Of a stretch of DNA of 64,000 bases, positions 1 to 64,000 are shown one piece after another. The position numbers and the translations under genes were made by a program. The stretch lies in contig JAFQHO010000003.1 of the NCBI GenBank assembly GCA_017397925.1, positions 20,276-84,275 of the forward strand, given 5' to 3'. Positions within the stretch are counted from its first letter, which is position 1. Each line of letters begins with the position of its first letter. The stretch comes from Ruminococcus sp. Its GTDB lineage: Bacteria > Bacillota > Clostridia > Oscillospirales > Ruminococcaceae. Under the pieces are notes generated by a model. It ran no database searches, was not told the DNA's origin, and saw nothing but the letters and a program-made list of their open reading frames with translations.

Positions 1-186
1 CATATCATCCAACAAAAACAGATATGGATATGCTATAACAAACATCATAATAACGTCAACTATGACAGAAAAAATAAACATAACCGCAGGTATAGCCGCA
101 AACGCCTCCACAAAGCTCCAGGGCAGGAGTTTCAGCGCTTCACCTATAGTTTTAGCCTTCATAACCGCCTTTAATTGTTCTCTCAT
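1..186 (-). CDS. Membrane protein, partial (N-terminus only)
   Basis: An open reading frame starts with ATG at 186 on the minus strand and runs off the left edge, so only the first 62 residues are visible. It begins MREQLKAVMKAKTIGEALKL, then has one or two hydrophobic stretches (FAAIPAVMFIFSVIVDVIMM, then FVIAYPYLFLL), so it is a membrane protein with a short cytoplasmic N-terminus. A Shine-Dalgarno-like AGAAAGG lies about 8 bases before the ATG. It starts 25 bases after the stop of the upstream membrane protein gene and is probably co-transcribed with it from the promoter at 906-934. I do not recognise a family; the function is unknown. Confidence 0.6.
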   Translation of the reverse strand, partial: MREQLKAVMKAKTIGEALKLLPWSFVEAFAAIPAVMFIFSVIVDVIMMFVIAYPYLFLLDDM

Positions 187-211
187 TTATAAAACCTTTC
201 TTACTGTATTC

Positions 212-868
212 TCAATCCAGCGACGGAATACCCATTTCCGCATCAGGATCTATTTTATAATCATCGAATTTATACTCTTTGACAGATTTTTTAGCTTTTT
301 CCATAACCTCTTCATTGTAGAATGTCATATTAATAGGCAGGAAATAAGGATATCCCGCATCTTCCTTGATAGCGTCATGATGCTCTTTCAGCGTTTTAAA
401 GAAGTATATATTGAAAGCTATGAGAGCAACAACACAGATATTTACAGGAATCATCAGCAGCATAATACCAATAGAGAATTTCTTCTCATATTTTTTCTTT
501 ATAAATACCAGGAAGAAGAACGCTAAATAAATAATATTAATAGTACCAAGACAGAAGGGAATACTCTTGCTGATTTTATAAAACAAAGAGAATTTTTCAC
601 TTACAATAAAATCAAAGCTGCCGAAGGTGAAAGTAAATCCGAATATCAGTAAATAGCCGATAATGTTAAATATTAACACTTTCCAGAAATCGCGGACATA
701 TATCTCTCGCTTTTTCTGCATTTCAAACATATGGTCATTATAATCGTGTACCTCCGAATACATTTTGTCGGAAGTGATATTTATATTCGAAGTCTGAATA
801 TTCTCCTCAGTTATATAATCAAGCTCATCAATTGAGATCTGTTTGTTGTAATATCTGTTAAAATGCAT
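212..868 (-). CDS. Membrane protein of unknown function
   Basis: 218 residues. The first about 85 residues are hydrophilic and presumably cytoplasmic. Three hydrophobic segments follow (around residues 88-110, 125-145 and 153-175), then a charged C-terminal tail. I recognise no family or catalytic motif. The gene has a clear sigma-A-type promoter (906-934) and an AGGAGATG ribosome site just before the ATG. The next gene (1-186) follows after 25 bases and also encodes a membrane protein, so the two probably form one transcription unit and may work together. Confidence 0.7.
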   Translation of the reverse strand: MHFNRYYNKQISIDELDYITEENIQTSNINITSDKMYSEVHDYNDHMFEMQKKREIYVRDFWKVLIFNIIGYLLIFGFTFTFGSFDFIVSEKFSLFYKISKSIPFCLGTINIIYLAFFFLVFIKKKYEKKFSIGIMLLMIPVNICVVALIAFNIYFFKTLKEHHDAIKEDAGYPYFLPINMTFYNEEVMEKAKKSVKEYKFDDYKIDPDAEMGIPSLD

Positions 869-905
869 AGGAACATCTCCTTACTTAAATGTAATATATA
901 TATTT

Positions 906-934
906 ATTATATCACGTTGTTCACAAAATGTCAA
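906..934 (-). promoter_or_regulatory. Sigma-A promoter for the 212-868 membrane protein operon
   Basis: On the minus strand TTGACA (929-934) and TATAAT (906-911) are separated by exactly 17 bases. Both hexamers are consensus. It sits about 40 bases upstream of the minus-strand start codon and diverges from the promoter at 957-985. Confidence 0.85.
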
Positions 935-956
935 TAAATAAGTTTGATAAAATATC

Positions 957-985
957 TTGACACCCCCTCACTCTTATGTTATAAT
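957..985 (+). promoter_or_regulatory. Sigma-A promoter for the GNAT cluster
   Basis: TTGACA (957-962), 17-base spacer, TATAAT (980-985); both hexamers match consensus. It lies about 45 bases before the acetyltransferase start at 1032 and probably drives the run of plus-strand genes up to about 3435, which have only short gaps. Confidence 0.85.
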
Positions 986-1031
986 ATGTAAAATATAACC
1001 AATTACGCAGAATTTTCAGGAGGTAAAAACT

Positions 1032-1595
1032 ATGCTTACACATAACGGAACAAAGACAATTGAAACAGAAAGACTTATACTCCGCAGATTTGAGTATACC
1101 GACGATACAGCAATGCTTAAATACTGGATTGCAGATGAAAAAATCCAGTCACTTTATTCCGAGCCGGTTTATTCAACAAAAGAGGAAGTAAAAGAGCTGC
1201 TTGACATATATATTGGCTCTTATGAAAAGCCTGATTACTATCGCTGGGCAATTATTGAGAAAGACTGCGGCGAATGTATCGGACAGATAGCCTATTTCCT
1301 TGTTGACAACAAAAATCACTTTGCGGAAATCGAGTATTGTATCGGTTCGGAGTTTCAGTGCAGGGGATATGCTACCGAAGCAACAAAAGCAATTATTTCT
1401 TTTGGATTTGATGAAATAAATCTTCATAAGGTTCAGATTTGCACAAAGACTATAAATCAGCCCTCAAAACGTGTTATTGAGAAATGCGGTTTGACCTACG
1501 AGGGAACGCTCCGTGATTATTTCTTTATGAACGGGGAATATGTGGGCAGACATTATTTTTCAATCCTCAGAAGTGAGTATGAGAAAAATGATTAA
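1032..1595 (+). CDS. GNAT N-acetyltransferase, RimJ/RimL-like
   Basis: 187 residues, the usual length for the RimJ/RimL-type GNAT family that acetylates protein N-termini or small amines with acetyl-CoA. The opening TKTIETERLILRRF is the typical start of this subfamily. The acetyl-CoA-binding motif A region is near residues 105-125 (IEYCIGSEFQCRGYATEA), where Q-x-x-G-Y-A matches the family signature. The start is supported by AGGAGGT 8 bases upstream. The following GNAT gene overlaps its end. It is a paralogue of the gene at 2902, with a 41-base stretch of identical DNA. The substrate cannot be told from sequence. Confidence 0.85.
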   Translation: MLTHNGTKTIETERLILRRFEYTDDTAMLKYWIADEKIQSLYSEPVYSTKEEVKELLDIYIGSYEKPDYYRWAIIEKDCGECIGQIAYFLVDNKNHFAEIEYCIGSEFQCRGYATEATKAIISFGFDEINLHKVQICTKTINQPSKRVIEKCGLTYEGTLRDYFFMNGEYVGRHYFSILRSEYEKND

Positions 1596-2034
1596 GAGAG
1601 CAGATTTACGCGATACAGAAACAGTCAGAGCAATAACAGAGCAGACAATAAACAGCGTATATCCAAAATATTACCCCAAGGGTGCGGTGGATTTCTTTCT
1701 AAGCCACCACAGCGAGAATAATATAAAAAACGACATTGAAAAGGGCATTGTCTATATTTTATATGAGGGCGATAATGCTGTAGGAACCGTTACTGTCAAG
1801 AGAAACGAGCTGCTCCGACTTTTTGTTTTGCCGCAATTTCAGGGCAAAGGCTACGGCGGCAGACTGCTTGATTTTGCCGAGAAAAAAGCTGCGGAAAATT
1901 ACAGCAAAATCATAATCGACGCTTCGTTGCCTGCAAAGCCGATTTACCTGAAAAGAGGCTATGTTTTCACGGAATATCACACTATTGAAACGGATAACGG
2001 CGATTTTCTCTGCTATGATGTTATGGAGAAATAG
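1579..2034 (+). CDS. GNAT N-acetyltransferase
   Basis: About 151 residues from ATG 1579; a second in-frame ATG at 1588 is possible. Either start overlaps the end of the preceding GNAT gene by 8-17 bases, so translation is probably coupled. Motif A is clear (LFVLPQFQGKGYGGRLLD), with the Q-x-x-G-x-G pyrophosphate loop. The C-terminal half has the usual beta-bulge and YLKRGY segment. It belongs to a different GNAT branch from its neighbour. The substrate is unknown. An upstream in-frame ATG at 1540 was not used because it lies deep inside the previous gene. Confidence 0.8.
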   Translation: MRKMIKRADLRDTETVRAITEQTINSVYPKYYPKGAVDFFLSHHSENNIKNDIEKGIVYILYEGDNAVGTVTVKRNELLRLFVLPQFQGKGYGGRLLDFAEKKAAENYSKIIIDASLPAKPIYLKRGYVFTEYHTIETDNGDFLCYDVMEK

Positions 2035-2078
2035 TTATTATTGGCAGTCAGCAGATATACATTACAGGAGCTGATATT

Positions 2079-2462
2079 ATGACAAAAAAGTTATTTAACA
2101 CACTGCTTTCATTTGTATTCCACGCAGTATTTATAGTGCTGAGCTATTTTATGATGCAAAGCGATTTCGGAAATTTACAAATTGCTTTTATCATTGCAGG
2201 TATAATATATCTTTTATACTGGATAATTTCCAACATCAAAAGCTATATGCCGTGGATAGTATACCTGCATTTTTCAATAGGTGCAATTATTCAGATTATT
2301 CTGAACAACTGCGGCTTTATTCCCGAAGATGCTGGGTTTTTATCTGGATTAGGACAACTTTTCTATTGCGTTTTAGTAGCGGCACTGGTATTACTGCTTG
2401 GTCTGGCAAATCTGATATTGTTTTTGATTGATAAAGTGAGAAAAAAGAAACAAAAAATATAA
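2079..2462 (+). CDS. Small four-helix membrane protein (tandem paralogue 1)
   Basis: 127 residues with four predicted membrane helices and a basic C-terminal tail (KVRKKKQKI). Start supported by AGGAG followed by CTGATATT and ATG. It is clearly related to the next gene: both carry YWIISN-x-KSYMPW in the second/third helix region and the same helix spacing. No known family is recognised. It sits between acetyltransferase genes in a run of plus-strand genes with short gaps, so it is probably co-transcribed with them. Confidence 0.7.
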   Translation: MTKKLFNTLLSFVFHAVFIVLSYFMMQSDFGNLQIAFIIAGIIYLLYWIISNIKSYMPWIVYLHFSIGAIIQIILNNCGFIPEDAGFLSGLGQLFYCVLVAALVLLLGLANLILFLIDKVRKKKQKI

Positions 2463-2477
2463 TGGGGAGCTGATAAA

Positions 2478-2885
2478 ATGTCACACACAGTCACAAAACC
2501 AAATGAGAAATTCAATATAATACTTGCGGTAGTTTTTCACATTGCACTTATAATTCTTGATTATTTCTTTATAGATAATTACGGTGCTGCGTTTGGATAT
2601 TTCTTTCTTCTTGTCGGTGGAGTTTATTTTTTATACTGGATTATCTCCAACAAAAAAAGCTATATGCCATGGAAAGTATATTTAGTATTTGTAATTGGTA
2701 CTATTACCCAGCTTCTTCTGAGTTTAGAAGGAATAATTCCAAAGGAATATGGGACGGGTGAACCGGGCGTTGGAAAGAGTCAATTTCTTTATTGTATATT
2801 AATTCTTTTTTTAACTGTATTGATAGGTATTGCAAATTATATTTTGCATATTATTGATTCGGTGAGAAAAAACAAGGAAAATTAA
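2478..2885 (+). CDS. Small four-helix membrane protein (tandem paralogue 2)
   Basis: 135 residues, four predicted helices. It shares the LYWIISN-x-KSYMPW-x-VYL block with the gene immediately upstream, and the ribosome-site context GGGGAGCTGATA is nearly the same as that gene's. This points to a local tandem duplication. It has a slightly longer third loop (around residues 90-105). Function unknown. Confidence 0.7.
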   Translation: MSHTVTKPNEKFNIILAVVFHIALIILDYFFIDNYGAAFGYFFLLVGGVYFLYWIISNKKSYMPWKVYLVFVIGTITQLLLSLEGIIPKEYGTGEPGVGKSQFLYCILILFLTVLIGIANYILHIIDSVRKNKEN

Positions 2886-2901
2886 ATGGAGAAATAAATC
2901 T

Positions 2902-3435
2902 ATGGTAACACAAGAATTTGAAACCCCTCGTCTTATATGCAGACCGTTTACTATGGCGGATTGCGGTGATATGCTCCGAAACTGGATAGCTGATGAGGAC
3001 ATTCAGAACGAGTACGGCGAGCCAATATATCCGACTCTGACAGAGGTGGAAAAGCTTGTAAGGGAGTATATAAGCAAGTACAATAACCCCGATTTTTACC
3101 GCTGGGCAATTATTGAGAAAGACTGCGGCGAATGTATCGGGCAGATAGCCTTTTGCCGTGTATATTCCGACTGTAAAACAGCTGAAATCGAGTACTGTAT
3201 CGGCAAAAGCTTCTGGGGAAAGGGATACGCAGGAGAGGCTTTGCAGGGCGTGATTGACTACACATTCAGCAATACAGATTTTACAAAACTTGAAGCATAC
3301 CACAGAATTGAAAATACAAAATCAGGGCGAGTTTTAGAGAAATCGACTATGCACATAACCGATAATGTGGAGCGTTTTCGAAGGGGAAATGAACTGCCAC
3401 ACGGAGAAATATGCTATTGTATTGAAAAAGTCTGA
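2902..3435 (+). CDS. GNAT N-acetyltransferase, RimJ/RimL-like (paralogue of 1032)
   Basis: 177 residues. It opens with TQEFETPRLICRPF, the usual RimJ/RimL start, and has the acetyl-CoA loop IGKSFWGKGYAGEAL near residues 102-116. It shares YRWAIIEKDCGECIGQIA exactly with the gene at 1032, and the DNA of that stretch is identical over 41 bases although the rest has diverged. The C-terminal third (after GRVLEK) differs from typical members, which keep a GF/Y-x-x-EG segment there; it could be diverged or slightly shortened. It starts 16 bases after the small membrane protein and is probably the last gene of that transcription unit. Confidence 0.8.
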   Translation: MVTQEFETPRLICRPFTMADCGDMLRNWIADEDIQNEYGEPIYPTLTEVEKLVREYISKYNNPDFYRWAIIEKDCGECIGQIAFCRVYSDCKTAEIEYCIGKSFWGKGYAGEALQGVIDYTFSNTDFTKLEAYHRIENTKSGRVLEKSTMHITDNVERFRRGNELPHGEICYCIEKV

Positions 3436-3485
3436 CTCAGAATTGTTAGACACCGAAAAATCCGCAATATACCGTTTTTTCTGTA

Positions 3486-3603
3486 GGGGCGAGCATTGCT
3501 CGCCCCAAATTACCGCGTTTCACATTGACTGTTATATACTGTTATATACTGTTATACACTGTTATACACTGTTATACCATTTCGGGCGGATAATATCCGC
3601 CCC
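3486..3603. repeat. Palindromes and 10-bp tandem repeat
   Basis: The space between 3436 and 3849 carries three repeat structures. A perfect hairpin with GGGGCGAG / CTCGCCCC arms lies at 3486-3506. A tandem run of a 10-bp unit (GTTATATACT or GTTATACACT, four full copies plus a partial one) covers 3531-3578. A second palindrome (GGGCGGAT / ATCCGCCC) lies at 3584-3603. GGGCGGATA palindromes related to the last one recur at 13019, 37023 and 38992. No coding sequence is seen here. Confidence 0.75.
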
Positions 3604-3704
3604 TACACAAAATAATATAATATAACCTAACTAAGAAAAACATATAACAGTAGATTTTGTGCAATGCGTACAATTTCGCCTGTTGGCAATTATCTAAAAC
3701 AGAG

Positions 3705-3787
3705 AAAATAAAAATTATTTTTCAATAATCAACCATTTTTGGTTGAAAAAAGGCCGATTTTTGCCCTTATATAGAGGGGTATAATTT
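3705..3787 (+). repeat. Dispersed two-hairpin repeat, copy A
   Basis: An about 75-bp AT-rich element contains the hairpin CAACCATTTTTGGTTG followed by a GGCC/GCCC-type short hairpin and AGGGGTAT. A nearly identical copy in the opposite orientation is at 37856-37930. Similarity fades but continues on both sides (AACAGG and TGTTATAT blocks upstream). This copy lies about 70 bases upstream of the methyltransferase start at 3850. Confidence 0.75.
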
Positions 3788-3849
3788 TCACCACTCCTAA
3801 AAGATAAAAAACCCGACAGAGAAAAACGATAAAAAAGGAGCAAAAAATT

Positions 3850-4647
3850 ATGAAAAATTATGTAGTTGAAAATTACGAAAACTATCGCGAGGAAGACAGA
3901 TTGTCCACCAATAACGCAAGAAGAATAGAATTTATCACAACATCGAAAATATTTGATGAACTTTTTGACGGCAGCAAAAAAATCCTCGATTGTGCCGCGG
4001 GAACGGGAATTTATGCCTTTCATCTTGCGGAGCAGGGACATGAAGTAACCGCCACGGATATAACTCCTCGCCACGTTGAAATTATGGATAAAATCGTTGC
4101 AGAAAAGGGATATAACGTAAAAACGGCGGTACTTGATGCCTGCGATATGAGCATTTACGAGGACGAAAGCTTTGATATTGTGCTGAATATGGGGCCTTTC
4201 TATCACCTCATCGACGAAGAAAAAAGGGCGAAATGTCTCAGCGAAAGCCTCCGTGTGCTGAAAAAGGGCGGTCTGCTTGTAACGGCGTATATTCCGCGAT
4301 ATTACATCTTTCAGTTCATCGCAATGGAGAACGATTATTTCCTTGACGCTGACCTTGCAAATCAGCTTATATCCACGGGAGTACTCCGCCACGACGATGA
4401 AAAATGCTTCTGGACCGACACATATTATTCCTCAGCAGAGGAAATGGAACGTCTTTACAGGGAAAACGGTCTTACAGTCACCGACCACTTTGCACAGGAC
4501 GGCTGTACTCCCCAATTCCGCGAAAAAGTCGATAATTGGAACGAAGAACAGTTCAAGATCTGGTGTGATTACCATTACAGTGTATGCCGCGAGAAATCTA
4601 CTCTCGGGACAAGTAATCACGTTGTAATTGTTGGAAGGAAAGACTGA
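3850..4647 (+). CDS. Class I SAM-dependent methyltransferase
   Basis: 265 residues. The SAM-binding motif I is KILDCAAGTGIYAFHLAEQG near residues 47-66, followed by the acidic end of strand 2 (VTATDITPRHVEIM) and a motif IV/post-region (IVLNMGPFYHLI), so it is a Rossmann-fold methyltransferase of the UbiE/YcgJ-like type (Methyltransf_11/25). The long C-terminal half is helical and probably recognises the substrate, which cannot be identified. Start at ATG 3850, with AAAAAAGGAGC as the ribosome site. The stop codon overlaps the next start (TGATG), which indicates translational coupling. Confidence 0.85.
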   Translation: MKNYVVENYENYREEDRLSTNNARRIEFITTSKIFDELFDGSKKILDCAAGTGIYAFHLAEQGHEVTATDITPRHVEIMDKIVAEKGYNVKTAVLDACDMSIYEDESFDIVLNMGPFYHLIDEEKRAKCLSESLRVLKKGGLLVTAYIPRYYIFQFIAMENDYFLDADLANQLISTGVLRHDDEKCFWTDTYYSSAEEMERLYRENGLTVTDHFAQDGCTPQFREKVDNWNEEQFKIWCDYHYSVCREKSTLGTSNHVVIVGRKD

Positions 4648-4979
4648 TGAAAAACAAGATTAAAACGATAATTTCATCAATATGGCTGATATTGACCTCT
4701 GCAATGGGAATTTACCTCGCTGCACTTGCCGCAGTTACCATAGCGGATGCAGACTACTGGATAAGCAAAAAGCAGTTTGATTCCGACAATATTGTTACAT
4801 TGCTTTTCGCCTTTCTGATATGCACAAGCTATATTTATACATATTTAAAAGCAATGATTCACCTGTGCAGGCAGCTGTATAAAATAAAAAAGTGGATGAT
4901 ATGCCTCCCCATACTGGCATCCATAGCCGTTGTAATACTCAGCATTGTGCTGTTCTGGGCGGATTATCAGTTTGTTTAA
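4647..4979 (+). CDS. Small membrane protein coupled to the methyltransferase
   Basis: 110 residues with three predicted membrane helices (around residues 8-32, 48-68 and 84-105). The ATG overlaps the stop of the methyltransferase by one base, so the two are co-translated and may act on the same process. No family is recognised. No terminator is seen directly after it; a miniature inverted-repeat element begins 29 bases downstream. Confidence 0.65.
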   Translation: MKNKIKTIISSIWLILTSAMGIYLAALAAVTIADADYWISKKQFDSDNIVTLLFAFLICTSYIYTYLKAMIHLCRQLYKIKKWMICLPILASIAVVILSIVLFWADYQFV

Positions 4980-5008
4980 GGCACCACAGCCAAACAATTA
5001 CGAATTAT

Positions 5009-5181
5009 GGCAATACCGCACAGAGCTTGTGTGAAAGATACGCAGTCAGATTTTTTCGTCAGATTGTACAGAAATTCCGCAGGCATACTGTCGTATGTCA
5101 AGGGGTTTCTGTGCAAGATGAGGTCAAATATGCAAGCAGATTTCGTGTAAAGCCGTCAGGCGGGCTTTGTGCGGTGTTGCC
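5009..5181. mobile_element. Miniature inverted-repeat element (family 1, long form)
   Basis: A 173-bp non-coding element. It begins GGCAATACCGCACAGAGC and ends GCTTTGTGCGGTGTTGCC, so its ends are inverted repeats of about 18 bases with a few mismatches. Both ends are flanked by TTAT, a possible 4-bp target duplication. A shorter relative with the same two ends and the same TGCAAGCAGATTTCGT-x-TAAAGCCGTCAGG block is at 57161-57241. No transposase is present, so it is probably moved in trans. Confidence 0.75.
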
Positions 5182-5191
5182 TTATATAATC

Positions 5192-5221
5192 TTGACTTCA
5201 CCCGCAAAAATATGATATAAT
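5192..5221 (+). promoter_or_regulatory. Candidate promoter for pth-mfd
   Basis: TTGACT (5192-5197), 18-base spacer, TATAAT (5216-5221). It lies between the two miniature elements, so the second element (5237-5400) would form most of the roughly 195-nt untranslated leader of pth-mfd. Confidence 0.65.
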
Positions 5222-5236
5222 AGACTGAATAATTAT

Positions 5237-5400
5237 GGGGTTCTCTAAAAAACGGAACACGAGCGGAATTTCGTACATGACAAATATCAGTTACAAGGCG
5301 ACAAACCGCAGTAATACTTGATGTATTGCAAGGTTTGACAACGAAGTAAATGATATTTGTCATAGAAATTCAGCCGTGAGGGAGGTTTTTAGAGGTTCCC
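5237..5400. mobile_element. Miniature inverted-repeat element (family 2)
   Basis: A 164-bp non-coding element. Its ends are GGGGTTCTCTAAAAAAC and GTTTTTAGAGGTTCCC, an imperfect inverted repeat. The interior has a long-range palindrome (ATGACAAATATC near 5277 with GATATTTGTCAT near 5352), so the transcript could fold into one long hairpin. TTAT flanks both ends, as for the element at 5009. Related end fragments are near 53455 and 38957. It lies in the leader of pth. Confidence 0.7.
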
Positions 5401-5421
5401 TTATGTATTGGAGAGGTAGAT

Positions 5422-6048
5422 ATGAGTATTTTTGATGTGTTCGACAGAATTTCGCAGAATTCGCACACTCCACAGGGTAAAATAGAATATATAATAGCTG
5501 GTCTGGGTAATCCGGGTATGCAGTACGAGGGCACACGCCATAATGCCGGCTTCTGCACACTTGATATACTTGCTTCACAAATGGGCGAGAGCATCAGCCG
5601 CCTTAAATTCAAGGGCAAAACAGCAGAGGTCAATATAAACGGCGTCCGCTGCCTGCTCCTTGAGCCTACAACTTATATGAACAACAGCGGCGAATCCGTT
5701 GTGCAGGCACTTGAATTCTATAAGCTTTCCACTGACCGCCTTATTGTCATATACGACGATATCTCCCTTGACCCCGGAAAGCTGAGAATACGCAGAAAGG
5801 GCAGTCACGGCGGCCATAACGGCATACGCAGCATTATCGAGCTTACTGGCAAGGACGATTTTCCACGCATTAAAATGGGCGTAGGAAAGAAACCTCACCC
5901 CGATTATGACCTTGCAAAATGGGTGCTTGGCAAATTCAGCAAGGAAGACGCTGAAAAATTCAAATCCGCCGCTGAAAATGCCTGCGAGTGCATTAAGCTT
6001 ATGGTACAAGGCAAAACAGACGAAGCTATGAACAAATTCAACTCATAG
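5422..6048 (+). CDS. pth: Peptidyl-tRNA hydrolase
   Basis: 208 residues. Pth releases tRNA from peptidyl-tRNA that has dropped off ribosomes. Family motifs are present in order: IIAGLGNPGMQYEGTRHNAGF (residues about 24-44, with the catalytic His and the conserved Asn), LLLEPTTYMNNSGE, and YDDISLDPGKLRIRRKGSHGG with the catalytic Asp and the GGHNG loop. It has about 20 extra residues at the N-terminus compared with the usual M-K-L-I-V-G-L-G-N-P-G start; no later ATG is available before the motif, and AGAGG precedes ATG 5422. mfd follows after 9 bases, the usual Firmicutes pth-mfd order. Confidence 0.97.
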   Translation: MSIFDVFDRISQNSHTPQGKIEYIIAGLGNPGMQYEGTRHNAGFCTLDILASQMGESISRLKFKGKTAEVNINGVRCLLLEPTTYMNNSGESVVQALEFYKLSTDRLIVIYDDISLDPGKLRIRRKGSHGGHNGIRSIIELTGKDDFPRIKMGVGKKPHPDYDLAKWVLGKFSKEDAEKFKSAAENACECIKLMVQGKTDEAMNKFNS

Positions 6049-6057
6049 GAGCGTTAA

Positions 6058-9000
6058 ATGAAGCTTTTCAGTAATATTTTCAGCGAGCTTTCGGGATTTA
6101 AAAGCATTCTCGAATGCCTTGACAAAAAAATTTCACCTGTTTCCGTTACAGGTCTTTCTCACATACACAGAGCCTGCCTTGTTTCCGCCCTTGTGGGAAA
6201 CAGGGTTAATCTTGTTGTTACGGGTACAGAGGCGGAATCGAAAAAACTCTGCGAGGATATAAATATAATGACAGGCAGGGAATCCGCTGTGCTTTTCCCC
6301 TCACGTGAACAGGTTTTCACTCCCGTTGACAGCTCCAATCATGAATACGAATATATGCGTATCTCTGCCCTTTCAAGAGCTGCTCACAACGAATGTGATG
6401 TGATATGCGCAAGCATTGAAGCTGTTATGCAGCCTGTTATCCCTCCCGATGTTCTCATATCATCGGCTATAGAAATATCCGCAGGTGATACCATAGACCG
6501 TGATAAGCTGTGCCTTGACCTGGCAAAATGCGGTTATCAGCGGTGTGAAAAGGTTGAAGGTGCTTCACAGTTTTCCGTAAGGGGAAGTATTATCGACATA
6601 TTCCCTGTACAGTCGGATAAGCCTGTCAGAATTGAGCTATGGGATGACGAAATCGAGAGTATTGCAGAATTCGAAACCGATACACAGCGCCGTCTTGACA
6701 CAGATATAAAGAAGCTTTCAATATCCCCTGCCAGTGAAATTCTGTGCGATTGTACCGTTCTTGCTGAGCGTCTTGAAGCACTCCTTAAAAAGGTACGAGG
6801 CAAGCGCACAGAGCTTGTACGCAGTCACCTGGGTGCTGATGTTAACCGCTTGAATTCCGGTGAAATTCTCCCCCACGGTATGAAATATTACAGCCTTGCT
6901 TATGAGGGTCTTTACACTGTTTTTGACTATATCGACGGCGCTGTGCTTTTCAGCGATTACTCCAACATTGCCGAAGCCGCAGGCGGTATATCAACACGTT
7001 TCAACGAGGATGTGAAAATCCTTATTGAGGACGGTCAGCTTTGCAAGGGGCTTGACAACCTACTCGTGGAACTGCCTGAAATACAGCATATAGCGAAAAA
7101 AAACACCTGCTTTTATATCAGTACATTTTTACAAAGCGGCGAACGTATTGATTTCCGCCGTATAATCAGCTTTGAAGCAATGCAAAATTCCTCCTGGAAT
7201 GGTGAATTGAAGCATCTTGCTGAGGAATTGTCCGATTATATACGACAGGATTATAAAATCATCCTTTGTGCAGGCAGCGAAAAAACTCTGCCTATTATAA
7301 AAGGCGACCTTGAAGAAAATAAAATTTCCTGCGATATAGCAAATGAGGATTCAGTCCCGTTGGAAGGCCGAGTATGCCTTATTTCGGGCGGTTTAAGCGG
7401 CGGATTTGAGTTCCCCGAAAATAAAACTGTTCTCATAACACAGGGACTTTCCATTGACAACAAGGCTACAAGGGCAAGGAAAAAGAAAAAGCCGAAATCC
7501 GAGGAAATACGCAGCCTTTCCGATATTACCGAGGGCGATTTAGTCGTACACAGCAGCCACGGTATCGGGCGATTTATCGGCATACGCAAGCTTGAATTCG
7601 ACGGTGTTACCAAGGATTACATAACAATACAGTACGCAGGTACGGATAAGCTGTATATCCCCGTAACTCAGCTTGATATGGTATCCAAGTACATCGGTCC
7701 CCGTGACGATACGGGAGTTAAGCTGACAAAGCTCAGTTCTGGCGAATGGCAAAGGAAAAAGGGAAATGTAAAACGCGCTGTAAAGGATATGGCGCAGGAG
7801 CTTATCGCCCTTTACGCAAAGCGTGAAAAAAGCGAGGGATTTGCATTTTATCCCGATGACGAAATACAGCACGATTTTGAGAACCGTTTCCCCTATGTTG
7901 AAACCGAGGACCAACTGACCGCTATCGCCGAAATAAAGGCGGATATGCAGCGTATTCGTCCTATGGAGCGACTTCTCTGCGGAGATGTAGGCTTTGGCAA
8001 AACTGAGGTAGCATTCCGTGCGGCTATGAAATGCGTTCTTGCAGGCAAACAATGCGCTATACTTGCTCCTACAACTGTTCTTGCTTATCAGCATTATCAG
8101 ACGGCTCTCCGCAGATTTGAGCATTTTCCCGTCAATGTAGAGCTTTTAAGCCGTTACCGCAACCCGAAACAGCAGGCGGAAATCGTCAAAAAGCTGAAAC
8201 AGGGACGTATCGATATACTTATAGGCACACATAAAATCATTCAGAAAAGCGTTGTGTTCAACGATTTAGGCCTTGCAATCATCGACGAGGAACAGCGTTT
8301 TGGCGTTGCTCACAAGGAAAAATTCAAGGAAAGTTTTTCGGGAGTTGACGTACTTATGCTGTCGGCTACACCTATCCCCCGTACCCTTAATATGGCTATG
8401 AGCGGTATTCGTGATATGTCCGTACTCGAAGAACCTCCCCAGAACCGCTACCCTGTTCAGACTTATGTTATCGAGTACAATTCCGCTGTTCTTGTTCAGG
8501 CTATAGTAAGGGAGCTTCGCCGAGGCGGACAAGTATACTACATCCATAACCGCGTTGAAACCATTGTTTCCTGCACCGCTAAACTGCAGGAAATGCTCCC
8601 TGAGGCACGTATAGCCTTTGCACACGGCCAAATGAGCCAGGAGGAGCTTTCGGATATATGGGAACAGCTTGTGGAACACGAAATTGATATACTTGTCTGC
8701 ACCACAATCATTGAAACAGGCGTAGACGTACCCAATGTAAATACCCTTATTATTGAGGATTCCGACCGATTCGGACTTTCTCAGCTCTATCAGCTCCGCG
8801 GACGAGTAGGACGTTCCAACCGCCGCGGCTACGCATATTTCACATATAAGCGGGACAAGGTGCTTACAGAAATTGCCGCAAAGCGACTCAGCGCAATGAA
8901 AGAATTTACTCGCTTCGGCAGCGGCTTCCGTATTGCCCTCCGCGACCTTGAAATACGCGGAGCAGGCAGTATTCTCGGCGGCAGTCAGCACGGCCATATG

Positions 9001-9522
9001 GAGGCTGTGGGATATGATATGTATCTCCAGCTTCTCTCCGAGGCTATAACCGAGGAAAAGGGCGAAAAACCTGAAAAAATCCCCGAGTGTCTCGTGGATA
9101 TCCAGATTGACGCCCATATCCCTGAAAAGTACATTTCAAGCCTTAATCAACGCCTTGAAATATACCGCAGGATTATGACCATAAGGGCTGACGAGGACAA
9201 ATTCGACCTTATCGATGAGCTTATTGACCGCTACGGTGAGCCCCCTAAGTCAGTTATCGGACTTATCGAAGTTTCCCTTATAAGAAATAAGGCGGCACAT
9301 CTCGGAATTACTGAAATTTCGCAGAAAAATGGCCAGATGTACTTCTATACCCAGTATCTCAACGTTGACCAGATTGCCGCACTATCCACGGAATACAGGG
9401 GAAAAATCACCTTCAACGGCTCCGGCAAATCATATGTATCTATTAAAATTATGCCTAAAGTTACTGTATTCGATATGATGAAAAATACTATTGATATACT
9501 GGATAAGGCAAAAAGCAATTAA
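6058..9522 (+). CDS. mfd: Transcription-repair coupling factor Mfd
   Basis: 1154 residues, normal length for Mfd. It removes stalled RNA polymerase from damaged DNA and recruits UvrA. Seen in order: the N-terminal UvrB-like module (with the FPSREQVFTPVD and VRGSIIDIFP segments), the CarD-like RNA-polymerase-interacting domain (GDLVVHSSHGIGRFIGI, around residue 490), Walker A GDVGFGKT (around 641), the DEEQ box (around 742), SATPIPRTLNMAM motif III, helicase motifs IV-VI (QLRGRVGRS) and the C-terminal TRCF domain. It follows pth by 9 bases and ends without a strong terminator. Confidence 0.98.
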   Translation: MKLFSNIFSELSGFKSILECLDKKISPVSVTGLSHIHRACLVSALVGNRVNLVVTGTEAESKKLCEDINIMTGRESAVLFPSREQVFTPVDSSNHEYEYMRISALSRAAHNECDVICASIEAVMQPVIPPDVLISSAIEISAGDTIDRDKLCLDLAKCGYQRCEKVEGASQFSVRGSIIDIFPVQSDKPVRIELWDDEIESIAEFETDTQRRLDTDIKKLSISPASEILCDCTVLAERLEALLKKVRGKRTELVRSHLGADVNRLNSGEILPHGMKYYSLAYEGLYTVFDYIDGAVLFSDYSNIAEAAGGISTRFNEDVKILIEDGQLCKGLDNLLVELPEIQHIAKKNTCFYISTFLQSGERIDFRRIISFEAMQNSSWNGELKHLAEELSDYIRQDYKIILCAGSEKTLPIIKGDLEENKISCDIANEDSVPLEGRVCLISGGLSGGFEFPENKTVLITQGLSIDNKATRARKKKKPKSEEIRSLSDITEGDLVVHSSHGIGRFIGIRKLEFDGVTKDYITIQYAGTDKLYIPVTQLDMVSKYIGPRDDTGVKLTKLSSGEWQRKKGNVKRAVKDMAQELIALYAKREKSEGFAFYPDDEIQHDFENRFPYVETEDQLTAIAEIKADMQRIRPMERLLCGDVGFGKTEVAFRAAMKCVLAGKQCAILAPTTVLAYQHYQTALRRFEHFPVNVELLSRYRNPKQQAEIVKKLKQGRIDILIGTHKIIQKSVVFNDLGLAIIDEEQRFGVAHKEKFKESFSGVDVLMLSATPIPRTLNMAMSGIRDMSVLEEPPQNRYPVQTYVIEYNSAVLVQAIVRELRRGGQVYYIHNRVETIVSCTAKLQEMLPEARIAFAHGQMSQEELSDIWEQLVEHEIDILVCTTIIETGVDVPNVNTLIIEDSDRFGLSQLYQLRGRVGRSNRRGYAYFTYKRDKVLTEIAAKRLSAMKEFTRFGSGFRIALRDLEIRGAGSILGGSQHGHMEAVGYDMYLQLLSEAITEEKGEKPEKIPECLVDIQIDAHIPEKYISSLNQRLEIYRRIMTIRADEDKFDLIDELIDRYGEPPKSVIGLIEVSLIRNKAAHLGITEISQKNGQMYFYTQYLNVDQIAALSTEYRGKITFNGSGKSYVSIKIMPKVTVFDMMKNTIDILDKAKSN

Positions 9523-9656
9523 TATTCCTCTGATTTTTGTGAGAAATGACGAAAATTTCTTTTGAATATTGTATGGTATTACCCTTTTAAAATTTGTCAA
9601 ATTATGTTAAAATAATCTTATAGGCTACTGTTTCAGACTATGAGGAGATAATTGAT

Positions 9657-10496
9657 ATGGAAATGAAAAAATTATTGGCAGTTTTTGCCGCTTTAGCTAT
9701 GGCAGCCGCTGTAACAGGCTGCGAAAAAAACGAAGAAACTTCAACTACACAGCCGTCACAGACTACAGAAACTACTGAAGCTCCAACAGAGGAGGCTACA
9801 GAGGCTCCCACTGAGGAGGTCACTGAGGAGGAGCTTATCCCCCCCTCCCCTGCTGAGTGCGACGACCCTAACGCTATAACCTTCGATGATGGCGATTTCA
9901 GCTTCGCTCAGCCTAAGCTTGACGATGTTGACTCCGCGCAGGGTATTCTCTCCGTTGAGGAGGTTCAGGGCAATAAAATGCTTCGTTTCAGCGACGCAGG
10001 AACAAATTTCGCTGACGGAACAGTTCAGAAAGTTATGTTTGACGCGGCAAAGCTGCTCACTCCCGAAAATCTTGCAAAAGTACGCTCAATTGAGCTTGAT
10101 GTATACGCGGACGCTACAGCTGATAAATTCAAGAATGACAACGGTGAGAATGTTATGGCTCCCGGCTGGATTGGCGGCGGCGGCGGTGCTAACGTTGCAG
10201 GTGATGAATGGTATGAATTTGCTGAATGGGACGGAGGAGAATATAACTTCGAGATGTCGGGCGCTGTACACGTTGAAATGAAATTCCTCCTTGCTCTCGG
10301 CGGAAAATGCTGGGATGAAACTATGGAAGAAGCTACGTTCCAGATTATGCGCTGGGGCGCTCAAAACGAGGGAAATCTCTATGTTGACAACATCGTTTTC
10401 AAAGACGAGGATGGCAATTCACTGCCTATTGACAAGGCTACTCCCTCAGAGGAACCTTCGGAGGAAATGCCTATGGCTGGGGCTATGGCAAGATAA
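9657..10496 (+). CDS. Surface lipoprotein with carbohydrate-binding-like domain
   Basis: 279 residues. A lipoprotein signal peptide ends in the lipobox VTGC (Cys around residue 22). A Thr/Glu/Pro-rich acidic linker (repeats of TEAPTEEA) spans about residues 26-62. The rest is a roughly 200-residue beta-rich domain that starts ITFDDGDFSFA and ends LYVDNIVFKDEDG. That layout resembles jelly-roll carbohydrate-binding modules of the CBM4/11/22-like superfamily, an inference from pattern only. GAGGAG precedes the ATG. It lies just upstream of the GH94 phosphorylase, so a role in sugar capture is plausible but not shown; a separate promoter follows it. Confidence 0.7.
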   Translation: MEMKKLLAVFAALAMAAAVTGCEKNEETSTTQPSQTTETTEAPTEEATEAPTEEVTEEELIPPSPAECDDPNAITFDDGDFSFAQPKLDDVDSAQGILSVEEVQGNKMLRFSDAGTNFADGTVQKVMFDAAKLLTPENLAKVRSIELDVYADATADKFKNDNGENVMAPGWIGGGGGANVAGDEWYEFAEWDGGEYNFEMSGAVHVEMKFLLALGGKCWDETMEEATFQIMRWGAQNEGNLYVDNIVFKDEDGNSLPIDKATPSEEPSEEMPMAGAMAR

Positions 10497-10509
10497 TTTT
10501 AAAAACCTA

Positions 10510-10538
10510 TTGCATTATCACATAAAAAATGCTATAAT
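10510..10538 (+). promoter_or_regulatory. Promoter for the GH94 phosphorylase
   Basis: TTGCAT (10510-10515), 17-base spacer, TATAAT (10533-10538). The leader then carries a short hairpin GCCGTATAAAACGGC (about 10559-10573) just before the ribosome site AAAAGGAG. Confidence 0.8.
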
Positions 10539-10590
10539 ATAATAACATATAAATACAGCCGTATAAAACGGCAAAAGGAGAATGAAAAAT

Positions 10591-13005
10591 ATGAATTACG
10601 GACATTTCGACCTTGCGAATAAGGAATATGTCATTACAAACCCTGCAACACCTGCTCCCTGGGCGAACTACCTCGGTGACCCCGAATACGGCGCTATGAT
10701 TTCCAATAACGCAGCAGGTTACAGCTTTGTAAAATCAGGTGCTAACGGACGTGTATCACGTTTCCGTTTCAACTCCGATATGGCTCTCCCAGGACGTTAT
10801 ATCTACATCAGAGATAACGAGGCTAACGATTACTGGTCAGCTTCATGGCAGCCTGTAGGCAAGCCCCTTGACAAGTATAAGTCAGAGTGCCGCCACGGTA
10901 CAGCTTATACAGTTATTTCCGCTGAATATACCGATATAAAGTCAGAGGTTACATATTACGTTCCCTACGGCAAAACATATGAGGTATGGCGCGCAAAGGT
11001 TACAAATAATTCCGACAAGGAGAGAAAGCTCTCTGTTTTCGGCTTCGTTGAGTTCACAAATGAGCCTAACTATGAGCAGGATCAGATTAACCTCCAGTAC
11101 ACACTTTTCATCACACGTACAAGCTTTGAGGAAAACAAAATCATTCAGCATATGAATGAAAACACAGGCTTTGATGAAAACGGATACAACGGCAGCGAGA
11201 GATTCTTCGGTATGGTTGGACAGCCTATCACAGGCTATAACGGCTCTCTCAGCAACTTCATCGGACCTTACAGAACTTTCTCAAACCCTATTGCTGTTGA
11301 AAACGGCAAGTGTGACGGTGTTATGAACTATAACTCCAACTCCTGCGGTGCGCTCCAGAGCGATATTACTCTTGCTCCAGGCGAAACAAAGGAATTCATA
11401 TACATCATGGGACAGAAAACCGATGCTGAGGCTACTGCTATCCTCAACGAATACAAGGAAGCAGGCAAGGTTGATGCAGAAGTTCAGCAGCTCAAGGATT
11501 ACTGGCATGGCCAGCTCTCCAACTTCTCCGTTGAAACTCCCTCAGACGAGTTCAATAATATGATTAACGTATGGAACGCTTATCAGTGCTTCATCACATT
11601 TATTTGGTCAAGAGCAGCTTCATTCATCTACTGCGGCCTTAGAAACGGCTACGGCTACCGTGATACAGTTCAGGATATTCAGGGTATTATCCACCTTGAC
11701 CCCGAAATGGCTGCTGAAAAAATCCGCTTTATGCTTTCTGCTCAGGTAAGCAACGGCGGAGGACTTCCCCTTGTTAAGTTCACTCACGATGCAGGCCACG
11801 AGACTTGTCCCGATGAGAACGATGAAAACAGCGTATATGCTAAGGAAACAGGCCATCCTTCATATCGTGCAGACGATGCTCTCTGGCTATTCCCCACAAT
11901 TATGAAGTATATCGGAGAAAGCGGCAATAAGTCATTCCTTGACGAGGTTATCACATATGCCGAAGAAGGCGGCGGAGAGGCTACTGTATATGAGCATCTC
12001 AAGAACGCTATCCGCTTCTCAATGGAGCGTCTTGGCGACCACGATATGCCTGCAGGTCTCCACGCTGACTGGAACGATTGTCTCCGTCTTGGCGCAAAGG
12101 GCGAGTCAACTTTCGTTGCATTCCAGCTCTACTACGCTATGACAGCTATCAAGGAAATGGCTGTATTAAAGAATGATACAGATTATATTGCATATATTGA
12201 CGAGGTACAGGCAAAGCTTGCTGCTACTCTTGAAAAGTGCTGGGACGAGGACAGATTTATTCGTGGAATCCGTGAAAACGGTGATATCGTTGGTGCTAAG
12301 AATGACCCTGAGGCTAATATGTGGCTCAATCCTCAGTCCTGGAGCGTAATTTCACGTTTTGCATCTGAGGAACAGGCTGAAAAGGCTATGGACAGCGTTT
12401 ACAATATCCTTAATACACCTTATGGTGCAAAGCTCCTTGACCCTCCCTACAAGTATCACCACTTCAAGGGTGCGTTAATGCAGGTATTCAACCTGGATAC
12501 AAAGGAAAATGGCGGTATCTTCTCACAGTCACAAGGCTGGCTTATTCTTGCTGAGGCTCTTATGGGACACGGTAACCGTGCATTCGAGTACTTTATGGAA
12601 ACTGCTCCTGCTGCTATGAATGATAAGGCTGAAATCCGTGTTATGGAGCCTTATGTACACGGTCAGTTCACTGAGAGTAAGGCTTCACCATATGAGGGAC
12701 GTTCACACGTTCACTGGCTCACCGGTACAGCTTCAACTGTTATGGTTGGCTGCGTTGAGGGTATCTGCGGTATGCGTCCTGATGCTGACGGTCTTGCAAT
12801 CGCTCCTTCTATCCCCTCTGAGTGGGAAAGCTTCAAGATTACAAAGATGTTCAGAGGCAAGAAGCTCAATATCGTCGTTGACAACTCCGCACACGTAGAA
12901 AGCGGCGTAAAATCTGTAACTCTCAACGGTGAAGCTCTTGAAGGAAATTATATTTCTGCTGATAAGCTTGCTGATGTGAATGAGATCACTGTTGTTCTTG
13001 GTTAA
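10591..13005 (+). CDS. GH94 disaccharide phosphorylase, probably cellobiose phosphorylase
   Basis: 804 residues. GH94 inverting phosphorylases cleave beta-linked disaccharides with phosphate to give sugar-1-phosphate plus free sugar inside the cell. It opens MNYGHFDLANKEYVITNP, as cellobiose and chitobiose phosphorylases do, and ends with the family's SGVKSVTLNG segment. The general acid is the Asp in HADWNDCL, residue 493 here, matching the catalytic Asp (about 490) of characterised members. The start is ATG 10591, because GGAG is 10 bases away; the in-frame ATG at 10582 is only one base from that site. Cellobiose is the likely substrate given the cellulolytic context, but several regions look as close to diacetylchitobiose phosphorylase, so specificity is open. 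A strong terminator follows. Confidence 0.88.
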   Translation: MNYGHFDLANKEYVITNPATPAPWANYLGDPEYGAMISNNAAGYSFVKSGANGRVSRFRFNSDMALPGRYIYIRDNEANDYWSASWQPVGKPLDKYKSECRHGTAYTVISAEYTDIKSEVTYYVPYGKTYEVWRAKVTNNSDKERKLSVFGFVEFTNEPNYEQDQINLQYTLFITRTSFEENKIIQHMNENTGFDENGYNGSERFFGMVGQPITGYNGSLSNFIGPYRTFSNPIAVENGKCDGVMNYNSNSCGALQSDITLAPGETKEFIYIMGQKTDAEATAILNEYKEAGKVDAEVQQLKDYWHGQLSNFSVETPSDEFNNMINVWNAYQCFITFIWSRAASFIYCGLRNGYGYRDTVQDIQGIIHLDPEMAAEKIRFMLSAQVSNGGGLPLVKFTHDAGHETCPDENDENSVYAKETGHPSYRADDALWLFPTIMKYIGESGNKSFLDEVITYAEEGGGEATVYEHLKNAIRFSMERLGDHDMPAGLHADWNDCLRLGAKGESTFVAFQLYYAMTAIKEMAVLKNDTDYIAYIDEVQAKLAATLEKCWDEDRFIRGIRENGDIVGAKNDPEANMWLNPQSWSVISRFASEEQAEKAMDSVYNILNTPYGAKLLDPPYKYHHFKGALMQVFNLDTKENGGIFSQSQGWLILAEALMGHGNRAFEYFMETAPAAMNDKAEIRVMEPYVHGQFTESKASPYEGRSHVHWLTGTASTVMVGCVEGICGMRPDADGLAIAPSIPSEWESFKITKMFRGKKLNIVVDNSAHVESGVKSVTLNGEALEGNYISADKLADVNEITVVLG

Positions 13006-13018
13006 TTTATAATATTTA

Positions 13019-13051
13019 CGGGCGGATATGGTTTGATATCCGCCCGATTTT
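13019..13051 (+). terminator. Terminator after GH94 phosphorylase
   Basis: An 11-bp perfect stem CGGGCGGATAT / ATATCCGCCCG with a 6-base loop, followed by ATTTTG. It belongs to the GGGCGGATA palindrome group seen elsewhere in the window. Confidence 0.85.
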
Positions 13052-13053
13052 GT

Positions 13054-13082
13054 TTGACTTATTACAAAAATTATGATATAAT
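13054..13082 (+). promoter_or_regulatory. Promoter for the 13107-16232 gene run
   Basis: TTGACT (13054-13059), 17-base spacer, TATAAT (13077-13082), immediately after the GH94 terminator. The four genes that follow are tightly packed or overlapping and probably form one operon. Confidence 0.85.
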
Positions 13083-13106
13083 AATGCTATAAAAGGAGAT
13101 GAGGAA

Positions 13107-13553
13107 ATGGAAATAATTCTTGCAATTATTATTATAGTCGTAATCTGCAAAATACTGGGAGTAAGCAATTTCGTGCTGATTTTATGCGGTCTTGGTATTA
13201 TAGAGCTTATTATTATAGCTATGTTTCTCTTTTTTGTATACCATACCCTCCACCTTTTCTTCACGAAAAAATATAATGCTAACTTTGTAAAAATCGACAA
13301 GCCGAAAAAAAGTAAATTTAAGGTTGCCTACTATGAAATAGAAGGAGAAGAATGTCCCTGCATTTTTCCTATGGAGGCGAGTTTTTCCTCATCATATCGC
13401 GAGGAGAAGATATATTCGGTAAGATACAGCAAGCTTCTGAAAAAAGTGTACGACAAATGGGCGGTTATGACCTGCTTTATCGGACTTATTTTCAGTATTG
13501 TAGCTATCGCTATAACTTTCAGCATAATAAAAAATCTTGATTTTATTATATAA
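13107..13553 (+). CDS. Membrane protein of unknown function
   Basis: 148 residues. Two closely spaced N-terminal hydrophobic segments (residues 2-20 and 22-50), a soluble middle with a Cys pair (EGEECPCIFPMEA) and a C-terminal helix (about 120-142). The middle region may be a small beta domain outside the membrane. No family is recognised. AAGGAG lies upstream. It is the first gene behind the promoter at 13054 and ends 10 bases before the ArsR regulator, so it may be regulated together with it. Confidence 0.65.
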   Translation: MEIILAIIIIVVICKILGVSNFVLILCGLGIIELIIIAMFLFFVYHTLHLFFTKKYNANFVKIDKPKKSKFKVAYYEIEGEECPCIFPMEASFSSSYREEKIYSVRYSKLLKKVYDKWAVMTCFIGLIFSIVAIAITFSIIKNLDFII

Positions 13554-13563
13554 GGAGGCTGCT

Positions 13564-13911
13564 ATGGAAGAAAATATATGCGGATGCGGTGCTCACGAGG
13601 ACATCGTTGAAAAAGTATCACGGACAATGCCCGATGAAAATATATTGTACGATGCGGCTGAGCTGCTGAAAGTTTTCGGTGACCCTACACGTATCAGAAT
13701 CCTTTATGTACTGGGACAGAGTGAAATGTGCGTCTGCGATATTGCAAGACTCATAAATATGACACAATCGGCTGTATCACATCAATTGCGCGTGCTTAAA
13801 CAGGCACGTCTGGTCAAGGCACGCAGAAGCGGAAAGACTATTTTCTATTCCCTTTGCGATGACCACGTTCAGGAAATAATTCATTGTGCAATGGACCACG
13901 TTATGGAGTAA
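13564..13911 (+). CDS. ArsR/SmtB-family metal-sensing repressor
   Basis: 115 residues, typical of ArsR-family winged-helix repressors, which leave DNA when metal binds. The helix-turn-helix is TQSAVSHQLRVLKQARLV. Two metal sites are visible: a CadC/ArsR-type C-x-C in MCVCD (C56, C58) together with an N-terminal Cys pair (ICGCGAH), and an exact SmtB/CzrA alpha-5 zinc motif D-x-H-x10-H-x-x-E (D99, H101, H112, E115). This suggests a zinc/cadmium/lead sensor. AGGAGG precedes ATG 13564; an earlier in-frame ATG lies inside the previous gene. No metal pump is adjacent, so the targets may be this operon itself or genes elsewhere. Confidence 0.88.
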   Translation: MEENICGCGAHEDIVEKVSRTMPDENILYDAAELLKVFGDPTRIRILYVLGQSEMCVCDIARLINMTQSAVSHQLRVLKQARLVKARRSGKTIFYSLCDDHVQEIIHCAMDHVME

Positions 13912-13915
13912 TATT

Positions 13916-14743
13916 ATGCTTTTTGATTTTCATACCCACGCTTTTGCTGATGCTATAGCTGAAAGGGCTATGGCATCGCTTCTGAATACGACAAAGAACA
14001 ATAAAGAAACGGAGCATATGAAAGCCTATACCGACGGCACAATTTCAGGACTCCGTAATCTTATGCAGGAGAAAGGAATAGACAAATCCCTGCTTCTGCC
14101 AATCGCCACAAAGCCCTCACAGCAGACTACAATCAACAACTGGGCGGCTGATGTTATGGGAAGCGGTATATACTGCTGCGGCACAGTCCACCCTGATGCT
14201 GAAAATGCCGTCGAGGAAGTGGAGCGTATTAAATCTCTCGGGTTATGCGGCATAAAGCTTCACCCCGAATACCAACTTTTCTATCCCGATGAGGAGCGTG
14301 TTTTTCCTATATACCGTAAAGCGGCTGAAATTGGGCTTTTTGTAGTATTTCACGCAGGCTGGGATCCTATTGGTAAAGAAGAAATCCTTGCACCTCCAAA
14401 AAGCTTTGCAAATATAGCTGAAAAATTCCCCGATTTGACTATTGTTGCGGCTCATATGGGCGGTATGCGCCTTTTTGATGAGGTTGAGGACTGTCTTGCC
14501 GGGAAATTTAAAAATGTCTACTTTGATACTGGCGCTGTTGCCGATTATATCAACTCTGAACAGATTTTCCGCATAATTGAAAAGCACGGCGCTGATAAAA
14601 TCCTGTTTGCCAGTGACGCACCGTGGGATGACCCGCTTAAAGAAACTGAAATGATAAATAATCTGCCCCTTAGCCAATCAGACAAGGATTTGATTTTTTA
14701 TGGAAATGCGGAGAGATTAATTGGAGGTAACCGATATGCCTGA
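13916..14743 (+). CDS. Amidohydrolase-family metal-dependent hydrolase
   Basis: 275 residues from ATG 13916, 4 bases after the ArsR stop. It has the amidohydrolase (PF04909-like) TIM-barrel layout: FDFHTH (H6 and H8) for the first metal ligands, GIKLHPEYQ with a conserved Lys-His region, VVFHAGWDP, a VAAHMGG strand and ILFASDAPW with the catalytic Asp. Close relatives are annotated as predicted TIM-barrel metal-dependent hydrolases; the substrate is not known. Its position directly behind a metal-sensing repressor may mean expression follows metal supply, which is inference. The following gene overlaps by 8 bases. Confidence 0.82.
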   Translation: MLFDFHTHAFADAIAERAMASLLNTTKNNKETEHMKAYTDGTISGLRNLMQEKGIDKSLLLPIATKPSQQTTINNWAADVMGSGIYCCGTVHPDAENAVEEVERIKSLGLCGIKLHPEYQLFYPDEERVFPIYRKAAEIGLFVVFHAGWDPIGKEEILAPPKSFANIAEKFPDLTIVAAHMGGMRLFDEVEDCLAGKFKNVYFDTGAVADYINSEQIFRIIEKHGADKILFASDAPWDDPLKETEMINNLPLSQSDKDLIFYGNAERLIGGNRYA

Positions 14744-16232
14744 TATCTTAAAAAGGGCTGCTGCTTTTGTTTCAGCTGTCGCTGTTATTTGTGTAATATC
14801 GCCAATAAGGACTTTTGCTTCCGATACTCAGTCTGTATTGAACGACAAAGAATGGGTTGAATTCGTAGAAGAAAAAATCGAACAGGACAGCACTCCGGGA
14901 CTTTCTCTTTCAGTTGTAAACGGCTCGGAAATCGGTTACAAAAACTGGGGATATGACAAAATAGCTGATAAAACCCCTGTAACTGAAAATACAGCTTTCA
15001 GAATCGGTTCTCTTTCAAAATCTTTTACGGCACTGACTATATTCCTTTTACAGGAAGAAGACAAGCTATCCATTGAGGACAGCGTTTCAGACTATCTGTC
15101 CTGGTGGAACGTTACCTGGCAAGGCGAAAGCTATGATACAAAGATATGGCAGCTTCTCAATCATTGTTCAGGTATTCCCAACAGTACAATGATGAAATCG
15201 CCCATAGGTACTGATAATTCCCTTAAAGAGCAGAATGCACGCATTGCGGAAAATCTTGAACTTACATACGAACCCTCAACTTCGTTTGAATACTGCAACC
15301 TCGGATATGATATTCTTGCATATATCACAGAAACTGTCAGCGGAATTACCTTTGAGGAATACGTTGAACAGGAAATTCTCTCCCCTCTCGGTATGAACAA
15401 CAGCGGATATGATATACAAAAGGCACAGAGCTATAGGTGGTTTTTCGGACAATTGACAGAATATGCTGCTCCACCTTTCACAGCCTGTAACGGCAGCGGC
15501 GAACTTATTTCTACTGCTGAGGATATGACCTTATGGATGAATGCACAGCTTGGAAATGGAAATATTCCTGAAAAGTTAAAAAATGCAATTCTTGCTTCTC
15601 ACGAAATGCCTGAAAATCATAAGATAAAACAAGAGGGACAGACAATGAATTATTTCAACGGCTGGATGTGCTATGAGAACTTCGCACTGCACAGCGGCTC
15701 AAATCCTGATTTCAGCGCATATATAATCATCGACTATCAGCGTAATATAGGCATATTTACCGTTTCAAACGCAATGATGAATACAGCAGATTATGCTGCC
15801 AACTCTCTGTACTCTGTAATGAAGGGCGAAAATATTGACAGAGAACGGCTTAATATTCTTGATTTGATTAAAAGTATAGATGTGTTGTCAATCTGTATGA
15901 CAGCAGCAGGCATAATTGCGTCGATTATAACAATTTTTCTGCTAATAACACAGAAAAAAAGGCTTGCTAAAAAGAAGATTACATACAAAAAGGAAATTAA
16001 AAAGTTTTGTGTACGCCTTTCTATTCTTATTCCTGTTTTTTGTATAGCCTGTTTTCTCCCCACCTGTATTCTTTATCTTGCAGGATACGGTATAGCAAGC
16101 TATCAGATGCTTGCTATATGGCTGCCTTACTCTTTTATTATCGGCTGTATTGCTATTGACATTTTCTGGCTTCTGCTCATTATTTCAAGCGTTGAACGAT
16201 TCATCAGAGCCAAAAAATTACTTGATTTATAA
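14736..16232 (+). CDS. Secreted/membrane serine hydrolase, beta-lactamase (class C-like) family
   Basis: 498 residues. The signal peptide covers about residues 1-30, the serine hydrolase domain about 35-360, and three to four membrane helices the C-terminus (about 385-495). The active-site SxxK is S92-L-S-K95, and the Y-x-N motif is in EYCNLGYD. The QLLNHCSGIP segment is typical of penicillin-binding-protein-4*-like and AmpC-related esterases. The most likely role is a cell-wall peptide or peptidoglycan-associated hydrolase; antibiotic hydrolysis is not implied. Start ATG 14736 is chosen because GGAGGT lies 8 bases upstream; it overlaps the amidohydrolase end. It shares a bidirectional terminator with the convergent ABC operon. 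Confidence 0.85.
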   Translation: MPDILKRAAAFVSAVAVICVISPIRTFASDTQSVLNDKEWVEFVEEKIEQDSTPGLSLSVVNGSEIGYKNWGYDKIADKTPVTENTAFRIGSLSKSFTALTIFLLQEEDKLSIEDSVSDYLSWWNVTWQGESYDTKIWQLLNHCSGIPNSTMMKSPIGTDNSLKEQNARIAENLELTYEPSTSFEYCNLGYDILAYITETVSGITFEEYVEQEILSPLGMNNSGYDIQKAQSYRWFFGQLTEYAAPPFTACNGSGELISTAEDMTLWMNAQLGNGNIPEKLKNAILASHEMPENHKIKQEGQTMNYFNGWMCYENFALHSGSNPDFSAYIIIDYQRNIGIFTVSNAMMNTADYAANSLYSVMKGENIDRERLNILDLIKSIDVLSICMTAAGIIASIITIFLLITQKKRLAKKKITYKKEIKKFCVRLSILIPVFCIACFLPTCILYLAGYGIASYQMLAIWLPYSFIIGCIAIDIFWLLLIISSVERFIRAKKLLDL

Positions 16233-16239
16233 ACAAATC

Positions 16240-16272
16240 GAAAAAAGCTTGCTTTCACGGCAAGCTTTTTTC
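16240..16272. terminator. Bidirectional terminator
   Basis: GAAAAAAGCTTGC / GCAAGCTTTTTTC arms with a short loop give T-runs on both strands. It sits between the convergent serine hydrolase gene and the ABC permease gene. Confidence 0.9.
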
Positions 16273-16964
16273 TATTCCATCCCTCTTTTTTTAAATGCAA
16301 ATACAAACAGTACCACAGCAAACACAAAATTCACAACAGGTACCAAGATATTTTCTACCGTTACAGTAAAATTCCCGAGTTCATTTACGACATCACTCAA
16401 CTGTTGAGTATACGTCAAATTAGCTATTTTTTCTATTTTATCATTAAACATTGAAATCATCGGCAAAAAAGAAAATATCATCATTACGGGAACTGTAACC
16501 GATGTGGCTGACATCTGATTTTTACTGAAAATACCGATTACAGCGCCTATAAGCTCTGAAAGCATTATTCCTACAGCCATTATCAGCAGAAATACAGCGA
16601 GGTCTTTACCGCTGAATTTGCCGCATACAGCAAATACCGCCGTACCTGCCATACACATCAGCCAGACATAGCTGCTAACTCCGCAGAGATACTCAAAAGG
16701 CTTCACATTACTCATCATCAGCACACGGAGAGTATTTTTCTCTTTTTCCTCTGCTATAATGGACGAAATACATGTCAACGGCGCCATTCCCACAAACATA
16801 ACCGAAAACAGCTTCACGAAGAAATTTTCGGGCATACCCTCCATTTTTACCGCATTTTCCATAATTACAGCCATAAGGGGAAACATCACGAACTGTATCA
16901 ATACCGCCTTATTTTTTAACGTATCCTTTAACTGTTTCAGAAAAATCACAGAAATATTTCTCAT
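16272..16964 (-). CDS. ABC-2 type transporter permease
   Basis: 230 residues, six predicted membrane helices, N-terminal IFLKQLKDTLKNKAVL typical of ABC-2 permeases. The cytoplasmic motif SSIIAEEKEKNTLRVLMMSN is the hallmark segment between helices 2 and 3 in drug/lantibiotic exporters. It overlaps the ATPase gene by 4 bases (ATGA). With the ATPase, DUF3021 protein and LytTR regulator it forms a four-gene export module; the exported substrate is unknown. Confidence 0.88.
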   Translation of the reverse strand: MRNISVIFLKQLKDTLKNKAVLIQFVMFPLMAVIMENAVKMEGMPENFFVKLFSVMFVGMAPLTCISSIIAEEKEKNTLRVLMMSNVKPFEYLCGVSSYVWLMCMAGTAVFAVCGKFSGKDLAVFLLIMAVGIMLSELIGAVIGIFSKNQMSATSVTVPVMMIFSFLPMISMFNDKIEKIANLTYTQQLSDVVNELGNFTVTVENILVPVVNFVFAVVLFVFAFKKRGME

Positions 16965-17812
16965 TTTGCAAGTTCCTTTCCTGTAATCGTCATAAATACC
17001 GTTTCAAGCGTAGGCTCAGAAGTATGTATTGTTTCCGCTGTGCCGTCTTTCAACATTTTTGCCACAATTTCCGCAGATTTTTCATCATGAGAAATTTCCA
17101 TATCCTCGCCGCTTTTCAAGTGAATTTTCAGCATTTTCCTATGATTGTACCGCCTGCATATCTCCTGCGGATTGCCATATTCCACGATTTTCCCCTCATC
17201 AAGGAGAGCTATATTTTCGCATAGCTTTTCAGCCTCCGCCATATTGTGAGTTGTGAGGAAAATCGTTCTGCCTTTAGCTTTTTCTGCAAGAATAAGCCCT
17301 TGTATTTCTTCCGCTGTGGCAGGGTCAAGTCCGCTTGTAGGCTCGTCAAGGAATAATATATCGGGATTGTGGAGCAGTACTCTTGCCAAGCGCAAGCGGC
17401 TGCTCATTCCCTTTGAAAGTTCAGAAGCAGCTTTTTTTACTGAATTTCCGAGTCCAACAGCTTCAAGAACTTCGTAAATTCTGCTTTTGCCGATGCCGTA
17501 AATTCCAGCAAATACTTTCAGATTGTCAAAACAACTCAATCGCTCATACAAGCCGAAATCATCCATCATAATGCCGAATTGACGACATTCTCTGCCTGTA
17601 AGCTCACTGGAATTTATGCCGTTAACGAGAGCTTCTCCCCTCTCCCCTTTCAGCTGCCCTGTGAGAATTCTAATAAGCGTTGTCTTTCCTGCACCTGATG
17701 GACCTAAAAGTCCGAATATTTCGCCATTTTCAACGGAAAAACTGATACCGTCAAGGACTTTTTTCTCTCCGAAGGACTTACAGATTTCCTTGATTTCAAT
17801 TGCTTTTCCCAT
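16961..17812 (-). CDS. ABC transporter ATP-binding protein
   Basis: 283 residues from ATG 17812, preceded by GGTGAGG. Walker A is GPSGAGKTT (near residue 40), Walker B is ILFLDEPTSGLDPAT (near 150), and the H-loop is TTHNMAEAEKL. The signature is LSKGMSSRL instead of LSGGQ, a common variant in this exporter group. The C-terminal region (about 210-283) carries the usual extension ending PTLETVFMTITG. A GTG nine bases earlier is possible. The gene begins inside the end of the DUF3021 gene. Confidence 0.92.
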   Translation of the reverse strand: MGKAIEIKEICKSFGEKKVLDGISFSVENGEIFGLLGPSGAGKTTLIRILTGQLKGERGEALVNGINSSELTGRECRQFGIMMDDFGLYERLSCFDNLKVFAGIYGIGKSRIYEVLEAVGLGNSVKKAASELSKGMSSRLRLARVLLHNPDILFLDEPTSGLDPATAEEIQGLILAEKAKGRTIFLTTHNMAEAEKLCENIALLDEGKIVEYGNPQEICRRYNHRKMLKIHLKSGEDMEISHDEKSAEIVAKMLKDGTAETIHTSEPTLETVFMTITGKELAK

Positions 17813-18281
17813 TTTCCTCACCTTTAAATCGCTTCAAAGCCTCGTCAAGCTTTTTATTCTCCTGCTTTTCTGAATATGCGGTAATAATCGTGCTGACTGC
17901 GGAACTGATTGCAAAGCAGATAATGAACATAATCCACGGCAGAGCCATATTTGTCGGGATCCAGCCGAAAATCACAATAAACAGCGAAATTACGACAAAA
18001 ATGCTCACAAACACAAGACATATTCTCATTGGATTTTTCATTTTTTTAATGAAAATGTCCGTAGTGAATAGGGTTTCAATCAGCACCAGTATAAACACTG
18101 CAAGGAGAAATTGCATAGCCGTTTTTACTCCTAATGCTCCATTTCCAAATCTGAAAATAGTTGACATTTCTTTTGCAGCGTCGCCAAAAATCAACGTAAA
18201 AATGTTAAGAATCAAAGTTGTAATTCCGTAAATTACAAAAACTTTTTGTAAAAGTTTTAAAATAGTAGGCCTGTTTTCCAT
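17796..18281 (-). CDS. DUF3021 family membrane protein
   Basis: 161 residues, four predicted membrane helices, ending in a charged tail. Proteins of the DUF3021 type are almost always encoded directly after a LytTR regulator, as here, and are thought to hold or signal to it at the membrane. The start codon directly follows the LytTR stop codon (TAA then ATG), and the end overlaps the ATPase start by 17 bases, so the operon is tightly coupled. Confidence 0.82.
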   Translation of the reverse strand: MENRPTILKLLQKVFVIYGITTLILNIFTLIFGDAAKEMSTIFRFGNGALGVKTAMQFLLAVFILVLIETLFTTDIFIKKMKNPMRICLVFVSIFVVISLFIVIFGWIPTNMALPWIMFIICFAISSAVSTIITAYSEKQENKKLDEALKRFKGEENGKSN

Positions 18282-18722
18282 TTATTTTACCCCCAGTCTG
18301 CGTTTCAGTTCGTCGGCATATTGCCTTGAAGCTATGATTTGTTCGCCGTTTTCCAGTGTTATCCTTATTTTGCGGTTTATCTCCGATTTCAGTGAACGTA
18401 TATATTTCAGCTGTACAAGACAGGATTTACTAACCCGGAAAAATCCGCAGTGACACAGCTGTTCCTCAATTTCATAGAGCCGTTGTTTCAGTTCATAGCA
18501 GTCGTCAGCCGTATATATAAATGTCTTCCTGTCCACAGATTCAATGTATATAATGCTGTTAACATCTACAATAAATGCTTCATCACCTTTTACTGCGGCA
18601 ATCTGTCTGTCGAATATCCGCAGAGTGCCGATTATTTTCTCCAATTCAGGAGTGATGCTTCTGGTATTGATTATAATTTCCGTATCCGAAAATTTCTCAT
18701 CGGTATTGATAATTATTTTCAC
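18282..18722 (-). CDS. LytTR-family DNA-binding regulator
   Basis: 146 residues, with no receiver domain. The C-terminal about 100 residues form a LytTR DNA-binding domain: IYIESVDRKTFIYTADDCYE, FFRVSKSCLVQLKYIRSLK and the closing IASRQYADELKRRL. The start is GTG at 18722, preceded by GAGGTG. As in similar LytTR-DUF3021-ABC modules, it probably controls its own operon in response to a membrane signal passed by the DUF3021 partner. Confidence 0.9.
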   Translation of the reverse strand: MKIIINTDEKFSDTEIIINTRSITPELEKIIGTLRIFDRQIAAVKGDEAFIVDVNSIIYIESVDRKTFIYTADDCYELKQRLYEIEEQLCHCGFFRVSKSCLVQLKYIRSLKSEINRKIRITLENGEQIIASRQYADELKRRLGVK

Positions 18723-18742
18723 GTTATCACCTCTTTGACCTC

Positions 18743-18771
18743 ATTTTACCACAATACTCCGTTTTTTTCAA
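18743..18771 (-). promoter_or_regulatory. Promoter for the LytTR/ABC operon
   Basis: On the minus strand TTGAAA (18766-18771), 17-base spacer, TAAAAT (18743-18748), about 20 bases before the GTG start. Confidence 0.7.
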
Positions 18772-18812
18772 TAGCCTGTGACATAACTTGCCCATTTAAG
18801 TTACTGAAATGC

Positions 18813-18843
18813 CAAAAAACCTCCCGACAAATCATCGGGAGGC
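18813..18843 (-). terminator. Terminator after the ECF S component
   Basis: On the minus strand CCTCCCGA / TCGGGAGG arms (18820-18843) are followed by a T-run (TTTTTT at 18814-18819). Confidence 0.88.
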
Positions 18844-18862
18844 ATATGTTGTATTGTATTAA

Positions 18863-19501
18863 TTATACTGCCGCAGCAGTTTCAGATTTTTTCTTTTTAT
18901 CGGGAACGCTGATAAGCTTAGCCTGACAAAGAGCAAAGCCAACAGCACCTGCCACAATAGTAGCAGCAACCATTTCAAGTATAGCATTAATGCTTATTGC
19001 ACTGATAATATATGCAATAGCTGATTTACCCTGCATATATGTATCAACAAACTCCTGATTATTACCGAAAAGGATTACAAGAGCACTCATAAAGAAAATC
19101 GTATTCATAAGAGCAGTTAAAAATCCTGTAATAAAGCAGGAAGGCTTCGGATGTGTGGTACGTGCCATAAATCTGAAGAAGCAGCCTGCAAGAAATCCTT
19201 CAAGAACTCTTGGAATAAAACGCTGTAAGAAAGTAAGCACAGGGCTTATCTGGAGAGTGAAAACTCCCATTCCGCTTGTTCCGAGAATACCGAAGCACTG
19301 GAGAAAACTGCATACACCCCAAACAGCTCCTATGACAGCACCGCCTACAGGGCCAAGAGCAATTGCAGCAATAGCGACGGGAATTACCGTCATTGATATT
19401 GACAAAGGACCAATTGGAATGTTGAAGTAAGTTAACACTACAACAAGCGCTGTAAGAAGTCCCAGCAATACCAGTTTCTTGGTATCGAGTTTTTTGTTCA
19501 T
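18863..19501 (-). CDS. ECF transporter S component (vitamin uptake, substrate unknown)
   Basis: 212 residues, about six hydrophobic segments. The opening KKLVLLGLLTALVVVLTYF followed by IPIGPLSISMTVIPVAIAAI is typical of substrate-capture (S) components of group II energy-coupling factor transporters, which share one ATPase/T-component module encoded elsewhere. Glycine-rich PVGGAVIGAVWG and the Arg-Pro-rich FIPRVLEG match the family. The vitamin (pantothenate, folate, riboflavin and so on) cannot be assigned from sequence alone. It is a single-gene unit with its own promoter, a leader hairpin that reaches the ribosome site, and a terminator. Confidence 0.8.
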   Translation of the reverse strand: MNKKLDTKKLVLLGLLTALVVVLTYFNIPIGPLSISMTVIPVAIAAIALGPVGGAVIGAVWGVCSFLQCFGILGTSGMGVFTLQISPVLTFLQRFIPRVLEGFLAGCFFRFMARTTHPKPSCFITGFLTALMNTIFFMSALVILFGNNQEFVDTYMQGKSAIAYIISAISINAILEMVAATIVAGAVGFALCQAKLISVPDKKKKSETAAAV

Positions 19502-19511
19502 ATTAATTTTT

Positions 19512-19555
19512 CCTCCTTGTTATTATTCCTCTTGTGAGGATACAATACAACAAGG
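19512..19555 (-). promoter_or_regulatory. Leader hairpin touching the ribosome site of the ECF S component
   Basis: In the minus-strand transcript CCTTGTT (19549-19555) can pair with AACAAGG (19515-19521), with an inner CCTC/GAGG stem. The 3' arm overlaps the AAGGAGG ribosome site (19512-19518). It could hide the site, but it does not match a riboswitch class I recognise. Confidence 0.45.
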
Positions 19556-19557
19556 TT

Positions 19558-19586
19558 ATAATAGCACATTTTCCGCAATATGTCAA
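19558..19586 (-). promoter_or_regulatory. Promoter for the ECF S component
   Basis: On the minus strand TTGACA (19581-19586), 17-base spacer, TATTAT (19558-19563). Confidence 0.85.
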
Positions 19587-19770
19587 GAGGTAACAAGAAA
19601 TTTTATATTTATTCAGACATATTACTAATTAACTGAAAATTAATATACAGTTACACAAATCATAACATTCTCCCTCTTGAAATATGTTAAAATAATATAA
19701 TAGGATTATTGTGTAAATTTTAGGGGTGTTGTTATTTTTATCAAGTTTCCGAAAAGGGGGAGTTGGCTTG

Positions 19771-20928
19771 ATGAACAGCAATGTAACAGAAAAAAATATC
19801 ATTGATGTTATCGAAGAATTCGACTACTCAACTCAGAACGAAAAATATAATGAAAGCTTTCGTGAATGGAGAAGGCGCAAGGATAACATATATTCATTCA
19901 ATTTCAAAAAAGACCAGCGTGAACGCGTTTATATCGACGGCAGAGGCTTTGTTGAGAAATCCTGTGTCAATGCTGAAAAAAAGGTACTCTCAGCTATATT
20001 CCACACTATAGGCTATGCTACGCTTATGTGGATTGTCTTTGAAGACGTACTTTCAAAGCTTATAATTTATTTGCTGGAATTCATCGGTATAAACATCCAC
20101 ACAAGCTTTATGACAAGGGCAATAAATGGAGGATGTCACGAGGTTGCTGTAATACTTATTGTGATAAATACAATAAAAATCGCCTTACCGATGATATATC
20201 TCCACTTCAAATTCAGAATGCCCAAGAAAATAGCATTAATGAGCAGTATGAACAATCCTTCTGCTCTTGTGGGTGCAATTTCAGCTGCGTTTATTTTAAG
20301 CGTTGTAACTACGCTGCCTTCAGCTTTTTCCAACGAAACCCGTGAGGTTATATCATTTTTCGGCTCAGAAAATATGGATGTTTCAATATGGAATCAAGGC
20401 GAATTCATAGCTTTCACAATATTTGATGTACTGATTATACCGATTATTTCGCAGATTTTCTACTGTGGTGCCGCATTTACTGCACTCCGTCAATTCGGCG
20501 ACGTATTCGCAATGCTTGTTACATCCTTTACAGCAGCTGTCCTTACTCAGGATTTCCGCTATATGCCTGCGGTTTTCATTATAACTCTTGTAGGTTGCTG
20601 CGGAATGCTGACAAGCGGCTCTGTTTTTACAGCGATTGCAGTTAATATCATATTCAAGATGTATCAGATGACAATTGTGCTTATTGAAACAGACACATCA
20701 GACAATATGCCGCTTATCCGAAATTTCTTTATGTCGGCAATTGTAATTGCAGGCTTTATAGGTCTTGTTTATTTCCGTATACATACAAAAAAGCATCCTC
20801 TGAGACTGGCTCGATACAACGGGGAAATGTCCTTTATTCAGCGTATTTACCAGGCTACAAAGACATTTCCATTTTCCACTGTAGCAATACTCTGCATTTT
20901 ATGTGCAATTATGGGGGCATTGATATAA
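19771..20928 (+). CDS. Multi-pass membrane protein, CPBP-like but without the usual catalytic residues
   Basis: 385 residues from ATG 19771, supported by GGGGGAG 8 bases upstream. An about 80-residue hydrophilic N-terminal region is followed by about eight membrane helices. The segment SQIFYCGAAFTALRQFGDVF aligns by eye with the EExxxR helix of CPBP (Abi/CAAX) intramembrane proteases, but the Glu-Glu pair is replaced by Ser-Gln, so it is probably not a protease. The assignment to that superfamily is tentative. The stop overlaps the tadA start by one base, so the two are co-translated. Confidence 0.6.
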   Translation: MNSNVTEKNIIDVIEEFDYSTQNEKYNESFREWRRRKDNIYSFNFKKDQRERVYIDGRGFVEKSCVNAEKKVLSAIFHTIGYATLMWIVFEDVLSKLIIYLLEFIGINIHTSFMTRAINGGCHEVAVILIVINTIKIALPMIYLHFKFRMPKKIALMSSMNNPSALVGAISAAFILSVVTTLPSAFSNETREVISFFGSENMDVSIWNQGEFIAFTIFDVLIIPIISQIFYCGAAFTALRQFGDVFAMLVTSFTAAVLTQDFRYMPAVFIITLVGCCGMLTSGSVFTAIAVNIIFKMYQMTIVLIETDTSDNMPLIRNFFMSAIVIAGFIGLVYFRIHTKKHPLRLARYNGEMSFIQRIYQATKTFPFSTVAILCILCAIMGALI

Positions 20929-21389
20929 TGGATTATATGAAACGTGCTTTAGAGCTTGCACAGGAGGCTTTTGACGAAGGCGAAGTCCCCGTCGGAGCAG
21001 TTGTGGTGAAGAAATCCACAGGAGAAATCATCGGCGAGGGGCGTAATCGCCGCGAAAAAGACAAAAACGCCCTTGCTCACGCTGAGCTGTTCGCTATTGA
21101 TGAAGCCTGCAAAAAGCTTGGCGGCTGGCGGCTTCCCGACTGTGCAATATATGTAACTCTTGAACCCTGCCCTATGTGCTGCGGAGCGATAATCAACTCC
21201 CGCATAGATGATGTATATTTCGGAGCGTATGATTACAAAAGCGGTTCTGCTGAATCCGTACAGAAGATGTTCAGCCTGCCCTATAATCACAAACCCAATG
21301 TATATGGCGGGATTTCCGAGTGCGAATGTTCCGGAAAGCTTACAGAATTTTTCAAATACCTTCGTCAGAAAAGAAAAAACAACGGCTGA
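20928..21389 (+). CDS. tadA: tRNA adenosine(34) deaminase TadA
   Basis: 153 residues. It converts A34 to inosine in the tRNA-Arg(ACG) anticodon. The zinc site is complete: H51-A52-E53 with Glu53 as the proton shuttle, and P80-C81-P82-M83-C84. The N-terminal MKRALELAQEAFDEGEVPVG is standard. The TAATG overlap with the membrane protein gene means the start is 20928. It ends in a strong bidirectional terminator. Confidence 0.96.
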   Translation: MDYMKRALELAQEAFDEGEVPVGAVVVKKSTGEIIGEGRNRREKDKNALAHAELFAIDEACKKLGGWRLPDCAIYVTLEPCPMCCGAIINSRIDDVYFGAYDYKSGSAESVQKMFSLPYNHKPNVYGGISECECSGKLTEFFKYLRQKRKNNG

Positions 21390-21410
21390 TTTCTGCAATC
21401 AGCCGTTATT
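21381..21410. terminator. Bidirectional terminator after tadA
   Basis: AACGGCTGAT / ATCAGCCGTT arms around the tadA stop codon; ATTTTATTT follows on the plus strand and GTTTTTTC on the minus strand. It also ends the polA operon coming from the other side. Confidence 0.88.
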
Positions 21411-21623
21411 TTATTTCAACATATTTGAATTTGCAATTATTCGTACAGCTTCTTCTGTAAGCTGTTTCAGCTTTTTGATATTTCTGGTGCTTTTTTCATA
21501 TATTATCTCATCGGACTTTATAATGCATATCTTAAAGCAGCCTTTTAGTTTAAATTCAGGATACCACCCTATGTCCAGCATATGTCCTGAATCGTATTCA
21601 ACTTGAAAGAACTCTGATTTCAT
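21411..21623 (-). CDS. Small protein of unknown function
   Basis: 70 residues from ATG 21623 (MKSEFFQVEYDSGHML). The protein has a beta-rich first half and a helical second half (NIKKLKQLTEEAVRIIA). It overlaps the end of the upstream gene by 26 bases, so it may be translationally coupled. No family recognised. It is the last gene of the long minus-strand run that starts at polA. An upstream start at 21650 is possible but less likely. Confidence 0.5.
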   Translation of the reverse strand: MKSEFFQVEYDSGHMLDIGWYPEFKLKGCFKICIIKSDEIIYEKSTRNIKKLKQLTEEAVRIIANSNMLK

Positions 21624-22026
21624 AGTCTGTTTCACCCGACGAGAAATCAACGGCTATTTGTTTATTTAAATCAATTAACGTAAAATCCTTGTTGGGATTC
21701 AGCTCTATCAGTTCTCTTGAAAAATCATTATATGAAATAACCTTAATTTTGCACCACAACGGCACTCCATCCGTAAGTACAGCCAAATTATCGGATAATT
21801 CCAAGGATTCAAATACCGTATTCAGCCATTGGCAATAAACATCATTATTGAGTTTTTGCGCTTTTCTGTAAGCAACAGGAGCGTCATACTGAAATATTTC
21901 TCTTACTTTTGCAAGAATTTCTTCGTCCTCAAAAAAGGAGATAAAATCAAAGGAAGAAAAATCCTTAATTCTGATTTTCGCGCTGTTCTGCATCTTTTTC
22001 AGTTCATACAATTTTCTGTTTTCCAT
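21598..22026 (-). CDS. Protein of unknown function
   Basis: 142 residues, soluble, acidic, with mixed helices and strands (EEILAKVREIFQ, then YCQWLNTVFESLEL). No signal peptide and no catalytic motif are seen. It starts 8 bases after the lipoprotein stop and overlaps the following small gene. The small paired overlapping genes downstream of a lipoprotein resemble accessory or immunity-type cassettes, but nothing in the sequence proves this. Confidence 0.6.
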   Translation of the reverse strand: MENRKLYELKKMQNSAKIRIKDFSSFDFISFFEDEEILAKVREIFQYDAPVAYRKAQKLNNDVYCQWLNTVFESLELSDNLAVLTDGVPLWCKIKVISYNDFSRELIELNPNKDFTLIDLNKQIAVDFSSGETDYEIRVLSS

Positions 22027-22034
22027 TAAATTTA

Positions 22035-22751
22035 CTATTTATTTTCCTCAACCTTGAAATAAACCTCGGGAGCTGCCCCTTCAATGTCATTCATAGTCAT
22101 TTTAAGAGTATCATATTCAATGGTGTAATCGTAAGACATAGCCTCATTATTTCCATTGATATAGGTAGAAAATAATTCGCCGAACATATCAACTTTACCG
22201 TCAATTGTCTCATAATCAAAACAATCAATCATATATATAGTGAACTTATCGCCCTTAACTTCACCTTCAAAATTAAATTTTTCAGGTGGAATGCCGAGCT
22301 GCTCAGCAAGAACATCAGTAGCAACTCCGCCAAGAATGTGATAATAACCGTCAAGGCTGTCGGGATTAGGCTCATCAAGACGCTCCATATCAATGAGAAC
22401 AGAAGTTACATCCTCCTGATAAGTTTCACTGTAAACGGTATTTGTTATATAAACCTTTTTGCCGTCATACTTCATCTGCTCCTTAGGAATAAGAGCGTTC
22501 ATTGTCTGGAATTCGCCATTTTCCGTAAAATGGGCGTTTTCAGAGAAGTCAATGATCAGGCTTACCTTGCGGTTTTCTCCAAATCTGTATCCGCTTAGTT
22601 CGTTCATCCAGGTACCGATAATTTCAGTATCAATGGGTGCTGTGCTTACTCTCGATGACGGTGCATCCGGATTATCCGATGTGCTGCCCTGACATGAACA
22701 AAGGCAGATAATGCACGAAAGTGCTGTAAGTGACGATAAAATTCTTTTCAT
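22035..22751 (-). CDS. Lipoprotein of unknown function
   Basis: 238 residues. The signal peptide MKRILSSLTALSCIICLCSC ends in the lipobox LCSC. The mature part begins with a Ser/Pro-rich spacer and IIGTWMNELSGYRFGE, a start often seen in small beta-barrel (lipocalin-like) lipoproteins of Clostridia; that fold is only inferred. It starts 17 bases after tsaD, so it is read from the polA-rimI-tsaD operon. Confidence 0.75.
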   Translation of the reverse strand: MKRILSSLTALSCIICLCSCQGSTSDNPDAPSSRVSTAPIDTEIIGTWMNELSGYRFGENRKVSLIIDFSENAHFTENGEFQTMNALIPKEQMKYDGKKVYITNTVYSETYQEDVTSVLIDMERLDEPNPDSLDGYYHILGGVATDVLAEQLGIPPEKFNFEGEVKGDKFTIYMIDCFDYETIDGKVDMFGELFSTYINGNNEAMSYDYTIEYDTLKMTMNDIEGAAPEVYFKVEENK

Positions 22752-22768
22752 TTCAATTCTCCTATAAG

Positions 22769-23785
22769 TTAAAATTTTATGGAATCAATTGGCATTGTAG
22801 CCACCGCATTAAGACTTTCATCAGCTGTAATTCCCGCTGCAAAGTTGTAGCTTCCCTGACAGGCAATCATAGCGGCATTGTCACCGCATAGACTCAATTC
22901 CGGCATATAAAACTCAAAGCCGCGTTCATCACAGGCTTTTGAAAGAGCCGCGCGAACTCCCGAATTTGCCGAAACACCGCCTGCAAGAGCAATTTTTTTA
23001 TAGCCGTACTGCTCTGCAGCTCCCATAGTTTTTTCAGTGATAATTTCAGAAATTGTCCGCTGAATACTCGCCGAAAGATTATCTTTGTTGATTATCTCAC
23101 CCTTCTGATCGGCACGGTGAAGCATATTTATAACAGAGGTTTTAAGCCCCGAAAAGCTGAAATCGAACTCATTTCCGGCAACAGCAGGATGAGGCAGCTT
23201 AAATGCCAATGCATCGCCATTTTGTGCGTGACGGTCAATGTGAACTCCCCCGGGGTAAGGAAATCCCATAGCCCTTGCGCATTTGTCAAAGCACTCCCCT
23301 GCCGCGTCATCACGAGTTCTACCGATAACACGGAACTCCGTATAACTCAGTACCTCGATCAGGTGACTGTGAGCGCCGCTTGCAACAATGCAGAGATAAG
23401 GCGGCTCAAGCTCCTTGTGACAGATGTAGTTCGCAGCAATATGCCCCGATATATGGTGAACGGGTATAAGAGGCTTTTCAGCTGCAAATGCCAGAGATTT
23501 CGCGAAATTAACGCCCACCAGCAGCGCTCCTATAAGTCCAGGCGCATAAGTAACAGCAATACCGTCCAGGTCTGCAAGAGTAACGTCAGCCTCTTTAAGA
23601 GCCTGTTTTGTGACCTCTAAAATATTCTCACAATGGCGGCGCGAAGCAATTTCAGGTACTACACCACCGTATTTTTTATGCTCCTCAATCTGCGTTGAAA
23701 TTACCGAAGAACGGATATTTCTGAAATCCTCGCATATACTTGCAGCGGTTTCATCGCAGGAGCTTTCAATTCCTAAAATTAACAT
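22769..23785 (-). CDS. tsaD: tRNA threonylcarbamoyladenosine transferase TsaD
   Basis: 338 residues, the standard length. TsaD transfers the threonylcarbamoyl group to A37 of ANN-decoding tRNAs together with TsaB and TsaE, which are not in this window. Motifs: MLILGIESSCDETAAS at the start, VPEIASRRHCENI, the metal-binding HHISGHIAANYI, and GGVSANSGVRA near the C-terminus. The start lies 2 bases after the rimI stop, with the ribosome site inside the rimI end. Confidence 0.97.
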   Translation of the reverse strand: MLILGIESSCDETAASICEDFRNIRSSVISTQIEEHKKYGGVVPEIASRRHCENILEVTKQALKEADVTLADLDGIAVTYAPGLIGALLVGVNFAKSLAFAAEKPLIPVHHISGHIAANYICHKELEPPYLCIVASGAHSHLIEVLSYTEFRVIGRTRDDAAGECFDKCARAMGFPYPGGVHIDRHAQNGDALAFKLPHPAVAGNEFDFSFSGLKTSVINMLHRADQKGEIINKDNLSASIQRTISEIITEKTMGAAEQYGYKKIALAGGVSANSGVRAALSKACDERGFEFYMPELSLCGDNAAMIACQGSYNFAAGITADESLNAVATMPIDSIKF

Positions 23786-23787
23786 AT

Positions 23788-24246
23788 TCAGCCTTCTTTA
23801 TTCAATAATTTTTGCATTACAACAGCATTTTCATCGGGAAAACTATAAAAGTTTTTCCTTAAGGATATTTTTTGAAATCCAAATTTTTGGTATAAGCCTA
23901 TTGCTGCAGAATTTGATTCACGGACTTCAAGAAATATGCTCTCAACAACATCGGGAAGCGTGCGAAAGTATTCCTCCATAAGAGCAGCGGCAAATCCCTT
24001 TCGCCTGTGTTCCGGAGAAACAGCAACACTTGTTATCTCCGCTTCATCAGCGGCAAAAAAGCCGCATATAAGCCCCGTAATATTGCCATTTTCTACGGTA
24101 TACAGCACAATTCCGTTATCCTTTGCAGCCTCGGATTTAAAAGACTCAGCAGACCAGCCCTCTGCTCCTACACATAATTTATCAATGGCGGAAAGGCTTT
24201 CAAAAATCTGTTTCTGCGTATTTTTATCAGCACGGATTATTTCCAT
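23788..24246 (-). CDS. rimI: Ribosomal protein bS18 (S18) alanine N-acetyltransferase RimI
   Basis: 152 residues, GNAT fold. Motif A is VAVSPEHRRKGFAAALMEEY, and the C-terminus has VRESNSAAIGLYQKFGFQKI, the usual RimI signature region. RimI next to tsaD is the common Firmicutes order; here tsaB and tsaE are missing and polA precedes instead. It lies 36 bases after polA. Confidence 0.9.
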   Translation of the reverse strand: MEIIRADKNTQKQIFESLSAIDKLCVGAEGWSAESFKSEAAKDNGIVLYTVENGNITGLICGFFAADEAEITSVAVSPEHRRKGFAAALMEEYFRTLPDVVESIFLEVRESNSAAIGLYQKFGFQKISLRKNFYSFPDENAVVMQKLLNKEG

Positions 24247-24282
24247 TGTTCAAATCCTTTCACAGCAATATAATCCGAATTA

Positions 24283-26817
24283 TCAACCCTTAGCATCATA
24301 CCAACTGCCGCCTGTATGAACATCAACGGCAAGGGGCGCTTTCATCTCACAAACATTGAGCATTTCCTCTTTCAGCAACTCAGCACAGCGGTCAGCGCAG
24401 GATATATCAGCCTCAATAATAAGTTCATCGTGAACCTGCAATATAAGCTCCGCATTGAGCTTTTCAGCCTTTAAACGATGATATACGTTAATCATCGCAA
24501 TTTTTATAAGGTCGGCAGCCGTACCCTGAACAGGGGTGTTCATAGCAATTCTCTTGCCAGCTGCCTGTAACATCTTATTTGAAGAAAGGAGTTCGGGGAT
24601 AAGTCTTTTACGACCAAACATAGTCGTCACAATGCCAGTTTTCATAGCATTATCAACAGTATCATCCATAAACTGCTGAACCTTCGGATATTTAGCAAGA
24701 TAATCCGAAATATACTTCTTAGCCTGCGCAACGGATGTACCGATATCCTTTGACAGGGAGAAAGGTCCCATACCGTAAATTATACCGAAATTAACGGCTT
24801 TCGCGGCACTTCGCATCTCAGATGTAACCATAATCGCAGGCATGTCAAACACCTGCGCCGCCGTGGAGGTATGAATATCCTCTCCCGATGTAAAGGCGGA
24901 AATCATATTTTTATCACCGCATAGATGCGCCATTACACGCAGCTCAATCTGGCTGTAATCGGCGTCAATCAGCACTTTTCCGCTGTCAGCAACGAAAAAT
25001 TTACGCATTTCCGCACCAAGCTCTGTACGCACGGGAATGTTCTGCAAATTCGGCTCAGTTGAGGAAATTCTGCCTGTTCGTGTTTCCGTCTGCTTGAAGG
25101 ACGTGTGAATTCTTCCGTCCTCAGCGACTTTTTCAAGAAGTCCGGTAACATAAGTTGAATTCAGCTTGGTGTATTGCCTGTATTTCAACACGTTATCCAC
25201 GATGGGACAGAAGCTTCTCAATTCCTCTAAAACCTCAGCATTTGTGGAATATCCGCTTTTTGTCTTTTTCTTGGCAGGAAGTCCCATTTCCTCGAAAAGC
25301 ACTACACCCAACTGCTTTGGGGACGAGATATTAAACTCGTGACCGGCTTCGTCGTATATCAGCTGCTGTGTTTCCTCAATCATTTCGGTAAGATATTTTC
25401 CGAAATCCCGAACACCCTCCTGTGTAATTTTTATGCCGTTATGCTCCATTGACGCAAGAACCTCCGTCAGCGGCATTTCGATATTATTCAACAGGTCAGT
25501 CATTCCCTCGTTTTCAACGGCCTCACGGAGCTTTCCGATAAGCCGCGGAAGTGACGCTAATTCGGCAAATTCGCCATTTTCAGAGCAGTAATGTACGCCA
25601 TACTCACCACACAGCTTTTCTGTCGTATAGTCGGAAGCGGATGTATTCAACAGATATCCGCAGATTTCCCCGTCCGTCTTAAGATTGCGGAGATTACCGC
25701 CCCGCGCCATAGCCCAGCGATAGTGAGGCTTTGCGGACATAGTGATTTTTTCGCAGTCTGAAGCCATATAATGAAGAATTATAGCTTCTGAAACCGAAGT
25801 ATAAACAGTTGTATCATCAAGAACTGACAGTTTTTCTCCGTCAAATAAATAGGCTGTTGACACGAATTTGTCGATTATTTCATCTGTAAGCTCAGCTGTT
25901 GAAAGCTCCACAGGGATATATTCCTCAACAGTCTTTTCAACAGATTTTTCCGCAGCTGACGCTGAAATTTCAAGCTTATCCAGCAGCTTGTACATCTCCA
26001 GTTCAGTGAGAAAACGGCTCAGTTCAGCCTTGTCAGCCTCCCCGATTTTATAAAAATCAAGGCATTTTTCCACAGGTGCATCACGGACAATGGTAGCAAG
26101 CCATTTACTCTCTTTTGCCGATTCTTTGCCGTTTTCAAGCTTCGTCTTGACACCTTTTGTAAGAGTGGAATCGGCATATTTTTCGTAGAGATTTTCAATC
26201 GTGCCGTACTCTTTAATAAGAGCAGTCGCCGTTTTTTCGCCGATTCCCGCAACTCCCTTGATATTGTCCGAGCTATCACCCATAAGGGCTTTCAGATCAA
26301 TGAGTTTAATCGGCTCAAAGCCGTAATCCTCCATAAATCGGGCAGGAGTATAGTGAATTGTTTCCTTATTTGTGGCAAGGAGAACAGTAACATTTTCATC
26401 AACAAGCTGCAGGCTGTCCCTATCTCCAGTGAGAACATAGCACTGACAGCCGCAATCGGTGCAGCTTTTGGACAGCGTACCGAGGATATCATCAGCCTCA
26501 AAGCCCTCACACTCCACAACCTTTATGCCCATAAGTGTCAGAAGCTCCTTTACAAGAGGAAGCTGCTGTGCCAGTTCGGGAGGCATACCCTTGCGGTTCG
26601 CCTTATAGCTTTCAACCTTTTTATGGCGGAAAGTAGGCGATTTCAGGTCAAATGCAACCGCAACGGAATCGGGCTGCACATCGCCTAAATTCTTAAGATA
26701 TATATTCATAAAGCCGAAAATGGCATTGGTAAAAACGCCTTTCTTATTGGAAAGCAGCTTTATACCGTAAAATGCGCGGTTTAGTATACTGTTTCCGTCA
26801 ATAGCAAGAAGCTTCAT
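24283..26817 (-). CDS. polA: DNA polymerase I
   Basis: 844 residues. The N-terminal 5'-3' exonuclease domain (MKLLAIDGNSILNRAFYG, FEADDILGTLSK, LVDLKALMGDSSDNI region) is followed by a central exonuclease-like domain whose acidic catalytic residues are not recognisable, so proofreading is probably absent, as in many Firmicutes. The polymerase domain has motif A (DADYSQIELRV), motif B (RSAAKAVNFGIIYG) and motif C (QVHDELI). It fills gaps and removes primers in repair and replication. GAGGTGATATT precedes ATG 26817; it is the first gene of the operon polA-rimI-tsaD-lipoprotein-unknowns. Confidence 0.97.
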   Translation of the reverse strand: MKLLAIDGNSILNRAFYGIKLLSNKKGVFTNAIFGFMNIYLKNLGDVQPDSVAVAFDLKSPTFRHKKVESYKANRKGMPPELAQQLPLVKELLTLMGIKVVECEGFEADDILGTLSKSCTDCGCQCYVLTGDRDSLQLVDENVTVLLATNKETIHYTPARFMEDYGFEPIKLIDLKALMGDSSDNIKGVAGIGEKTATALIKEYGTIENLYEKYADSTLTKGVKTKLENGKESAKESKWLATIVRDAPVEKCLDFYKIGEADKAELSRFLTELEMYKLLDKLEISASAAEKSVEKTVEEYIPVELSTAELTDEIIDKFVSTAYLFDGEKLSVLDDTTVYTSVSEAIILHYMASDCEKITMSAKPHYRWAMARGGNLRNLKTDGEICGYLLNTSASDYTTEKLCGEYGVHYCSENGEFAELASLPRLIGKLREAVENEGMTDLLNNIEMPLTEVLASMEHNGIKITQEGVRDFGKYLTEMIEETQQLIYDEAGHEFNISSPKQLGVVLFEEMGLPAKKKTKSGYSTNAEVLEELRSFCPIVDNVLKYRQYTKLNSTYVTGLLEKVAEDGRIHTSFKQTETRTGRISSTEPNLQNIPVRTELGAEMRKFFVADSGKVLIDADYSQIELRVMAHLCGDKNMISAFTSGEDIHTSTAAQVFDMPAIMVTSEMRSAAKAVNFGIIYGMGPFSLSKDIGTSVAQAKKYISDYLAKYPKVQQFMDDTVDNAMKTGIVTTMFGRKRLIPELLSSNKMLQAAGKRIAMNTPVQGTAADLIKIAMINVYHRLKAEKLNAELILQVHDELIIEADISCADRCAELLKEEMLNVCEMKAPLAVDVHTGGSWYDAKG

Positions 26818-26849
26818 AATATCACCTCGTTGTAATCGTTATAGAATTA

Positions 26850-26878
26850 ATTATATCACGTTTAACCTTAAATAGCAA
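26850..26878 (-). promoter_or_regulatory. Promoter for the polA operon
   Basis: On the minus strand TTGCTA (26873-26878), 17-base spacer, TATAAT (26850-26855). Confidence 0.78.
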
Positions 26879-26917
26879 GGGATTTTAAAAAAATCCGAGA
26901 AAATTTCAAAAAAAGGC

Positions 26918-26946
26918 TTGACAAGCTGTAAAATGTGTGCTATAAT
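26918..26946 (+). promoter_or_regulatory. Promoter for rplJ-rplL
   Basis: TTGACA (26918-26923), 17-base spacer, TATAAT (26941-26946). Both boxes are consensus, as expected for a strong ribosomal-protein promoter. Confidence 0.9.
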
Positions 26947-26968
26947 ATAAAAGCTGATTTCAGCACAT

Positions 26969-27097
26969 ATCGTATTCTAAAGACAGCAGGCAAGGCAAAA
27001 GCCCGTAAGTCCCGCCGAGGAGTGCAAGTGATAAGAATTATCATTGTCCTTTTCCGAGCTGTCGGCAAAAGGATTTTTTTATTGCCCCGAATACGAT
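26969..27097 (+). promoter_or_regulatory. Ribosomal protein L10 leader with attenuator
   Basis: The transcript leader has the conserved AAGACAGCAGGCAAGG and GTAAGTCCCGCCGAGG blocks of the L10 leader, the site where the L10(L12)4 complex represses its own operon. The closing stem is visible as ATCGTATTC (26969-26977) pairing with GAATACGAT (27089-27097). Inside it, TCCTTTTCCGA / TCGGCAAAAGGA (27047-27073) followed by seven T (27074-27080) forms an intrinsic terminator, which suggests control by transcription attenuation. Confidence 0.9.
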
Positions 27098-27124
27098 AAC
27101 AAATATTTCGGAGGTGAATACACA

Positions 27125-27637
27125 ATGCCAAGCAATGCAGTTCTCGAAGCCAAGAAGGCTAAGGTTGAGCAGCTCACAGACCTCATCAAGAATTCCGTAT
27201 CAGGCGTTCTCGTTGATTACAAGGGCATCACCGTTGAGGAAGACACAAAGCTCAGAAAGGAGCTTCGTGAGGCAGGAGTTAATTACTTCGTAGAGAAGAA
27301 CACACTGCTCCTCCGTGCATTCCAGAATTGCGGTATTGAGGGATTCGAGGAAGTTCTTAACGGAACAACAGCTATCGCTCTCTCAAACGATGACCAGACT
27401 GCTCCAGCTCGTATTCTCGGTAAGTTCGCTGAGAAGGCAGGCGACGAAAAGTTCAATCTCAAGGCAGGCTACGTTGAAGGTGAAGTTTACGATCAGGCTG
27501 GAGTTATTGCTCTTTCCAAGATCCCTTCAAAGGACGTTCTGCTCGCTCAGCTGGTTGGCTCTCTCCAGGGTCCCATGCAGAAGCTCGCAGCTACTCTCAA
27601 GGCAGTTGCAGACAAGAAGTCAGAGGAAGCTGCCTGA
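27125..27637 (+). CDS. rplJ: 50S ribosomal protein L10
   Basis: 170 residues, starting MPSNAVLEAKKAKVEQL. L10 forms the base of the L7/L12 stalk. Family features: VLVDYKGITVEEDTKLRKEL, the FVEKNTLLLRAF strand and the C-terminal helices that bind L7/L12 dimers. The ATG at 27125 has CGGAGGTG upstream; longer readings of the frame run back into the leader RNA and are not coding. Confidence 0.97.
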   Translation: MPSNAVLEAKKAKVEQLTDLIKNSVSGVLVDYKGITVEEDTKLRKELREAGVNYFVEKNTLLLRAFQNCGIEGFEEVLNGTTAIALSNDDQTAPARILGKFAEKAGDEKFNLKAGYVEGEVYDQAGVIALSKIPSKDVLLAQLVGSLQGPMQKLAATLKAVADKKSEEAA

Positions 27638-27713
27638 TTTCAATTGTTTATCTAAGTTGTCAGCTTAATTCTATCGCCGTAATCGGCAAATATTTATAAA
27701 GGAGATTATTATC

Positions 27714-28085
27714 ATGGCTTCAGAGAAGATCACAAATTTTGTAGAAGAAATCAAGACTCTTTCCGTTCTCGAGCTTGCTGAGCTCGTAGAGGCAATCCAG
27801 GAGGAGTTCGGCGTAACAGCAATGGTTGCTGCTGCTCCCGCTGCTGGCGGTGCAGGTGCTGCTGCTGACGCTAAGACAGAGTTCGACGTAATCCTCGCTT
27901 CCTTCGGTGACGCTAAGATGGCTGTTATCAAGGCTGCTAAGGAGATCCTCGGTCTTGGTCTTAAGGAAGCTAAGGAAGTAGTTGAGTCTGCTCCTAAGGC
28001 TATCAAGGAAGGCGTTTCAGAGGCAGAGGCTAACGAGCTTAAGGAAAAGTTCGAGGCTGCTGGTGCTACAATCGAGATCAAGTAA
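27714..28085 (+). CDS. rplL: 50S ribosomal protein L7/L12
   Basis: 123 residues. The N-terminal dimerisation part is followed by an Ala/Gly-rich hinge ([14 protein letters not shown]) and the C-terminal factor-binding domain ([15 protein letters not shown]). AAAGGAG lies upstream. It is preceded by rplJ with a 76-base gap and followed by a terminator. Confidence 0.98.
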
Positions 28086-28106
28086 TTTATTACTTAGTCA
28101 TTCAAG

Positions 28107-28134
28107 GGCTGTTCCGTTTGGGACAGCCTTTTTT
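28107..28134 (+). terminator. Terminator after rplL
   Basis: GGCTGTTCC / GGGACAGCC arms (one G-T pair) with a short loop and TTTTTT. Confidence 0.88.
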
Positions 28135-28156
28135 ATTCGAAATACGGAGGAATGTT

Positions 28157-28600
28157 ATGTATTTCCGTGAAATCAAAGAAAATAAAAAGCAATATCTTTC
28201 ACTTTTGCTGTTGGCTGACGAGCAGGAAGATATGATTGACCGCTATATCAACAAGGGGACAATGTATGTCCTTGACGATGACGGGGTGAAATGCGAATGT
28301 GTGGTAACGGACGAGGGTGAGGGAATCCTTGAAATCAAGAACATCGCCACAGAGCCGCAATATCAGGGAAAAGGCTATGCAAGGGCAATAATTGAATTCA
28401 TCTGCCGCAAATACAAGGGGGAATTTTCTGTATTGCAAGTCGGCACAGGCGATAGTCCGCTGACTGTTCCTTTTTACGAAAAATGCGGATTTGTCCGTTC
28501 TCATACCGTAAAAAATTTTTTTACCGACAACTACGACCACCCTATATATGAATGTGGTGTATTGCTTACAGATATGATTTATCTGCGGAAAAAGTTATGA
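28157..28600 (+). CDS. GNAT N-acetyltransferase
   Basis: 147 residues from ATG 28157 (ribosome site GGAGG at 28146-28150). Motif A is IATEPQYQGKGYARAIIEFI, and the C-terminal PFYEKCGFVRSH matches GNAT strand 6/7. The N-terminal YFREIKENKKQYLSLLLLAD is helical. Substrate unknown. It begins about 20 bases after the rplL terminator and probably depends on read-through or an unseen promoter. Confidence 0.82.
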   Translation: MYFREIKENKKQYLSLLLLADEQEDMIDRYINKGTMYVLDDDGVKCECVVTDEGEGILEIKNIATEPQYQGKGYARAIIEFICRKYKGEFSVLQVGTGDSPLTVPFYEKCGFVRSHTVKNFFTDNYDHPIYECGVLLTDMIYLRKKL

Positions 28601-28741
28601 TTTGTTTTGTCATCCCCCTTTATGACATAATTTAATTATAAATCAAACTCATCTGATATTGCCCTTATTTTCCCCTCTATATATACATTCAAACGAGAAG
28701 GAAAAAACGGACATCAAAATGATATATTTTTATTTTTTAAC

Positions 28742-28773
28742 AATGCCTGCGACTATTCCGCAGGCATTTTTTT
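28742..28773 (+). terminator. Terminator after the 28157 gene
   Basis: AATGCCTGCG / CGCAGGCATT arms followed by a T-run on the plus strand. It overlaps the last codons of the convergent ylbJ gene. The 28601-28741 space before it shows no gene. Confidence 0.8.
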
Positions 28774-29778
28774 GCGTATTTTCGCCGTTTCCGCTATAAC
28801 TACCCCTGTCATTAAAATAAGCATAACTGACGGCACAGGGGATGCTTCACGATAAAGACGCTCACCCGAAGCGAATACTCCAACTGCTCCCGATATGAAA
28901 AATGGCTGCAATACGCGGCATATCATATAAGTCAAAGCCGCCGCACATATACGCATTATCACAAGGGGCAGAGTTGACAATTTCCCACGGAATATAGCCG
29001 AAATCTGAAAGAAAACGCATACTCCGCCAAATGAAACAAGAGCCGCCGTTGTGGGGATATCCGCAGATATTTCAGATATTGCAGTAATATCAAGTACAGC
29101 CTTGTATAACTCCCCCTTGAAAAGTGCAGATAAACCGCAATATTCAGCCATTTTCGCAAATACTGCAAATATCACGACGCAAAGGCACATATCCCCCAAT
29201 GCTCTCCCCGAAGACGCTACAGAATTTGTCAGTATATCCGCAGAAACGGCTGTATTACGTGTTTTTTCAGCTATGGGATTTTTTTTGAAATATATTGATA
29301 AAGCTACCGCCATAATTAACTCTGCCGCATGATTTGAAATAAGTATAAGTCCCCCGATTTCCGCCGTAGAAGCGGCACAGCCGAAAATAAACGCCGCACC
29401 GGAGCCAAAACAAAGCCCTGACATTATTTCAGCTGTTCTCTTAGACAATCTGCCCTCGGTATACATAGAGTAAATCATTTTTGCACCCACAGGATATCCC
29501 GACACAAGGGAAAAGAGAAATACAGCTCCGCACTCCCCATCCAAACCGAAAATACGCCGTGTTACAGGAGATATACACCGCCCAACTGTTGATAATACTC
29601 CGCTTTTAAGCAGTATAGCGGAAGCCGCCATCATAGCATAGAGAGAGGGTATAATTATCGTAATACAGCGATTTATTCCCTCCCCTACTGCTGATTTAAC
29701 CTGTGCTGAAAAAAATAAACAGAACAGACAAAAGCTCACAGAAAATAAAACTGTGAGTATTTTTTTTACAATTTTCAT
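28753..29778 (-). CDS. ylbJ: Sporulation integral membrane protein YlbJ-like
   Basis: 341 residues from ATG 29778 (a TTG at 29790 is also possible). About eight hydrophobic segments. The pattern NRCITIIIPSLYAMMAASAI, then SLVSGYPVGAKM and LCFGSGAAFIFG, is the nucleoside-recognition/Gate-type layout of YlbJ, a forespore-related membrane protein needed for spore coat/cortex formation in Bacillus. It diverges from yqfC-yqfD, another sporulation pair, across a 55-base gap. Confidence 0.85.
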   Translation of the reverse strand: MKIVKKILTVLFSVSFCLFCLFFSAQVKSAVGEGINRCITIIIPSLYAMMAASAILLKSGVLSTVGRCISPVTRRIFGLDGECGAVFLFSLVSGYPVGAKMIYSMYTEGRLSKRTAEIMSGLCFGSGAAFIFGCAASTAEIGGLILISNHAAELIMAVALSIYFKKNPIAEKTRNTAVSADILTNSVASSGRALGDMCLCVVIFAVFAKMAEYCGLSALFKGELYKAVLDITAISEISADIPTTAALVSFGGVCVFFQISAIFRGKLSTLPLVIMRICAAALTYMICRVLQPFFISGAVGVFASGERLYREASPVPSVMLILMTGVVIAETAKIRKKMPAE

Positions 29779-29803
29779 AACATCACCCAATTAATCATAT
29801 TAT
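29775..29803 (+). promoter_or_regulatory. Possible sigma-E-like promoter for yqfCD
   Basis: TCATAAC (29775-29781), 14-base spacer, CATATTAT (29796-29803) resembles the sigma-E pattern (CATA-type -35, CATACAAT-type -10). No sigma-A promoter is seen in the 55-base gap. Low confidence because both boxes deviate from consensus. Confidence 0.35.
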
Positions 29804-29833
29804 TAAAAACAAACGATTATTCGGAGGTTATAT

Positions 29834-30094
29834 ATGTTTGATAAATTAACTGACAAAATCAATGCCGCATTCTTTGAAGAAGCAGGCATACATATTGCAG
29901 GAAATCGGGAGCTTATACTGGAAAATTGCCGCAGAATAGAGGAATGCAGCGATGTATTAATGTCCCTTGCCTGCGGAAAGCTGCTTATTCACATATGGGG
30001 AAACGATTTACGTGCATTCGATTACAAAACAGGAGGCCTTGTTATCCGCGGCAAAATCTCGCAAATTGAACTGGAAGAAAGGAGCCCCAGATGA
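29834..30094 (+). CDS. yqfC: Sporulation protein YqfC
   Basis: 86 residues, the usual YqfC length. It has the ENCRRIEECSDVLMSLACG-like centre and ends with a GGLVIRGKISQIELE strand region typical of the family. It is a mother-cell sporulation protein of unknown biochemical role. CGGAGG precedes the ATG. yqfD overlaps its stop by 4 bases (ATGA), the conserved yqfC-yqfD arrangement. Confidence 0.88.
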   Translation: MFDKLTDKINAAFFEEAGIHIAGNRELILENCRRIEECSDVLMSLACGKLLIHIWGNDLRAFDYKTGGLVIRGKISQIELEERSPR

Positions 30095-31254
30095 AAAATC
30101 AGATACGTGGCTGTGTGAAAATCAACGGTACAGGAAAAAATCTATACAGCTTTATAAACGCTCTACATCAGCGAAAAATAGCCATATTCCGCCAATATGT
30201 CAAAGGCGGCACACTGTCGGCAGAGATATACCACAGCAGTCTTGCCGATGTACAGGAAATTGCGGAGGATATGGGCATATCCCTCACCTGCTATGAATAC
30301 GGAACACTTTCGGAGCAAATCCGCCGCAGAAAGGGCAGATTTGGCTTGATACTGGGATTAATTCTCATTCTGGGAGCATCCCTTTACTTTTCAAGCATAA
30401 TCGTAGCCATCGAAATAGAGGGCAACGAAACCGTCAGCGACGGGGTTATCCTCTCAGCACTGTCTGAACTTGGCATTGAGGAAGGTACAAATTTCGGGCA
30501 GATAAACTATGTATGGAGCGAAAATCAGCTCCGTCTGATGATTGACAAAATCGCCTGGGCAGGTATGCACAGGACGGGAAATCGCCTTGTGGTGGAGGTC
30601 ACGGAAATTGTGAAAAAGCCCGATATGCTTGTTGAGCGTATCCCCTGCAATGTAGTCGCCGCCCACGAAGCTGAAATAATCAGCGTACTTGTCCGCGACG
30701 GACAGCTTATGCATATTGTGGGAGATTACGTCTTTCCAGGGGATATGCTGATAAACGGTATGACTACCGACCACAACGGAAACATCACTCTCCACCACGC
30801 TATGGGGGAAATTATAGGGCGATACAGCGACACAGTGGAATTCAGCGGAGCTTTTACAAAGGAACGTATGATTTCCACAGGGAAAACGGACAAACGACGC
30901 AGACTAAAGCTGTTCAGCCTTGAAATTCCGCTGTATTTCGGGAAAAACCGATATGAATATTCGGATAGCAAAGAATATGACAATCCCCTGTATTTATTCA
31001 GCAAAAAGCTGCCCATAAGCATTGAAACAACTGAATATACGGAGCTTAGCCGAACAGAATCCACTCTGTCAGCAGAGGAGCTTAAAGCTGAGCTAATAGA
31101 AAAGATTTATCTTTATGAAAAAAATTTTTTAAGCGATTGTGAAATAATCAGCCGCGACATAAAGGAAACGGCAACAGATGAGGAGCTTACTCTGACCGTT
31201 ACCTATAAATTGCAGGGAGATATATGCGAACAACGGGAAATAGCCATTAAATGA
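30091..31254 (+). CDS. yqfD: Sporulation protein YqfD
   Basis: 387 residues. A short N-terminal soluble part (about 1-90), one membrane helix (FGLILGLILILGASLYFSS, near residues 87-105), and a large extracytoplasmic region with an IEIEGNETVSDGVIL segment similar to POTRA/FtsQ-like beta domains. This matches the YqfD/stage IV-type family. It is co-translated with yqfC. A phoH gene, which often follows yqfD, is not present here; instead a block of palindromes and a convergent GH5 gene follow. Confidence 0.9.
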   Translation: MKNQIRGCVKINGTGKNLYSFINALHQRKIAIFRQYVKGGTLSAEIYHSSLADVQEIAEDMGISLTCYEYGTLSEQIRRRKGRFGLILGLILILGASLYFSSIIVAIEIEGNETVSDGVILSALSELGIEEGTNFGQINYVWSENQLRLMIDKIAWAGMHRTGNRLVVEVTEIVKKPDMLVERIPCNVVAAHEAEIISVLVRDGQLMHIVGDYVFPGDMLINGMTTDHNGNITLHHAMGEIIGRYSDTVEFSGAFTKERMISTGKTDKRRRLKLFSLEIPLYFGKNRYEYSDSKEYDNPLYLFSKKLPISIETTEYTELSRTESTLSAEELKAELIEKIYLYEKNFLSDCEIISRDIKETATDEELTLTVTYKLQGDICEQREIAIK

Positions 31255-31329
31255 AGCTTATTATACCATAGAAAGAATAATTACCGTTACGTTTACACCT
31301 CATCTGTGCAAATCGGGTTTCCAAAGGAC

Positions 31330-31448
31330 TCAGTCCCACACAGAGCATAGCTCTGCTCAACGTTCAAGCGCTCTGCAAGGGATGAATTTTCAAACAGTCC
31401 TGTGGACTGTTTGAAAAGAGGGGACGCTCTGCAAGTGAGAGCGTCCCC
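31330..31448. repeat. Cluster of three palindromes, possible terminator for GH5 and yqfD
   Basis: Three hairpins in a row between yqfD and the GH5 gene: CAGAGCATAGCTCTG (31337-31351), CAAACAGTCC / GGACTGTTTG (31393-31415) and GGGGACGCTCT / AGAGCGTCCCC (31420-31448). The last is the strongest and may terminate the minus-strand GH5 transcript. The unit GCTCTGCAAG occurs twice. This looks like a repetitive palindromic element rather than a gene. Confidence 0.65.
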
Positions 31449-31468
31449 TTAATTACATAGAAATCTAT

Positions 31469-33556
31469 TTATTTTGCTCCTGAAATAATACCCTCAAGAA
31501 GCGTATCATTCCATTTCATTGAAGTTCTGTTGATAATACCGTATCCGTCCTCGCCCTTAGCCTTGTTGTTATCCCACACAAAGCACTTGATACCGCGTTT
31601 TTTAGCCGCTGAAATGTAGTAATTGTAGTATTCCTTTCTTACGGAATCATCTGCTATTCCCACACAGCCAAATTCTGCGATAATAAGGGGAGTTCCCTTG
31701 TCGATGAACTTTTTCTTCATAGAATCAAACTTTGCGTCAAGCTCCGATTTCTCAGACTGGCCAAAAGTTGTACTCTCACCCGAAGAAAATCTCCAGGGCG
31801 CGTAATAATGTATGGATACAATGAGGTTTTTGTCATCGGGAACAATGACATCGTTCATTGCCACTTCCTCGGCACAAGCACCGTAAGCGGATATTATAAG
31901 GCTTCTTTCGGTATTTTTTCCGCCGCTTGCACGGACAGTATCAACAAAATCCTGAACATATCTGTTTACAACAGCGCGTTCAGAAGCAGTACCGCCCATC
32001 CATTCGTTAGCACTTCCGATAGTTCTTGCCTCGTTCATACCCTCGAATATAAGCCTGTCACCGTAATCCTTGAAATAATCGGCAACCTGCTCCCAGATTT
32101 TCTTGAACTTGGCGCTATCTCCTGAATACTCGGATTCAGTGGGATTAAACCAGATATAATCATCGTGGTGCATATTGATAATGACGTACATATCATTGTC
32201 GTAGACGTAATCCACAACCTCTTTGACACGTGCAAGCCATTCCTCCTGAATGATATCGCCATCCATATGCTCGCCCCAGGTTACAGGAACGCGTATAGCG
32301 TTGAAACCTGCGTTTTTAACGGATTTAATAAGTTCCTCAGTAGTTTTCGGGTTGCCCCAAGCCATTTCTGTAGCAAGGCCTTTTTTGTCTGTATTATAGG
32401 ATTCAAGGCTGTTACCAAGGTTCCAGCCCACCTTTATATCCTTTACAATTTCAGCTGAGCTGCGGAAGCCGTATGATTCCGACTGTACGCTGTTCTGCGG
32501 CTTTTCGTCCTTGATAACGGGAACTGCTGCCGATGAAGAACCGCCAAGACTGTATTTAATTGTAACTGAATCCAGGGTTGCCTCTGTCTGTTCACTCCAC
32601 CAGTAGCCCAACACCAGTTCACCATCCTCTGAAACATAATTTTTCGCCTGGGGTTCGACAATCCAGGTAAGGGAAATATCAGAGCTGTCTGTAAATTCTG
32701 CCACATCTGCCGACATATACTCGCCTTTTGAGGAATTATAGCCGAATGCGCCTGTAAATTTGCCAAATCCTCCGCCTGAGCTTATATTATAAGTCACCGA
32801 CTGCGGAACTGCACCCTCAGGAAGCATATCAAGGGGAACGCGTATAGTATTGTCCTCAGCACTGTATGCAACGCTTTTTCCCACTTCCACATCAACAGTG
32901 CCGTCGCAGGGAATGTCAACTGTACGTGTGATATTGCATATTACATTTTCAACAAGCAGACCTGAGGAACCGCCCCACCAGTAGCCGAACATAACATCAC
33001 CCTCAGGAGTAATGTAATCTTTGATTTCCTCAGGAACAGTCCAGGTAATTTCGCCGTATGTACCTTCTGTCGGGGCGTAAAAATCAGGTGTCTGATACCA
33101 GTTTTCATTTTTCACACCGGGACAGCCTTCACTTACATCAAGACCGCAACCGCCCTTGAATTGTCCTATATTGTAACCATCGGAAGAATAAATTACGAAT
33201 GTAAAGGAATTGATTTTGTCACCCTCACTGATGAAATCGGCAAGGGGGATTTTAACAGTATTGCTGCCGTGTTCCATGCCTATAGAAACATCAATATTCT
33301 GCTGTATACCGAGGTTTGCAGTCACAGTCTCAACAGGGCTTATATGCTCTGTCGGTGCATCTGTAGGCGCTTCTGTAGGTGTATTCGCGGGAATTTCGTT
33401 TTTTTCAGCGGCAGTAGGCTGTTCTGTTTTCCCATTTTTCTCATCAGAGGGAACAAGCTCCGGATTATCGGCTTTTTCGGGAATCAGCTTTCCGCTGAAA
33501 GTAGCCACAGCTGCAAGAATCAGCGCGGACAATATAACCGCTAACTTTCTTTTCAT
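31469..33556 (-). CDS. Secreted GH5 endoglucanase with two N-terminal accessory modules
   Basis: 695 residues. The signal peptide or anchor is residues 1-24, with no lipobox, followed by a Thr/Pro/Glu linker (TPTEAPTDAPTEH). Two related about 105-residue beta-rich modules follow, each ending in a GYWW motif (around residues 193 and 320), probably carbohydrate-binding modules. The catalytic GH5 domain (about 375-693) starts with KVGWNLGNSLESY, typical of subfamily GH5_4. The acid/base Glu is in FEGMNEAR (about 507) and the nucleophile Glu in LIIAEFGCVG (about 625); HHDD and HYYAPW match. It should hydrolyse beta-1,4-glucans such as cellulose or xyloglucan outside the cell. There is no dockerin, so it is not attached to a cellulosome through one. 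Confidence 0.9.
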   Translation of the reverse strand: MKRKLAVILSALILAAVATFSGKLIPEKADNPELVPSDEKNGKTEQPTAAEKNEIPANTPTEAPTDAPTEHISPVETVTANLGIQQNIDVSIGMEHGSNTVKIPLADFISEGDKINSFTFVIYSSDGYNIGQFKGGCGLDVSEGCPGVKNENWYQTPDFYAPTEGTYGEITWTVPEEIKDYITPEGDVMFGYWWGGSSGLLVENVICNITRTVDIPCDGTVDVEVGKSVAYSAEDNTIRVPLDMLPEGAVPQSVTYNISSGGGFGKFTGAFGYNSSKGEYMSADVAEFTDSSDISLTWIVEPQAKNYVSEDGELVLGYWWSEQTEATLDSVTIKYSLGGSSSAAVPVIKDEKPQNSVQSESYGFRSSAEIVKDIKVGWNLGNSLESYNTDKKGLATEMAWGNPKTTEELIKSVKNAGFNAIRVPVTWGEHMDGDIIQEEWLARVKEVVDYVYDNDMYVIINMHHDDYIWFNPTESEYSGDSAKFKKIWEQVADYFKDYGDRLIFEGMNEARTIGSANEWMGGTASERAVVNRYVQDFVDTVRASGGKNTERSLIISAYGACAEEVAMNDVIVPDDKNLIVSIHYYAPWRFSSGESTTFGQSEKSELDAKFDSMKKKFIDKGTPLIIAEFGCVGIADDSVRKEYYNYYISAAKKRGIKCFVWDNNKAKGEDGYGIINRTSMKWNDTLLEGIISGAK

Positions 33557-33792
33557 TGTTTACATCCTTTTCTAAACGCAGATACAATATTCCGATGTCA
33601 TCTTTATTGTTATCATACGATTATTTAAATTGCAAAGTCATCCTGCATAAAGCAATATACAAGCTGATTATAGCATATTTTCGCCAATATTGCAACTATT
33701 AGAGGCATTTTTGAATTGCAAATAATTTATGAACAGATTAATTTTTTCAAGTATAATATATATCAAAGCTGATTTATATAAATATGTTATAA

Positions 33793-33821
33793 TTGACTTT
33801 TCTCAAAATTTAGTGTATACT
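33793..33821 (+). promoter_or_regulatory. Promoter for the D,D-carboxypeptidase gene
   Basis: TTGACT (33793-33798), 17-base spacer, TATACT (33816-33821). The rest of the 33557-33850 space is AT-rich and shows no gene. Confidence 0.8.
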
Positions 33822-33850
33822 ATATGTATAGGGTTTGAAGGAGTTGTCTG

Positions 33851-34876
33851 ATGAGAAAATTATTAATTTGTATAACCGCCTGTTTCCTTGTTCTTCTTAC
33901 AGGATGCAGTAAAAAGGATGAAAAGCACTGTAAGGGAAAAGGGTTGCTTTATGGCGGATTTATGACATATTTCCTCTACGGCGGTGAAGCTGATGCTCCT
34001 GCTGTAACTACGGCAGTAACTACAACCGCCACCACTAAGGCAACAACAGTGCAGACTACTGCAATTGTGACAGAACCGCCTACAGAGCCTCCTGTAAGGT
34101 ATTATACATCGGCAGCGGTATACGCTCCTGATACTGATAATATAATTTTTCATGACAAAATACACGAATCTGTTTCCCCTGCAAGTATGGCAAAGATTAT
34201 GACAGCCTGTGTAGCGTTGAAATATATTCCCACTGATACAGTATTCACTGTAGGAACGGAACAGGCACTTGTCAGCCCCTACTCCAGTATGTGCTATATA
34301 GCCCCGGGACAGCAGTTCACACTGTATGACTTACTCACAGGACTGCTTCTTTCATCGGGCAATGACGCGGCGTATACAATTGCCGTAAATACTGCAAGGA
34401 TTGAATCGGGGAACAGCGTTATGTCAGATTATGAAGCTGTGGAATACTTCTGCGGACTTATGAACAGCCTTGCTGCTGAGCTGAATATGACAAACAGCCA
34501 TTTTTCAACTCCCGACGGCTGGGATCACCATCAGCAGCTGACTACGGTATACGATTTATTGAAACTTACACGCCATTCTATGGAATATAAGGAAATAAGG
34601 GAAATAACTGCAACTGCGGAAAAAAATGTAACCGCACTGACAGGACAAACTTTCAACTGGAAGAACTCAAACCGCCTGCTCCACGAAAATGACACTTACT
34701 ACTGTCCTTACGCTATCGGCACAAAGACAGGCTCAACGGTCAACGCAGGAAATTGCCTTATATCGCAGTTCTACATAAACGCCACCAATTATATAATCAT
34801 CGTTACGGGCTGCCCCACAGATGAAAGCCGATTTGAGGAAACGCTGAAATTGTTTGACGAATTCTGTATGAAATAG
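33851..34876 (+). CDS. D-alanyl-D-alanine carboxypeptidase (peptidase S11), lipoprotein
   Basis: 341 residues. A lipoprotein signal peptide with lipobox LTGC is followed by a Thr-rich linker (about residues 50-75), then the S11 catalytic domain. The three penicillin-binding motifs are seen: SPASMAKIM (SxxK), LSSGNDAA (SxN as S-G-N) and GTKTGSTVNAG (KTG). It trims the terminal D-Ala from peptidoglycan stem peptides. Most relatives are soluble or end in an amphipathic helix; here attachment is through the N-terminal lipid instead. GGAG precedes the start, and a strong terminator follows. Confidence 0.92.
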   Translation: MRKLLICITACFLVLLTGCSKKDEKHCKGKGLLYGGFMTYFLYGGEADAPAVTTAVTTTATTKATTVQTTAIVTEPPTEPPVRYYTSAAVYAPDTDNIIFHDKIHESVSPASMAKIMTACVALKYIPTDTVFTVGTEQALVSPYSSMCYIAPGQQFTLYDLLTGLLLSSGNDAAYTIAVNTARIESGNSVMSDYEAVEYFCGLMNSLAAELNMTNSHFSTPDGWDHHQQLTTVYDLLKLTRHSMEYKEIREITATAEKNVTALTGQTFNWKNSNRLLHENDTYYCPYAIGTKTGSTVNAGNCLISQFYINATNYIIIVTGCPTDESRFEETLKLFDEFCMK

Positions 34877-34889
34877 AATAGCTCCCCTA

Positions 34890-34918
34890 TGCCGCACTTT
34901 ATTGTGCGGCAATTTTTT
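34890..34918 (+). terminator. Terminator after the D,D-carboxypeptidase
   Basis: TGCCGCAC / GTGCGGCA arms followed by ATTTTTT. Confidence 0.9.
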
Positions 34919-34938
34919 GAAATTTTTTCAGAAAATGC

Positions 34939-34967
34939 GTGACAAATACGGAAAAATGTGGTATAAT
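34939..34967 (+). promoter_or_regulatory. Promoter for metG
   Basis: GTGACA (34939-34944), 17-base spacer, TATAAT (34962-34967). The leader is only about 45 nt, too short for a T-box. Confidence 0.75.
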
Positions 34968-35019
34968 AAAAATACTGATTTCATTCGTCAGCAAATATAT
35001 CCGAAATGGAGCGATTTTT

Positions 35020-37005
35020 ATGTCAAAGAAACCCTTTTACATTACCACACCTATTTATTACCCCTCAGGTAATCCACATATCGGTCACAGCTACACAACA
35101 GTAGCCTGCGACTCTATTGCACGTTTCAAGCGAATGCAGGGCTATGATGTAATGTTCCTCACAGGTACAGATGAACACGGCCTTAAAATAGAGCAGAAAG
35201 CCGCTGAACAGGGCGTTACTCCCAAGGAGTACGTTGATGTTATCGTTGACAAATTCAAGAATCTCTGGCAATATATGAATATTTCCTATGACAGATATAT
35301 CCGTACAACCGACGACTATCACGTAGAATCCGTGCAGAAGATTTTTAAGGCACTCTACGATAAGGGATACATCTACAAGGGCGAATATTCGGGAAAATAC
35401 TGCACTCCCTGCGAAAGCTTCTGGACAGATTCACAGCTTGACGAAAACGGCTGCTGCCCTGAGTGTCACAGACCTGTTAAATTCGCCAAGGAGGAGGCAT
35501 ACTTCTTCAAGATGTCACCATTTGCAGAGCGTATTGAGAAACTTCTCCTTGAAACAGACTACCTCCGCCCAAAGACAAGAGCAATTGAGCTTGTAAACAA
35601 CTTCATCAAGCCGGGTCTGGAGGATTTGTGCGTATCACGTACTACATTCAAGTGGGGCGTTCCCGTTTCATTTGACGACAAGCACGTTGTTTATGTATGG
35701 ATTGACGCACTTTCCAACTATATCACAGCTCTCGGCTATATGAACGACAAGTATGACGATTTCGAAAAATACTGGAGCGCTGATGTTCATATGGTTGCAA
35801 AGGATATTATGCGATTCCACGCTATTATCTGGCCTGCAATGCTTATGGCCCTTGACCTGCCACTCCCTAAGCACCTTGCAGTACACGGCTACATCACAAT
35901 GCAGAGCAAGGGCGGCGAAAGCGTTAAGATGTCAAAATCTCTCGGCAACGTAGTTGACCCATTTGTACTTGGTGAGCGTTACGGCTGTGATGCTATCAGA
36001 TACCACATTCTCCGTGAAATGGCTCTCGGTGCTGACAGCCTTTTCTCCAACGAGATTATGATAAACCGTATCAACTCCGACCTTGCCAACGGCTTCGGAA
36101 ACCTTGTTTCACGTACCGTTGCAATGGCTGACAAGTATTTCGGCGGAACTCTCCCCTCTGACCGTCAGGCTGACGCCCTCGACGATGATTTCAAGAACGT
36201 AGTTCTGGGAGCTGTTTCAGCTGTTGAGGCTGCTATGGACGAAACTAAGATAAAGCAGGCTCTTGAAGAAATATTCAAGGCTGTTGACCGTGCTAACAAG
36301 TACATCGACGAAACTGAACCGTGGAAGCTTGGCAAGGACGAGTCCGCAAAGGGCAGACTTGCAACAGTTCTGTACAATCTCCTTGACGGTATCAGAATTA
36401 TATCAACTCTCCTTAGCCCATTTATGCCTGCAACTATGCCTGAGGTATGGAAGCAGATCGGCGCAGCTGAGGCTGACGTTGCTTATGATAAGCTGTCTGT
36501 ATTTGGTGTCCTTCCTGAAAATGTCACTGTATGTAAAGGTGCAATTCTGTTCCCAAGAATTGACGTTGAAAAGGAAATTGACGAGCTTAACTCTATTATT
36601 CAGAAGAATATGGAGTCAGCTCAGGCTAACCTTTCCGCTGAGGAAAAGGGCGAGGCAGCTATGGAAATTCCCGAGCTTGCTGAGGAAATCACAATTGATG
36701 ATTTTGCAAAGGTTGAGCTGAGATGCGCTAAAATCCTCTCCGCTGAAAAGGTTAAGAAGTCCGATAAGCTGCTCTGTTTACAGCTTGACGACGGTATGGG
36801 CGGCAGACAGGTTGTTTCGGGTATTGCTGAATACTACACTCCCGAAGAACTTGTTGGAAAGAAAATCCAGCTTGTGGCTAATCTCAAGCCTGTAAAACTC
36901 CGCGGTGTTGAAAGCTGTGGTATGATTTGCGCTTCCGATACTCCCGACGGTGTAAAGGTGCTGTTCCTTGATGACAGTATTCCTTGCGGTGCGAAGATAA
37001 GATAA
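35020..37005 (+). CDS. metG: Methionyl-tRNA synthetase
   Basis: 661 residues. It charges tRNA-Met. HIGH motif (PHIGHSYTT, about residue 20), a CxxC...CxxC zinc insertion (CTPCESFW ... CCPECH, about 128-147), KMSKS (VKMSKSLGN, about 304-309), the anticodon-binding helical domain, and a C-terminal tRNA-binding OB domain (VELRCAKILSAEKVKKSDKL). This is the MetG1-like form with a fused dimerising tail. The start at 35020 has TGGAG upstream; longer frame readings enter the promoter. Confidence 0.97.
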   Translation: MSKKPFYITTPIYYPSGNPHIGHSYTTVACDSIARFKRMQGYDVMFLTGTDEHGLKIEQKAAEQGVTPKEYVDVIVDKFKNLWQYMNISYDRYIRTTDDYHVESVQKIFKALYDKGYIYKGEYSGKYCTPCESFWTDSQLDENGCCPECHRPVKFAKEEAYFFKMSPFAERIEKLLLETDYLRPKTRAIELVNNFIKPGLEDLCVSRTTFKWGVPVSFDDKHVVYVWIDALSNYITALGYMNDKYDDFEKYWSADVHMVAKDIMRFHAIIWPAMLMALDLPLPKHLAVHGYITMQSKGGESVKMSKSLGNVVDPFVLGERYGCDAIRYHILREMALGADSLFSNEIMINRINSDLANGFGNLVSRTVAMADKYFGGTLPSDRQADALDDDFKNVVLGAVSAVEAAMDETKIKQALEEIFKAVDRANKYIDETEPWKLGKDESAKGRLATVLYNLLDGIRIISTLLSPFMPATMPEVWKQIGAAEADVAYDKLSVFGVLPENVTVCKGAILFPRIDVEKEIDELNSIIQKNMESAQANLSAEEKGEAAMEIPELAEEITIDDFAKVELRCAKILSAEKVKKSDKLLCLQLDDGMGGRQVVSGIAEYYTPEELVGKKIQLVANLKPVKLRGVESCGMICASDTPDGVKVLFLDDSIPCGAKIR

Positions 37006-37020
37006 ATTGAATCTGAATAT

Positions 37021-37043
37021 TGTGGGCGGATAATCTCCGCCCA
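37021..37043. repeat. GGGCGGATA-type palindrome
   Basis: TGGGCGGA / TCCGCCCA arms with a TAATC loop, 16 bases after metG. A T-run is missing, so its value as a terminator is doubtful. It belongs with the related palindromes at 3584, 13019 and 38992. Confidence 0.6.
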
Positions 37044-37096
37044 TATCTGTAAGGCGAAATTCAGATATTTCGACAAAATGTCACGAGGAGATTTAT

Positions 37097-37720
37097 ATGA
37101 AAGAATTCATAGAAAAGGTTTTAACTATATTAATTTTTGTTGGAATAGCTATTTATCTTTTAGGTACAGCTATTTTTGATATGACAAACAAAGAGAATAT
37201 GAGTACAGTAAATATTGATATAGCAACAGAAGTTTTTGAAGTTGACCACGCTATAAACAGCAAACTGATAAACAAATTAACTTTTATGAAGCGAACACAT
37301 CACTACTATATCGGAATAAACGAGGATACTGATGAAGCATACATAATAAAAGCACCTGAGAAATGGTTTAAAGAAAATTTCAATTCAGACTGTAAATCTA
37401 TTAACACAAATGGTCTTGAAATAACCGCGCTGGCAAAACTGTTGTCAGAATCCAATTCACAAGAGTTAATCTCGTATTTGTCACAAACAGAAGGACTTAC
37501 ATATCCTATTGGAATGACCGCATATCTGGATATAGAATATAAGAAGATAATAATCACAAAATTCATACTTTTTGCAGTAATGCTGTTTCTGTTTATTTCA
37601 ATTTTTCTGTTTTTTAAATATCCTGAAAAAATAAAAATACCTCTACAAATTTTAGGAATCATCTTGGTTGTAATGATGATCATATGGGCACTTGCTTTTA
37701 TATACATTTTAGTCATATAA
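37097..37720 (+). CDS. Membrane protein of unknown function
   Basis: 207 residues. One membrane helix at residues about 8-30, an about 110-residue soluble domain (with IGINEDTDEAYIIKAPEKWF) that should lie outside the cytoplasm, then two helices near the C-terminus (about 150-172 and 180-205). GAGGAG precedes the ATG. No family recognised. The base composition is AT-richer than in metG, as for other accessory genes here. Confidence 0.65.
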   Translation: MKEFIEKVLTILIFVGIAIYLLGTAIFDMTNKENMSTVNIDIATEVFEVDHAINSKLINKLTFMKRTHHYYIGINEDTDEAYIIKAPEKWFKENFNSDCKSINTNGLEITALAKLLSESNSQELISYLSQTEGLTYPIGMTAYLDIEYKKIIITKFILFAVMLFLFISIFLFFKYPEKIKIPLQILGIILVVMMIIWALAFIYILVI

Positions 37721-37803
37721 GGTGAATATTATTGAAGCAGTAACTGCAAGAAAAATTACAAGCTCACAACCTTACGAAAATAAGATAAAATAAGATTTTT
37801 CAA

Positions 37804-37838
37804 TGGGCTGATGTCGTTATGATGTCAGCCTTATTTTT
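37804..37838 (+). terminator. Probable terminator after the 37097 gene
   Basis: GGCTGA / TCAGCC arms around TGTCGTTATGATG, followed by TTATTTTTAT. Confidence 0.55.
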
Positions 37839-37855
37839 ATCTGTCACCAACATAC

Positions 37856-37930
37856 CCCTTCACTATAGGGCAAAAATCGCCCTTTTTTCAACCAAAAATG
37901 GTTGATTATTGAAAAATAATTTTTATTTTC
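37856..37930 (-). repeat. Dispersed two-hairpin repeat, copy B
   Basis: Reverse-complement match to 3705-3787, nearly identical over about 62 bases, with CAACCAAAAATGGTTG and GGGCAAAAATCGCCC hairpins. The remaining 37931-38122 is AT-rich with no gene visible, except for partial further similarity to the flank of copy A (AACAGG, TTGTTATAT). Confidence 0.75.
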
Positions 37931-38122
37931 TACTTTTTCACTATTTTTCAACAGGGTATTTTATGGAAATTACATAAGATTTGTTGTTATATATTTTCGT
38001 GCATTTAGCTAATTGTTAAAGCTTAAAATTCACAATTATGACATATGAATACGTTTTTTCGATCGTAAATTAAATTTTTTCAGCTTACCTTTTAATGTCA
38101 GCTTTTATTTTTCTGAAAATAA

Positions 38123-38151
38123 TTGCAATTATATGTAAAATATAGTATAAT
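38123..38151 (+). promoter_or_regulatory. Promoter for the CPBP protease gene
   Basis: TTGCAA (38123-38128), 17-base spacer, TATAAT (38146-38151). Confidence 0.8.
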
Positions 38152-38195
38152 AGTTGCAAGGAACAGGGTATAAATTTCTTACAAGGAGAAGAAAT

Positions 38196-38858
38196 ATGAC
38201 AAAGAAAAAGAAAATGAAAGTATTAATAATCTATTCCATTATATTTTACGCTTTATGGGCGGTTATGGAATTAATTTTCAAAAATGCTATTGACAACGCA
38301 TTAAAAAATGAAGTTATAACAGAATTTCTGAAAGAAGTTGTTATAAAAAATCTTCTGTGGACAATACCTGCAATTGCACTTATAAAATATTTCAAAGATG
38401 ATGTGTACATACCCTTAAAAGAAATGTTTTCAACTAAGGTAAATGTTCTGAAATATCTGCCGATTTTTATTATTTTTACAATTTTTTTACTGTGCAATTC
38501 TTTTGTTCTGAACGGAAAAATTACCATATCGGAAAGTATCGGTATAGATGATATAATAATTTTCATATCTGTGGGATTGACCGAAGAAATTGTATTCCGT
38601 GGTTTGCTTCTTAACGTAACATTCCGTGAAGATAAAAAATGGCAGGCTGTATTGATAAATTCCCTTATGTTCCTTGCAATTCATTTCCCAATATGGATAC
38701 ACAACGGAATATTCATTACTGCTTTTACAGGTTTTAGCTTTGTACCAATTATAATATTGAGCATTATTTTCAGTTGGAGTTTTATCAAAAGCAGAAATAT
38801 TCTTGTACCTATTGCATTACATACGTACTGGGATTTGCTGCTTACAATGATTTCTTAA
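38196..38858 (+). CDS. CPBP-family intramembrane metalloprotease
   Basis: 220 residues, six to eight membrane helices. The CPBP/Abi motifs are intact: GLTEEIVFRG (E130, E131, R135), LAIHFPIW (His about 164) and HTYWD (His about 209). Members process prenylated proteins in eukaryotes and in bacteria often give self-immunity to bacteriocins or process membrane peptides; the substrate here is unknown. AAGGAG precedes ATG 38196. No bacteriocin gene is visible nearby. Confidence 0.88.
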   Translation: MTKKKKMKVLIIYSIIFYALWAVMELIFKNAIDNALKNEVITEFLKEVVIKNLLWTIPAIALIKYFKDDVYIPLKEMFSTKVNVLKYLPIFIIFTIFLLCNSFVLNGKITISESIGIDDIIIFISVGLTEEIVFRGLLLNVTFREDKKWQAVLINSLMFLAIHFPIWIHNGIFITAFTGFSFVPIIILSIIFSWSFIKSRNILVPIALHTYWDLLLTMIS

Positions 38859-39192
38859 ACAACGGTGATTACAGGCGAGAAATGCTTTCCCCAAAAAACA
38901 GACACTTAAAATCATTACACATTATAAAAGGCGGCAAAAATCAATTTGCCGCCCGAGATTGTCGAAAAACCTGAATTTCGTTCCGAAATTGCGGGCGGAT
39001 AATATACGCACCTACACAATATACCAACCGAACACATAGCTAATGGCTAAAAGCTAATAGCTAACGGCTCATTTAATAATTACGCATTATGAATTACGAA
39101 TTACGCATTATCAAAAACTGTCCGCCAGTGGCGTACAAGCGTATTCACCAAAAAAACAGTTTAAGGGGTTTTATTTTCTGCATTTCTGCCAA
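38859..39192. repeat. Repeat-rich non-coding spacer
   Basis: This space holds a hairpin GGCGGCAAA / TTTGCCGCC (38930-38953), the block AAAACCTGAATTTCGTTC (from about 38957) shared with 53465, a GGGCGGATAATAT block with one degraded arm (38992-39012), and short direct repeats of AGCTAATGGCTAA type and AATTACGCATTATGAATTACG type (39035-39112). No open reading frame with coding character is seen. Confidence 0.6.
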
Positions 39193-39221
39193 TTGATTTT
39201 TGGCATATTTTATTATATAAT
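39193..39221 (+). promoter_or_regulatory. Promoter for aspartokinase
   Basis: TTGATT (39193-39198), 17-base spacer, TATAAT (39216-39221). The leader is about 45 nt, so no lysine riboswitch is present. Confidence 0.7.
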
Positions 39222-39271
39222 ATAGTAAGTATGATAGAAAAATAACAATAATATGAAAGTGGGTATTTCCT

Positions 39272-40606
39272 ATGGCTAATAAAGTTGTAAAATTCGGTGG
39301 AAGCTCTCTTGCAGACGCTAATCAGTTCCGCAAGGTTGCTGATATTATAAAATCCGATGACAAGCGCAGATACGTTGTTCCCTCTGCTCCCGGAAAGCGT
39401 TTTTCCGATGATATCAAGGTAACTGATATGCTGTACAAGTGCTGTGAGCTTGCCGGCAGCGGCATTGACTTCACTGACGATTTCCAGATTATCAAGGACC
39501 GCTATAATGGCATTATTTCTGACCTTGGTGTTGATATCAGCCTTGATGCTGATTTCGATATCATCGTAAATGAGCTGAAAGCCCGTCCTGCAAAGGACTA
39601 CGCTGCAAGCCGCGGCGAGTACCTCAACGGTAAGGTTTTAGCTGCTTACCTCGGCTTCAATTTCGTTGACGCTGCTGATGTTATCGTTTTCGATACAAAG
39701 GGACAGCTTCTCCTTGACGATACTGTAAAGGCTGTAAAGGCTCAGCTTAAAGATCTCGACAACGCTGTAATCCCAGGTTTCTACGGACGTACAACAGAAG
39801 GCGTTATCAAGACATTCTCCAGAGGCGGCTCTGATGTTACAGGTTCTATTATCGCTAACGCTGTAAATGCTGAGATTTACGAGAACTGGACTGATGTTTC
39901 AGGTTTCCTCGTTGCTGACCCCAGAATTGTTGAAAATCCTGAGGCTATCGAGACTATCACATACCGTGAGCTTCGTGAGCTTGCTTATATGGGCGCTTCT
40001 GTTCTCCACGAGGACGCTATTTTCCCTGTTCGTTCCGCAGGTATTCCAATCAATATCCGCAACACAAACAGACCTCAGGACGCAGGTACTATGATTGTTT
40101 CCAACGACTATGATTTCAGCCGTGAAAGCCTTGGTCACACAATCACCGGTATCGCAGGCAAGAAGGGATTCAGCACTATCAACATCGAAAAAGCTATGAT
40201 GAACAACGAGCTTGGTTTCGGTATGAAGGTTCTCAACGTGCTTTATCAGAACGGTATCTCCTTTGAGCATATGCCCTCTGGTATTGACACTATGAGCATC
40301 ACTGTTGACAGCGCTAAGCTGGAGCCTGTTCGTGAAAAAGTGCTTGCTGAAATCCGCCGCGAGGTTAATCCCGACCACCTTGAAATCGAGGACGGTATCG
40401 CAATTCTCGCAGTTGTGGGCAGACGTATGAAGAATACTCGCGGTACTGTTGCAAGAGTTTTCGCTGCTATGGCTCACGCTCGTATCAATGTTAAACTCAT
40501 TGACCAGGGTTCATCTGAGCTTAATGTTATCATCGGTGTAAGCGAAAATGACCTCCCCGAAGCTATCAGACGTATCTACGATATGTTTATTAATTCTGAG
40601 AAGTAA
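39272..40606 (+). CDS. lysC: Aspartate kinase
   Basis: 444 residues. It phosphorylates aspartate at the entry to lysine, threonine, methionine and diaminopimelate synthesis. N-terminal KVVKFGGSSLAD (ATP/substrate site), FSRGGSDVTGSIIANAV and ENWTDVSGFLVADPRI mark the kinase domain; two ACT domains fill the region after about residue 300 (GFSTINIEKAMMNNELGFGM, then ILAVVGRRMKNTRG) and suggest feedback control by an amino acid. The ribosome site is weak (AAAGTGGGT). It is a single-gene unit with its own promoter and terminator. Confidence 0.94.
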   Translation: MANKVVKFGGSSLADANQFRKVADIIKSDDKRRYVVPSAPGKRFSDDIKVTDMLYKCCELAGSGIDFTDDFQIIKDRYNGIISDLGVDISLDADFDIIVNELKARPAKDYAASRGEYLNGKVLAAYLGFNFVDAADVIVFDTKGQLLLDDTVKAVKAQLKDLDNAVIPGFYGRTTEGVIKTFSRGGSDVTGSIIANAVNAEIYENWTDVSGFLVADPRIVENPEAIETITYRELRELAYMGASVLHEDAIFPVRSAGIPINIRNTNRPQDAGTMIVSNDYDFSRESLGHTITGIAGKKGFSTINIEKAMMNNELGFGMKVLNVLYQNGISFEHMPSGIDTMSITVDSAKLEPVREKVLAEIRREVNPDHLEIEDGIAILAVVGRRMKNTRGTVARVFAAMAHARINVKLIDQGSSELNVIIGVSENDLPEAIRRIYDMFINSEK

Positions 40607-40617
40607 ATATTATAATT

Positions 40618-40655
40618 ATTCCGCACAGATTTTTTGAGTCTGTGCGGATTTTTTA
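40618..40655 (+). terminator. Terminator after lysC (30-bp duplicated terminator, copy 1)
   Basis: CCGCACAGA / TCTGTGCGG arms around TTTTTTGAG and then ATTTTTTATT. The 30 bases 40618-40647 are identical to 42235-42264. Confidence 0.92.
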
Positions 40656-40687
40656 TTAATGGATTAGTATTATTTGCAATAAATATA

Positions 40688-40716
40688 TTGACAATCACGC
40701 GACAATATGATATCAT
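40688..40716 (+). promoter_or_regulatory. Promoter for the LRR-dockerin gene at 40770
   Basis: TTGACA (40688-40693), 17-base spacer, TATCAT (40711-40716). Confidence 0.8.
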
Positions 40717-40769
40717 ATTAATAAAGATATGCAGTTTTTTGCATAATAATTCAAAGGGGGAAATCTACT

Positions 40770-42215
40770 ATGAAGATGAAGAAATTCGCATCGGTTCTGC
40801 TTTCAGGATTAATGGCAGCTTCCGCTGTTCCATTCAACGCAGCCACCTTACCATACAGCAGCTTTATTGCTTCCGCAGCAGAAAATTCCGCCGCAGCAGA
40901 AATAGCAAGCGGCAAATGCGGCGAAAATGCCAGCTTTTTCCTTGACAGCGAGGGTACTCTCACTATAAGCGGTACAGGATATATGAAACAACCAAAAGAA
41001 TTATACATGCCCGAAGAAGAAAATTTATTTCTGCAAACTCCCAAATATTCAGTTAAGAAAATTGTAATAGAAGAAGGAATTACAGAAATAGGAATGCAGG
41101 CTTTTAATAAATTATCAGAAGTCACTTCTCTGACTTTGCCAGAAAGCCTTGAAGCTATAAACTTAAATGCTTTTGAGGGGTGCGCAAGTCTTAAATCAGT
41201 AAAAATACCTGATTCTGTTACTTCATTAGGATGGTGTTCTTTCGCAAATTGTACTTCACTTGAAGAAGTCATCCTGCCTAATAATGACGAATATACTTGT
41301 ATTTCTGTCTTTGCAAATTGCGATAATCTGAATAGTATATCTTTAGGAGATAAAACAACGCATATCCCTGAATATCTTTTTGCACAATGCAGCGGATTGA
41401 AAGAAATTACAATACCTGACGGCATAAAAGATATCGGAATAGCGGCATTTAGCGAATGTATCAATTTAGAGAATGTAATAATTCCTGACAGCGTTAAAAT
41501 TATAGCGCCGGTTGCATTCTCCGACTGTACTTCCTTAAAGACCATAACAATCCCTGAGAATGTTTCGACAATAGGTAAAGGTGCATTTCTTGATTGTCCT
41601 GCGCTGACAGAAATTAATGTTGATTCCGAAAACAGCTATTTCACAAGTGCAGACGGTGTTTTATTCAACAAGGATAAAACGGCTTTGGTGCAATACCCTG
41701 AGGGAAAAGGCAATGGATATATTATCCCTGAAAGCGTTACAGAAATAAATGAAATGGCATTTTCAGACTGTGATGATTTATCCTCAATAACACTTCATAA
41801 AAATATAAATAAAATAGGCAGTTCTGCTTTTGAGGAATGTAATAATCTTACTTCAATCATTTTTTGTAATCCTGAGTGCAAAATATTCGATGACGCGTAT
41901 ACAATCCCCGAAAACACCATAATTTACGGCTATGCAGGCTCAACGGCACAGGAATATGCTGAAAAATATGAAAGAGAATTTGTTGTACTTGATGAAAAAG
42001 CTCCCGAATTAAAACCTACCCTCCTCGGCGATGCTAACTGCGATGAAATAGTATCACTTGCAGATGCTGCGGCTATATTCCAGAGTATCGGAAATTATGA
42101 TAAATACGCTCTTTCGGAACAGGGCGCTGTAAATGCTGATATATACGAACCAGGCAGCGGTATTACTCCTCTTGATGCTATTACTATTATGCAAATTGAA
42201 GCAGGAATTTTATAA
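40770..42215 (+). CDS. Secreted leucine-rich-repeat (BspA-type) protein with dockerin
   Basis: 481 residues. Signal peptide (about 1-34). A short GKCGENASFFLDSEGTLTIS module (about 48-70) is shared with the giant protein at 44726. About ten LRR_5/BspA-type repeats of roughly 23 residues follow (pattern I-x-x-x-A-F-x-x-C-x-x-L-x-x-I-x-I-P-x-S-V). The C-terminus (about 415-480) is a dockerin: LLGDANCDEIVSLADAA is the first calcium loop and helix; the second loop (NADIYEPGSGITPLDA) is degenerate with an insertion, so calcium binding or cohesin fit may be altered. The dockerin predicts attachment to a scaffoldin at the cell surface; the LRR part may bind protein or substrate. Confidence 0.85.
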   Translation: MKMKKFASVLLSGLMAASAVPFNAATLPYSSFIASAAENSAAAEIASGKCGENASFFLDSEGTLTISGTGYMKQPKELYMPEEENLFLQTPKYSVKKIVIEEGITEIGMQAFNKLSEVTSLTLPESLEAINLNAFEGCASLKSVKIPDSVTSLGWCSFANCTSLEEVILPNNDEYTCISVFANCDNLNSISLGDKTTHIPEYLFAQCSGLKEITIPDGIKDIGIAAFSECINLENVIIPDSVKIIAPVAFSDCTSLKTITIPENVSTIGKGAFLDCPALTEINVDSENSYFTSADGVLFNKDKTALVQYPEGKGNGYIIPESVTEINEMAFSDCDDLSSITLHKNINKIGSSAFEECNNLTSIIFCNPECKIFDDAYTIPENTIIYGYAGSTAQEYAEKYEREFVVLDEKAPELKPTLLGDANCDEIVSLADAAAIFQSIGNYDKYALSEQGAVNADIYEPGSGITPLDAITIMQIEAGIL

Positions 42216-42234
42216 TTCTTTCTCATATCAAATA

Positions 42235-42269
42235 ATTCCGCACAGATTTTTTGAGTCTGTGCGGTTTTT
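42235..42269 (+). terminator. Terminator after the LRR-dockerin gene (30-bp copy 2)
   Basis: Same 30-base hairpin as at 40618, followed by TTTTTG. Confidence 0.92.
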
Positions 42270-42420
42270 GTTTATTGTGCACTGTTTTAGTATGTGCTAA
42301 CTGTGCACTCCTACAAAATTGAAGAAAACTTTGTCTTTTTTGCCCTCTAAATACACTTGTATATAGAAAGAAGCAAATTAATGCCGATTTCCAATAAATA
42401 TTTAAAATGGAGGACACTAT

Positions 42421-44658
42421 ATGAAACGATTAATTGCATTAACAATGGCTTTAGGTATGATTTTAAGCTGTACCGCCTGTGCCGAGAAAACCACTGAAAA
42501 CAGCGAAATCTCTGCTCCCCTTGCGGAAACGGAAAAACTTCTGCTCAATGCCGCAGATATTAAGCTTTCGGACAACTTCAAAAGCATACAATGCCTCTCC
42601 CGTGACCCCTTGGGCGGTAATATTCTCACTTTCGGGGAACTGAAAAACGGCGAATATGCAGGTTTCAGCAGCAAAAACGACTTCGGAGATTATACTCAGT
42701 TCAGCTTCACTCCTCAGGAGGACGAAATTATCTTCAATGCCGCAATTCTGACAGGCGGACGAAAAGCTGTGCTGACAACTCTTGACGGTGAAACAATAAT
42801 ATACGTTTTCGACCGTGACGGCAATATTCAGAAAAATCTGAACTGCGGTGAAATTCTTTCAGAAAATACATTTGCTAAAATCTATAATTGCAATGACGGA
42901 TTTATTATCAACGATAATAACAACACTCTGACAATTGTTTCTCTCGACGGCGAAATACTGGGAAATATTGACCTTACCCCTTATTTTGTTCACGGTGTAT
43001 CCATTGACTCCGAGGGAATTCCCACAGTAGTCTACACCGACGGAAAAACCACATATACTGCACAAATTGAGGCTGCGGAGCTTGTAAATAAGCAGGAATG
43101 TTCTCCCCTTACCGATACAGCCTACACAATGACGGCAGGCTTCGGGGAATATCGGCTTGCGGCAATGTTTAATGGTATGCTTTACGGCTTAAAGGATAAC
43201 AGTTGGGTTAAGCTTTGCGATTTTATCGACAACGATTTCAACAGCACCAGCATTTACTCCCTTACTATGACAGGGGAAAAGGAATTTGCCGTGGCTATGA
43301 CTGACGCAAAGGGCAGTACAATGAAACTGCTCACAGAAGCTGACATCTCCGTTCTTGAAAGCAAAACCGTTATTCGCGTGGCAAATCTTGTGGCAGGCGA
43401 TATGACTAATTCAACTGCAAGAGCCTATAACTCGGCAAAACCTGACAGCCCATACCGTGTAGAAGTAAAAGATTATGGTAATGCATATTCTCTTTACGAT
43501 GACAGAATTACAAATCTTCATCAGGATATTTTAAGCGGAAATGCCCCCGATGTTATCACGTTTAACAGCGAAATAACTCCCGGCTCATTTGGTGCAAGAG
43601 AGTCAATTTTCGTGGATTTGTATACGCTCCTTGACAATGACACAAAGCTTAATCGTGAGGATTTTCTTGACGGCTATCTGGAGGGACTGGATTTCAACGG
43701 CAAACTTTTGCAGATTTCCCCCTGTTTCGCATTCAAAACTATGGTTGTAAAGGATAAGTTTCTTGACGGTCTTACAAGCTGGAACTATGACCAGTTTGCC
43801 GAAAAAATAAATGCTCTCCCTGAGGGAATGAGAATCAACGCATGGTCAAATAATCAGATGCACTTCAATTTCTTACAGCTTATGGATTATTCTGAATTTG
43901 TGGACTATGAAAATGCTGTGTGCAATTTTGAGGATGCGGGATTTATTAAAGCCATGAATATTGTTCGTGATAATCATATAGGTCTTAACAATGAGGAGTT
44001 TGACAGCTGGATTAATGAAAGCGGCGGATTTGATGTATACAATCAAGGTCAGTATATCAACGACGAAAGTATGATTTATGAAATGGATCTGGGCGGCTGG
44101 TTCAGTCTCCGTCAGACACTTCATGCACGATTTAATGAGCCTGCAACACTTGTCGGCTACCCCTCCGAAAACGGAAACGGCTCTTTTGTTCAGCCTTCTG
44201 AATGTATGGGAATTATGGCAAATTCTCCCTGTATTGAGGGTGCATGGGATTTCATCAAGACTGTTTACTTCTCCGAAGAATACTACTCAAATAATAATGG
44301 TGTATTTGGAGGAGACCTGTATCCAGCGGTTGAGGAATACTATATAAAGCAGCTGGAGGAGCAGAAAGACGCAACTTATACTGACGAAAACGGCGAAACA
44401 ATAAGGGGTGACATGCTGTGGATTGGTCCTGAGCTTGACGATACTATCACATATTACGAGTTCACCGATGAAGAATGTGAGAAATACGACAAGATTGTCC
44501 GTGAAGCCGTAAAGGACGTAAGGCAGGGGGACGCGGTAATTTACAATATAATCTTTGAGGAAACAATGCCATTTTTCGAGGGTGACATTATCGCAGAAAA
44601 GGCAGCAGAAATTATTCAGAACCGCGTCAGCATATACCTCAGCGAGCGTTACAGCTGA
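42421..44658 (+). CDS. Large extracellular solute-binding lipoprotein
   Basis: 745 residues. The lipoprotein signal ends with the lipobox TAC (SCTAC, Cys about 20). Residues about 35-305 form repeated beta strands with a propeller-like rhythm (GELKNGEYAGFSS, VFDRDGNIQKNL, IVSLDGEILGNI). Residues about 315-745 look like a family 1 ABC-type sugar-binding protein: VIRVANLVAGDM, GNAPDVITFNSEI, NGKLLQISPCFAFKTMVVKD and PCIEGAWDFIKTVYFSEEYY. Ordinary binding proteins are 400-550 residues, so the N-terminal half is an addition. No permease or ATPase genes are adjacent, which leaves open whether it serves uptake or sensing. TGGAGG precedes the ATG. Confidence 0.82.
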   Translation: MKRLIALTMALGMILSCTACAEKTTENSEISAPLAETEKLLLNAADIKLSDNFKSIQCLSRDPLGGNILTFGELKNGEYAGFSSKNDFGDYTQFSFTPQEDEIIFNAAILTGGRKAVLTTLDGETIIYVFDRDGNIQKNLNCGEILSENTFAKIYNCNDGFIINDNNNTLTIVSLDGEILGNIDLTPYFVHGVSIDSEGIPTVVYTDGKTTYTAQIEAAELVNKQECSPLTDTAYTMTAGFGEYRLAAMFNGMLYGLKDNSWVKLCDFIDNDFNSTSIYSLTMTGEKEFAVAMTDAKGSTMKLLTEADISVLESKTVIRVANLVAGDMTNSTARAYNSAKPDSPYRVEVKDYGNAYSLYDDRITNLHQDILSGNAPDVITFNSEITPGSFGARESIFVDLYTLLDNDTKLNREDFLDGYLEGLDFNGKLLQISPCFAFKTMVVKDKFLDGLTSWNYDQFAEKINALPEGMRINAWSNNQMHFNFLQLMDYSEFVDYENAVCNFEDAGFIKAMNIVRDNHIGLNNEEFDSWINESGGFDVYNQGQYINDESMIYEMDLGGWFSLRQTLHARFNEPATLVGYPSENGNGSFVQPSECMGIMANSPCIEGAWDFIKTVYFSEEYYSNNNGVFGGDLYPAVEEYYIKQLEEQKDATYTDENGETIRGDMLWIGPELDDTITYYEFTDEECEKYDKIVREAVKDVRQGDAVIYNIIFEETMPFFEGDIIAEKAAEIIQNRVSIYLSERYS

Positions 44659-44676
44659 TAAATCGGTGTCATAACA

Positions 44677-44713
44677 AAAAATCGCACAGAGTATTGAAAC
44701 TCTGTGCGATTTC
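44677..44713. terminator. Bidirectional terminator between convergent genes
   Basis: AAATCGCACAGAG / CTCTGTGCGATTT arms. The core GCACAGA/TCTGTGC is shared with the terminators at 40618 and 42235. Confidence 0.85.
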
Positions 44714-44725
44714 GCTATATTCAGA

Positions 44726-47700
44726 TTATTTTGTCACATCCGTCAAATTCCATGAGGGTTCTTCGCCAATGGATACCTTTGCATAGTATTCGAGAATTGC
44801 AGAAGCGTCTGAGGAGTTAACAAGACCATCGTCATTAACGTCAGCTGCATCTTTGTATAAAGTTAATTCTCCGCCTGTCTGAGATGCCGCATATTCTGCA
44901 AGAACAGCAGAAGCGTCTGCGGAGTCAATCTTTCCATCATCGTTTACATCGCCAAGTAAAAACGTCTCAAAAGCTAAGAACATTCTCTCATACTTACGAG
45001 CATATTCCTCAGCTGTAGAATTTTCATATCCGTAAATTATAGTATCCTCAGAGAATACATAAGGGCTATCTGCGATTTCACATTCAGGATTAAAAATTAT
45101 AACTCTTGAAACATCTGTGTTGTAGAAAGCATAATCACCGATTTTATCAGTTTCTTTCAGAGTGACAGGTAATAAACTTGTACAGCCCTCAAATGCGTGT
45201 TCACCGATTACATTAGCATTGGTGAAAATATGTACAAGATTTTCACATCCAGCAAACATATTATCGCCGATTTCTGTGATATCGTCTGAAAGCTCAATTG
45301 TATTAATCTTACCAGCAAGGCTGCCCCAGAAACCACACATATTATCATTAATTGTATTAGAAAGCTTACCCTCGCCGCTTATAGTAAGAACACCATCCTC
45401 TGTAAGAGTGTATTCAATTGTTTCGCTCAGCTTACCTTCGCCAATAAACTTATCCTCAATTTCACCCCAGGATTCAAATGTTCTGTTGTACTTCTTAGCA
45501 TAAGCCTCAGCTGTTGAACCTGTATAGCCATAGATTACTGTATTTTCAGGGAATACAAATTCGCTGTCTGCAATAGCACATCCGGGGTTGAATATACTTA
45601 CATATTCAAGGCTGTCACATCCGTTAAATGCATAGTTGCCAATTCTAATAACGTTTTCAAAAGCACCGAAAGACGTTAACTTTTCACAGCCCTCAAACGC
45701 ATGTGAACCTATCTTTAAGGAATCATATGCATAAACTCCATATCCAACTTCTTCAAGGTTTTTGCAGTTATAAAACGCATACTCACCAATTGAACCCGAT
45801 CTGATATCAAAGAAAGCATATTCTATCTTATCGGAATATTCACCCCAGAGGTTAGTCCTTATACCATTGCGCATATTTCCCTCGCCTGAAAGGTTTAATA
45901 CACCATTATTTAATAAGTACCACGTATAATTTTCGTCAAGTTTGCCCTCTGTTGCTATAGTGCAATCCTCATAGTTGAAATTGTACTTTTCAGCATATGC
46001 CTTTACGTTATCGCTTGCACCAGCAATTGTAATATCCTCAGGGAATACATTTGGGCTGTCAGCTATTACACTTTCTTCATCAATATAAATATAATCAAGA
46101 TTATCGCATCCACTAAATGCAAAGTCACCTATTTCTACATTATATATGTTTACATTTTCAAGTTTTTCACAGCCCTCAAATGCGTGTTCACCTATAACTC
46201 CTGTTGCACCATATATTTCCTGGAGATTTTTACAGCTTGAGAATGCATAATCGCCGATTTTTCTAAAGTTTCCAGCAAATTGAACATTAGTAATTGAATC
46301 AGCGTATTCGCCCCAGATATTTACACCGTCACAATCAGGTATATCACCCTCGCCTTCTATATAAAGGCTGCCATCGCTGTTAAGTCTCCAGGTAACACTT
46401 TCGCTTAATTTACCATTTGCAACTTCTTCCGGGAAAGCGTAAAACTCTCTGTTGTATTTCTTAGCGTAAGCCTCAGCTGTTGAACCTTTATAGCCACCGA
46501 TAACCGTATTTTTCGGGAATACATAGGGACTGTCTGCAATAACGCACTGCGGATTTTCAATGCCGATAAACTCAGCATTATAACAACCGTAGAACGCATA
46601 ATCACCGATTGACTCAACATTTTTGCCAATATACATACTTCCGAGATTATTGCAGTTAAAGAAGTTATATGCACCAATGGCAGTAATATTCTCTGAAAGC
46701 GTCAAGCTTGTAACTTTTTCGCTGTCTTCAAAAGCAATACTCCATCTTGTTAAATCTTCAAGTTTGCCTTCGCCTTCAACGATAAACTCGCCCATTGAAG
46801 TAAGCTTGTATGGGAATTTTTCAAACAGTGTGCCTTGTGCTATCAATTCCTGCTCAGGCTCAGATGATTTTAAGGGTAAAAAATTCCTGTCATATTTTAA
46901 AGCATAGGAATATGCTGTTGAATCAAAATGACCGTATATTCCTGTGCTCTCAGGAAATACAATAGGATCGTCAGAAATTACGCAGTCAGCATTATGAATA
47001 TAAACAAATTCCAGCGTTTCGCATCCCTTGAATGCATTTTTTTCTATTTCGGTAATATATTCAGGAGCTGCAAAGGATTTAAGACTATCACAGCCCTCAA
47101 ATGCACTGGAACCAATTTTAAAGGATTTCTCATTATTAACTAACATTGTGATGTTTTCAAGATTTTTACAATTATAGAATGTATAATCACCTATGGATGT
47201 TACATTTTCATTAATACTAACAAATTTGATCGAATCAGCATATTCGCCCCAGAAATTTGCTCCATCACAGTCAATCATATCTCCCTTGCCCTCAATGCTG
47301 AGAGAACCGTTATGAAGAAGTGTCCAGTTAATATTGTCACCAATTTTTCCTGATGCTAAGACACGACAATCTTCATATTTAATGCCATACTTTTCAGCAT
47401 AAGTCTTTAAATCTTCACATTTTCCAAAAATTGTAATTCCCTCAGGAAAAACATTCGGGCTGTCTGCAACTGTACATTTTTCAGAAATAGATTCAATCAT
47501 TTTCAATGAATCGCAGCCGTAGAAAGCATAATCCTGTATTTCTTCAGCATAAACGAAAATAGTTGAGCTAAGTGAAGTACAACCGTCAAATGCGTGTGCA
47601 CCAATTCTTGTAATCTGATTTGCCATTCCCTCACGCTGAACATCTGTAAGCTTTGTCAAGCCGCTGAATGCATAATCACCGATACTTTCAATATTTCCGT

Positions 47701-48790
47701 CAACACTGACATATGTAATCTTATCTGCATATTCAGCCCAGGGTACAAGGTCAGCACTTGCCCAGTTGTTCATAACGCCTTCTCCGCTAAGCCGGAGATA
47801 GCCTTTATTTTCGTCAAAACTCCAGTTGATGGCTTCGCCGCATTTACCTCCAGGCATAACACCCTGTTCACCGTTACCAGGTGTGCTGATTTCCTCAAAT
47901 TCTCTATTGTATTTCTCAGCGTAAGCCTGTGCTGTTGAACCAATTTCACCGCCTACTGTCATACCATCGGGAATTGTTGTTTCTGTGTCAGGAATAATGC
48001 AATCAGGATTTTCAACGATAACTATATCAAGATATTCGTTGTTTAATGCCGAAAATGCATTCTCGCCTATATTTGCAACTCCTTTTTCAAGACGTACAGC
48101 CACAATAAAGCTATTATACTTAGCCCAGGGTGTAGAGTCAGAGCTTTCCCAGCTGTCCATTGCACCCTCACCGCTGATAATAAGGCACTTTTCGTCATCA
48201 TAAATTTTCCAGGTAAGATTTTCACCGCATTTACCCTCGGCTACTACTGCCTGTTCACCGTTACCAGGTGTGCTGATTTCCTCAAACTCTCTATTGTATT
48301 TCTCAGCGTAAGCCTGTGCTGTTGAACCGGCAATACCCCCAATAGCCACACTTTCAGGGAATACATATGGGCTGTCTGCGATAATACAATCAGGATTTTC
48401 AATATCAAATCTGCCATAACACCCATTATCAAAATATTCATTTTTTAAAGCAGAAAATGCATTTTCTCCTATATTTGCAACTCCGTTTTCAATGCGTGCT
48501 GCTTGAATGTAATCGCTATATTCAGCCCAAGGTGTTGCATCAAAACTTTCCCAGTTTGTCATGGTGCCCTCACCGCTGATTACAAGCAACTTGTCGAAAT
48601 CATAAATTTTCCAGGTAAGATTCTCACCGCATTTACCTTTGGCTACTACTGCCTGTTCACCTGCTTCTGCGCTTTCATCCTCAACAGCATAAGCATTCAT
48701 ATTGCTGTAAGGAACAAGTCCTGCACATGGAACTGATGTAGCCGCAATCATAGCAGCAAGGATTACGGATGATAAGTTTTTGAGTTTCAT
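44726..48790 (-). CDS. Giant secreted LRR (BspA-type) repeat protein with dockerin
   Basis: 1354 residues from ATG 48790 (AAAAGGGGA upstream; an in-frame ATG at 48841 would put 17 charged residues before the signal peptide). Signal peptide about 1-36. Eight successive modules follow, each of about 130-185 residues. Each opens with a GKCGENLTW-like strand and an ISGEG-type turn, continues through LRR_5 repeats (IGEYAFYNCKNLEE type) and closes with FPENTVIYGYTGSTAEAYAKKYNR or a variant. The C-terminal dockerin (about 1282-1345) has two good calcium loops, DVNDDGKIDSADAS and DVNDDGLVNSSDAS. It is probably anchored to a cohesin at the cell surface. Repeat DNA of modules 1-3 is nearly identical in places (for example 47872-47943 and 48253-48324), so the number of modules may change by recombination. 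Confidence 0.88.
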   Translation of the reverse strand: MKLKNLSSVILAAMIAATSVPCAGLVPYSNMNAYAVEDESAEAGEQAVVAKGKCGENLTWKIYDFDKLLVISGEGTMTNWESFDATPWAEYSDYIQAARIENGVANIGENAFSALKNEYFDNGCYGRFDIENPDCIIADSPYVFPESVAIGGIAGSTAQAYAEKYNREFEEISTPGNGEQAVVAEGKCGENLTWKIYDDEKCLIISGEGAMDSWESSDSTPWAKYNSFIVAVRLEKGVANIGENAFSALNNEYLDIVIVENPDCIIPDTETTIPDGMTVGGEIGSTAQAYAEKYNREFEEISTPGNGEQGVMPGGKCGEAINWSFDENKGYLRLSGEGVMNNWASADLVPWAEYADKITYVSVDGNIESIGDYAFSGLTKLTDVQREGMANQITRIGAHAFDGCTSLSSTIFVYAEEIQDYAFYGCDSLKMIESISEKCTVADSPNVFPEGITIFGKCEDLKTYAEKYGIKYEDCRVLASGKIGDNINWTLLHNGSLSIEGKGDMIDCDGANFWGEYADSIKFVSINENVTSIGDYTFYNCKNLENITMLVNNEKSFKIGSSAFEGCDSLKSFAAPEYITEIEKNAFKGCETLEFVYIHNADCVISDDPIVFPESTGIYGHFDSTAYSYALKYDRNFLPLKSSEPEQELIAQGTLFEKFPYKLTSMGEFIVEGEGKLEDLTRWSIAFEDSEKVTSLTLSENITAIGAYNFFNCNNLGSMYIGKNVESIGDYAFYGCYNAEFIGIENPQCVIADSPYVFPKNTVIGGYKGSTAEAYAKKYNREFYAFPEEVANGKLSESVTWRLNSDGSLYIEGEGDIPDCDGVNIWGEYADSITNVQFAGNFRKIGDYAFSSCKNLQEIYGATGVIGEHAFEGCEKLENVNIYNVEIGDFAFSGCDNLDYIYIDEESVIADSPNVFPEDITIAGASDNVKAYAEKYNFNYEDCTIATEGKLDENYTWYLLNNGVLNLSGEGNMRNGIRTNLWGEYSDKIEYAFFDIRSGSIGEYAFYNCKNLEEVGYGVYAYDSLKIGSHAFEGCEKLTSFGAFENVIRIGNYAFNGCDSLEYVSIFNPGCAIADSEFVFPENTVIYGYTGSTAEAYAKKYNRTFESWGEIEDKFIGEGKLSETIEYTLTEDGVLTISGEGKLSNTINDNMCGFWGSLAGKINTIELSDDITEIGDNMFAGCENLVHIFTNANVIGEHAFEGCTSLLPVTLKETDKIGDYAFYNTDVSRVIIFNPECEIADSPYVFSEDTIIYGYENSTAEEYARKYERMFLAFETFLLGDVNDDGKIDSADASAVLAEYAASQTGGELTLYKDAADVNDDGLVNSSDASAILEYYAKVSIGEEPSWNLTDVTK

Positions 48791-48991
48791 AAATTTTTCC
48801 CCTTTTATATTCTGTTTTAAGCGTTTTAAAACCGCTTTCATAAGTAATACACCTTAGGATTTAAAAAAGTTGCATTTCCCCAAAAAAAATTTTTTATTTC
48901 ACGAAATCCGGTATATAGCCTAATTCTTATATAAAATTATCAATTTTGAGGTAGGTATATAAAATTTATATACATTTTTAGAAGCTTTTTG

Positions 48992-49021
48992 AAAAAATCC
49001 CTCACATTTGAATCTGTGAGG
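48992..49021 (-). terminator. Terminator after the DUF4177 gene
   Basis: CCTCAC / GTGAGG arms; on the minus strand ATTTTTTC follows. Between it and 48790 lies the AT-rich leader of the giant LRR gene with no other gene. Confidence 0.75.
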
Positions 49022-49051
49022 ATAAAAAATATTTTGCAGATTAATTTATAA

Positions 49052-49255
49052 TTATGCCTGTTCTTTTCTGAATGTGATAATAAATGCGCCTTTAAACTGT
49101 GTTGAAGTAGCCATATAATCATAAGTTACAAGCTCCCAACCCTCAGCGTATCTGTCATTTACAAGTTTATCAAGACGCATAAGGTCATTTTCATCAGCTT
49201 TATCTGAAAACAGCTTAAAGCTTGCCTGCATAATTTCAGTTTTGTAAACGTACAT
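49052..49255 (-). CDS. DUF4177-like small protein
   Basis: 67 residues. The pattern MYVYKTEIMQ..., then LVNDRYAEGWELVTYD and a final FIITFRKE strand, is that of DUF4177, a small beta-alpha-beta domain of unknown function found in many Firmicutes. It is a single-gene unit with its own promoter (49322-49350), AGGGGAA ribosome site and terminator. Confidence 0.75.
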   Translation of the reverse strand: MYVYKTEIMQASFKLFSDKADENDLMRLDKLVNDRYAEGWELVTYDYMATSTQFKGAFIITFRKEQA

Positions 49256-49321
49256 CGAAATTCCCCTTTCATATTATTTTATTCACGGCTTATATTTTTC
49301 ATAAATACAATCCATATGATT

Positions 49322-49350
49322 ACTATATCATAGATATTTATTTTTGTCAA
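49322..49350 (-). promoter_or_regulatory. Promoter for the DUF4177 gene
   Basis: On the minus strand TTGACA (49345-49350), 17-base spacer, TATAGT (49322-49327). Confidence 0.82.
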
Positions 49351-49402
49351 GCAATTTTACACATTTTTCTTATTTATTTTCCATATGCTAAATCAACAGA
49401 CA

Positions 49403-49433
49403 TAAAATCCCCCCTCGAATAAACCGAGGGGGG
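49403..49433 (-). terminator. Terminator after nifJ
   Basis: CCCCCCTCG / CGAGGGGGG arms followed on the minus strand by ATTTTATG. Confidence 0.85.
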
Positions 49434-49484
49434 ATAAATATCGTTACAGCATATTTTTTACATCAAAGATGTATACGTCTTGAA

Positions 49485-52400
49485 TTAGTCCTGTCCGTAG
49501 AGAGTTGTAAGACGTGTAAGATAATCGTATCTATCCTTAGCGTTAGCAACAGCAGCATCGAAGAGCTTCTCAGCGCGCTCAGGGTTAGCACGTGCAAGTG
49601 AGTTGTAACGAACCTCGCCCATAAGGAAGTTCTTGAACTCATCTGTGTTAGGAGCCTTAGAATCAAGGATGAATGGGTTCTTGCCCTCTTCCTTGAGTGC
49701 AGGGTTGTATCTGTAGAGGTGCCAGTAACCAGCCTCAACAGCCTTCTTCTCCTCAGCCTGAGCTGTAGCCATACCTGTCTTGATACCGTGGTTGATACAA
49801 GGAGCATAGCAGATGATGATAGAAGGACCGTCGTAAGCCTCAGCCTCAGCAAATGCCTTGATACACTGGTTCATATTTGCACCCATAGCAACGTGTGCAA
49901 CGTATACGTAACCATAGCTCATTGCGATACCAGCAAGATCCTTCTTCTTAACAACCTTACCAGCAGCAGCGAACTGTGCAATAGCACCTGTAGGTGTGGA
50001 CTTAGAAGCCTGTCCGCCTGTATTTGAGTAAACCTCTGTATCGAATACGAGGATATTTACGTTCTTACCGGAAGCAATTACGTGGTCGAGACCGCCGAAA
50101 CCGATATCGTAAGCCCAACCGTCACCACCGAGGATCCACTGTGACTTCTTGGAGAGATAGAGCTTCTCAGCAAGGATAGCCTTAGCGTCGTCGCATCCGC
50201 AAGCCTCAAGAGCAGCTACGAGCTTATCTGTAGCTACGCTGTTAGCAGCGCCGTTGTTGTATGTCTCGAAGTACTCAGCGATAGCAGCCTTAACGTCTGC
50301 ACACTCTGTCTTAGCCTCAAGAGCCTTAACCTTCTCAGTAACTCTTGCTCTGAGTGTCTCCTGAGCGAGATACATACCGTAACCGAACTCAGCATTATCC
50401 TCAAAGAGTGAGTTAGACCAAGCGGGACCTCTGCCCTGCTTGTTAACTGTGTAAGGAGTTGAAGGAGCAGAACCACCCCAGATTGAAGAACAACCTGTAG
50501 CGTTAGCAATCATCATTCTGTCGCCGAAAAGCTGTGTAGCGAGCTTAGCGTAAGGTGTCTCACCACAGCCAGCACAAGCGCCGGAGAATTCAAGGAGGGG
50601 CTGTCTGAACTGTGAGCCCTTAACTGTGTCAGCCTTGAACTTAGCAGCAACCTCTGCCTTTTCGTCGATAGTTGTACCGTAAGCGAATACATCCTGCTGA
50701 TCCATCTGAGAAGCGATAGGCTTCATAACGAGAGCCTTCTCCTTAGCAGGACAAACGTTAGCACAAACGCCGCATCCTGTACAGTCAAGTGTAGAAACAG
50801 TCATCATGTACTTAAGACCGCCCATAGCAGGCTTGAAGTCAACGATTTTAGCACCTGCAGGAGCATTAGCAGCCTCTTCCTCTGTAAGAGCAACAGGTCT
50901 GATTACAGCGTGAGGACATACATAAGCACACTGGTTACACTGGATACAATTCTCAGGAATCCACTCAGGAACGTCAACAGCGATACCGCGCTTCTCGAAA
51001 GCAGCAGAACCCTGTGGGAATGTACCGTCAGCCATGTCTACGAATGTAGAAACAGGGAGAGTGTCACCCTTCTGAGCGTTGCAGGGGATCTGAATGTTGT
51101 TTACGTAATCCTGGAGGTTCTTGTCCTCGCAAGTTACAGCAGCCATACCCATCTGAGTATCAGCAGCGTCTGCCCAAGCAGCAGGAACGTCAATCTTAAC
51201 GATGTTCTGGTGACCAGCATCGATAGCATTCCAGTTCTTCTCAACGATGTCCTGTCCCTTCTTGCCGTAAGAAGCCTCAGCAGCAGCCTTCATGTAGCCA
51301 ACTGCTTCCTCGAAAGGAATGATGTTAGCAAGCTTGAAGAAAGCAGACTGGAGGATAGTATTGATACGTGTACCCATACCAGTTTCCTTACCGAGCTTAA
51401 CACCGTCGATTGTGTAGAAGTTGATGTTGTTCTGAGCGATATATCTCTTAACCTGACCTGGGAGGTTCTTATCAAGCTCCTCAGGAGACCAGATAGTGTT
51501 AAGGAGGAATGTACCGCCGGGCTTGATATCAGAAACCATATCATACTTGTCGATATAGCTCTGGTTGTGACAAGCTACGAAATCAGCCTTATTGATAAGG
51601 TATGTAGACTTGATAGGTGTCTTACCGAAACGGAGGTGGGAAATAGTTACACCGCCTGACTTCTTTGAGTCATATGCAAAGTAAGCCTGTGCATAGAGGT
51701 CTGTGTGGTCGCCGATGATCTTGATAGAGTTCTTGTTAGCACCAACAGTACCGTCAGAACCAAGACCCCAGAACTTACAAGCTGTTGTGCCTGCAGGAGC
51801 AGAGTCAGGGTTAGCCTCGAGAGGAAGTGAAAGGTTAGTAACGTCGTCCTCGATACCGATTGTAAATCTTGGCTTTGTCTCGTTCTTGAATACAGCAACG
51901 ATCTGAGCAGGAACTGTGTCCTTGGAACCAAGACCATATCGGCCTGTGAAGATAGGAGTATCGTTGAACTTAGTACCCTTGAGAGCAGCTACTACATCGA
52001 GGTAGAGAGGCTCACCGAGAGAACCGGGCTCCTTAGTTCTGTCGAGAACAGAAATTCTCTTAACAGACTCAGGAATAACTTCAACGAGCTTTTCAGCAAC
52101 GAAAGGTCTGTAGAGGCGAACCTTAACAAGACCGTACTTACCGCCTGCAGCGTTGAGGTAATCGATTGTCTCTTCGATTGTCTCGTTAACTGAACCCATA
52201 GCGATGATGATATGCTCAGCATCAGCAGCACCATAGTAGTTGAAGAGCTTATAATCTGTACCGATGAGGTCATTGATCTTGTTCATGTAATCCTCAACGA
52301 TAGCAGGAAGAGCATCGTAGTACTTGTTGCAAGCCTCACGAGCCTGGAAGAAGATGTCAGGGTTCTGAGCTGTACCGCGGAGAACAGGAGCCTCTGGGTG

Positions 52401-53030
52401 GAGAGCCTGATCACGGAATCTCTGAGCTGCATCCTTATCGAGGAGTGAGAGGAGAGTTTCGTCATCCCAAGTCTCAATCTTCTGGATTTCGTGTGATGTA
52501 CGGAAACCATCGAAGAAGTGAAGGAAAGGAACTCTGCCCTTTATTGTGGAAAGGTGGGCAACAGCACCGAGGTCCATAACTTCCTGAGCAGAACCGGAGC
52601 AAAGCATTGCATAACCTGTCTGACGGCAAGCGTAAACGTCGGAGTGGTCACCGAAGATGTTAAGAGCGTGTGAAGATACGCAGCGAGCAGAAACGTGAAT
52701 TACGTTAGGAAGAAGCTCACCTGCAATCTTGTACATATTAGGAATCATCAGGAGAAGACCCTGTGATGCTGTGTATGTAGTTGTAAGTGCGCCAGCGGAA
52801 AGTGAACCGTGAACTGTACCAGCAGCACCAGCCTCAGACTGCATTTCTGCAACTGTTACAGGCTGTCCGAAAAGGTTCTTCTTGTCCTTTGCAGACCAGC
52901 TGTCGGTAACCTCAGCCATAACAGATGAGGGAGTGATAGGATAAATAGCAGCAACGTCGGTAAAGGGATATGACACCCAAGCAGCGGCGTTATTACCATC
53001 CATGGTTTTCATTTTTCTTTTGATTGCCAT
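49485..53030 (-). CDS. nifJ: Pyruvate:ferredoxin (flavodoxin) oxidoreductase
   Basis: 1181 residues, single-chain PFOR. It oxidises pyruvate with CoA to acetyl-CoA and CO2 and reduces ferredoxin, the main pyruvate route in fermentative anaerobes. N-terminal pyruvate domain: NAAAWVSYPFTDVAAIYPITP and the QSEAGAAGTVHGS segment. Two 4Fe-4S ferredoxin motifs follow (CIQCNQCAYVCPH near residue 693, CTGCGVCANVCP near 748), then the thiamine-diphosphate domain with the proximal-cluster CAGCGETPYAKL and GDGWAYDIGFGGLDHV. Codon use is strongly biased to a few codons, as for highly expressed genes. GGAGGT lies before ATG 53030. Confidence 0.97.
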   Translation of the reverse strand: MAIKRKMKTMDGNNAAAWVSYPFTDVAAIYPITPSSVMAEVTDSWSAKDKKNLFGQPVTVAEMQSEAGAAGTVHGSLSAGALTTTYTASQGLLLMIPNMYKIAGELLPNVIHVSARCVSSHALNIFGDHSDVYACRQTGYAMLCSGSAQEVMDLGAVAHLSTIKGRVPFLHFFDGFRTSHEIQKIETWDDETLLSLLDKDAAQRFRDQALHPEAPVLRGTAQNPDIFFQAREACNKYYDALPAIVEDYMNKINDLIGTDYKLFNYYGAADAEHIIIAMGSVNETIEETIDYLNAAGGKYGLVKVRLYRPFVAEKLVEVIPESVKRISVLDRTKEPGSLGEPLYLDVVAALKGTKFNDTPIFTGRYGLGSKDTVPAQIVAVFKNETKPRFTIGIEDDVTNLSLPLEANPDSAPAGTTACKFWGLGSDGTVGANKNSIKIIGDHTDLYAQAYFAYDSKKSGGVTISHLRFGKTPIKSTYLINKADFVACHNQSYIDKYDMVSDIKPGGTFLLNTIWSPEELDKNLPGQVKRYIAQNNINFYTIDGVKLGKETGMGTRINTILQSAFFKLANIIPFEEAVGYMKAAAEASYGKKGQDIVEKNWNAIDAGHQNIVKIDVPAAWADAADTQMGMAAVTCEDKNLQDYVNNIQIPCNAQKGDTLPVSTFVDMADGTFPQGSAAFEKRGIAVDVPEWIPENCIQCNQCAYVCPHAVIRPVALTEEEAANAPAGAKIVDFKPAMGGLKYMMTVSTLDCTGCGVCANVCPAKEKALVMKPIASQMDQQDVFAYGTTIDEKAEVAAKFKADTVKGSQFRQPLLEFSGACAGCGETPYAKLATQLFGDRMMIANATGCSSIWGGSAPSTPYTVNKQGRGPAWSNSLFEDNAEFGYGMYLAQETLRARVTEKVKALEAKTECADVKAAIAEYFETYNNGAANSVATDKLVAALEACGCDDAKAILAEKLYLSKKSQWILGGDGWAYDIGFGGLDHVIASGKNVNILVFDTEVYSNTGGQASKSTPTGAIAQFAAAGKVVKKKDLAGIAMSYGYVYVAHVAMGANMNQCIKAFAEAEAYDGPSIIICYAPCINHGIKTGMATAQAEEKKAVEAGYWHLYRYNPALKEEGKNPFILDSKAPNTDEFKNFLMGEVRYNSLARANPERAEKLFDAAVANAKDRYDYLTRLTTLYGQD

Positions 53031-53126
53031 TGGTAATGACCTCCATTAAAAAATTTTTTCAGTTTTTGCCTGTTAAAAATGTAACAATGACGTTTCATTT
53101 TAACCTGGCTCACAACTTCAAATATA

Positions 53127-53155
53127 ATTATACCACAAAGTAACCGCTTTGTAAA
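53127..53155 (-). promoter_or_regulatory. Promoter with spacer palindrome for nifJ
   Basis: On the minus strand TTTACA (53150-53155), 17-base spacer, TATAAT (53127-53132). The spacer contains the inverted repeat ACAAAG-N6-CTTTGT (about 53135-53152), a possible operator for a repressor; its protein is unknown. Confidence 0.7.
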
Positions 53156-53291
53156 CATTTTTTTGGCATATAAAAACAATTTATGTTAGCACCATAAAAC
53201 ATATTATTTGAAATATTTGGCTAATTTGCTGAATTGAAACAGTTAGTTGTTGTGAAAAGTTACAAATCGCAGATTTTTTTTACAAATTTAC

Positions 53292-53320
53292 TTGACTGTA
53301 TTCGGGAAATACGGTATAAT
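53292..53320 (+). promoter_or_regulatory. Promoter of a gene-less transcription unit
   Basis: TTGACT (53292-53297), 17-base spacer, TATAAT (53315-53320). A terminator lies only about 115 bases downstream and no reading frame is between. Confidence 0.78.
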
Positions 53321-53326
53321 ATCAAT

Positions 53327-53440
53327 AGTGGTAAATACTAAGAACTATTTATCACTCGTTTTGTTGTCTCCTTTCTTTTGTTCTACACATTTATGTCTTT
53401 TCTAATTTATGTGAAGCCCGAATTTTCGGGCTTCTTTTTT
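53327..53440 (+). ncRNA. Candidate small regulatory RNA
   Basis: An expected transcript of about 114 nt begins 6-8 bases after the -10 box and ends at the terminator. Its 5' end can form an 11-bp hairpin (AGTGGTAAATA near 53328 with TATTTATCACT near 53346; one G-U pair). A pyrimidine-rich unpaired stretch follows with TCTCCTTTCTTTTG (about 53368-53382), complementary to Shine-Dalgarno sequences such as AAAGGAGA. The 3' end is a GC-rich hairpin with six T. There is no ribosome site or credible reading frame. This layout fits small RNAs that base-pair with mRNA starts; it has not been matched to any named family here. Confidence 0.6.
53413..53440 (+). terminator. Terminator of the candidate small RNA
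   Basis: GAAGCCCGA / TCGGGCTTC arms, short loop, TTTTTT. Confidence 0.9.
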
Positions 53441-53450
53441 CATTTACACA

Positions 53451-53494
53451 AAGAAACCTCTAAAAACCTGAATTTCGTTCTGAAATTGCTCGCC
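53451..53494. repeat. Fragment of miniature element family 2
   Basis: AACCTCTAAAAACCTGAATTTCG and following bases match, in reverse, the right end of the element at 5237-5400 (GGTTTTTAGAGGTT). The AAAACCTGAATTTCGTTC block also recurs near 38957. Confidence 0.55.
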
Positions 53495-53514
53495 TTAAAC
53501 AATTATACATGCTG

Positions 53515-53546
53515 AAAGCTCCCCGAATCAGAACGGGGAGCTTTTT
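53515..53546. terminator. Terminator near the end of the 53549 gene
   Basis: AAAGCTCCCCG / CGGGGAGCTTT arms just after the minus-strand stop codon; the clearer T-run is on the plus strand, so it may work in both directions. Confidence 0.75.
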
Positions 53547-53548
53547 CA

Positions 53549-54565
53549 TTATTCGCCTATAAAGTCGTGCTGTCCGAACACAAGAGTATTCAGTATAAAC
53601 TCAAATTCATCGGCATATTCATCGTATTTGCCGGTATTATAGAAATTATTTGAAGCCACATAGCCGTTTTCATAGCCATAGAAACGCCATTTGCCGTTTG
53701 CTCCGTATTTTTTCGCATCATATCCGTTAACAGTTACGGGGAATACATCATAAGGCTCACGGATAGAGAATGAGCTGTGCCAGGTTATGTCAAGTCCTGT
53801 CGTTTCCCCCTTTGGTATAATACGGTAGCCCCAGTCGGTAAAATCCCCCTCTGTGGGATATTCAATCTCTGAAACTGTCCAATCCTCAGGAAGAAGTACA
53901 GTAAAGGACTCACTTACAGCAGGATTATCGCATACAAAATGCTTCACATCCGCTTTATACAGCGCCTTCTCAGTCACTTCAACGGAATAAACCTTTGATA
54001 ACCGTGCAGGATAACTTTCAAGAATATAACCGTCGTGTACAACTTGTATTTTATCTCCGATTTCAAGAGAATTCATAAGTTCAGCGTCACTGACGCCTAC
54101 AGTCATAAGCGACAAATCAACTTCTTTAATAAGCACAGATTTATCAAGTTTTCTGTAAACAACGCCCTCAAGGTAATATTCCTCACGCTCTGCCTCAGTG
54201 GGAGTTTCCTCAACTACGGTATTTTCCCCCGAATTATCAGCAGGAGGCTCATTGTTTTCGGGAGCCTCTGTAGCTTCAGCAGGCTCATCAGGAACTTTTG
54301 TTGCAGTCTGGCTGCTTTCATCCTTTTCATCGGATTTATCATCAGCTATTGCCGTAGTTTCAGTGCTTTCCTCAGTTTCATCCTCAACTGCCGATGTTTT
54401 TTCAACGGCAGGTCTGACTTTCGGCAAGGTCGAAACAGGCTCTGTTTCAACTATGTGGTAAGCGTCCTCGGTATGTTCCAAAAGTACACCTTCATCATTA
54501 CCGCATGAGAATAAAGCCGCAGCAGAGATAACAATTGCGGATATAGCATATATAAATTTCTTCAT
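53549..54565 (-). CDS. Lipoprotein with acidic Thr/Glu linker
   Basis: 338 residues from ATG 54565 (AAGGTGAT upstream). Lipoprotein signal MKKFIYAISAIVISAAALFS with Cys 21 (lipobox LFSC). Residues about 40-125 are rich in Glu, Thr, Ser, Pro and Asp (unstructured linker). A small beta domain (about 128-185, with EGVVYRKLDKSVLIKEV and GDKIQVVHDGYI) and a C-terminal domain (about 195-335, with TVLLPEDWTVSEIEYP and GLDITWHSSFSI) follow. I do not recognise a family. It lies 38 bases after the beta-propeller protein and is probably part of the sigma-factor operon. Confidence 0.75.
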   Translation of the reverse strand: MKKFIYAISAIVISAAALFSCGNDEGVLLEHTEDAYHIVETEPVSTLPKVRPAVEKTSAVEDETEESTETTAIADDKSDEKDESSQTATKVPDEPAEATEAPENNEPPADNSGENTVVEETPTEAEREEYYLEGVVYRKLDKSVLIKEVDLSLMTVGVSDAELMNSLEIGDKIQVVHDGYILESYPARLSKVYSVEVTEKALYKADVKHFVCDNPAVSESFTVLLPEDWTVSEIEYPTEGDFTDWGYRIIPKGETTGLDITWHSSFSIREPYDVFPVTVNGYDAKKYGANGKWRFYGYENGYVASNNFYNTGKYDEYADEFEFILNTLVFGQHDFIGE

Positions 54566-54603
54566 AAATATCACCTTGCATTTTTACGGCATAGCTATAA
54601 CTA

Positions 54604-57144
54604 TTACATATCGCCGTAATCTTCAAAATTGAAGCGGTCAACCTCGGTGAGAGTTTCAATATCAGCTGAAACAAAGCAGTTCTGAGAAACAGCGTACACA
54701 TAATTTCCGATATAAACGGCACGGCTGCCACCGTAACCATTAATATCCCCCATACTAAGCTCGCCCTTAAAGACAAACTCACCATTTTCATAGGAGAAGA
54801 ACATATATTTAGAATCTGATGTAAAATGATACTCGGGACTATAGGTTTCTACAGTAACAGGCACACCGATAAGATTCTTATTCGGAGCTATAAGAAGTGC
54901 CTTTCGCTCCCATATCGCTTCTGAATAGATATAACTGTTTCCCTCGTGATGAATGGGGTAAAGTCCAACTTCTTTAAGGTCGTAGGGGTCGGAATTATCA
55001 AACATAACAAGCTTTATACCGTTTTCTACACCTCTTTCATCGGCATCCGCACCAAATCCAAGGAGAAGTCCCTCATCCCATTTCTGCATATATGTGCTGT
55101 AGCCTAAAATCTTGAATTCATCTGTAATAAAGGGATTTGCAGGTTCTGAAAGGTCAATTGCAAAGAGAGGGTCTGTCTGTTCATATGTTACAACATAGCC
55201 CATATCTCCGCTGAAACTTACGGATTTTATGCTCTCATCCTTGCCGAAGCCCTCTACGCTGCCCACAATATTCATATCCATATCAAGAACATAAACATTA
55301 TTATGATTTATACGGTGGCTTTCATAGGGAATATCAAGTGCGTCCTTTATGATATTTCCGTTATCAACCCACTTATCAATAGTTGTGGCAACTCGGAGAT
55401 AGCCGTTGTACTCACTGAAAGAGAACTGGTCTTTTACAACTCCATCAACAGTACCGCTTGCCTGTGGGACAATCTGTCCGCCGTCTATGGCAATTCGTGT
55501 AATATCTGTATCCTCCCAGCCTGTTGCTGTGTAGAGATTATCCTCTGAGGAATATATGTCTCCGCTGTAGCCTGCAAGCGCCTTTGTATCACAAGCTGTA
55601 AACTCTCCCGATACCGTCAGGTCAATGCTTCCAATTACAGTATAGCTCATATATTCGTAATTGTCAAGTTCATTTTCAGGAAGGAGTATACTTTTACAAG
55701 GAATATACGCAGAGTTATCAACTCCGCATTTAGGAATATAATTTTCAAGGTCGTCGCTGCCCTCAATATCAGAGAAATAATCTGTTGTATATCCTGTAAT
55801 AAGATACATATATCCCTCAGGAGATATACGCACATCATTATAACGTCCGTCCTGTGTGTATGTGCCAAGATGCTGAGGTTCATTCTCCTGTGTATAGAAA
55901 GAAACGAATGTTGATGTATTTTCATCGTAGAACTGGTATTCACCGTCATAATCCCAGCCGAATTCTGTATAAGTGTCGTGATAAGCGTTTACAGCGCCTA
56001 CAACTACAAGCATATCATTGTAAATGTACATATCATTTACAGATATATTTTTCTCCCATTCATCGCCCAGACCGCAGTCATACTCTATATTAAGAGTATA
56101 TGCATCTGTAATATCACCGTCATCAACAGAGGCAATACGCATTGCAGCATAATTTCCGCCATATTTTGACGCATTTTCAAAATCGTACTCATTGAACAAA
56201 CAGTAAATCCTCTCACCGTCAGTTTTTACAATATCAGCTTCAAGGACGTTTTCCTCCTGGCTGTATGTGTCGGAGTAGTCATCCTCGTCCTCATCTTCAT
56301 TTTCCTCTGTTGTTTCCTCAGTCGCTTCTTCGGTTGCTTCTTCGGTCATTTCCTCTGTAGGTGCTTCTGTGGGTTCTGTAACAATTTCCTCAGTGGGAGT
56401 TTCTGTAGTTTCCCCTGTTGCGGGTTCGGTTGTACCTTTAATAGAAGTTTTTTTATCTCCCTCTGTTGTGGATTCGTTTGTTTCTTCAACGGGAGGTAAT
56501 TCAGGAGATTCCATTTCGGAGTCACTTCTGTTATTATCGTCACTTCCTATAATAAGCTCCTGTTCAGACTCTGTTTCGCCGCCCATTCCGCCGCTTACAA
56601 AGCTTTCATTTGTAGATGAGGATACATCACCCTTGAGTTCGCCTCTATCTTCGGGAGCGGCAGACACCACATCATCTACTACTGCATTCTCAAAGAATAC
56701 CCTGTCTCCTGCATAAAGGAAGTTATCTTTGTTGTTCTTTTGTGCTTTTTCCACAAGCTTGTAAACCTGCTCATAGGACTCAGCACCTTTCATATATGGG
56801 CCTTTTGCCTCTACCTCGTTCTTATCAGAGGTTGCAATCTGAACGCCGCTTACCTCGCTTCCTTCACTTTCCCCCGGCATAGACTCCAGACTGCTGCAGC
56901 TGCAATCCCCGAATAAATGAAAATCATCACGATTAATAAGTCCTTTTGTTCCCATTGCAGCTCCGACTATTACGGCGCAGGCAGCTGACGCTGCTGTTAT
57001 ACGCCCTGCCATTGATATACGGCTTGAACGCTTTTTTGCAGGGGCTTTTTCGTCAAGCATCTTCTTCATATTATCAGGGGAAATCTCCTCGGGGATTTCC
57101 ACATTTTCCATTGCCTTTTTAACATTTTCGTCATTGTAATTCAT
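54604..57144 (-). CDS. Membrane-anchored beta-propeller protein, putative anti-sigma factor
   Basis: 846 residues from ATG 57144 (AAGGAGAATAATT upstream). A cytoplasmic part of about 45 residues (VKKAMENVEIPEEISPDNM) precedes one membrane helix (about 46-66). An extracytoplasmic Thr/Glu/Asp-rich linker spans about 185-290, and a large C-terminal beta-propeller-like domain (PF09826 type, about 295-846) follows. The EIPEEISPDNMKKML element resembles the short cytoplasmic heads of Clostridia proteins encoded next to ECF sigma factors. The sigma gene lies directly upstream, so this protein probably holds the sigma factor at the membrane and releases it when the outer domain senses a signal; this role is inferred from position and layout. 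Confidence 0.78.
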   Translation of the reverse strand: MNYNDENVKKAMENVEIPEEISPDNMKKMLDEKAPAKKRSSRISMAGRITAASAACAVIVGAAMGTKGLINRDDFHLFGDCSCSSLESMPGESEGSEVSGVQIATSDKNEVEAKGPYMKGAESYEQVYKLVEKAQKNNKDNFLYAGDRVFFENAVVDDVVSAAPEDRGELKGDVSSSTNESFVSGGMGGETESEQELIIGSDDNNRSDSEMESPELPPVEETNESTTEGDKKTSIKGTTEPATGETTETPTEEIVTEPTEAPTEEMTEEATEEATEETTEENEDEDEDDYSDTYSQEENVLEADIVKTDGERIYCLFNEYDFENASKYGGNYAAMRIASVDDGDITDAYTLNIEYDCGLGDEWEKNISVNDMYIYNDMLVVVGAVNAYHDTYTEFGWDYDGEYQFYDENTSTFVSFYTQENEPQHLGTYTQDGRYNDVRISPEGYMYLITGYTTDYFSDIEGSDDLENYIPKCGVDNSAYIPCKSILLPENELDNYEYMSYTVIGSIDLTVSGEFTACDTKALAGYSGDIYSSEDNLYTATGWEDTDITRIAIDGGQIVPQASGTVDGVVKDQFSFSEYNGYLRVATTIDKWVDNGNIIKDALDIPYESHRINHNNVYVLDMDMNIVGSVEGFGKDESIKSVSFSGDMGYVVTYEQTDPLFAIDLSEPANPFITDEFKILGYSTYMQKWDEGLLLGFGADADERGVENGIKLVMFDNSDPYDLKEVGLYPIHHEGNSYIYSEAIWERKALLIAPNKNLIGVPVTVETYSPEYHFTSDSKYMFFSYENGEFVFKGELSMGDINGYGGSRAVYIGNYVYAVSQNCFVSADIETLTEVDRFNFEDYGDM

Positions 57145-57160
57145 AATTATTCTCCTTTCA

Positions 57161-57241
57161 GGTAATACCGCACAAGGCTCGCACGAAAGATGCAAGCAGA
57201 TTTCGTATAAAGCCGTCAGGTGGGCTTTGTGCGGTGTTGCC
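57161..57241. mobile_element. Miniature inverted-repeat element (family 1, short form)
   Basis: 81 bases with ends GGTAATACCGCACAAGGC and GCTTTGTGCGGTGTTGCC. It has the same inner block as the 173-bp element at 5009 but lacks the central part. It occupies almost the whole gap between the sigma factor stop codon (57242-57244) and the ribosome site of the anti-sigma gene. Confidence 0.75.
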
Positions 57242-57748
57242 TTATTTGTCTATTGCCATACGCAGTTTTTTCTTCGCCCTCGATATGAGCGAACGGACTG
57301 TATTGGCATTTATTCCGCATATTTGTGATATCTCATCGCCTGTGTAGCCCTCAATGACAGACATTGACAGACACAGTCTTGACTGTGGATCAAGATTGTC
57401 CATAGCGTGTTTCAGCTCTGACATTTCACAGTTGAACTCTACCGCAGGTTCTACACTCTCGGTCAGTTCAACGGTATCGACAAAATATTCACGCTGTTTA
57501 CGCTTGATTTTCGCTGAGAGTATACGCATTATCCACCCTCTGAACGCCTTTTCGTCCTTAAGCTTGCCGATTGTACAGAAAGCGTCAAGAACTGTATCGC
57601 TTACAACGTCGCAGGCATCGTGGGTATTCCTCAGGCTGTACAGGGCGATTTTGTACAAGTCTTCATATATGAGTGCATAAAGTCTTGAAAAAGCGGCTGT
57701 ATCGCCTTTGGATGCAAGTCGTACATCTTCAGTAAAGTTTTCAGTCAT
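57242..57748 (-). CDS. ECF-type RNA polymerase sigma factor
   Basis: 168 residues. Region 2 (FSRLYALIYEDLYKIALYSL, then DACDVVSDTVLDAFCTIGKL and FRGWIMRILSAKIK) and region 4 (LDPQSRLCLSMSVIEGYTGDEISQICG, then TVRSLISRAKKKLRMAI) are complete, with no region 3, as in ECF sigma factors. It directs transcription of a small regulon in response to an outside signal. The downstream membrane propeller protein is the probable anti-sigma. The 97 bases between them are mostly a miniature inverted-repeat element. Confidence 0.92.
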   Translation of the reverse strand: MTENFTEDVRLASKGDTAAFSRLYALIYEDLYKIALYSLRNTHDACDVVSDTVLDAFCTIGKLKDEKAFRGWIMRILSAKIKRKQREYFVDTVELTESVEPAVEFNCEMSELKHAMDNLDPQSRLCLSMSVIEGYTGDEISQICGINANTVRSLISRAKKKLRMAIDK

Positions 57749-57818
57749 AGGTTTTCACGTCCCTTTCTATATGTATGTGTGGTGTTTTCTCATGAGAGTA
57801 TGTCGGATGATTCAGCAT

Positions 57819-57847
57819 TATTTATCGCTTCATTAATATAGTGTCAA
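57819..57847 (-). promoter_or_regulatory. Promoter for the sigma-factor operon
   Basis: On the minus strand TTGACA (57842-57847), 17-base spacer, TAAATA (57819-57824). It is a housekeeping-type promoter about 70 bases before the sigma start. From 57848 to 58033 the sequence is AT-rich without a gene. Confidence 0.7.
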
Positions 57848-58033
57848 AAAAAAGCGATTTTGTTGCAAGAAAAATACGATTTGTTAAATATAACCAAAAT
57901 TACCACATTTTCGTAGTGCATTTTGCACTTATTTTAACTTTTTGTATTTCTCACTTTCTTTTCAACTCAATGTTATTATACACAAAAAAAAGTCTTTCGT
58001 CAATAGAATTTTATGAATTTTTTCAAAAAGGTA

Positions 58034-58062
58034 TTGACATTTAAAAAAATATATAGTATAAT
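58034..58062 (+). promoter_or_regulatory. Promoter for the CHAP-domain hydrolase, long leader
   Basis: TTGACA (58034-58039), 17-base spacer, TATAAT (58057-58062), both consensus. The leader to the ATG at 58271 is about 200 nt, unusually long for this window; no known riboswitch motif is recognised in it. Confidence 0.85.
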
Positions 58063-58270
58063 ATTACTTGTGAGATGATAAAGATAACACAATGTAACAA
58101 TTTATTAAAAAAGTTTTGTGAACTTTGCACATATTGCGTGTGGGCGCTTTGTGCAAATAGTATTGTTCAAAATTGGAGCAATATTTTACGAGGGAGTAAT
58201 AAACACAACAATACGGCAGTTTCATTACTGCTGAAAACTAATGTATATAATATGAAAAGAGGTTTTTTTA

Positions 58271-59779
58271 ATGAACAAATTTGTCAAAAGAGTAACAAGC
58301 GCATTATGCTCTGCAGTTGTTGCAGTTTCAACACTTCTGCCAATTCTCAGAAGCGGCAATACTTCTGAGGTTGAAGCTTATTCAAATGCGCAGAAATTTG
58401 TTGATACGGCTATGGAGCTTGATTATATCTCAGGCAGAACTAACGAAGCTACGCTGCATTATAATGTAAGTAACTGCGATTGGTGTGCCATGTTTGTACA
58501 TCTGTCAGCTTACAGATGCGGTTTAGGCGATAAAATCCCCAAGCTTGCCTACTGTGATAACCAGTATCTCACTGACAGCGGCTACCCTATGGAAGGCTAC
58601 AAAAGCTACTATGAGAAAAAAGGTCTGTTTATCCCCAGAACATCAGGTCAGCTCCCTAAGATCGGCGATCTGATCGTATTTGAAACAAGCAGAATTCCCG
58701 ATGGAAAAGCTGATCACATAGGTATTGTTATCGGAATTGATTACGCTGCAGGCCTTATATATACAATAGAAGGCAACGGCGGCGACGATATGGTAAAATA
58801 TAAGAGCTACCCCTACTACGATTCATCTATTATAGGCTATTGTCAGACTATGTTGGACGGCCCTTCAACAGGCGCTATCATTCCTTCAACTCCTGCAACT
58901 CCTTCTCTCCCTGCAGGCCCCTCTATCCCTTCTGTTGATATGTCAAGCAAGCAGTGGGAGGTTACAAGCCCTGTAGGATGTAATCTCAGAACTTCACCTA
59001 ACGGCGAAAAGCTCGGTATAATCTCAACCGGTACTATTCTCACCTGCGACCCCTCTAAAAATCAGGGAGAATGGATTTTTGTTAAGGCTGCAATCACCGA
59101 AACAGGCGCTATTTTTGACGGCTATATTCACTGCTCTACTGTTATGCCTGAAAGCAACAAAAAACCCGTTACAACTACAACTGTAACTACAACATCAACT
59201 ACATCTACAACTACTACAACTGCTGCTACAGCCTCAACAACTGCTTCTGAGGCTGAACAAAGCACAACAACTACAGTTTCTACTGCGCCTTCCGCAACAG
59301 AAACTACTCCACAGGCACCTCAGATTCCTGCAAATACACCCTCTCACTACATTTCAAGCCTCATTGGCGCAAATGGACGTACCTCCGCTGAATTCGATAA
59401 AAATAATATTGCAAGAATCATTGACACAGACACATACCTTATTATAAATTATTATAAAAACGGCTTTGCAAACTGCACAATCGCTGAAACAGGAGAAACA
59501 TATTTCATACATACCTCTACTATTTCGGAACTTCCTCCAAGCGGCGATGCTTATACTGAATGTGCAAGAACTAACTGTTTCGTTTCCTCTGACTGCGGTG
59601 TAAATCTCCGTGCAGAAGGTAACTACAACGGCGCTGTTCTCTGTATTCTCGACACTTATCAGGATATCTCTGTCCTCACTGCCCCTAACGAACTCGGATT
59701 TGTATATGTTGAGTTTACATTCGGCGACGGCGTAATCCACAATGGATACGTTCACATCGACCACATTTCTTCATATTGA
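58271..59779 (+). CDS. Secreted CHAP-domain cell-wall hydrolase with two SH3-like domains
   Basis: 502 residues. Signal peptide (about 1-37). The N-terminal CHAP amidase/endopeptidase domain (about 40-195) has the catalytic Cys in NCDWCAMFVH and the His in KADHIGIVIG. A first SH3-like domain (about 235-295) has CNLRTSPNGEKLGIIS. A long Thr/Ser/Ala linker (about 298-355) follows, then a poorly typed region and a second SH3-like domain (about 430-500) with VNLRAEGNYNGAVLCI. It probably cuts peptidoglycan cross-bridges or stem peptides at the cell surface during growth or division. AAAAGAGG precedes the ATG. Confidence 0.9.
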   Translation: MNKFVKRVTSALCSAVVAVSTLLPILRSGNTSEVEAYSNAQKFVDTAMELDYISGRTNEATLHYNVSNCDWCAMFVHLSAYRCGLGDKIPKLAYCDNQYLTDSGYPMEGYKSYYEKKGLFIPRTSGQLPKIGDLIVFETSRIPDGKADHIGIVIGIDYAAGLIYTIEGNGGDDMVKYKSYPYYDSSIIGYCQTMLDGPSTGAIIPSTPATPSLPAGPSIPSVDMSSKQWEVTSPVGCNLRTSPNGEKLGIISTGTILTCDPSKNQGEWIFVKAAITETGAIFDGYIHCSTVMPESNKKPVTTTTVTTTSTTSTTTTTAATASTTASEAEQSTTTTVSTAPSATETTPQAPQIPANTPSHYISSLIGANGRTSAEFDKNNIARIIDTDTYLIINYYKNGFANCTIAETGETYFIHTSTISELPPSGDAYTECARTNCFVSSDCGVNLRAEGNYNGAVLCILDTYQDISVLTAPNELGFVYVEFTFGDGVIHNGYVHIDHISSY

Positions 59780-59788
59780 TACGCCTCT

Positions 59789-59830
59789 CCCCCGTAATTC
59801 TGTATCTGCACGCGGAATTACGGGGTATTT
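59789..59830 (+). terminator. Terminator after the CHAP gene
   Basis: CCCCGTAATTC / GAATTACGGGG arms around a 14-base loop, then TATTTTG. The 59831-59995 stretch after it is A/T-rich without a gene. Confidence 0.85.
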
Positions 59831-59995
59831 TGATAGCAAATCATTGTGCAGATATAACAAATATCTACAATAAAGTTTCATAAAGTTTGTGCCGCAAAAT
59901 CGTATTTCAAAAAAGAGAAATGGAGAGAAAACGAGAAAAACTAAGAGAATTAAAGAGAAACTATGGTATAGATTGAAAAAAATCCAAAAAAACCA

Positions 59996-60024
59996 TTGAC
60001 TTTTCTTTCCTTTTCGTGTATAAT
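59996..60024 (+). promoter_or_regulatory. Promoter for rplM-rpsI
   Basis: TTGACT (59996-60001), 17-base spacer, TATAAT (60019-60024). Confidence 0.88.
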
Positions 60025-60031
60025 ATTTATT

Positions 60032-60110
60032 GTCACTGTTGGAAATGCGATATATCGCACTTTTCAACCAAAGGGAGCTATGCTCCCCGAATTCCCAAAA
60101 ATATTCAGGA
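60032..60110 (+). promoter_or_regulatory. Structured rplM leader (candidate L13 autoregulatory leader)
   Basis: The leader has hairpins TGCGATATATCGCA (about 60046-60059) and GGGAGCTATGCTCCC (about 60074-60088) before the ribosome site AGGAGG. Leaders of rplM in Firmicutes often bind L13 as feedback; I could not match the consensus base by base, so the class is inferred from position. Confidence 0.5.
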
Positions 60111-60120
60111 GGAAAAAACT

Positions 60121-60549
60121 ATGTCTACTACAATGGCAAAGCCTGCAGAAGTTAGCAGAACTTGGTATATCCTTGACGCTGCAGGACAGCCTCTCGGTAG
60201 AGTTGCTGCTAAGGCTGCTCATATTCTCAGAGGCAAGCACAAGCCCACATACACTCCCCACGTTGACTGCGGAGACCACGTAATCGTTATTAACTGCGAT
60301 AAGGCTATCCTTACAGGAAGAAAGCTTGAGCAGAAGAAGTATTACTGGCACACAGGCTGGATTGGCGGTCTTAAGTCCATTTCTTACAAGGATATGATGG
60401 CTAATCAGGCTGACAGAGCTATGACAATCGCTGTAAACGGTATGCTCCCAAACAACTCCCTCGGCAGAACTCAGATTAAGCGTCTGAAGGCTTACAAGGG
60501 TGCAGAGCATAAGCACGAGGCTCAGAAGCCCGTTGCTTACACACTTTAA
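60121..60549 (+). CDS. rplM: 50S ribosomal protein L13
   Basis: 142 residues, normal length. [50 protein letters not shown] and [12 protein letters not shown] are the family signatures. L13 binds 23S rRNA early in 50S assembly. AGGAGGAAAAAACT precedes ATG 60121. rpsI follows after 14 bases, the universal L13-S9 pair. Confidence 0.98.
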
Positions 60550-60563
60550 GGAGGTGCTTTAAA

Positions 60564-60965
60564 ATGTACGAATCAAAGGTTAAATACTACTACGGAACAG
60601 GCAGAAGAAAGCACTCCGTTGCAAGAGTTAGAATCTATCCCGGTACTGGTAATGTTACTATCAACGGCAGAGGTATTGATGATTACTTCGGTCTTGAGAC
60701 TCTCAAGCTCATCGTTCGTCAGCCCCTCGCTCTCACTGATAACCTCGACAAGTTCGATATCGTTTGCACTGTTACAGGCGGCGGTGTTACTGGTCAGGCT
60801 GGTGCTATCCGTCACGGTGTTTCCAGAGCTCTCCTCGAATTCGATGCTGAGCTTCGTCCCGCTCTCAAGAAGGCTGGATTCCTCACTCGTGACCCAAGAA
60901 TGAAGGAGAGAAAGAAGTACGGTCTCAAGGCTGCTCGTCGCGCTCCTCAGTTCTCAAAGAGATAA
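60564..60965 (+). CDS. rpsI: 30S ribosomal protein S9
   Basis: 133 residues. [20 protein letters not shown] at the start and [20 protein letters not shown] with the final QFSKR tail, whose last Arg reaches the P-site tRNA. AAGGAGG lies before the ATG. Confidence 0.98.
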
Positions 60966-61059
60966 GTACCACCCCATTTATTTGGCGTGTTTACGTATTT
61001 TCCAGAAGTTGCAAATTGCATTTGGACAACTTTTGGTCAACTAAATATTGCATCAAGAG

Positions 61060-61086
61060 CCTCCCTGTTTTTTCAGGGAGGTTTTT
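61060..61086 (+). terminator. Terminator after rpsI
   Basis: CCTCCCTG / CAGGGAGG arms, TTTTTT loop, then TTTTT. Confidence 0.92.
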
Positions 61087-61092
61087 GCATCT

Positions 61093-61197
61093 TTATGCAA
61101 GTTTAAGTGCGATTAAATTTGCAGCTTTGTCTTTGCTTGACATTGGTGGATCTATTAAGTGAAGCTTTGAATAATAATATCGACTTATTAATACTAA
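61093..61197 (-). pseudogene. 3' end of a gene cut by the IS21 element
   Basis: On the minus strand an open frame enters directly from the IS left end and runs 34 codons to a TAA at 61093-61095. The peptide ends SSKDKAANLIALKLA and has a coding-like composition (YYYSKLHLIDPPM before it). It reads towards rpsI, convergently. The most likely explanation is that the IS21 element was inserted in this gene and the rest lies beyond the right edge. The family is not recognised. Confidence 0.55.
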
Positions 61198-61342
61198 TGT
61201 ATATACCGCACCGACTGCCACAACTGCACGGGCTTTTTGCCGCACCTTTCCGCTGACTGCCCACGGGCACTGCGCGGCAAAATATGATATACTTGATATG
61301 GCACGTTGAATACGTGACTACATATCAAGGAGGTCTATCAAA

Positions 61343-62887
61343 ATGGTGGACTATAAAGAAATTCTCAGATTAAGCCATAACGGATATAGCCTGAGACAGA
61401 TTGCAGCAAGCACAGGACATTCACATCATACTGTTAAGAATGTTCTGGAGCTTTCAGAAAAGTATCATGTGAATTGGCAGTTGGATGATTCCATAACCAA
61501 TTCCGAACTCGAAAAGCTGTTCTATCCTGAAAGAAAAACAGCAGGCAGTCATTATGCTGAACCCAACTACGACTACATCCACAAGGAGCTTTCCAAGAAA
61601 GGCGTGACACTTACACTGCTGTGGCAGGAATACTGCGAACATGCCTATGCAAATGGCGAAACTCCTTACATGAGTACGCAGTTTGGTGACAAATATCGCC
61701 GCTGGGCTCGTGCAACTAAAGCAACAATGCGTGTAACACATAAACCCGGAGATACAATGCAGGTAGACTGGGCAGGTGGTACAATCCCGTATTTTGATTC
61801 AATTACAGGCGAAGAATACAAAGCATATCTTTTTGTTGCTGCATTGCCTTGCAGCAATTATCTTTACCTAGAGGCATGCACTGATATGAAGCAGGAAAAC
61901 TGGCTTATGTGCCATGTTCACGCTTATGAGTATTTCGGAGGCGTCACAAGAATCCTTGTGCCTGACAATCTTAAAACAGGAGTAACAGCAAATACACGTT
62001 ATGAAACGCAGTTAAATCAAAGCTATCAGGAACTTGCCGAATATTATGGTACTGCTATTGTTCCTGCCCGTGTACGTAAACCACAGGATAAAGGTCTTGT
62101 AGAACGTTCTGTTGGATTTTCAACCACATGGATTACGGCAGCACTTCGTGAACATAAGTTTTTCTCGTTTTCAGAGGTTAAAGAAGCAGTTGCGGAACGT
62201 CTTGAATTTATCAATACAAAGCCTTTTCAGAAACGTCCAGGAAACCGTAAAGAAGCGTATCTTGCCGAAGAAAAGGAGTTTATGCTGCCACTTCCTAAAC
62301 AGCCATACGAGCCGTCTGTATGGAAACAGCAGACCGTTGGCAATGATTATCTCATTAGTGACGGTGTAAATAAATATTCTGTTCCGTTTGACCTTATCGG
62401 AGAACAGGTACAGATAAGACTGACAAGAGATATTGTTGAAATATACTTCAAGGGAAGCCGTATGACATCTCATAAAAGACTTACAAAATTCAGTGTGCAG
62501 CCAATTATAAAACCTGAACACATGCCGGACAGACATCGTGAATATCTGAATTGCAATGCCGATGAATTTAAAGAATGGGCAAAAACTATAGGAAAGTCAG
62601 TTGAGGAAGTTGTAAAATATTTCCTGACTTCCGGTAATGCCGTTGAACAAGGTTACAAGTCATGTGTAAGTCTTTCAAAACTTGGTAAACGTTATGGCAA
62701 AAAGAAGCTTGAAGCTGCTTGTGAGCGAATGCTGGCATTTTCTTCTTCTCCTTCTATTCGTACAATTACAACACTCTTAAAGAATAACAGAGATACCGAC
62801 ACTACAACCCAAACTGATAATAATGATTACGGCATTACACGTGGTGCTGCTTACTGGAAGAAAGGCGGTGGCGGTAATGCTGAATAA
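61343..62887 (+). CDS. istA: IS21-family transposase IstA
   Basis: 514 residues. An N-terminal helix-turn-helix ([20 protein letters not shown], about 16-35) is followed by the DDE integrase core: MQVDWAG (first Asp, about 141), [11 protein letters not shown] (second Asp, about 210) and [13 protein letters not shown] (Glu, about 254). The C-terminal part has the Mu-like small beta-barrel ([16 protein letters not shown]). It cuts and joins the element ends. AAGGAGG precedes the ATG. It appears intact. Confidence 0.96.
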
Positions 62888-63644
62888 CACAATTGAACGC
62901 CTTCGTGCGATGAAGATGAATGCTTTTGCATCTGAACTTGAACGTCAGATTGAAGATTCAGAAAGTTATAATCAGCTTGGATTCGAGGACAGACTTGCAC
63001 TGCTTGTCGATAGTGAATGGAATCGCAGACAGGACAATAAGCTTATCAGATTTATCAGAAATGCCAGATTCTCTGATGCTTCTGCTACAATAGAAGGTAT
63101 TGAATACATTGAAGACAGACATCTTGACAAAGGTAAAATGCTTAGATTTGCTACCTGCAACTATATTGAAAATGGCAGACATATCATCCTTAAAGGTGCC
63201 TCAGGAAATGGTAAGACATATATTGCTTGTGCATTGGGAAACGCTGCCTGTCGCAAGTTTAAAACCGTACGTTACATCAGAATGCCGGAACTTCTTGATG
63301 AACTGAATATTGCAAGAATAAACGGAGAATTCAGCAAAGTAATCAATGCGTACAAGAAAGTCGATTTATTGATACTTGATGAATGGCTGATACGAAAACT
63401 TAATGCAAATGAAAGCTACGATTTACTGGAGATAATTGAGTCAAGAATCGAGAAATCCATGATATTTTGCACACAGTATCACTCGGAAGGCTGGTATAAT
63501 CGTATAAATCCTGATCCGGATAATGACAGCCCTATTTCTGACGCTATCATTGACAGAATTATCAATAATGCCTATGACATTATGATTGACGGTGCCGTTT
63601 CCATGAGAAAACGTCATGGATTACCGGAAGGAGCTGAGCCGTGA
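62877..63644 (+). CDS. istB: IS21-family helper ATPase IstB
   Basis: 255 residues from ATG 62877, overlapping istA by 11 bases. A DnaC-like AAA+ ATPase that selects the target and stimulates IstA. Walker A is [11 protein letters not shown] (about 105), and Walker B is [10 protein letters not shown] (about 163). The N-terminal [20 protein letters not shown] helix region is typical. It appears intact and should make the element active together with IstA. Confidence 0.96.
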
Positions 63645-63838
63645 TGAATGATTACTGTGCTTTCAGCCACAATCACAAGTGCCTGAAGTGGGAGGATTAT
63701 GAGCTCATTCGTCAAGAATTGGAAGAGGCTGATAATTTGTGTCATGGCAATTGGATAGAAATTCAAAGACTGTATGACTACATAGATAAGCTCAAAGCTA
63801 TTCTTGATAAGAATGATATCGATTATCCAGAAATCTGA
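63641..63838 (+). CDS. Small IS21-associated protein
   Basis: 65 residues. It overlaps the istB stop by 4 bases. It contains [20 protein letters not shown] and an acidic helical tail ([17 protein letters not shown]). Not part of the minimal IS21 set; it may be an accessory passenger. It is followed by an imperfect AAGAGC / GCTCTT hairpin and TTTTTA that could end transcription inside the element. Confidence 0.6.
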
Positions 63839-64000
63839 TTAAGCTCAACTATTACTCCATACAGTAAGAGTAATATCTGATAAGAGCTTGTTTGATTCCA
63901 TATCAGGCAGGCTCTTTTTACTGGGCACTTTCCGCGGGCAGTCAGCGGCAAGGTGTGGCAAAAAGCCCGTGCAGTTGTGGCAGTCGGTGCGGTATATACA

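What the first reader, a model, noticed from the sequence alone, without database searches (positions are those of the whole stretch)
53292..53440. Orphan promoter-terminator unit: candidate small RNA with anti-Shine-Dalgarno stretch next to nifJ
A clean TTGACT-17-TATAAT promoter is followed 93 bases later by a GC-rich hairpin with six T and no reading frame between. The expected RNA of about 114 nt has a 5' 11-bp hairpin and an unpaired TCTCCTTTCTTTTG stretch that can pair with ribosome sites such as AAAGGAGA. It diverges from nifJ, a central fermentation gene, so a role in redox or carbon control is possible. The class is not one I can name.
Basis: partly seen in the sequence, partly recalled or inferred. 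Interest (0 to 1): 0.75.

Follow-up and report, generated by a model that had tools for sequence, protein, structure and literature searches.

The report
Conserved bacterial small RNA, phage-carried core

Summary
The unit at 53292-53440 is real: TTGACT-17-TATAAT, RNA start near 53327, 5' hairpin, open core, terminator; about 114 nt. It is a conserved small-RNA gene: strong matches in 113 of 125 genomes of the genus, and in all 111 uncut copies a 38-nt core is letter-identical while both hairpins vary. The same layout and core, with a differently sequenced 5' hairpin, mark 93 of 297 sampled genomes of the family (32 of 126 genera). It was not recognised outside the family, and no Rfam family reaches its cut-off. 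Phages carry the core too, mostly behind a hairpin of their own at the head of the packaging operon and often before a tRNA.

Most likely the core pairs with ribosome-binding sites and blocks translation. Antisense sites: 22 in 15 of 93 genomes with the RNA, 6 in 5 of 204 without (P=4e-5; reversed control P=1); most lie just before start codons, four of them before GntR regulators of ABC-transporter operons. Against: no such excess in the window's own genus, nifJ is not a target by pairing energy, and no expression data were at hand.

The parts
53292..53320 (+). Promoter of the small RNA: TTGACT (53292-53297), 17 nt, TATAAT (53315-53320)
   Evidence: strict promoter match in 104 of 111 genus loci, looser match in 231 of 238 distinct host-type loci of the family
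53327..53440 (+). Predicted small RNA, about 114 nt
   Evidence: Start placed six bases after the -10 box; all 94 distinct genus copies examined begin with AGTG there. Transcript not shown
53327..53356 (+). 5' hairpin, 11 bp
   Evidence: first four nt at least half paired in 100% of 99 genus loci and 90% of 132 loci of other genera, with different sequences
53353..53390 (+). 38-nt core CACTCGTTTTGTTGTCTCCTTTCTTTTGTTCTACACAT; its first bases belong to the 5' hairpin, 53358-53390 is open
   Evidence: Identical in 111 of 111 uncut genus loci; its 33-nt open part is exact or nearly so in other genera
53368..53376 (+). CTCCTTTCT, the part that can pair with Shine-Dalgarno sequences
   Evidence: Same nine letters as the 16S rRNA 3' end of G143, a genome of the same family; rRNA was not found in the own genome
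53413..53440 (+). Intrinsic terminator: 9-bp stem and six T
   Evidence: 8 of 8 consensus pairs show compensatory changes in 67 copies

Best explanation
A trans-acting regulatory small RNA. Shown by sequence: a free-standing gene with promoter, 5' hairpin, open core and terminator, kept in about 32 genera while its neighbours change. Inferred: the hairpins shield and display the core; the core pairs with the ribosome-binding region of mRNAs (ideal partner AGAACAAAAGAAAGGAGACAACAAA, with the Shine-Dalgarno AAAGGAG a few bases before the start codon) and blocks translation; Hfq, present in nearly all genomes tested, probably helps. Candidate mRNAs in relatives include GntR-ABC transporter operons, an ABC ATPase, an FtsX-type permease and an ECF sigma/anti-sigma operon, which suggests control of envelope and transport genes. 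Phages carry the same core in the leader of their late operon, presumably to act on the same mRNAs.
For: Core identical in 111 of 111 uncut genus loci while 8 of 8 terminator pairs covary and the 5' hairpin is rebuilt from other sequences. Antisense sites (23-mer, up to 3 mismatches) in 15 of 93 genomes with the RNA against 5 of 204 without, P=4e-5; reversed-pattern control 4 of 93 against 8 of 204, P=1; by genus 9 of 32 against 5 of 94, P=0.0013, control P=0.71. 15 of the 22 sites end within 64 nt before an ORF start and 2 more lie in the same leader as one of these; 1 of 6 in genomes without the RNA. Duplex energies -25 to -47.5 kcal/mol, Z -3 to -12, for 15 such loci. Four GntR target genes are followed by ABC ATPase genes. 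Hfq in 59 of 60 genus genomes.
Against: In the window's own genus no excess of long sites: 9 sites other than the phage-type ones against 6 control sites (P=0.41 by genomes), G-U-tolerant pattern 4 against 3; perfect SD-plus-start complement in only 2 of 125 genomes, control 1. The 51 window ORFs show no excess pairing (mean Z -0.2). 5 of the 22 sites have no ORF start close by. The position contrast is P=0.057 by site and 0.018 by locus. Genomes of one genus are not independent. In longer windows that include upstream DNA, 23-32% of core positions were predicted paired. No transcript evidence.
Confidence: 0.65

Rival explanations
1. Protein-binding RNA: the core is frozen because it binds or titrates a conserved RNA-binding protein; mRNA pairing is secondary.
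For: An unstructured pyrimidine-rich stretch is invariant over 33-38 nt, longer than most pairing seeds; no excess of long antisense sites in the own genus.
Against: Antisense sites before genes co-occur with the RNA across the family, while the reversed control does not.
Confidence: 0.17
2. General anti-Shine-Dalgarno mimic: the RNA copies the 16S rRNA tail and competes for many mRNAs without specific targets.
For: CTCCTTTCT equals the 16S 3' end of a family member.
Against: Only 9 of the 33-38 invariant nt are explained; the candidate sites match well beyond the Shine-Dalgarno.
Confidence: 0.08
3. Cis-acting transcription element of the nut/boxA or put type: in phage late leaders it would make RNA polymerase resistant to terminators.
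For: Position at the head of phage late operons behind a hairpin.
Against: The host unit ends in its own terminator, with genes beyond it often on the other strand; the presumed rRNA boxA of a family member, recognised from recall, does not resemble the core (one genome only).
Confidence: 0.06
4. Remnant of a gene leader, or a small coding gene.
For: Promoter-like and terminator-like matches alone are at chance frequency here.
Against: Conservation in about 32 genera with changing neighbours, invariant third codon positions, no kept reading frame.
Confidence: 0.02

Closest known systems
RsaE/RoxS of Staphylococcus and Bacillus
   Same: Conserved Gram-positive small RNA whose C-rich regions pair with Shine-Dalgarno sequences and block translation (passages of PMC4409812)
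   Different: No Rfam match here even at E 10; one CUCC stretch instead of several C-rich regions; other host group; phage-borne copies
Phage-encoded small RNAs and anti-sRNAs that act in host small-RNA networks
   Same: Phage-borne RNA that would feed into a host network (listing and start of abstract of PMC4104026; passages of PMC12197685)
   Different: Anti-sRNAs are complementary to a host small RNA (recalled); here the phage carries the same sense core as the host RNA, in the late-operon leader and often before a tRNA
Other Gram-positive small RNAs with C-rich pairing regions (FsrA, csRNAs; recalled)
   Same: Pyrimidine-rich region against ribosome-binding sites
   Different: Named from memory; only the Rfam scans bear on them, without a match

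Membership tests
Trans-acting, SD-blocking small RNA (functional class) | Free-standing transcription unit with own promoter and terminator | tested here: met
   predicted from sequence, transcript not shown
Trans-acting, SD-blocking small RNA (functional class) | Complementary sites at ribosome-binding regions of mRNAs encoded elsewhere | tested here: inconclusive
   Met in the family sample; not seen in the window's own genus
Trans-acting, SD-blocking small RNA (functional class) | Change of target protein level upon pairing | not testable with these tools
   Needs an experiment
RsaE/RoxS family | Match to the curated family model | tested here: not met
   No match at gathering score in the window nor at E up to 10 at the locus
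RsaE/RoxS family | Several C-rich regions | tested here: not met
   One CUCC stretch in the RNA; feature from PMC4409812 passages
Phage anti-sRNA | Complementary to a host small RNA | tested here: not met
   Phage cores have the same sense as the host core
boxA/nut antitermination element | boxA sequence of the host's rRNA operons | tested here: not met
   rRNA operon of one family member (G143), boxA recognised from recall
Small mRNA (peptide gene) | Conserved reading frame | tested here: not met

The most novel reading that the evidence does not exclude
Host and phages share one riboregulatory word. Phages of these bacteria start their late transcript with a hairpin, the exact core of the host small RNA and often a further hairpin, in front of a tRNA; RNase P cutting at that tRNA would free a phage-made version of the host RNA. 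It would silence the same host mRNAs, or replace the host RNA during infection, and this shared use would help to freeze the core.
Probability: 0.35. Interest if true: 0.87.

Novelty: new variant of a known kind. Interest (0 to 1): 0.7.

Why it matters
A 33-38 nt stretch unchanged across dozens of genera points to a central regulator, the candidate leaders allow a direct reporter test, and the phage copies raise the question of how phages use the host's translation control.

Tried and rejected
nifJ as target: poor pairing; neighbour in at least 74 of 111 genus loci only (the nifJ cluster has 75 entries because L096 counts twice; some further loci may have been missed because an antisense ORF was picked). 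boxA. Small peptide. Rfam: nothing at gathering score in the window, ten sub-threshold matches at the locus, none RsaE; 11 phage loci gave tRNAs and one skipping-rope RNA, none at the core. Homologues outside the family: exact 20-mer matches only in the own family; 19 loci with 1-2 mismatches viewed by eye, none with this layout. Annotated phages: of 614 records matched by one phage leader, the 20 listed match only its tRNA part. Avoidance of complementary ribosome sites: suspected, but only 70 comparable sites were at hand, so left open. 16S and 23S similarity: two 14-nt G-U-tolerant pairings in one rRNA locus, one in the 16S trailer, not followed. MAFFT/RNAalifold recovered only the terminator because length changes misalign the 5' stem; the stem was tested by single-sequence folding (median Z -2.5 in the genus, -2.1 in other genera; an earlier version with upstream DNA included was weaker).

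Full report
Observation. The RNA would start at 53327 (AGTG), fold its first 30 nt into an 11-bp hairpin, leave 53358-53390 open and end after the terminator stem 53413-53434 and six T. Consensus matches of this quality are not rare in the region, so the case rests on conservation.

Conservation in the genus. A 166-nt query found a strong match (E at most 2.4e-12) in 113 of 125 genomes of the genus, the own genome included. The other 12 had only weak matches; 10 of them are less than 90% complete, two (G030, G105) are not. All 111 loci that are neither cut nor masked carry the same 38 nt letter for letter; the two remaining are cut by a contig end (L112) or masked by N (L113). In 67 aligned copies the core columns are invariant, whereas all 8 consensus terminator pairs show compensatory changes. 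L006 and L009 have the 5' hairpin in duplicate, and L089, L101 and L110 have it extended: the hairpin tolerates change, the core does not.

Range. Of 297 genomes drawn from the family, 101 match at E at most 0.01, in 39 of 126 genera; the core with at most one mismatch marks 93 genomes of 32 genera. In other genera the 5' hairpin has other sequences (GATG...CATC, GGTG...CACT and so on) but still sits at the 5' end: the first four nt are at least half paired in 90% of 132 loci, and 231 of 238 distinct host-type loci have a promoter match. In samples of 394 genomes of the order and 291 of the class, exact 20-mer matches occur only in this family, and the 19 inexact loci viewed elsewhere lack the layout.

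Neighbours. nifJ is among the nearest ORFs in at least 74 of 111 genus loci, a SpoVAC/SpoVAEB-family gene (PF03862) is often the convergent neighbour, and others have neither. The RNA is not tied to nifJ.

Phages. Twenty-three IMG/VR contigs hold a 22-nt core exactly, some nearly identical to each other. In many the core follows a hairpin of unrelated sequence, for instance AGAGATCAGGC...GCCTGTTCTCT (20 distinct leaders, median best Z -2.9, which is favourable because the best of several windows was taken; L118, L177 and L180 have no clear hairpin; with a fixed window the median is -1.4). In 17 of 23 a tRNA lies within 400 nt after the core, 15 with anticodon CAT and 2 tRNA-Leu. Of 8 upstream proteins tested 6 match PHROG 36, transcriptional regulator, one of them weakly; in 11 of 11 loci tested downstream a terminase or portal gene follows, in L117 by a weak match. 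Genomes of the genus hold the same arrangement in likely prophages (L114-L117). The core has the sense of the late genes. That RNase P cutting at the tRNA could release the leader is inference.

Targets. Weak matches of the family search lay mostly antisense in leaders of genes, which led to a controlled test. The reverse complement AGAACAAAAGAAAGGAGACAACA with up to 3 mismatches was sought in 297 genomes. Leaving out the RNA genes, 15 of 93 genomes with the RNA hold 22 sites, 5 of 204 without it hold 6 (P=4e-5). The reversed pattern gives 6 sites in 4 of 93 and 8 in 8 of 204 (P=1). Within carriers, site against control is P=0.014. By genus the contrast is 9 of 32 against 5 of 94 (P=0.0013; control P=0.71). 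Fifteen of the 22 sites end within 64 nt before an ORF start and two more lie in the leader of L153, which has three tandem sites; five have no ORF start close by (L410, L411, L371, L419, L374). In genomes without the RNA 1 of 6 precedes an ORF start and 5 lie inside ORFs (P=0.057 by site, 0.018 by locus; 0.013 if the two extra L153 sites count). Genes behind the sites: four GntR regulators, each with an ABC ATPase gene next or next but one; an ABC ATPase after a response regulator; an FtsX-type permease; an ECF sigma factor followed by a zinc-finger anti-sigma type gene; DegV; a DUF6514 protein in two genomes of one genus; others. How common such operons are in these genomes was not measured. 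Computed duplexes for 15 of these loci are -25 to -47.5 kcal/mol, Z -3 to -12.

Against. In the window's own genus the same test gives 9 sites, phage-type ones left out, against 6 control sites (P=0.41), and the G-U-tolerant pattern 4 against 3. If the RNA pairs with mRNAs there, it must use shorter duplexes, which these patterns cannot see. The window's 51 ORFs show no excess, and nifJ is a poor partner. There is no expression evidence.

Mechanism and place among known systems. Anatomy and sites point to a trans-acting, Shine-Dalgarno-blocking small RNA, like RsaE/RoxS in action (passages) but not a member of that family. Hfq is present in 59 of 60 genus genomes tested, so a chaperone is at hand. 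Unusual are the length of the frozen core, the free exchange of the hairpins around it, and the phage copies.

Noticed in passing
L173, L175, L176, L179, L183-L187, L189-L192, L194, L195, just after the core: Phage tRNA genes with anticodon CAT follow the core in 15 viral contigs; their D-arm and anticodon loop look like those of initiator tRNA (judged by eye, from recall).
   Followed up: partly
L195 6419-6517: A skipping-rope RNA (RF02924) lies in the same phage contig, 2 kb from the core.
   Followed up: no
L153 1491-1690 (target strand +): A gene leader with three tandem copies of the complement of the core, with A- and G-rich repeats between them.
   Followed up: partly
L293: Two host-type copies of the RNA unit in one stretch.
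   Followed up: no
L006, L009; L089, L101, L110: 5' hairpin duplicated, or extended by a further stem, while the core is unchanged.
   Followed up: partly
L121 1744-1766: Near-perfect antisense site before an ORF of what looks like a mobile element (a resolvase-like ORF is close by); similar sites in G019 and G087 were not viewed.
   Followed up: no
L266: A record titled Alistipes sp. carries this RNA; its contig length (1,489,932) equals that of G084:C11 of the window's genus, so the title is probably wrong.
   Followed up: no
window 2478-2885 +: Best-pairing ribosome site among 51 window ORFs (-22.7 kcal/mol, 0.5% of shuffled cores as good), not significant after 51 tests.
   Followed up: no
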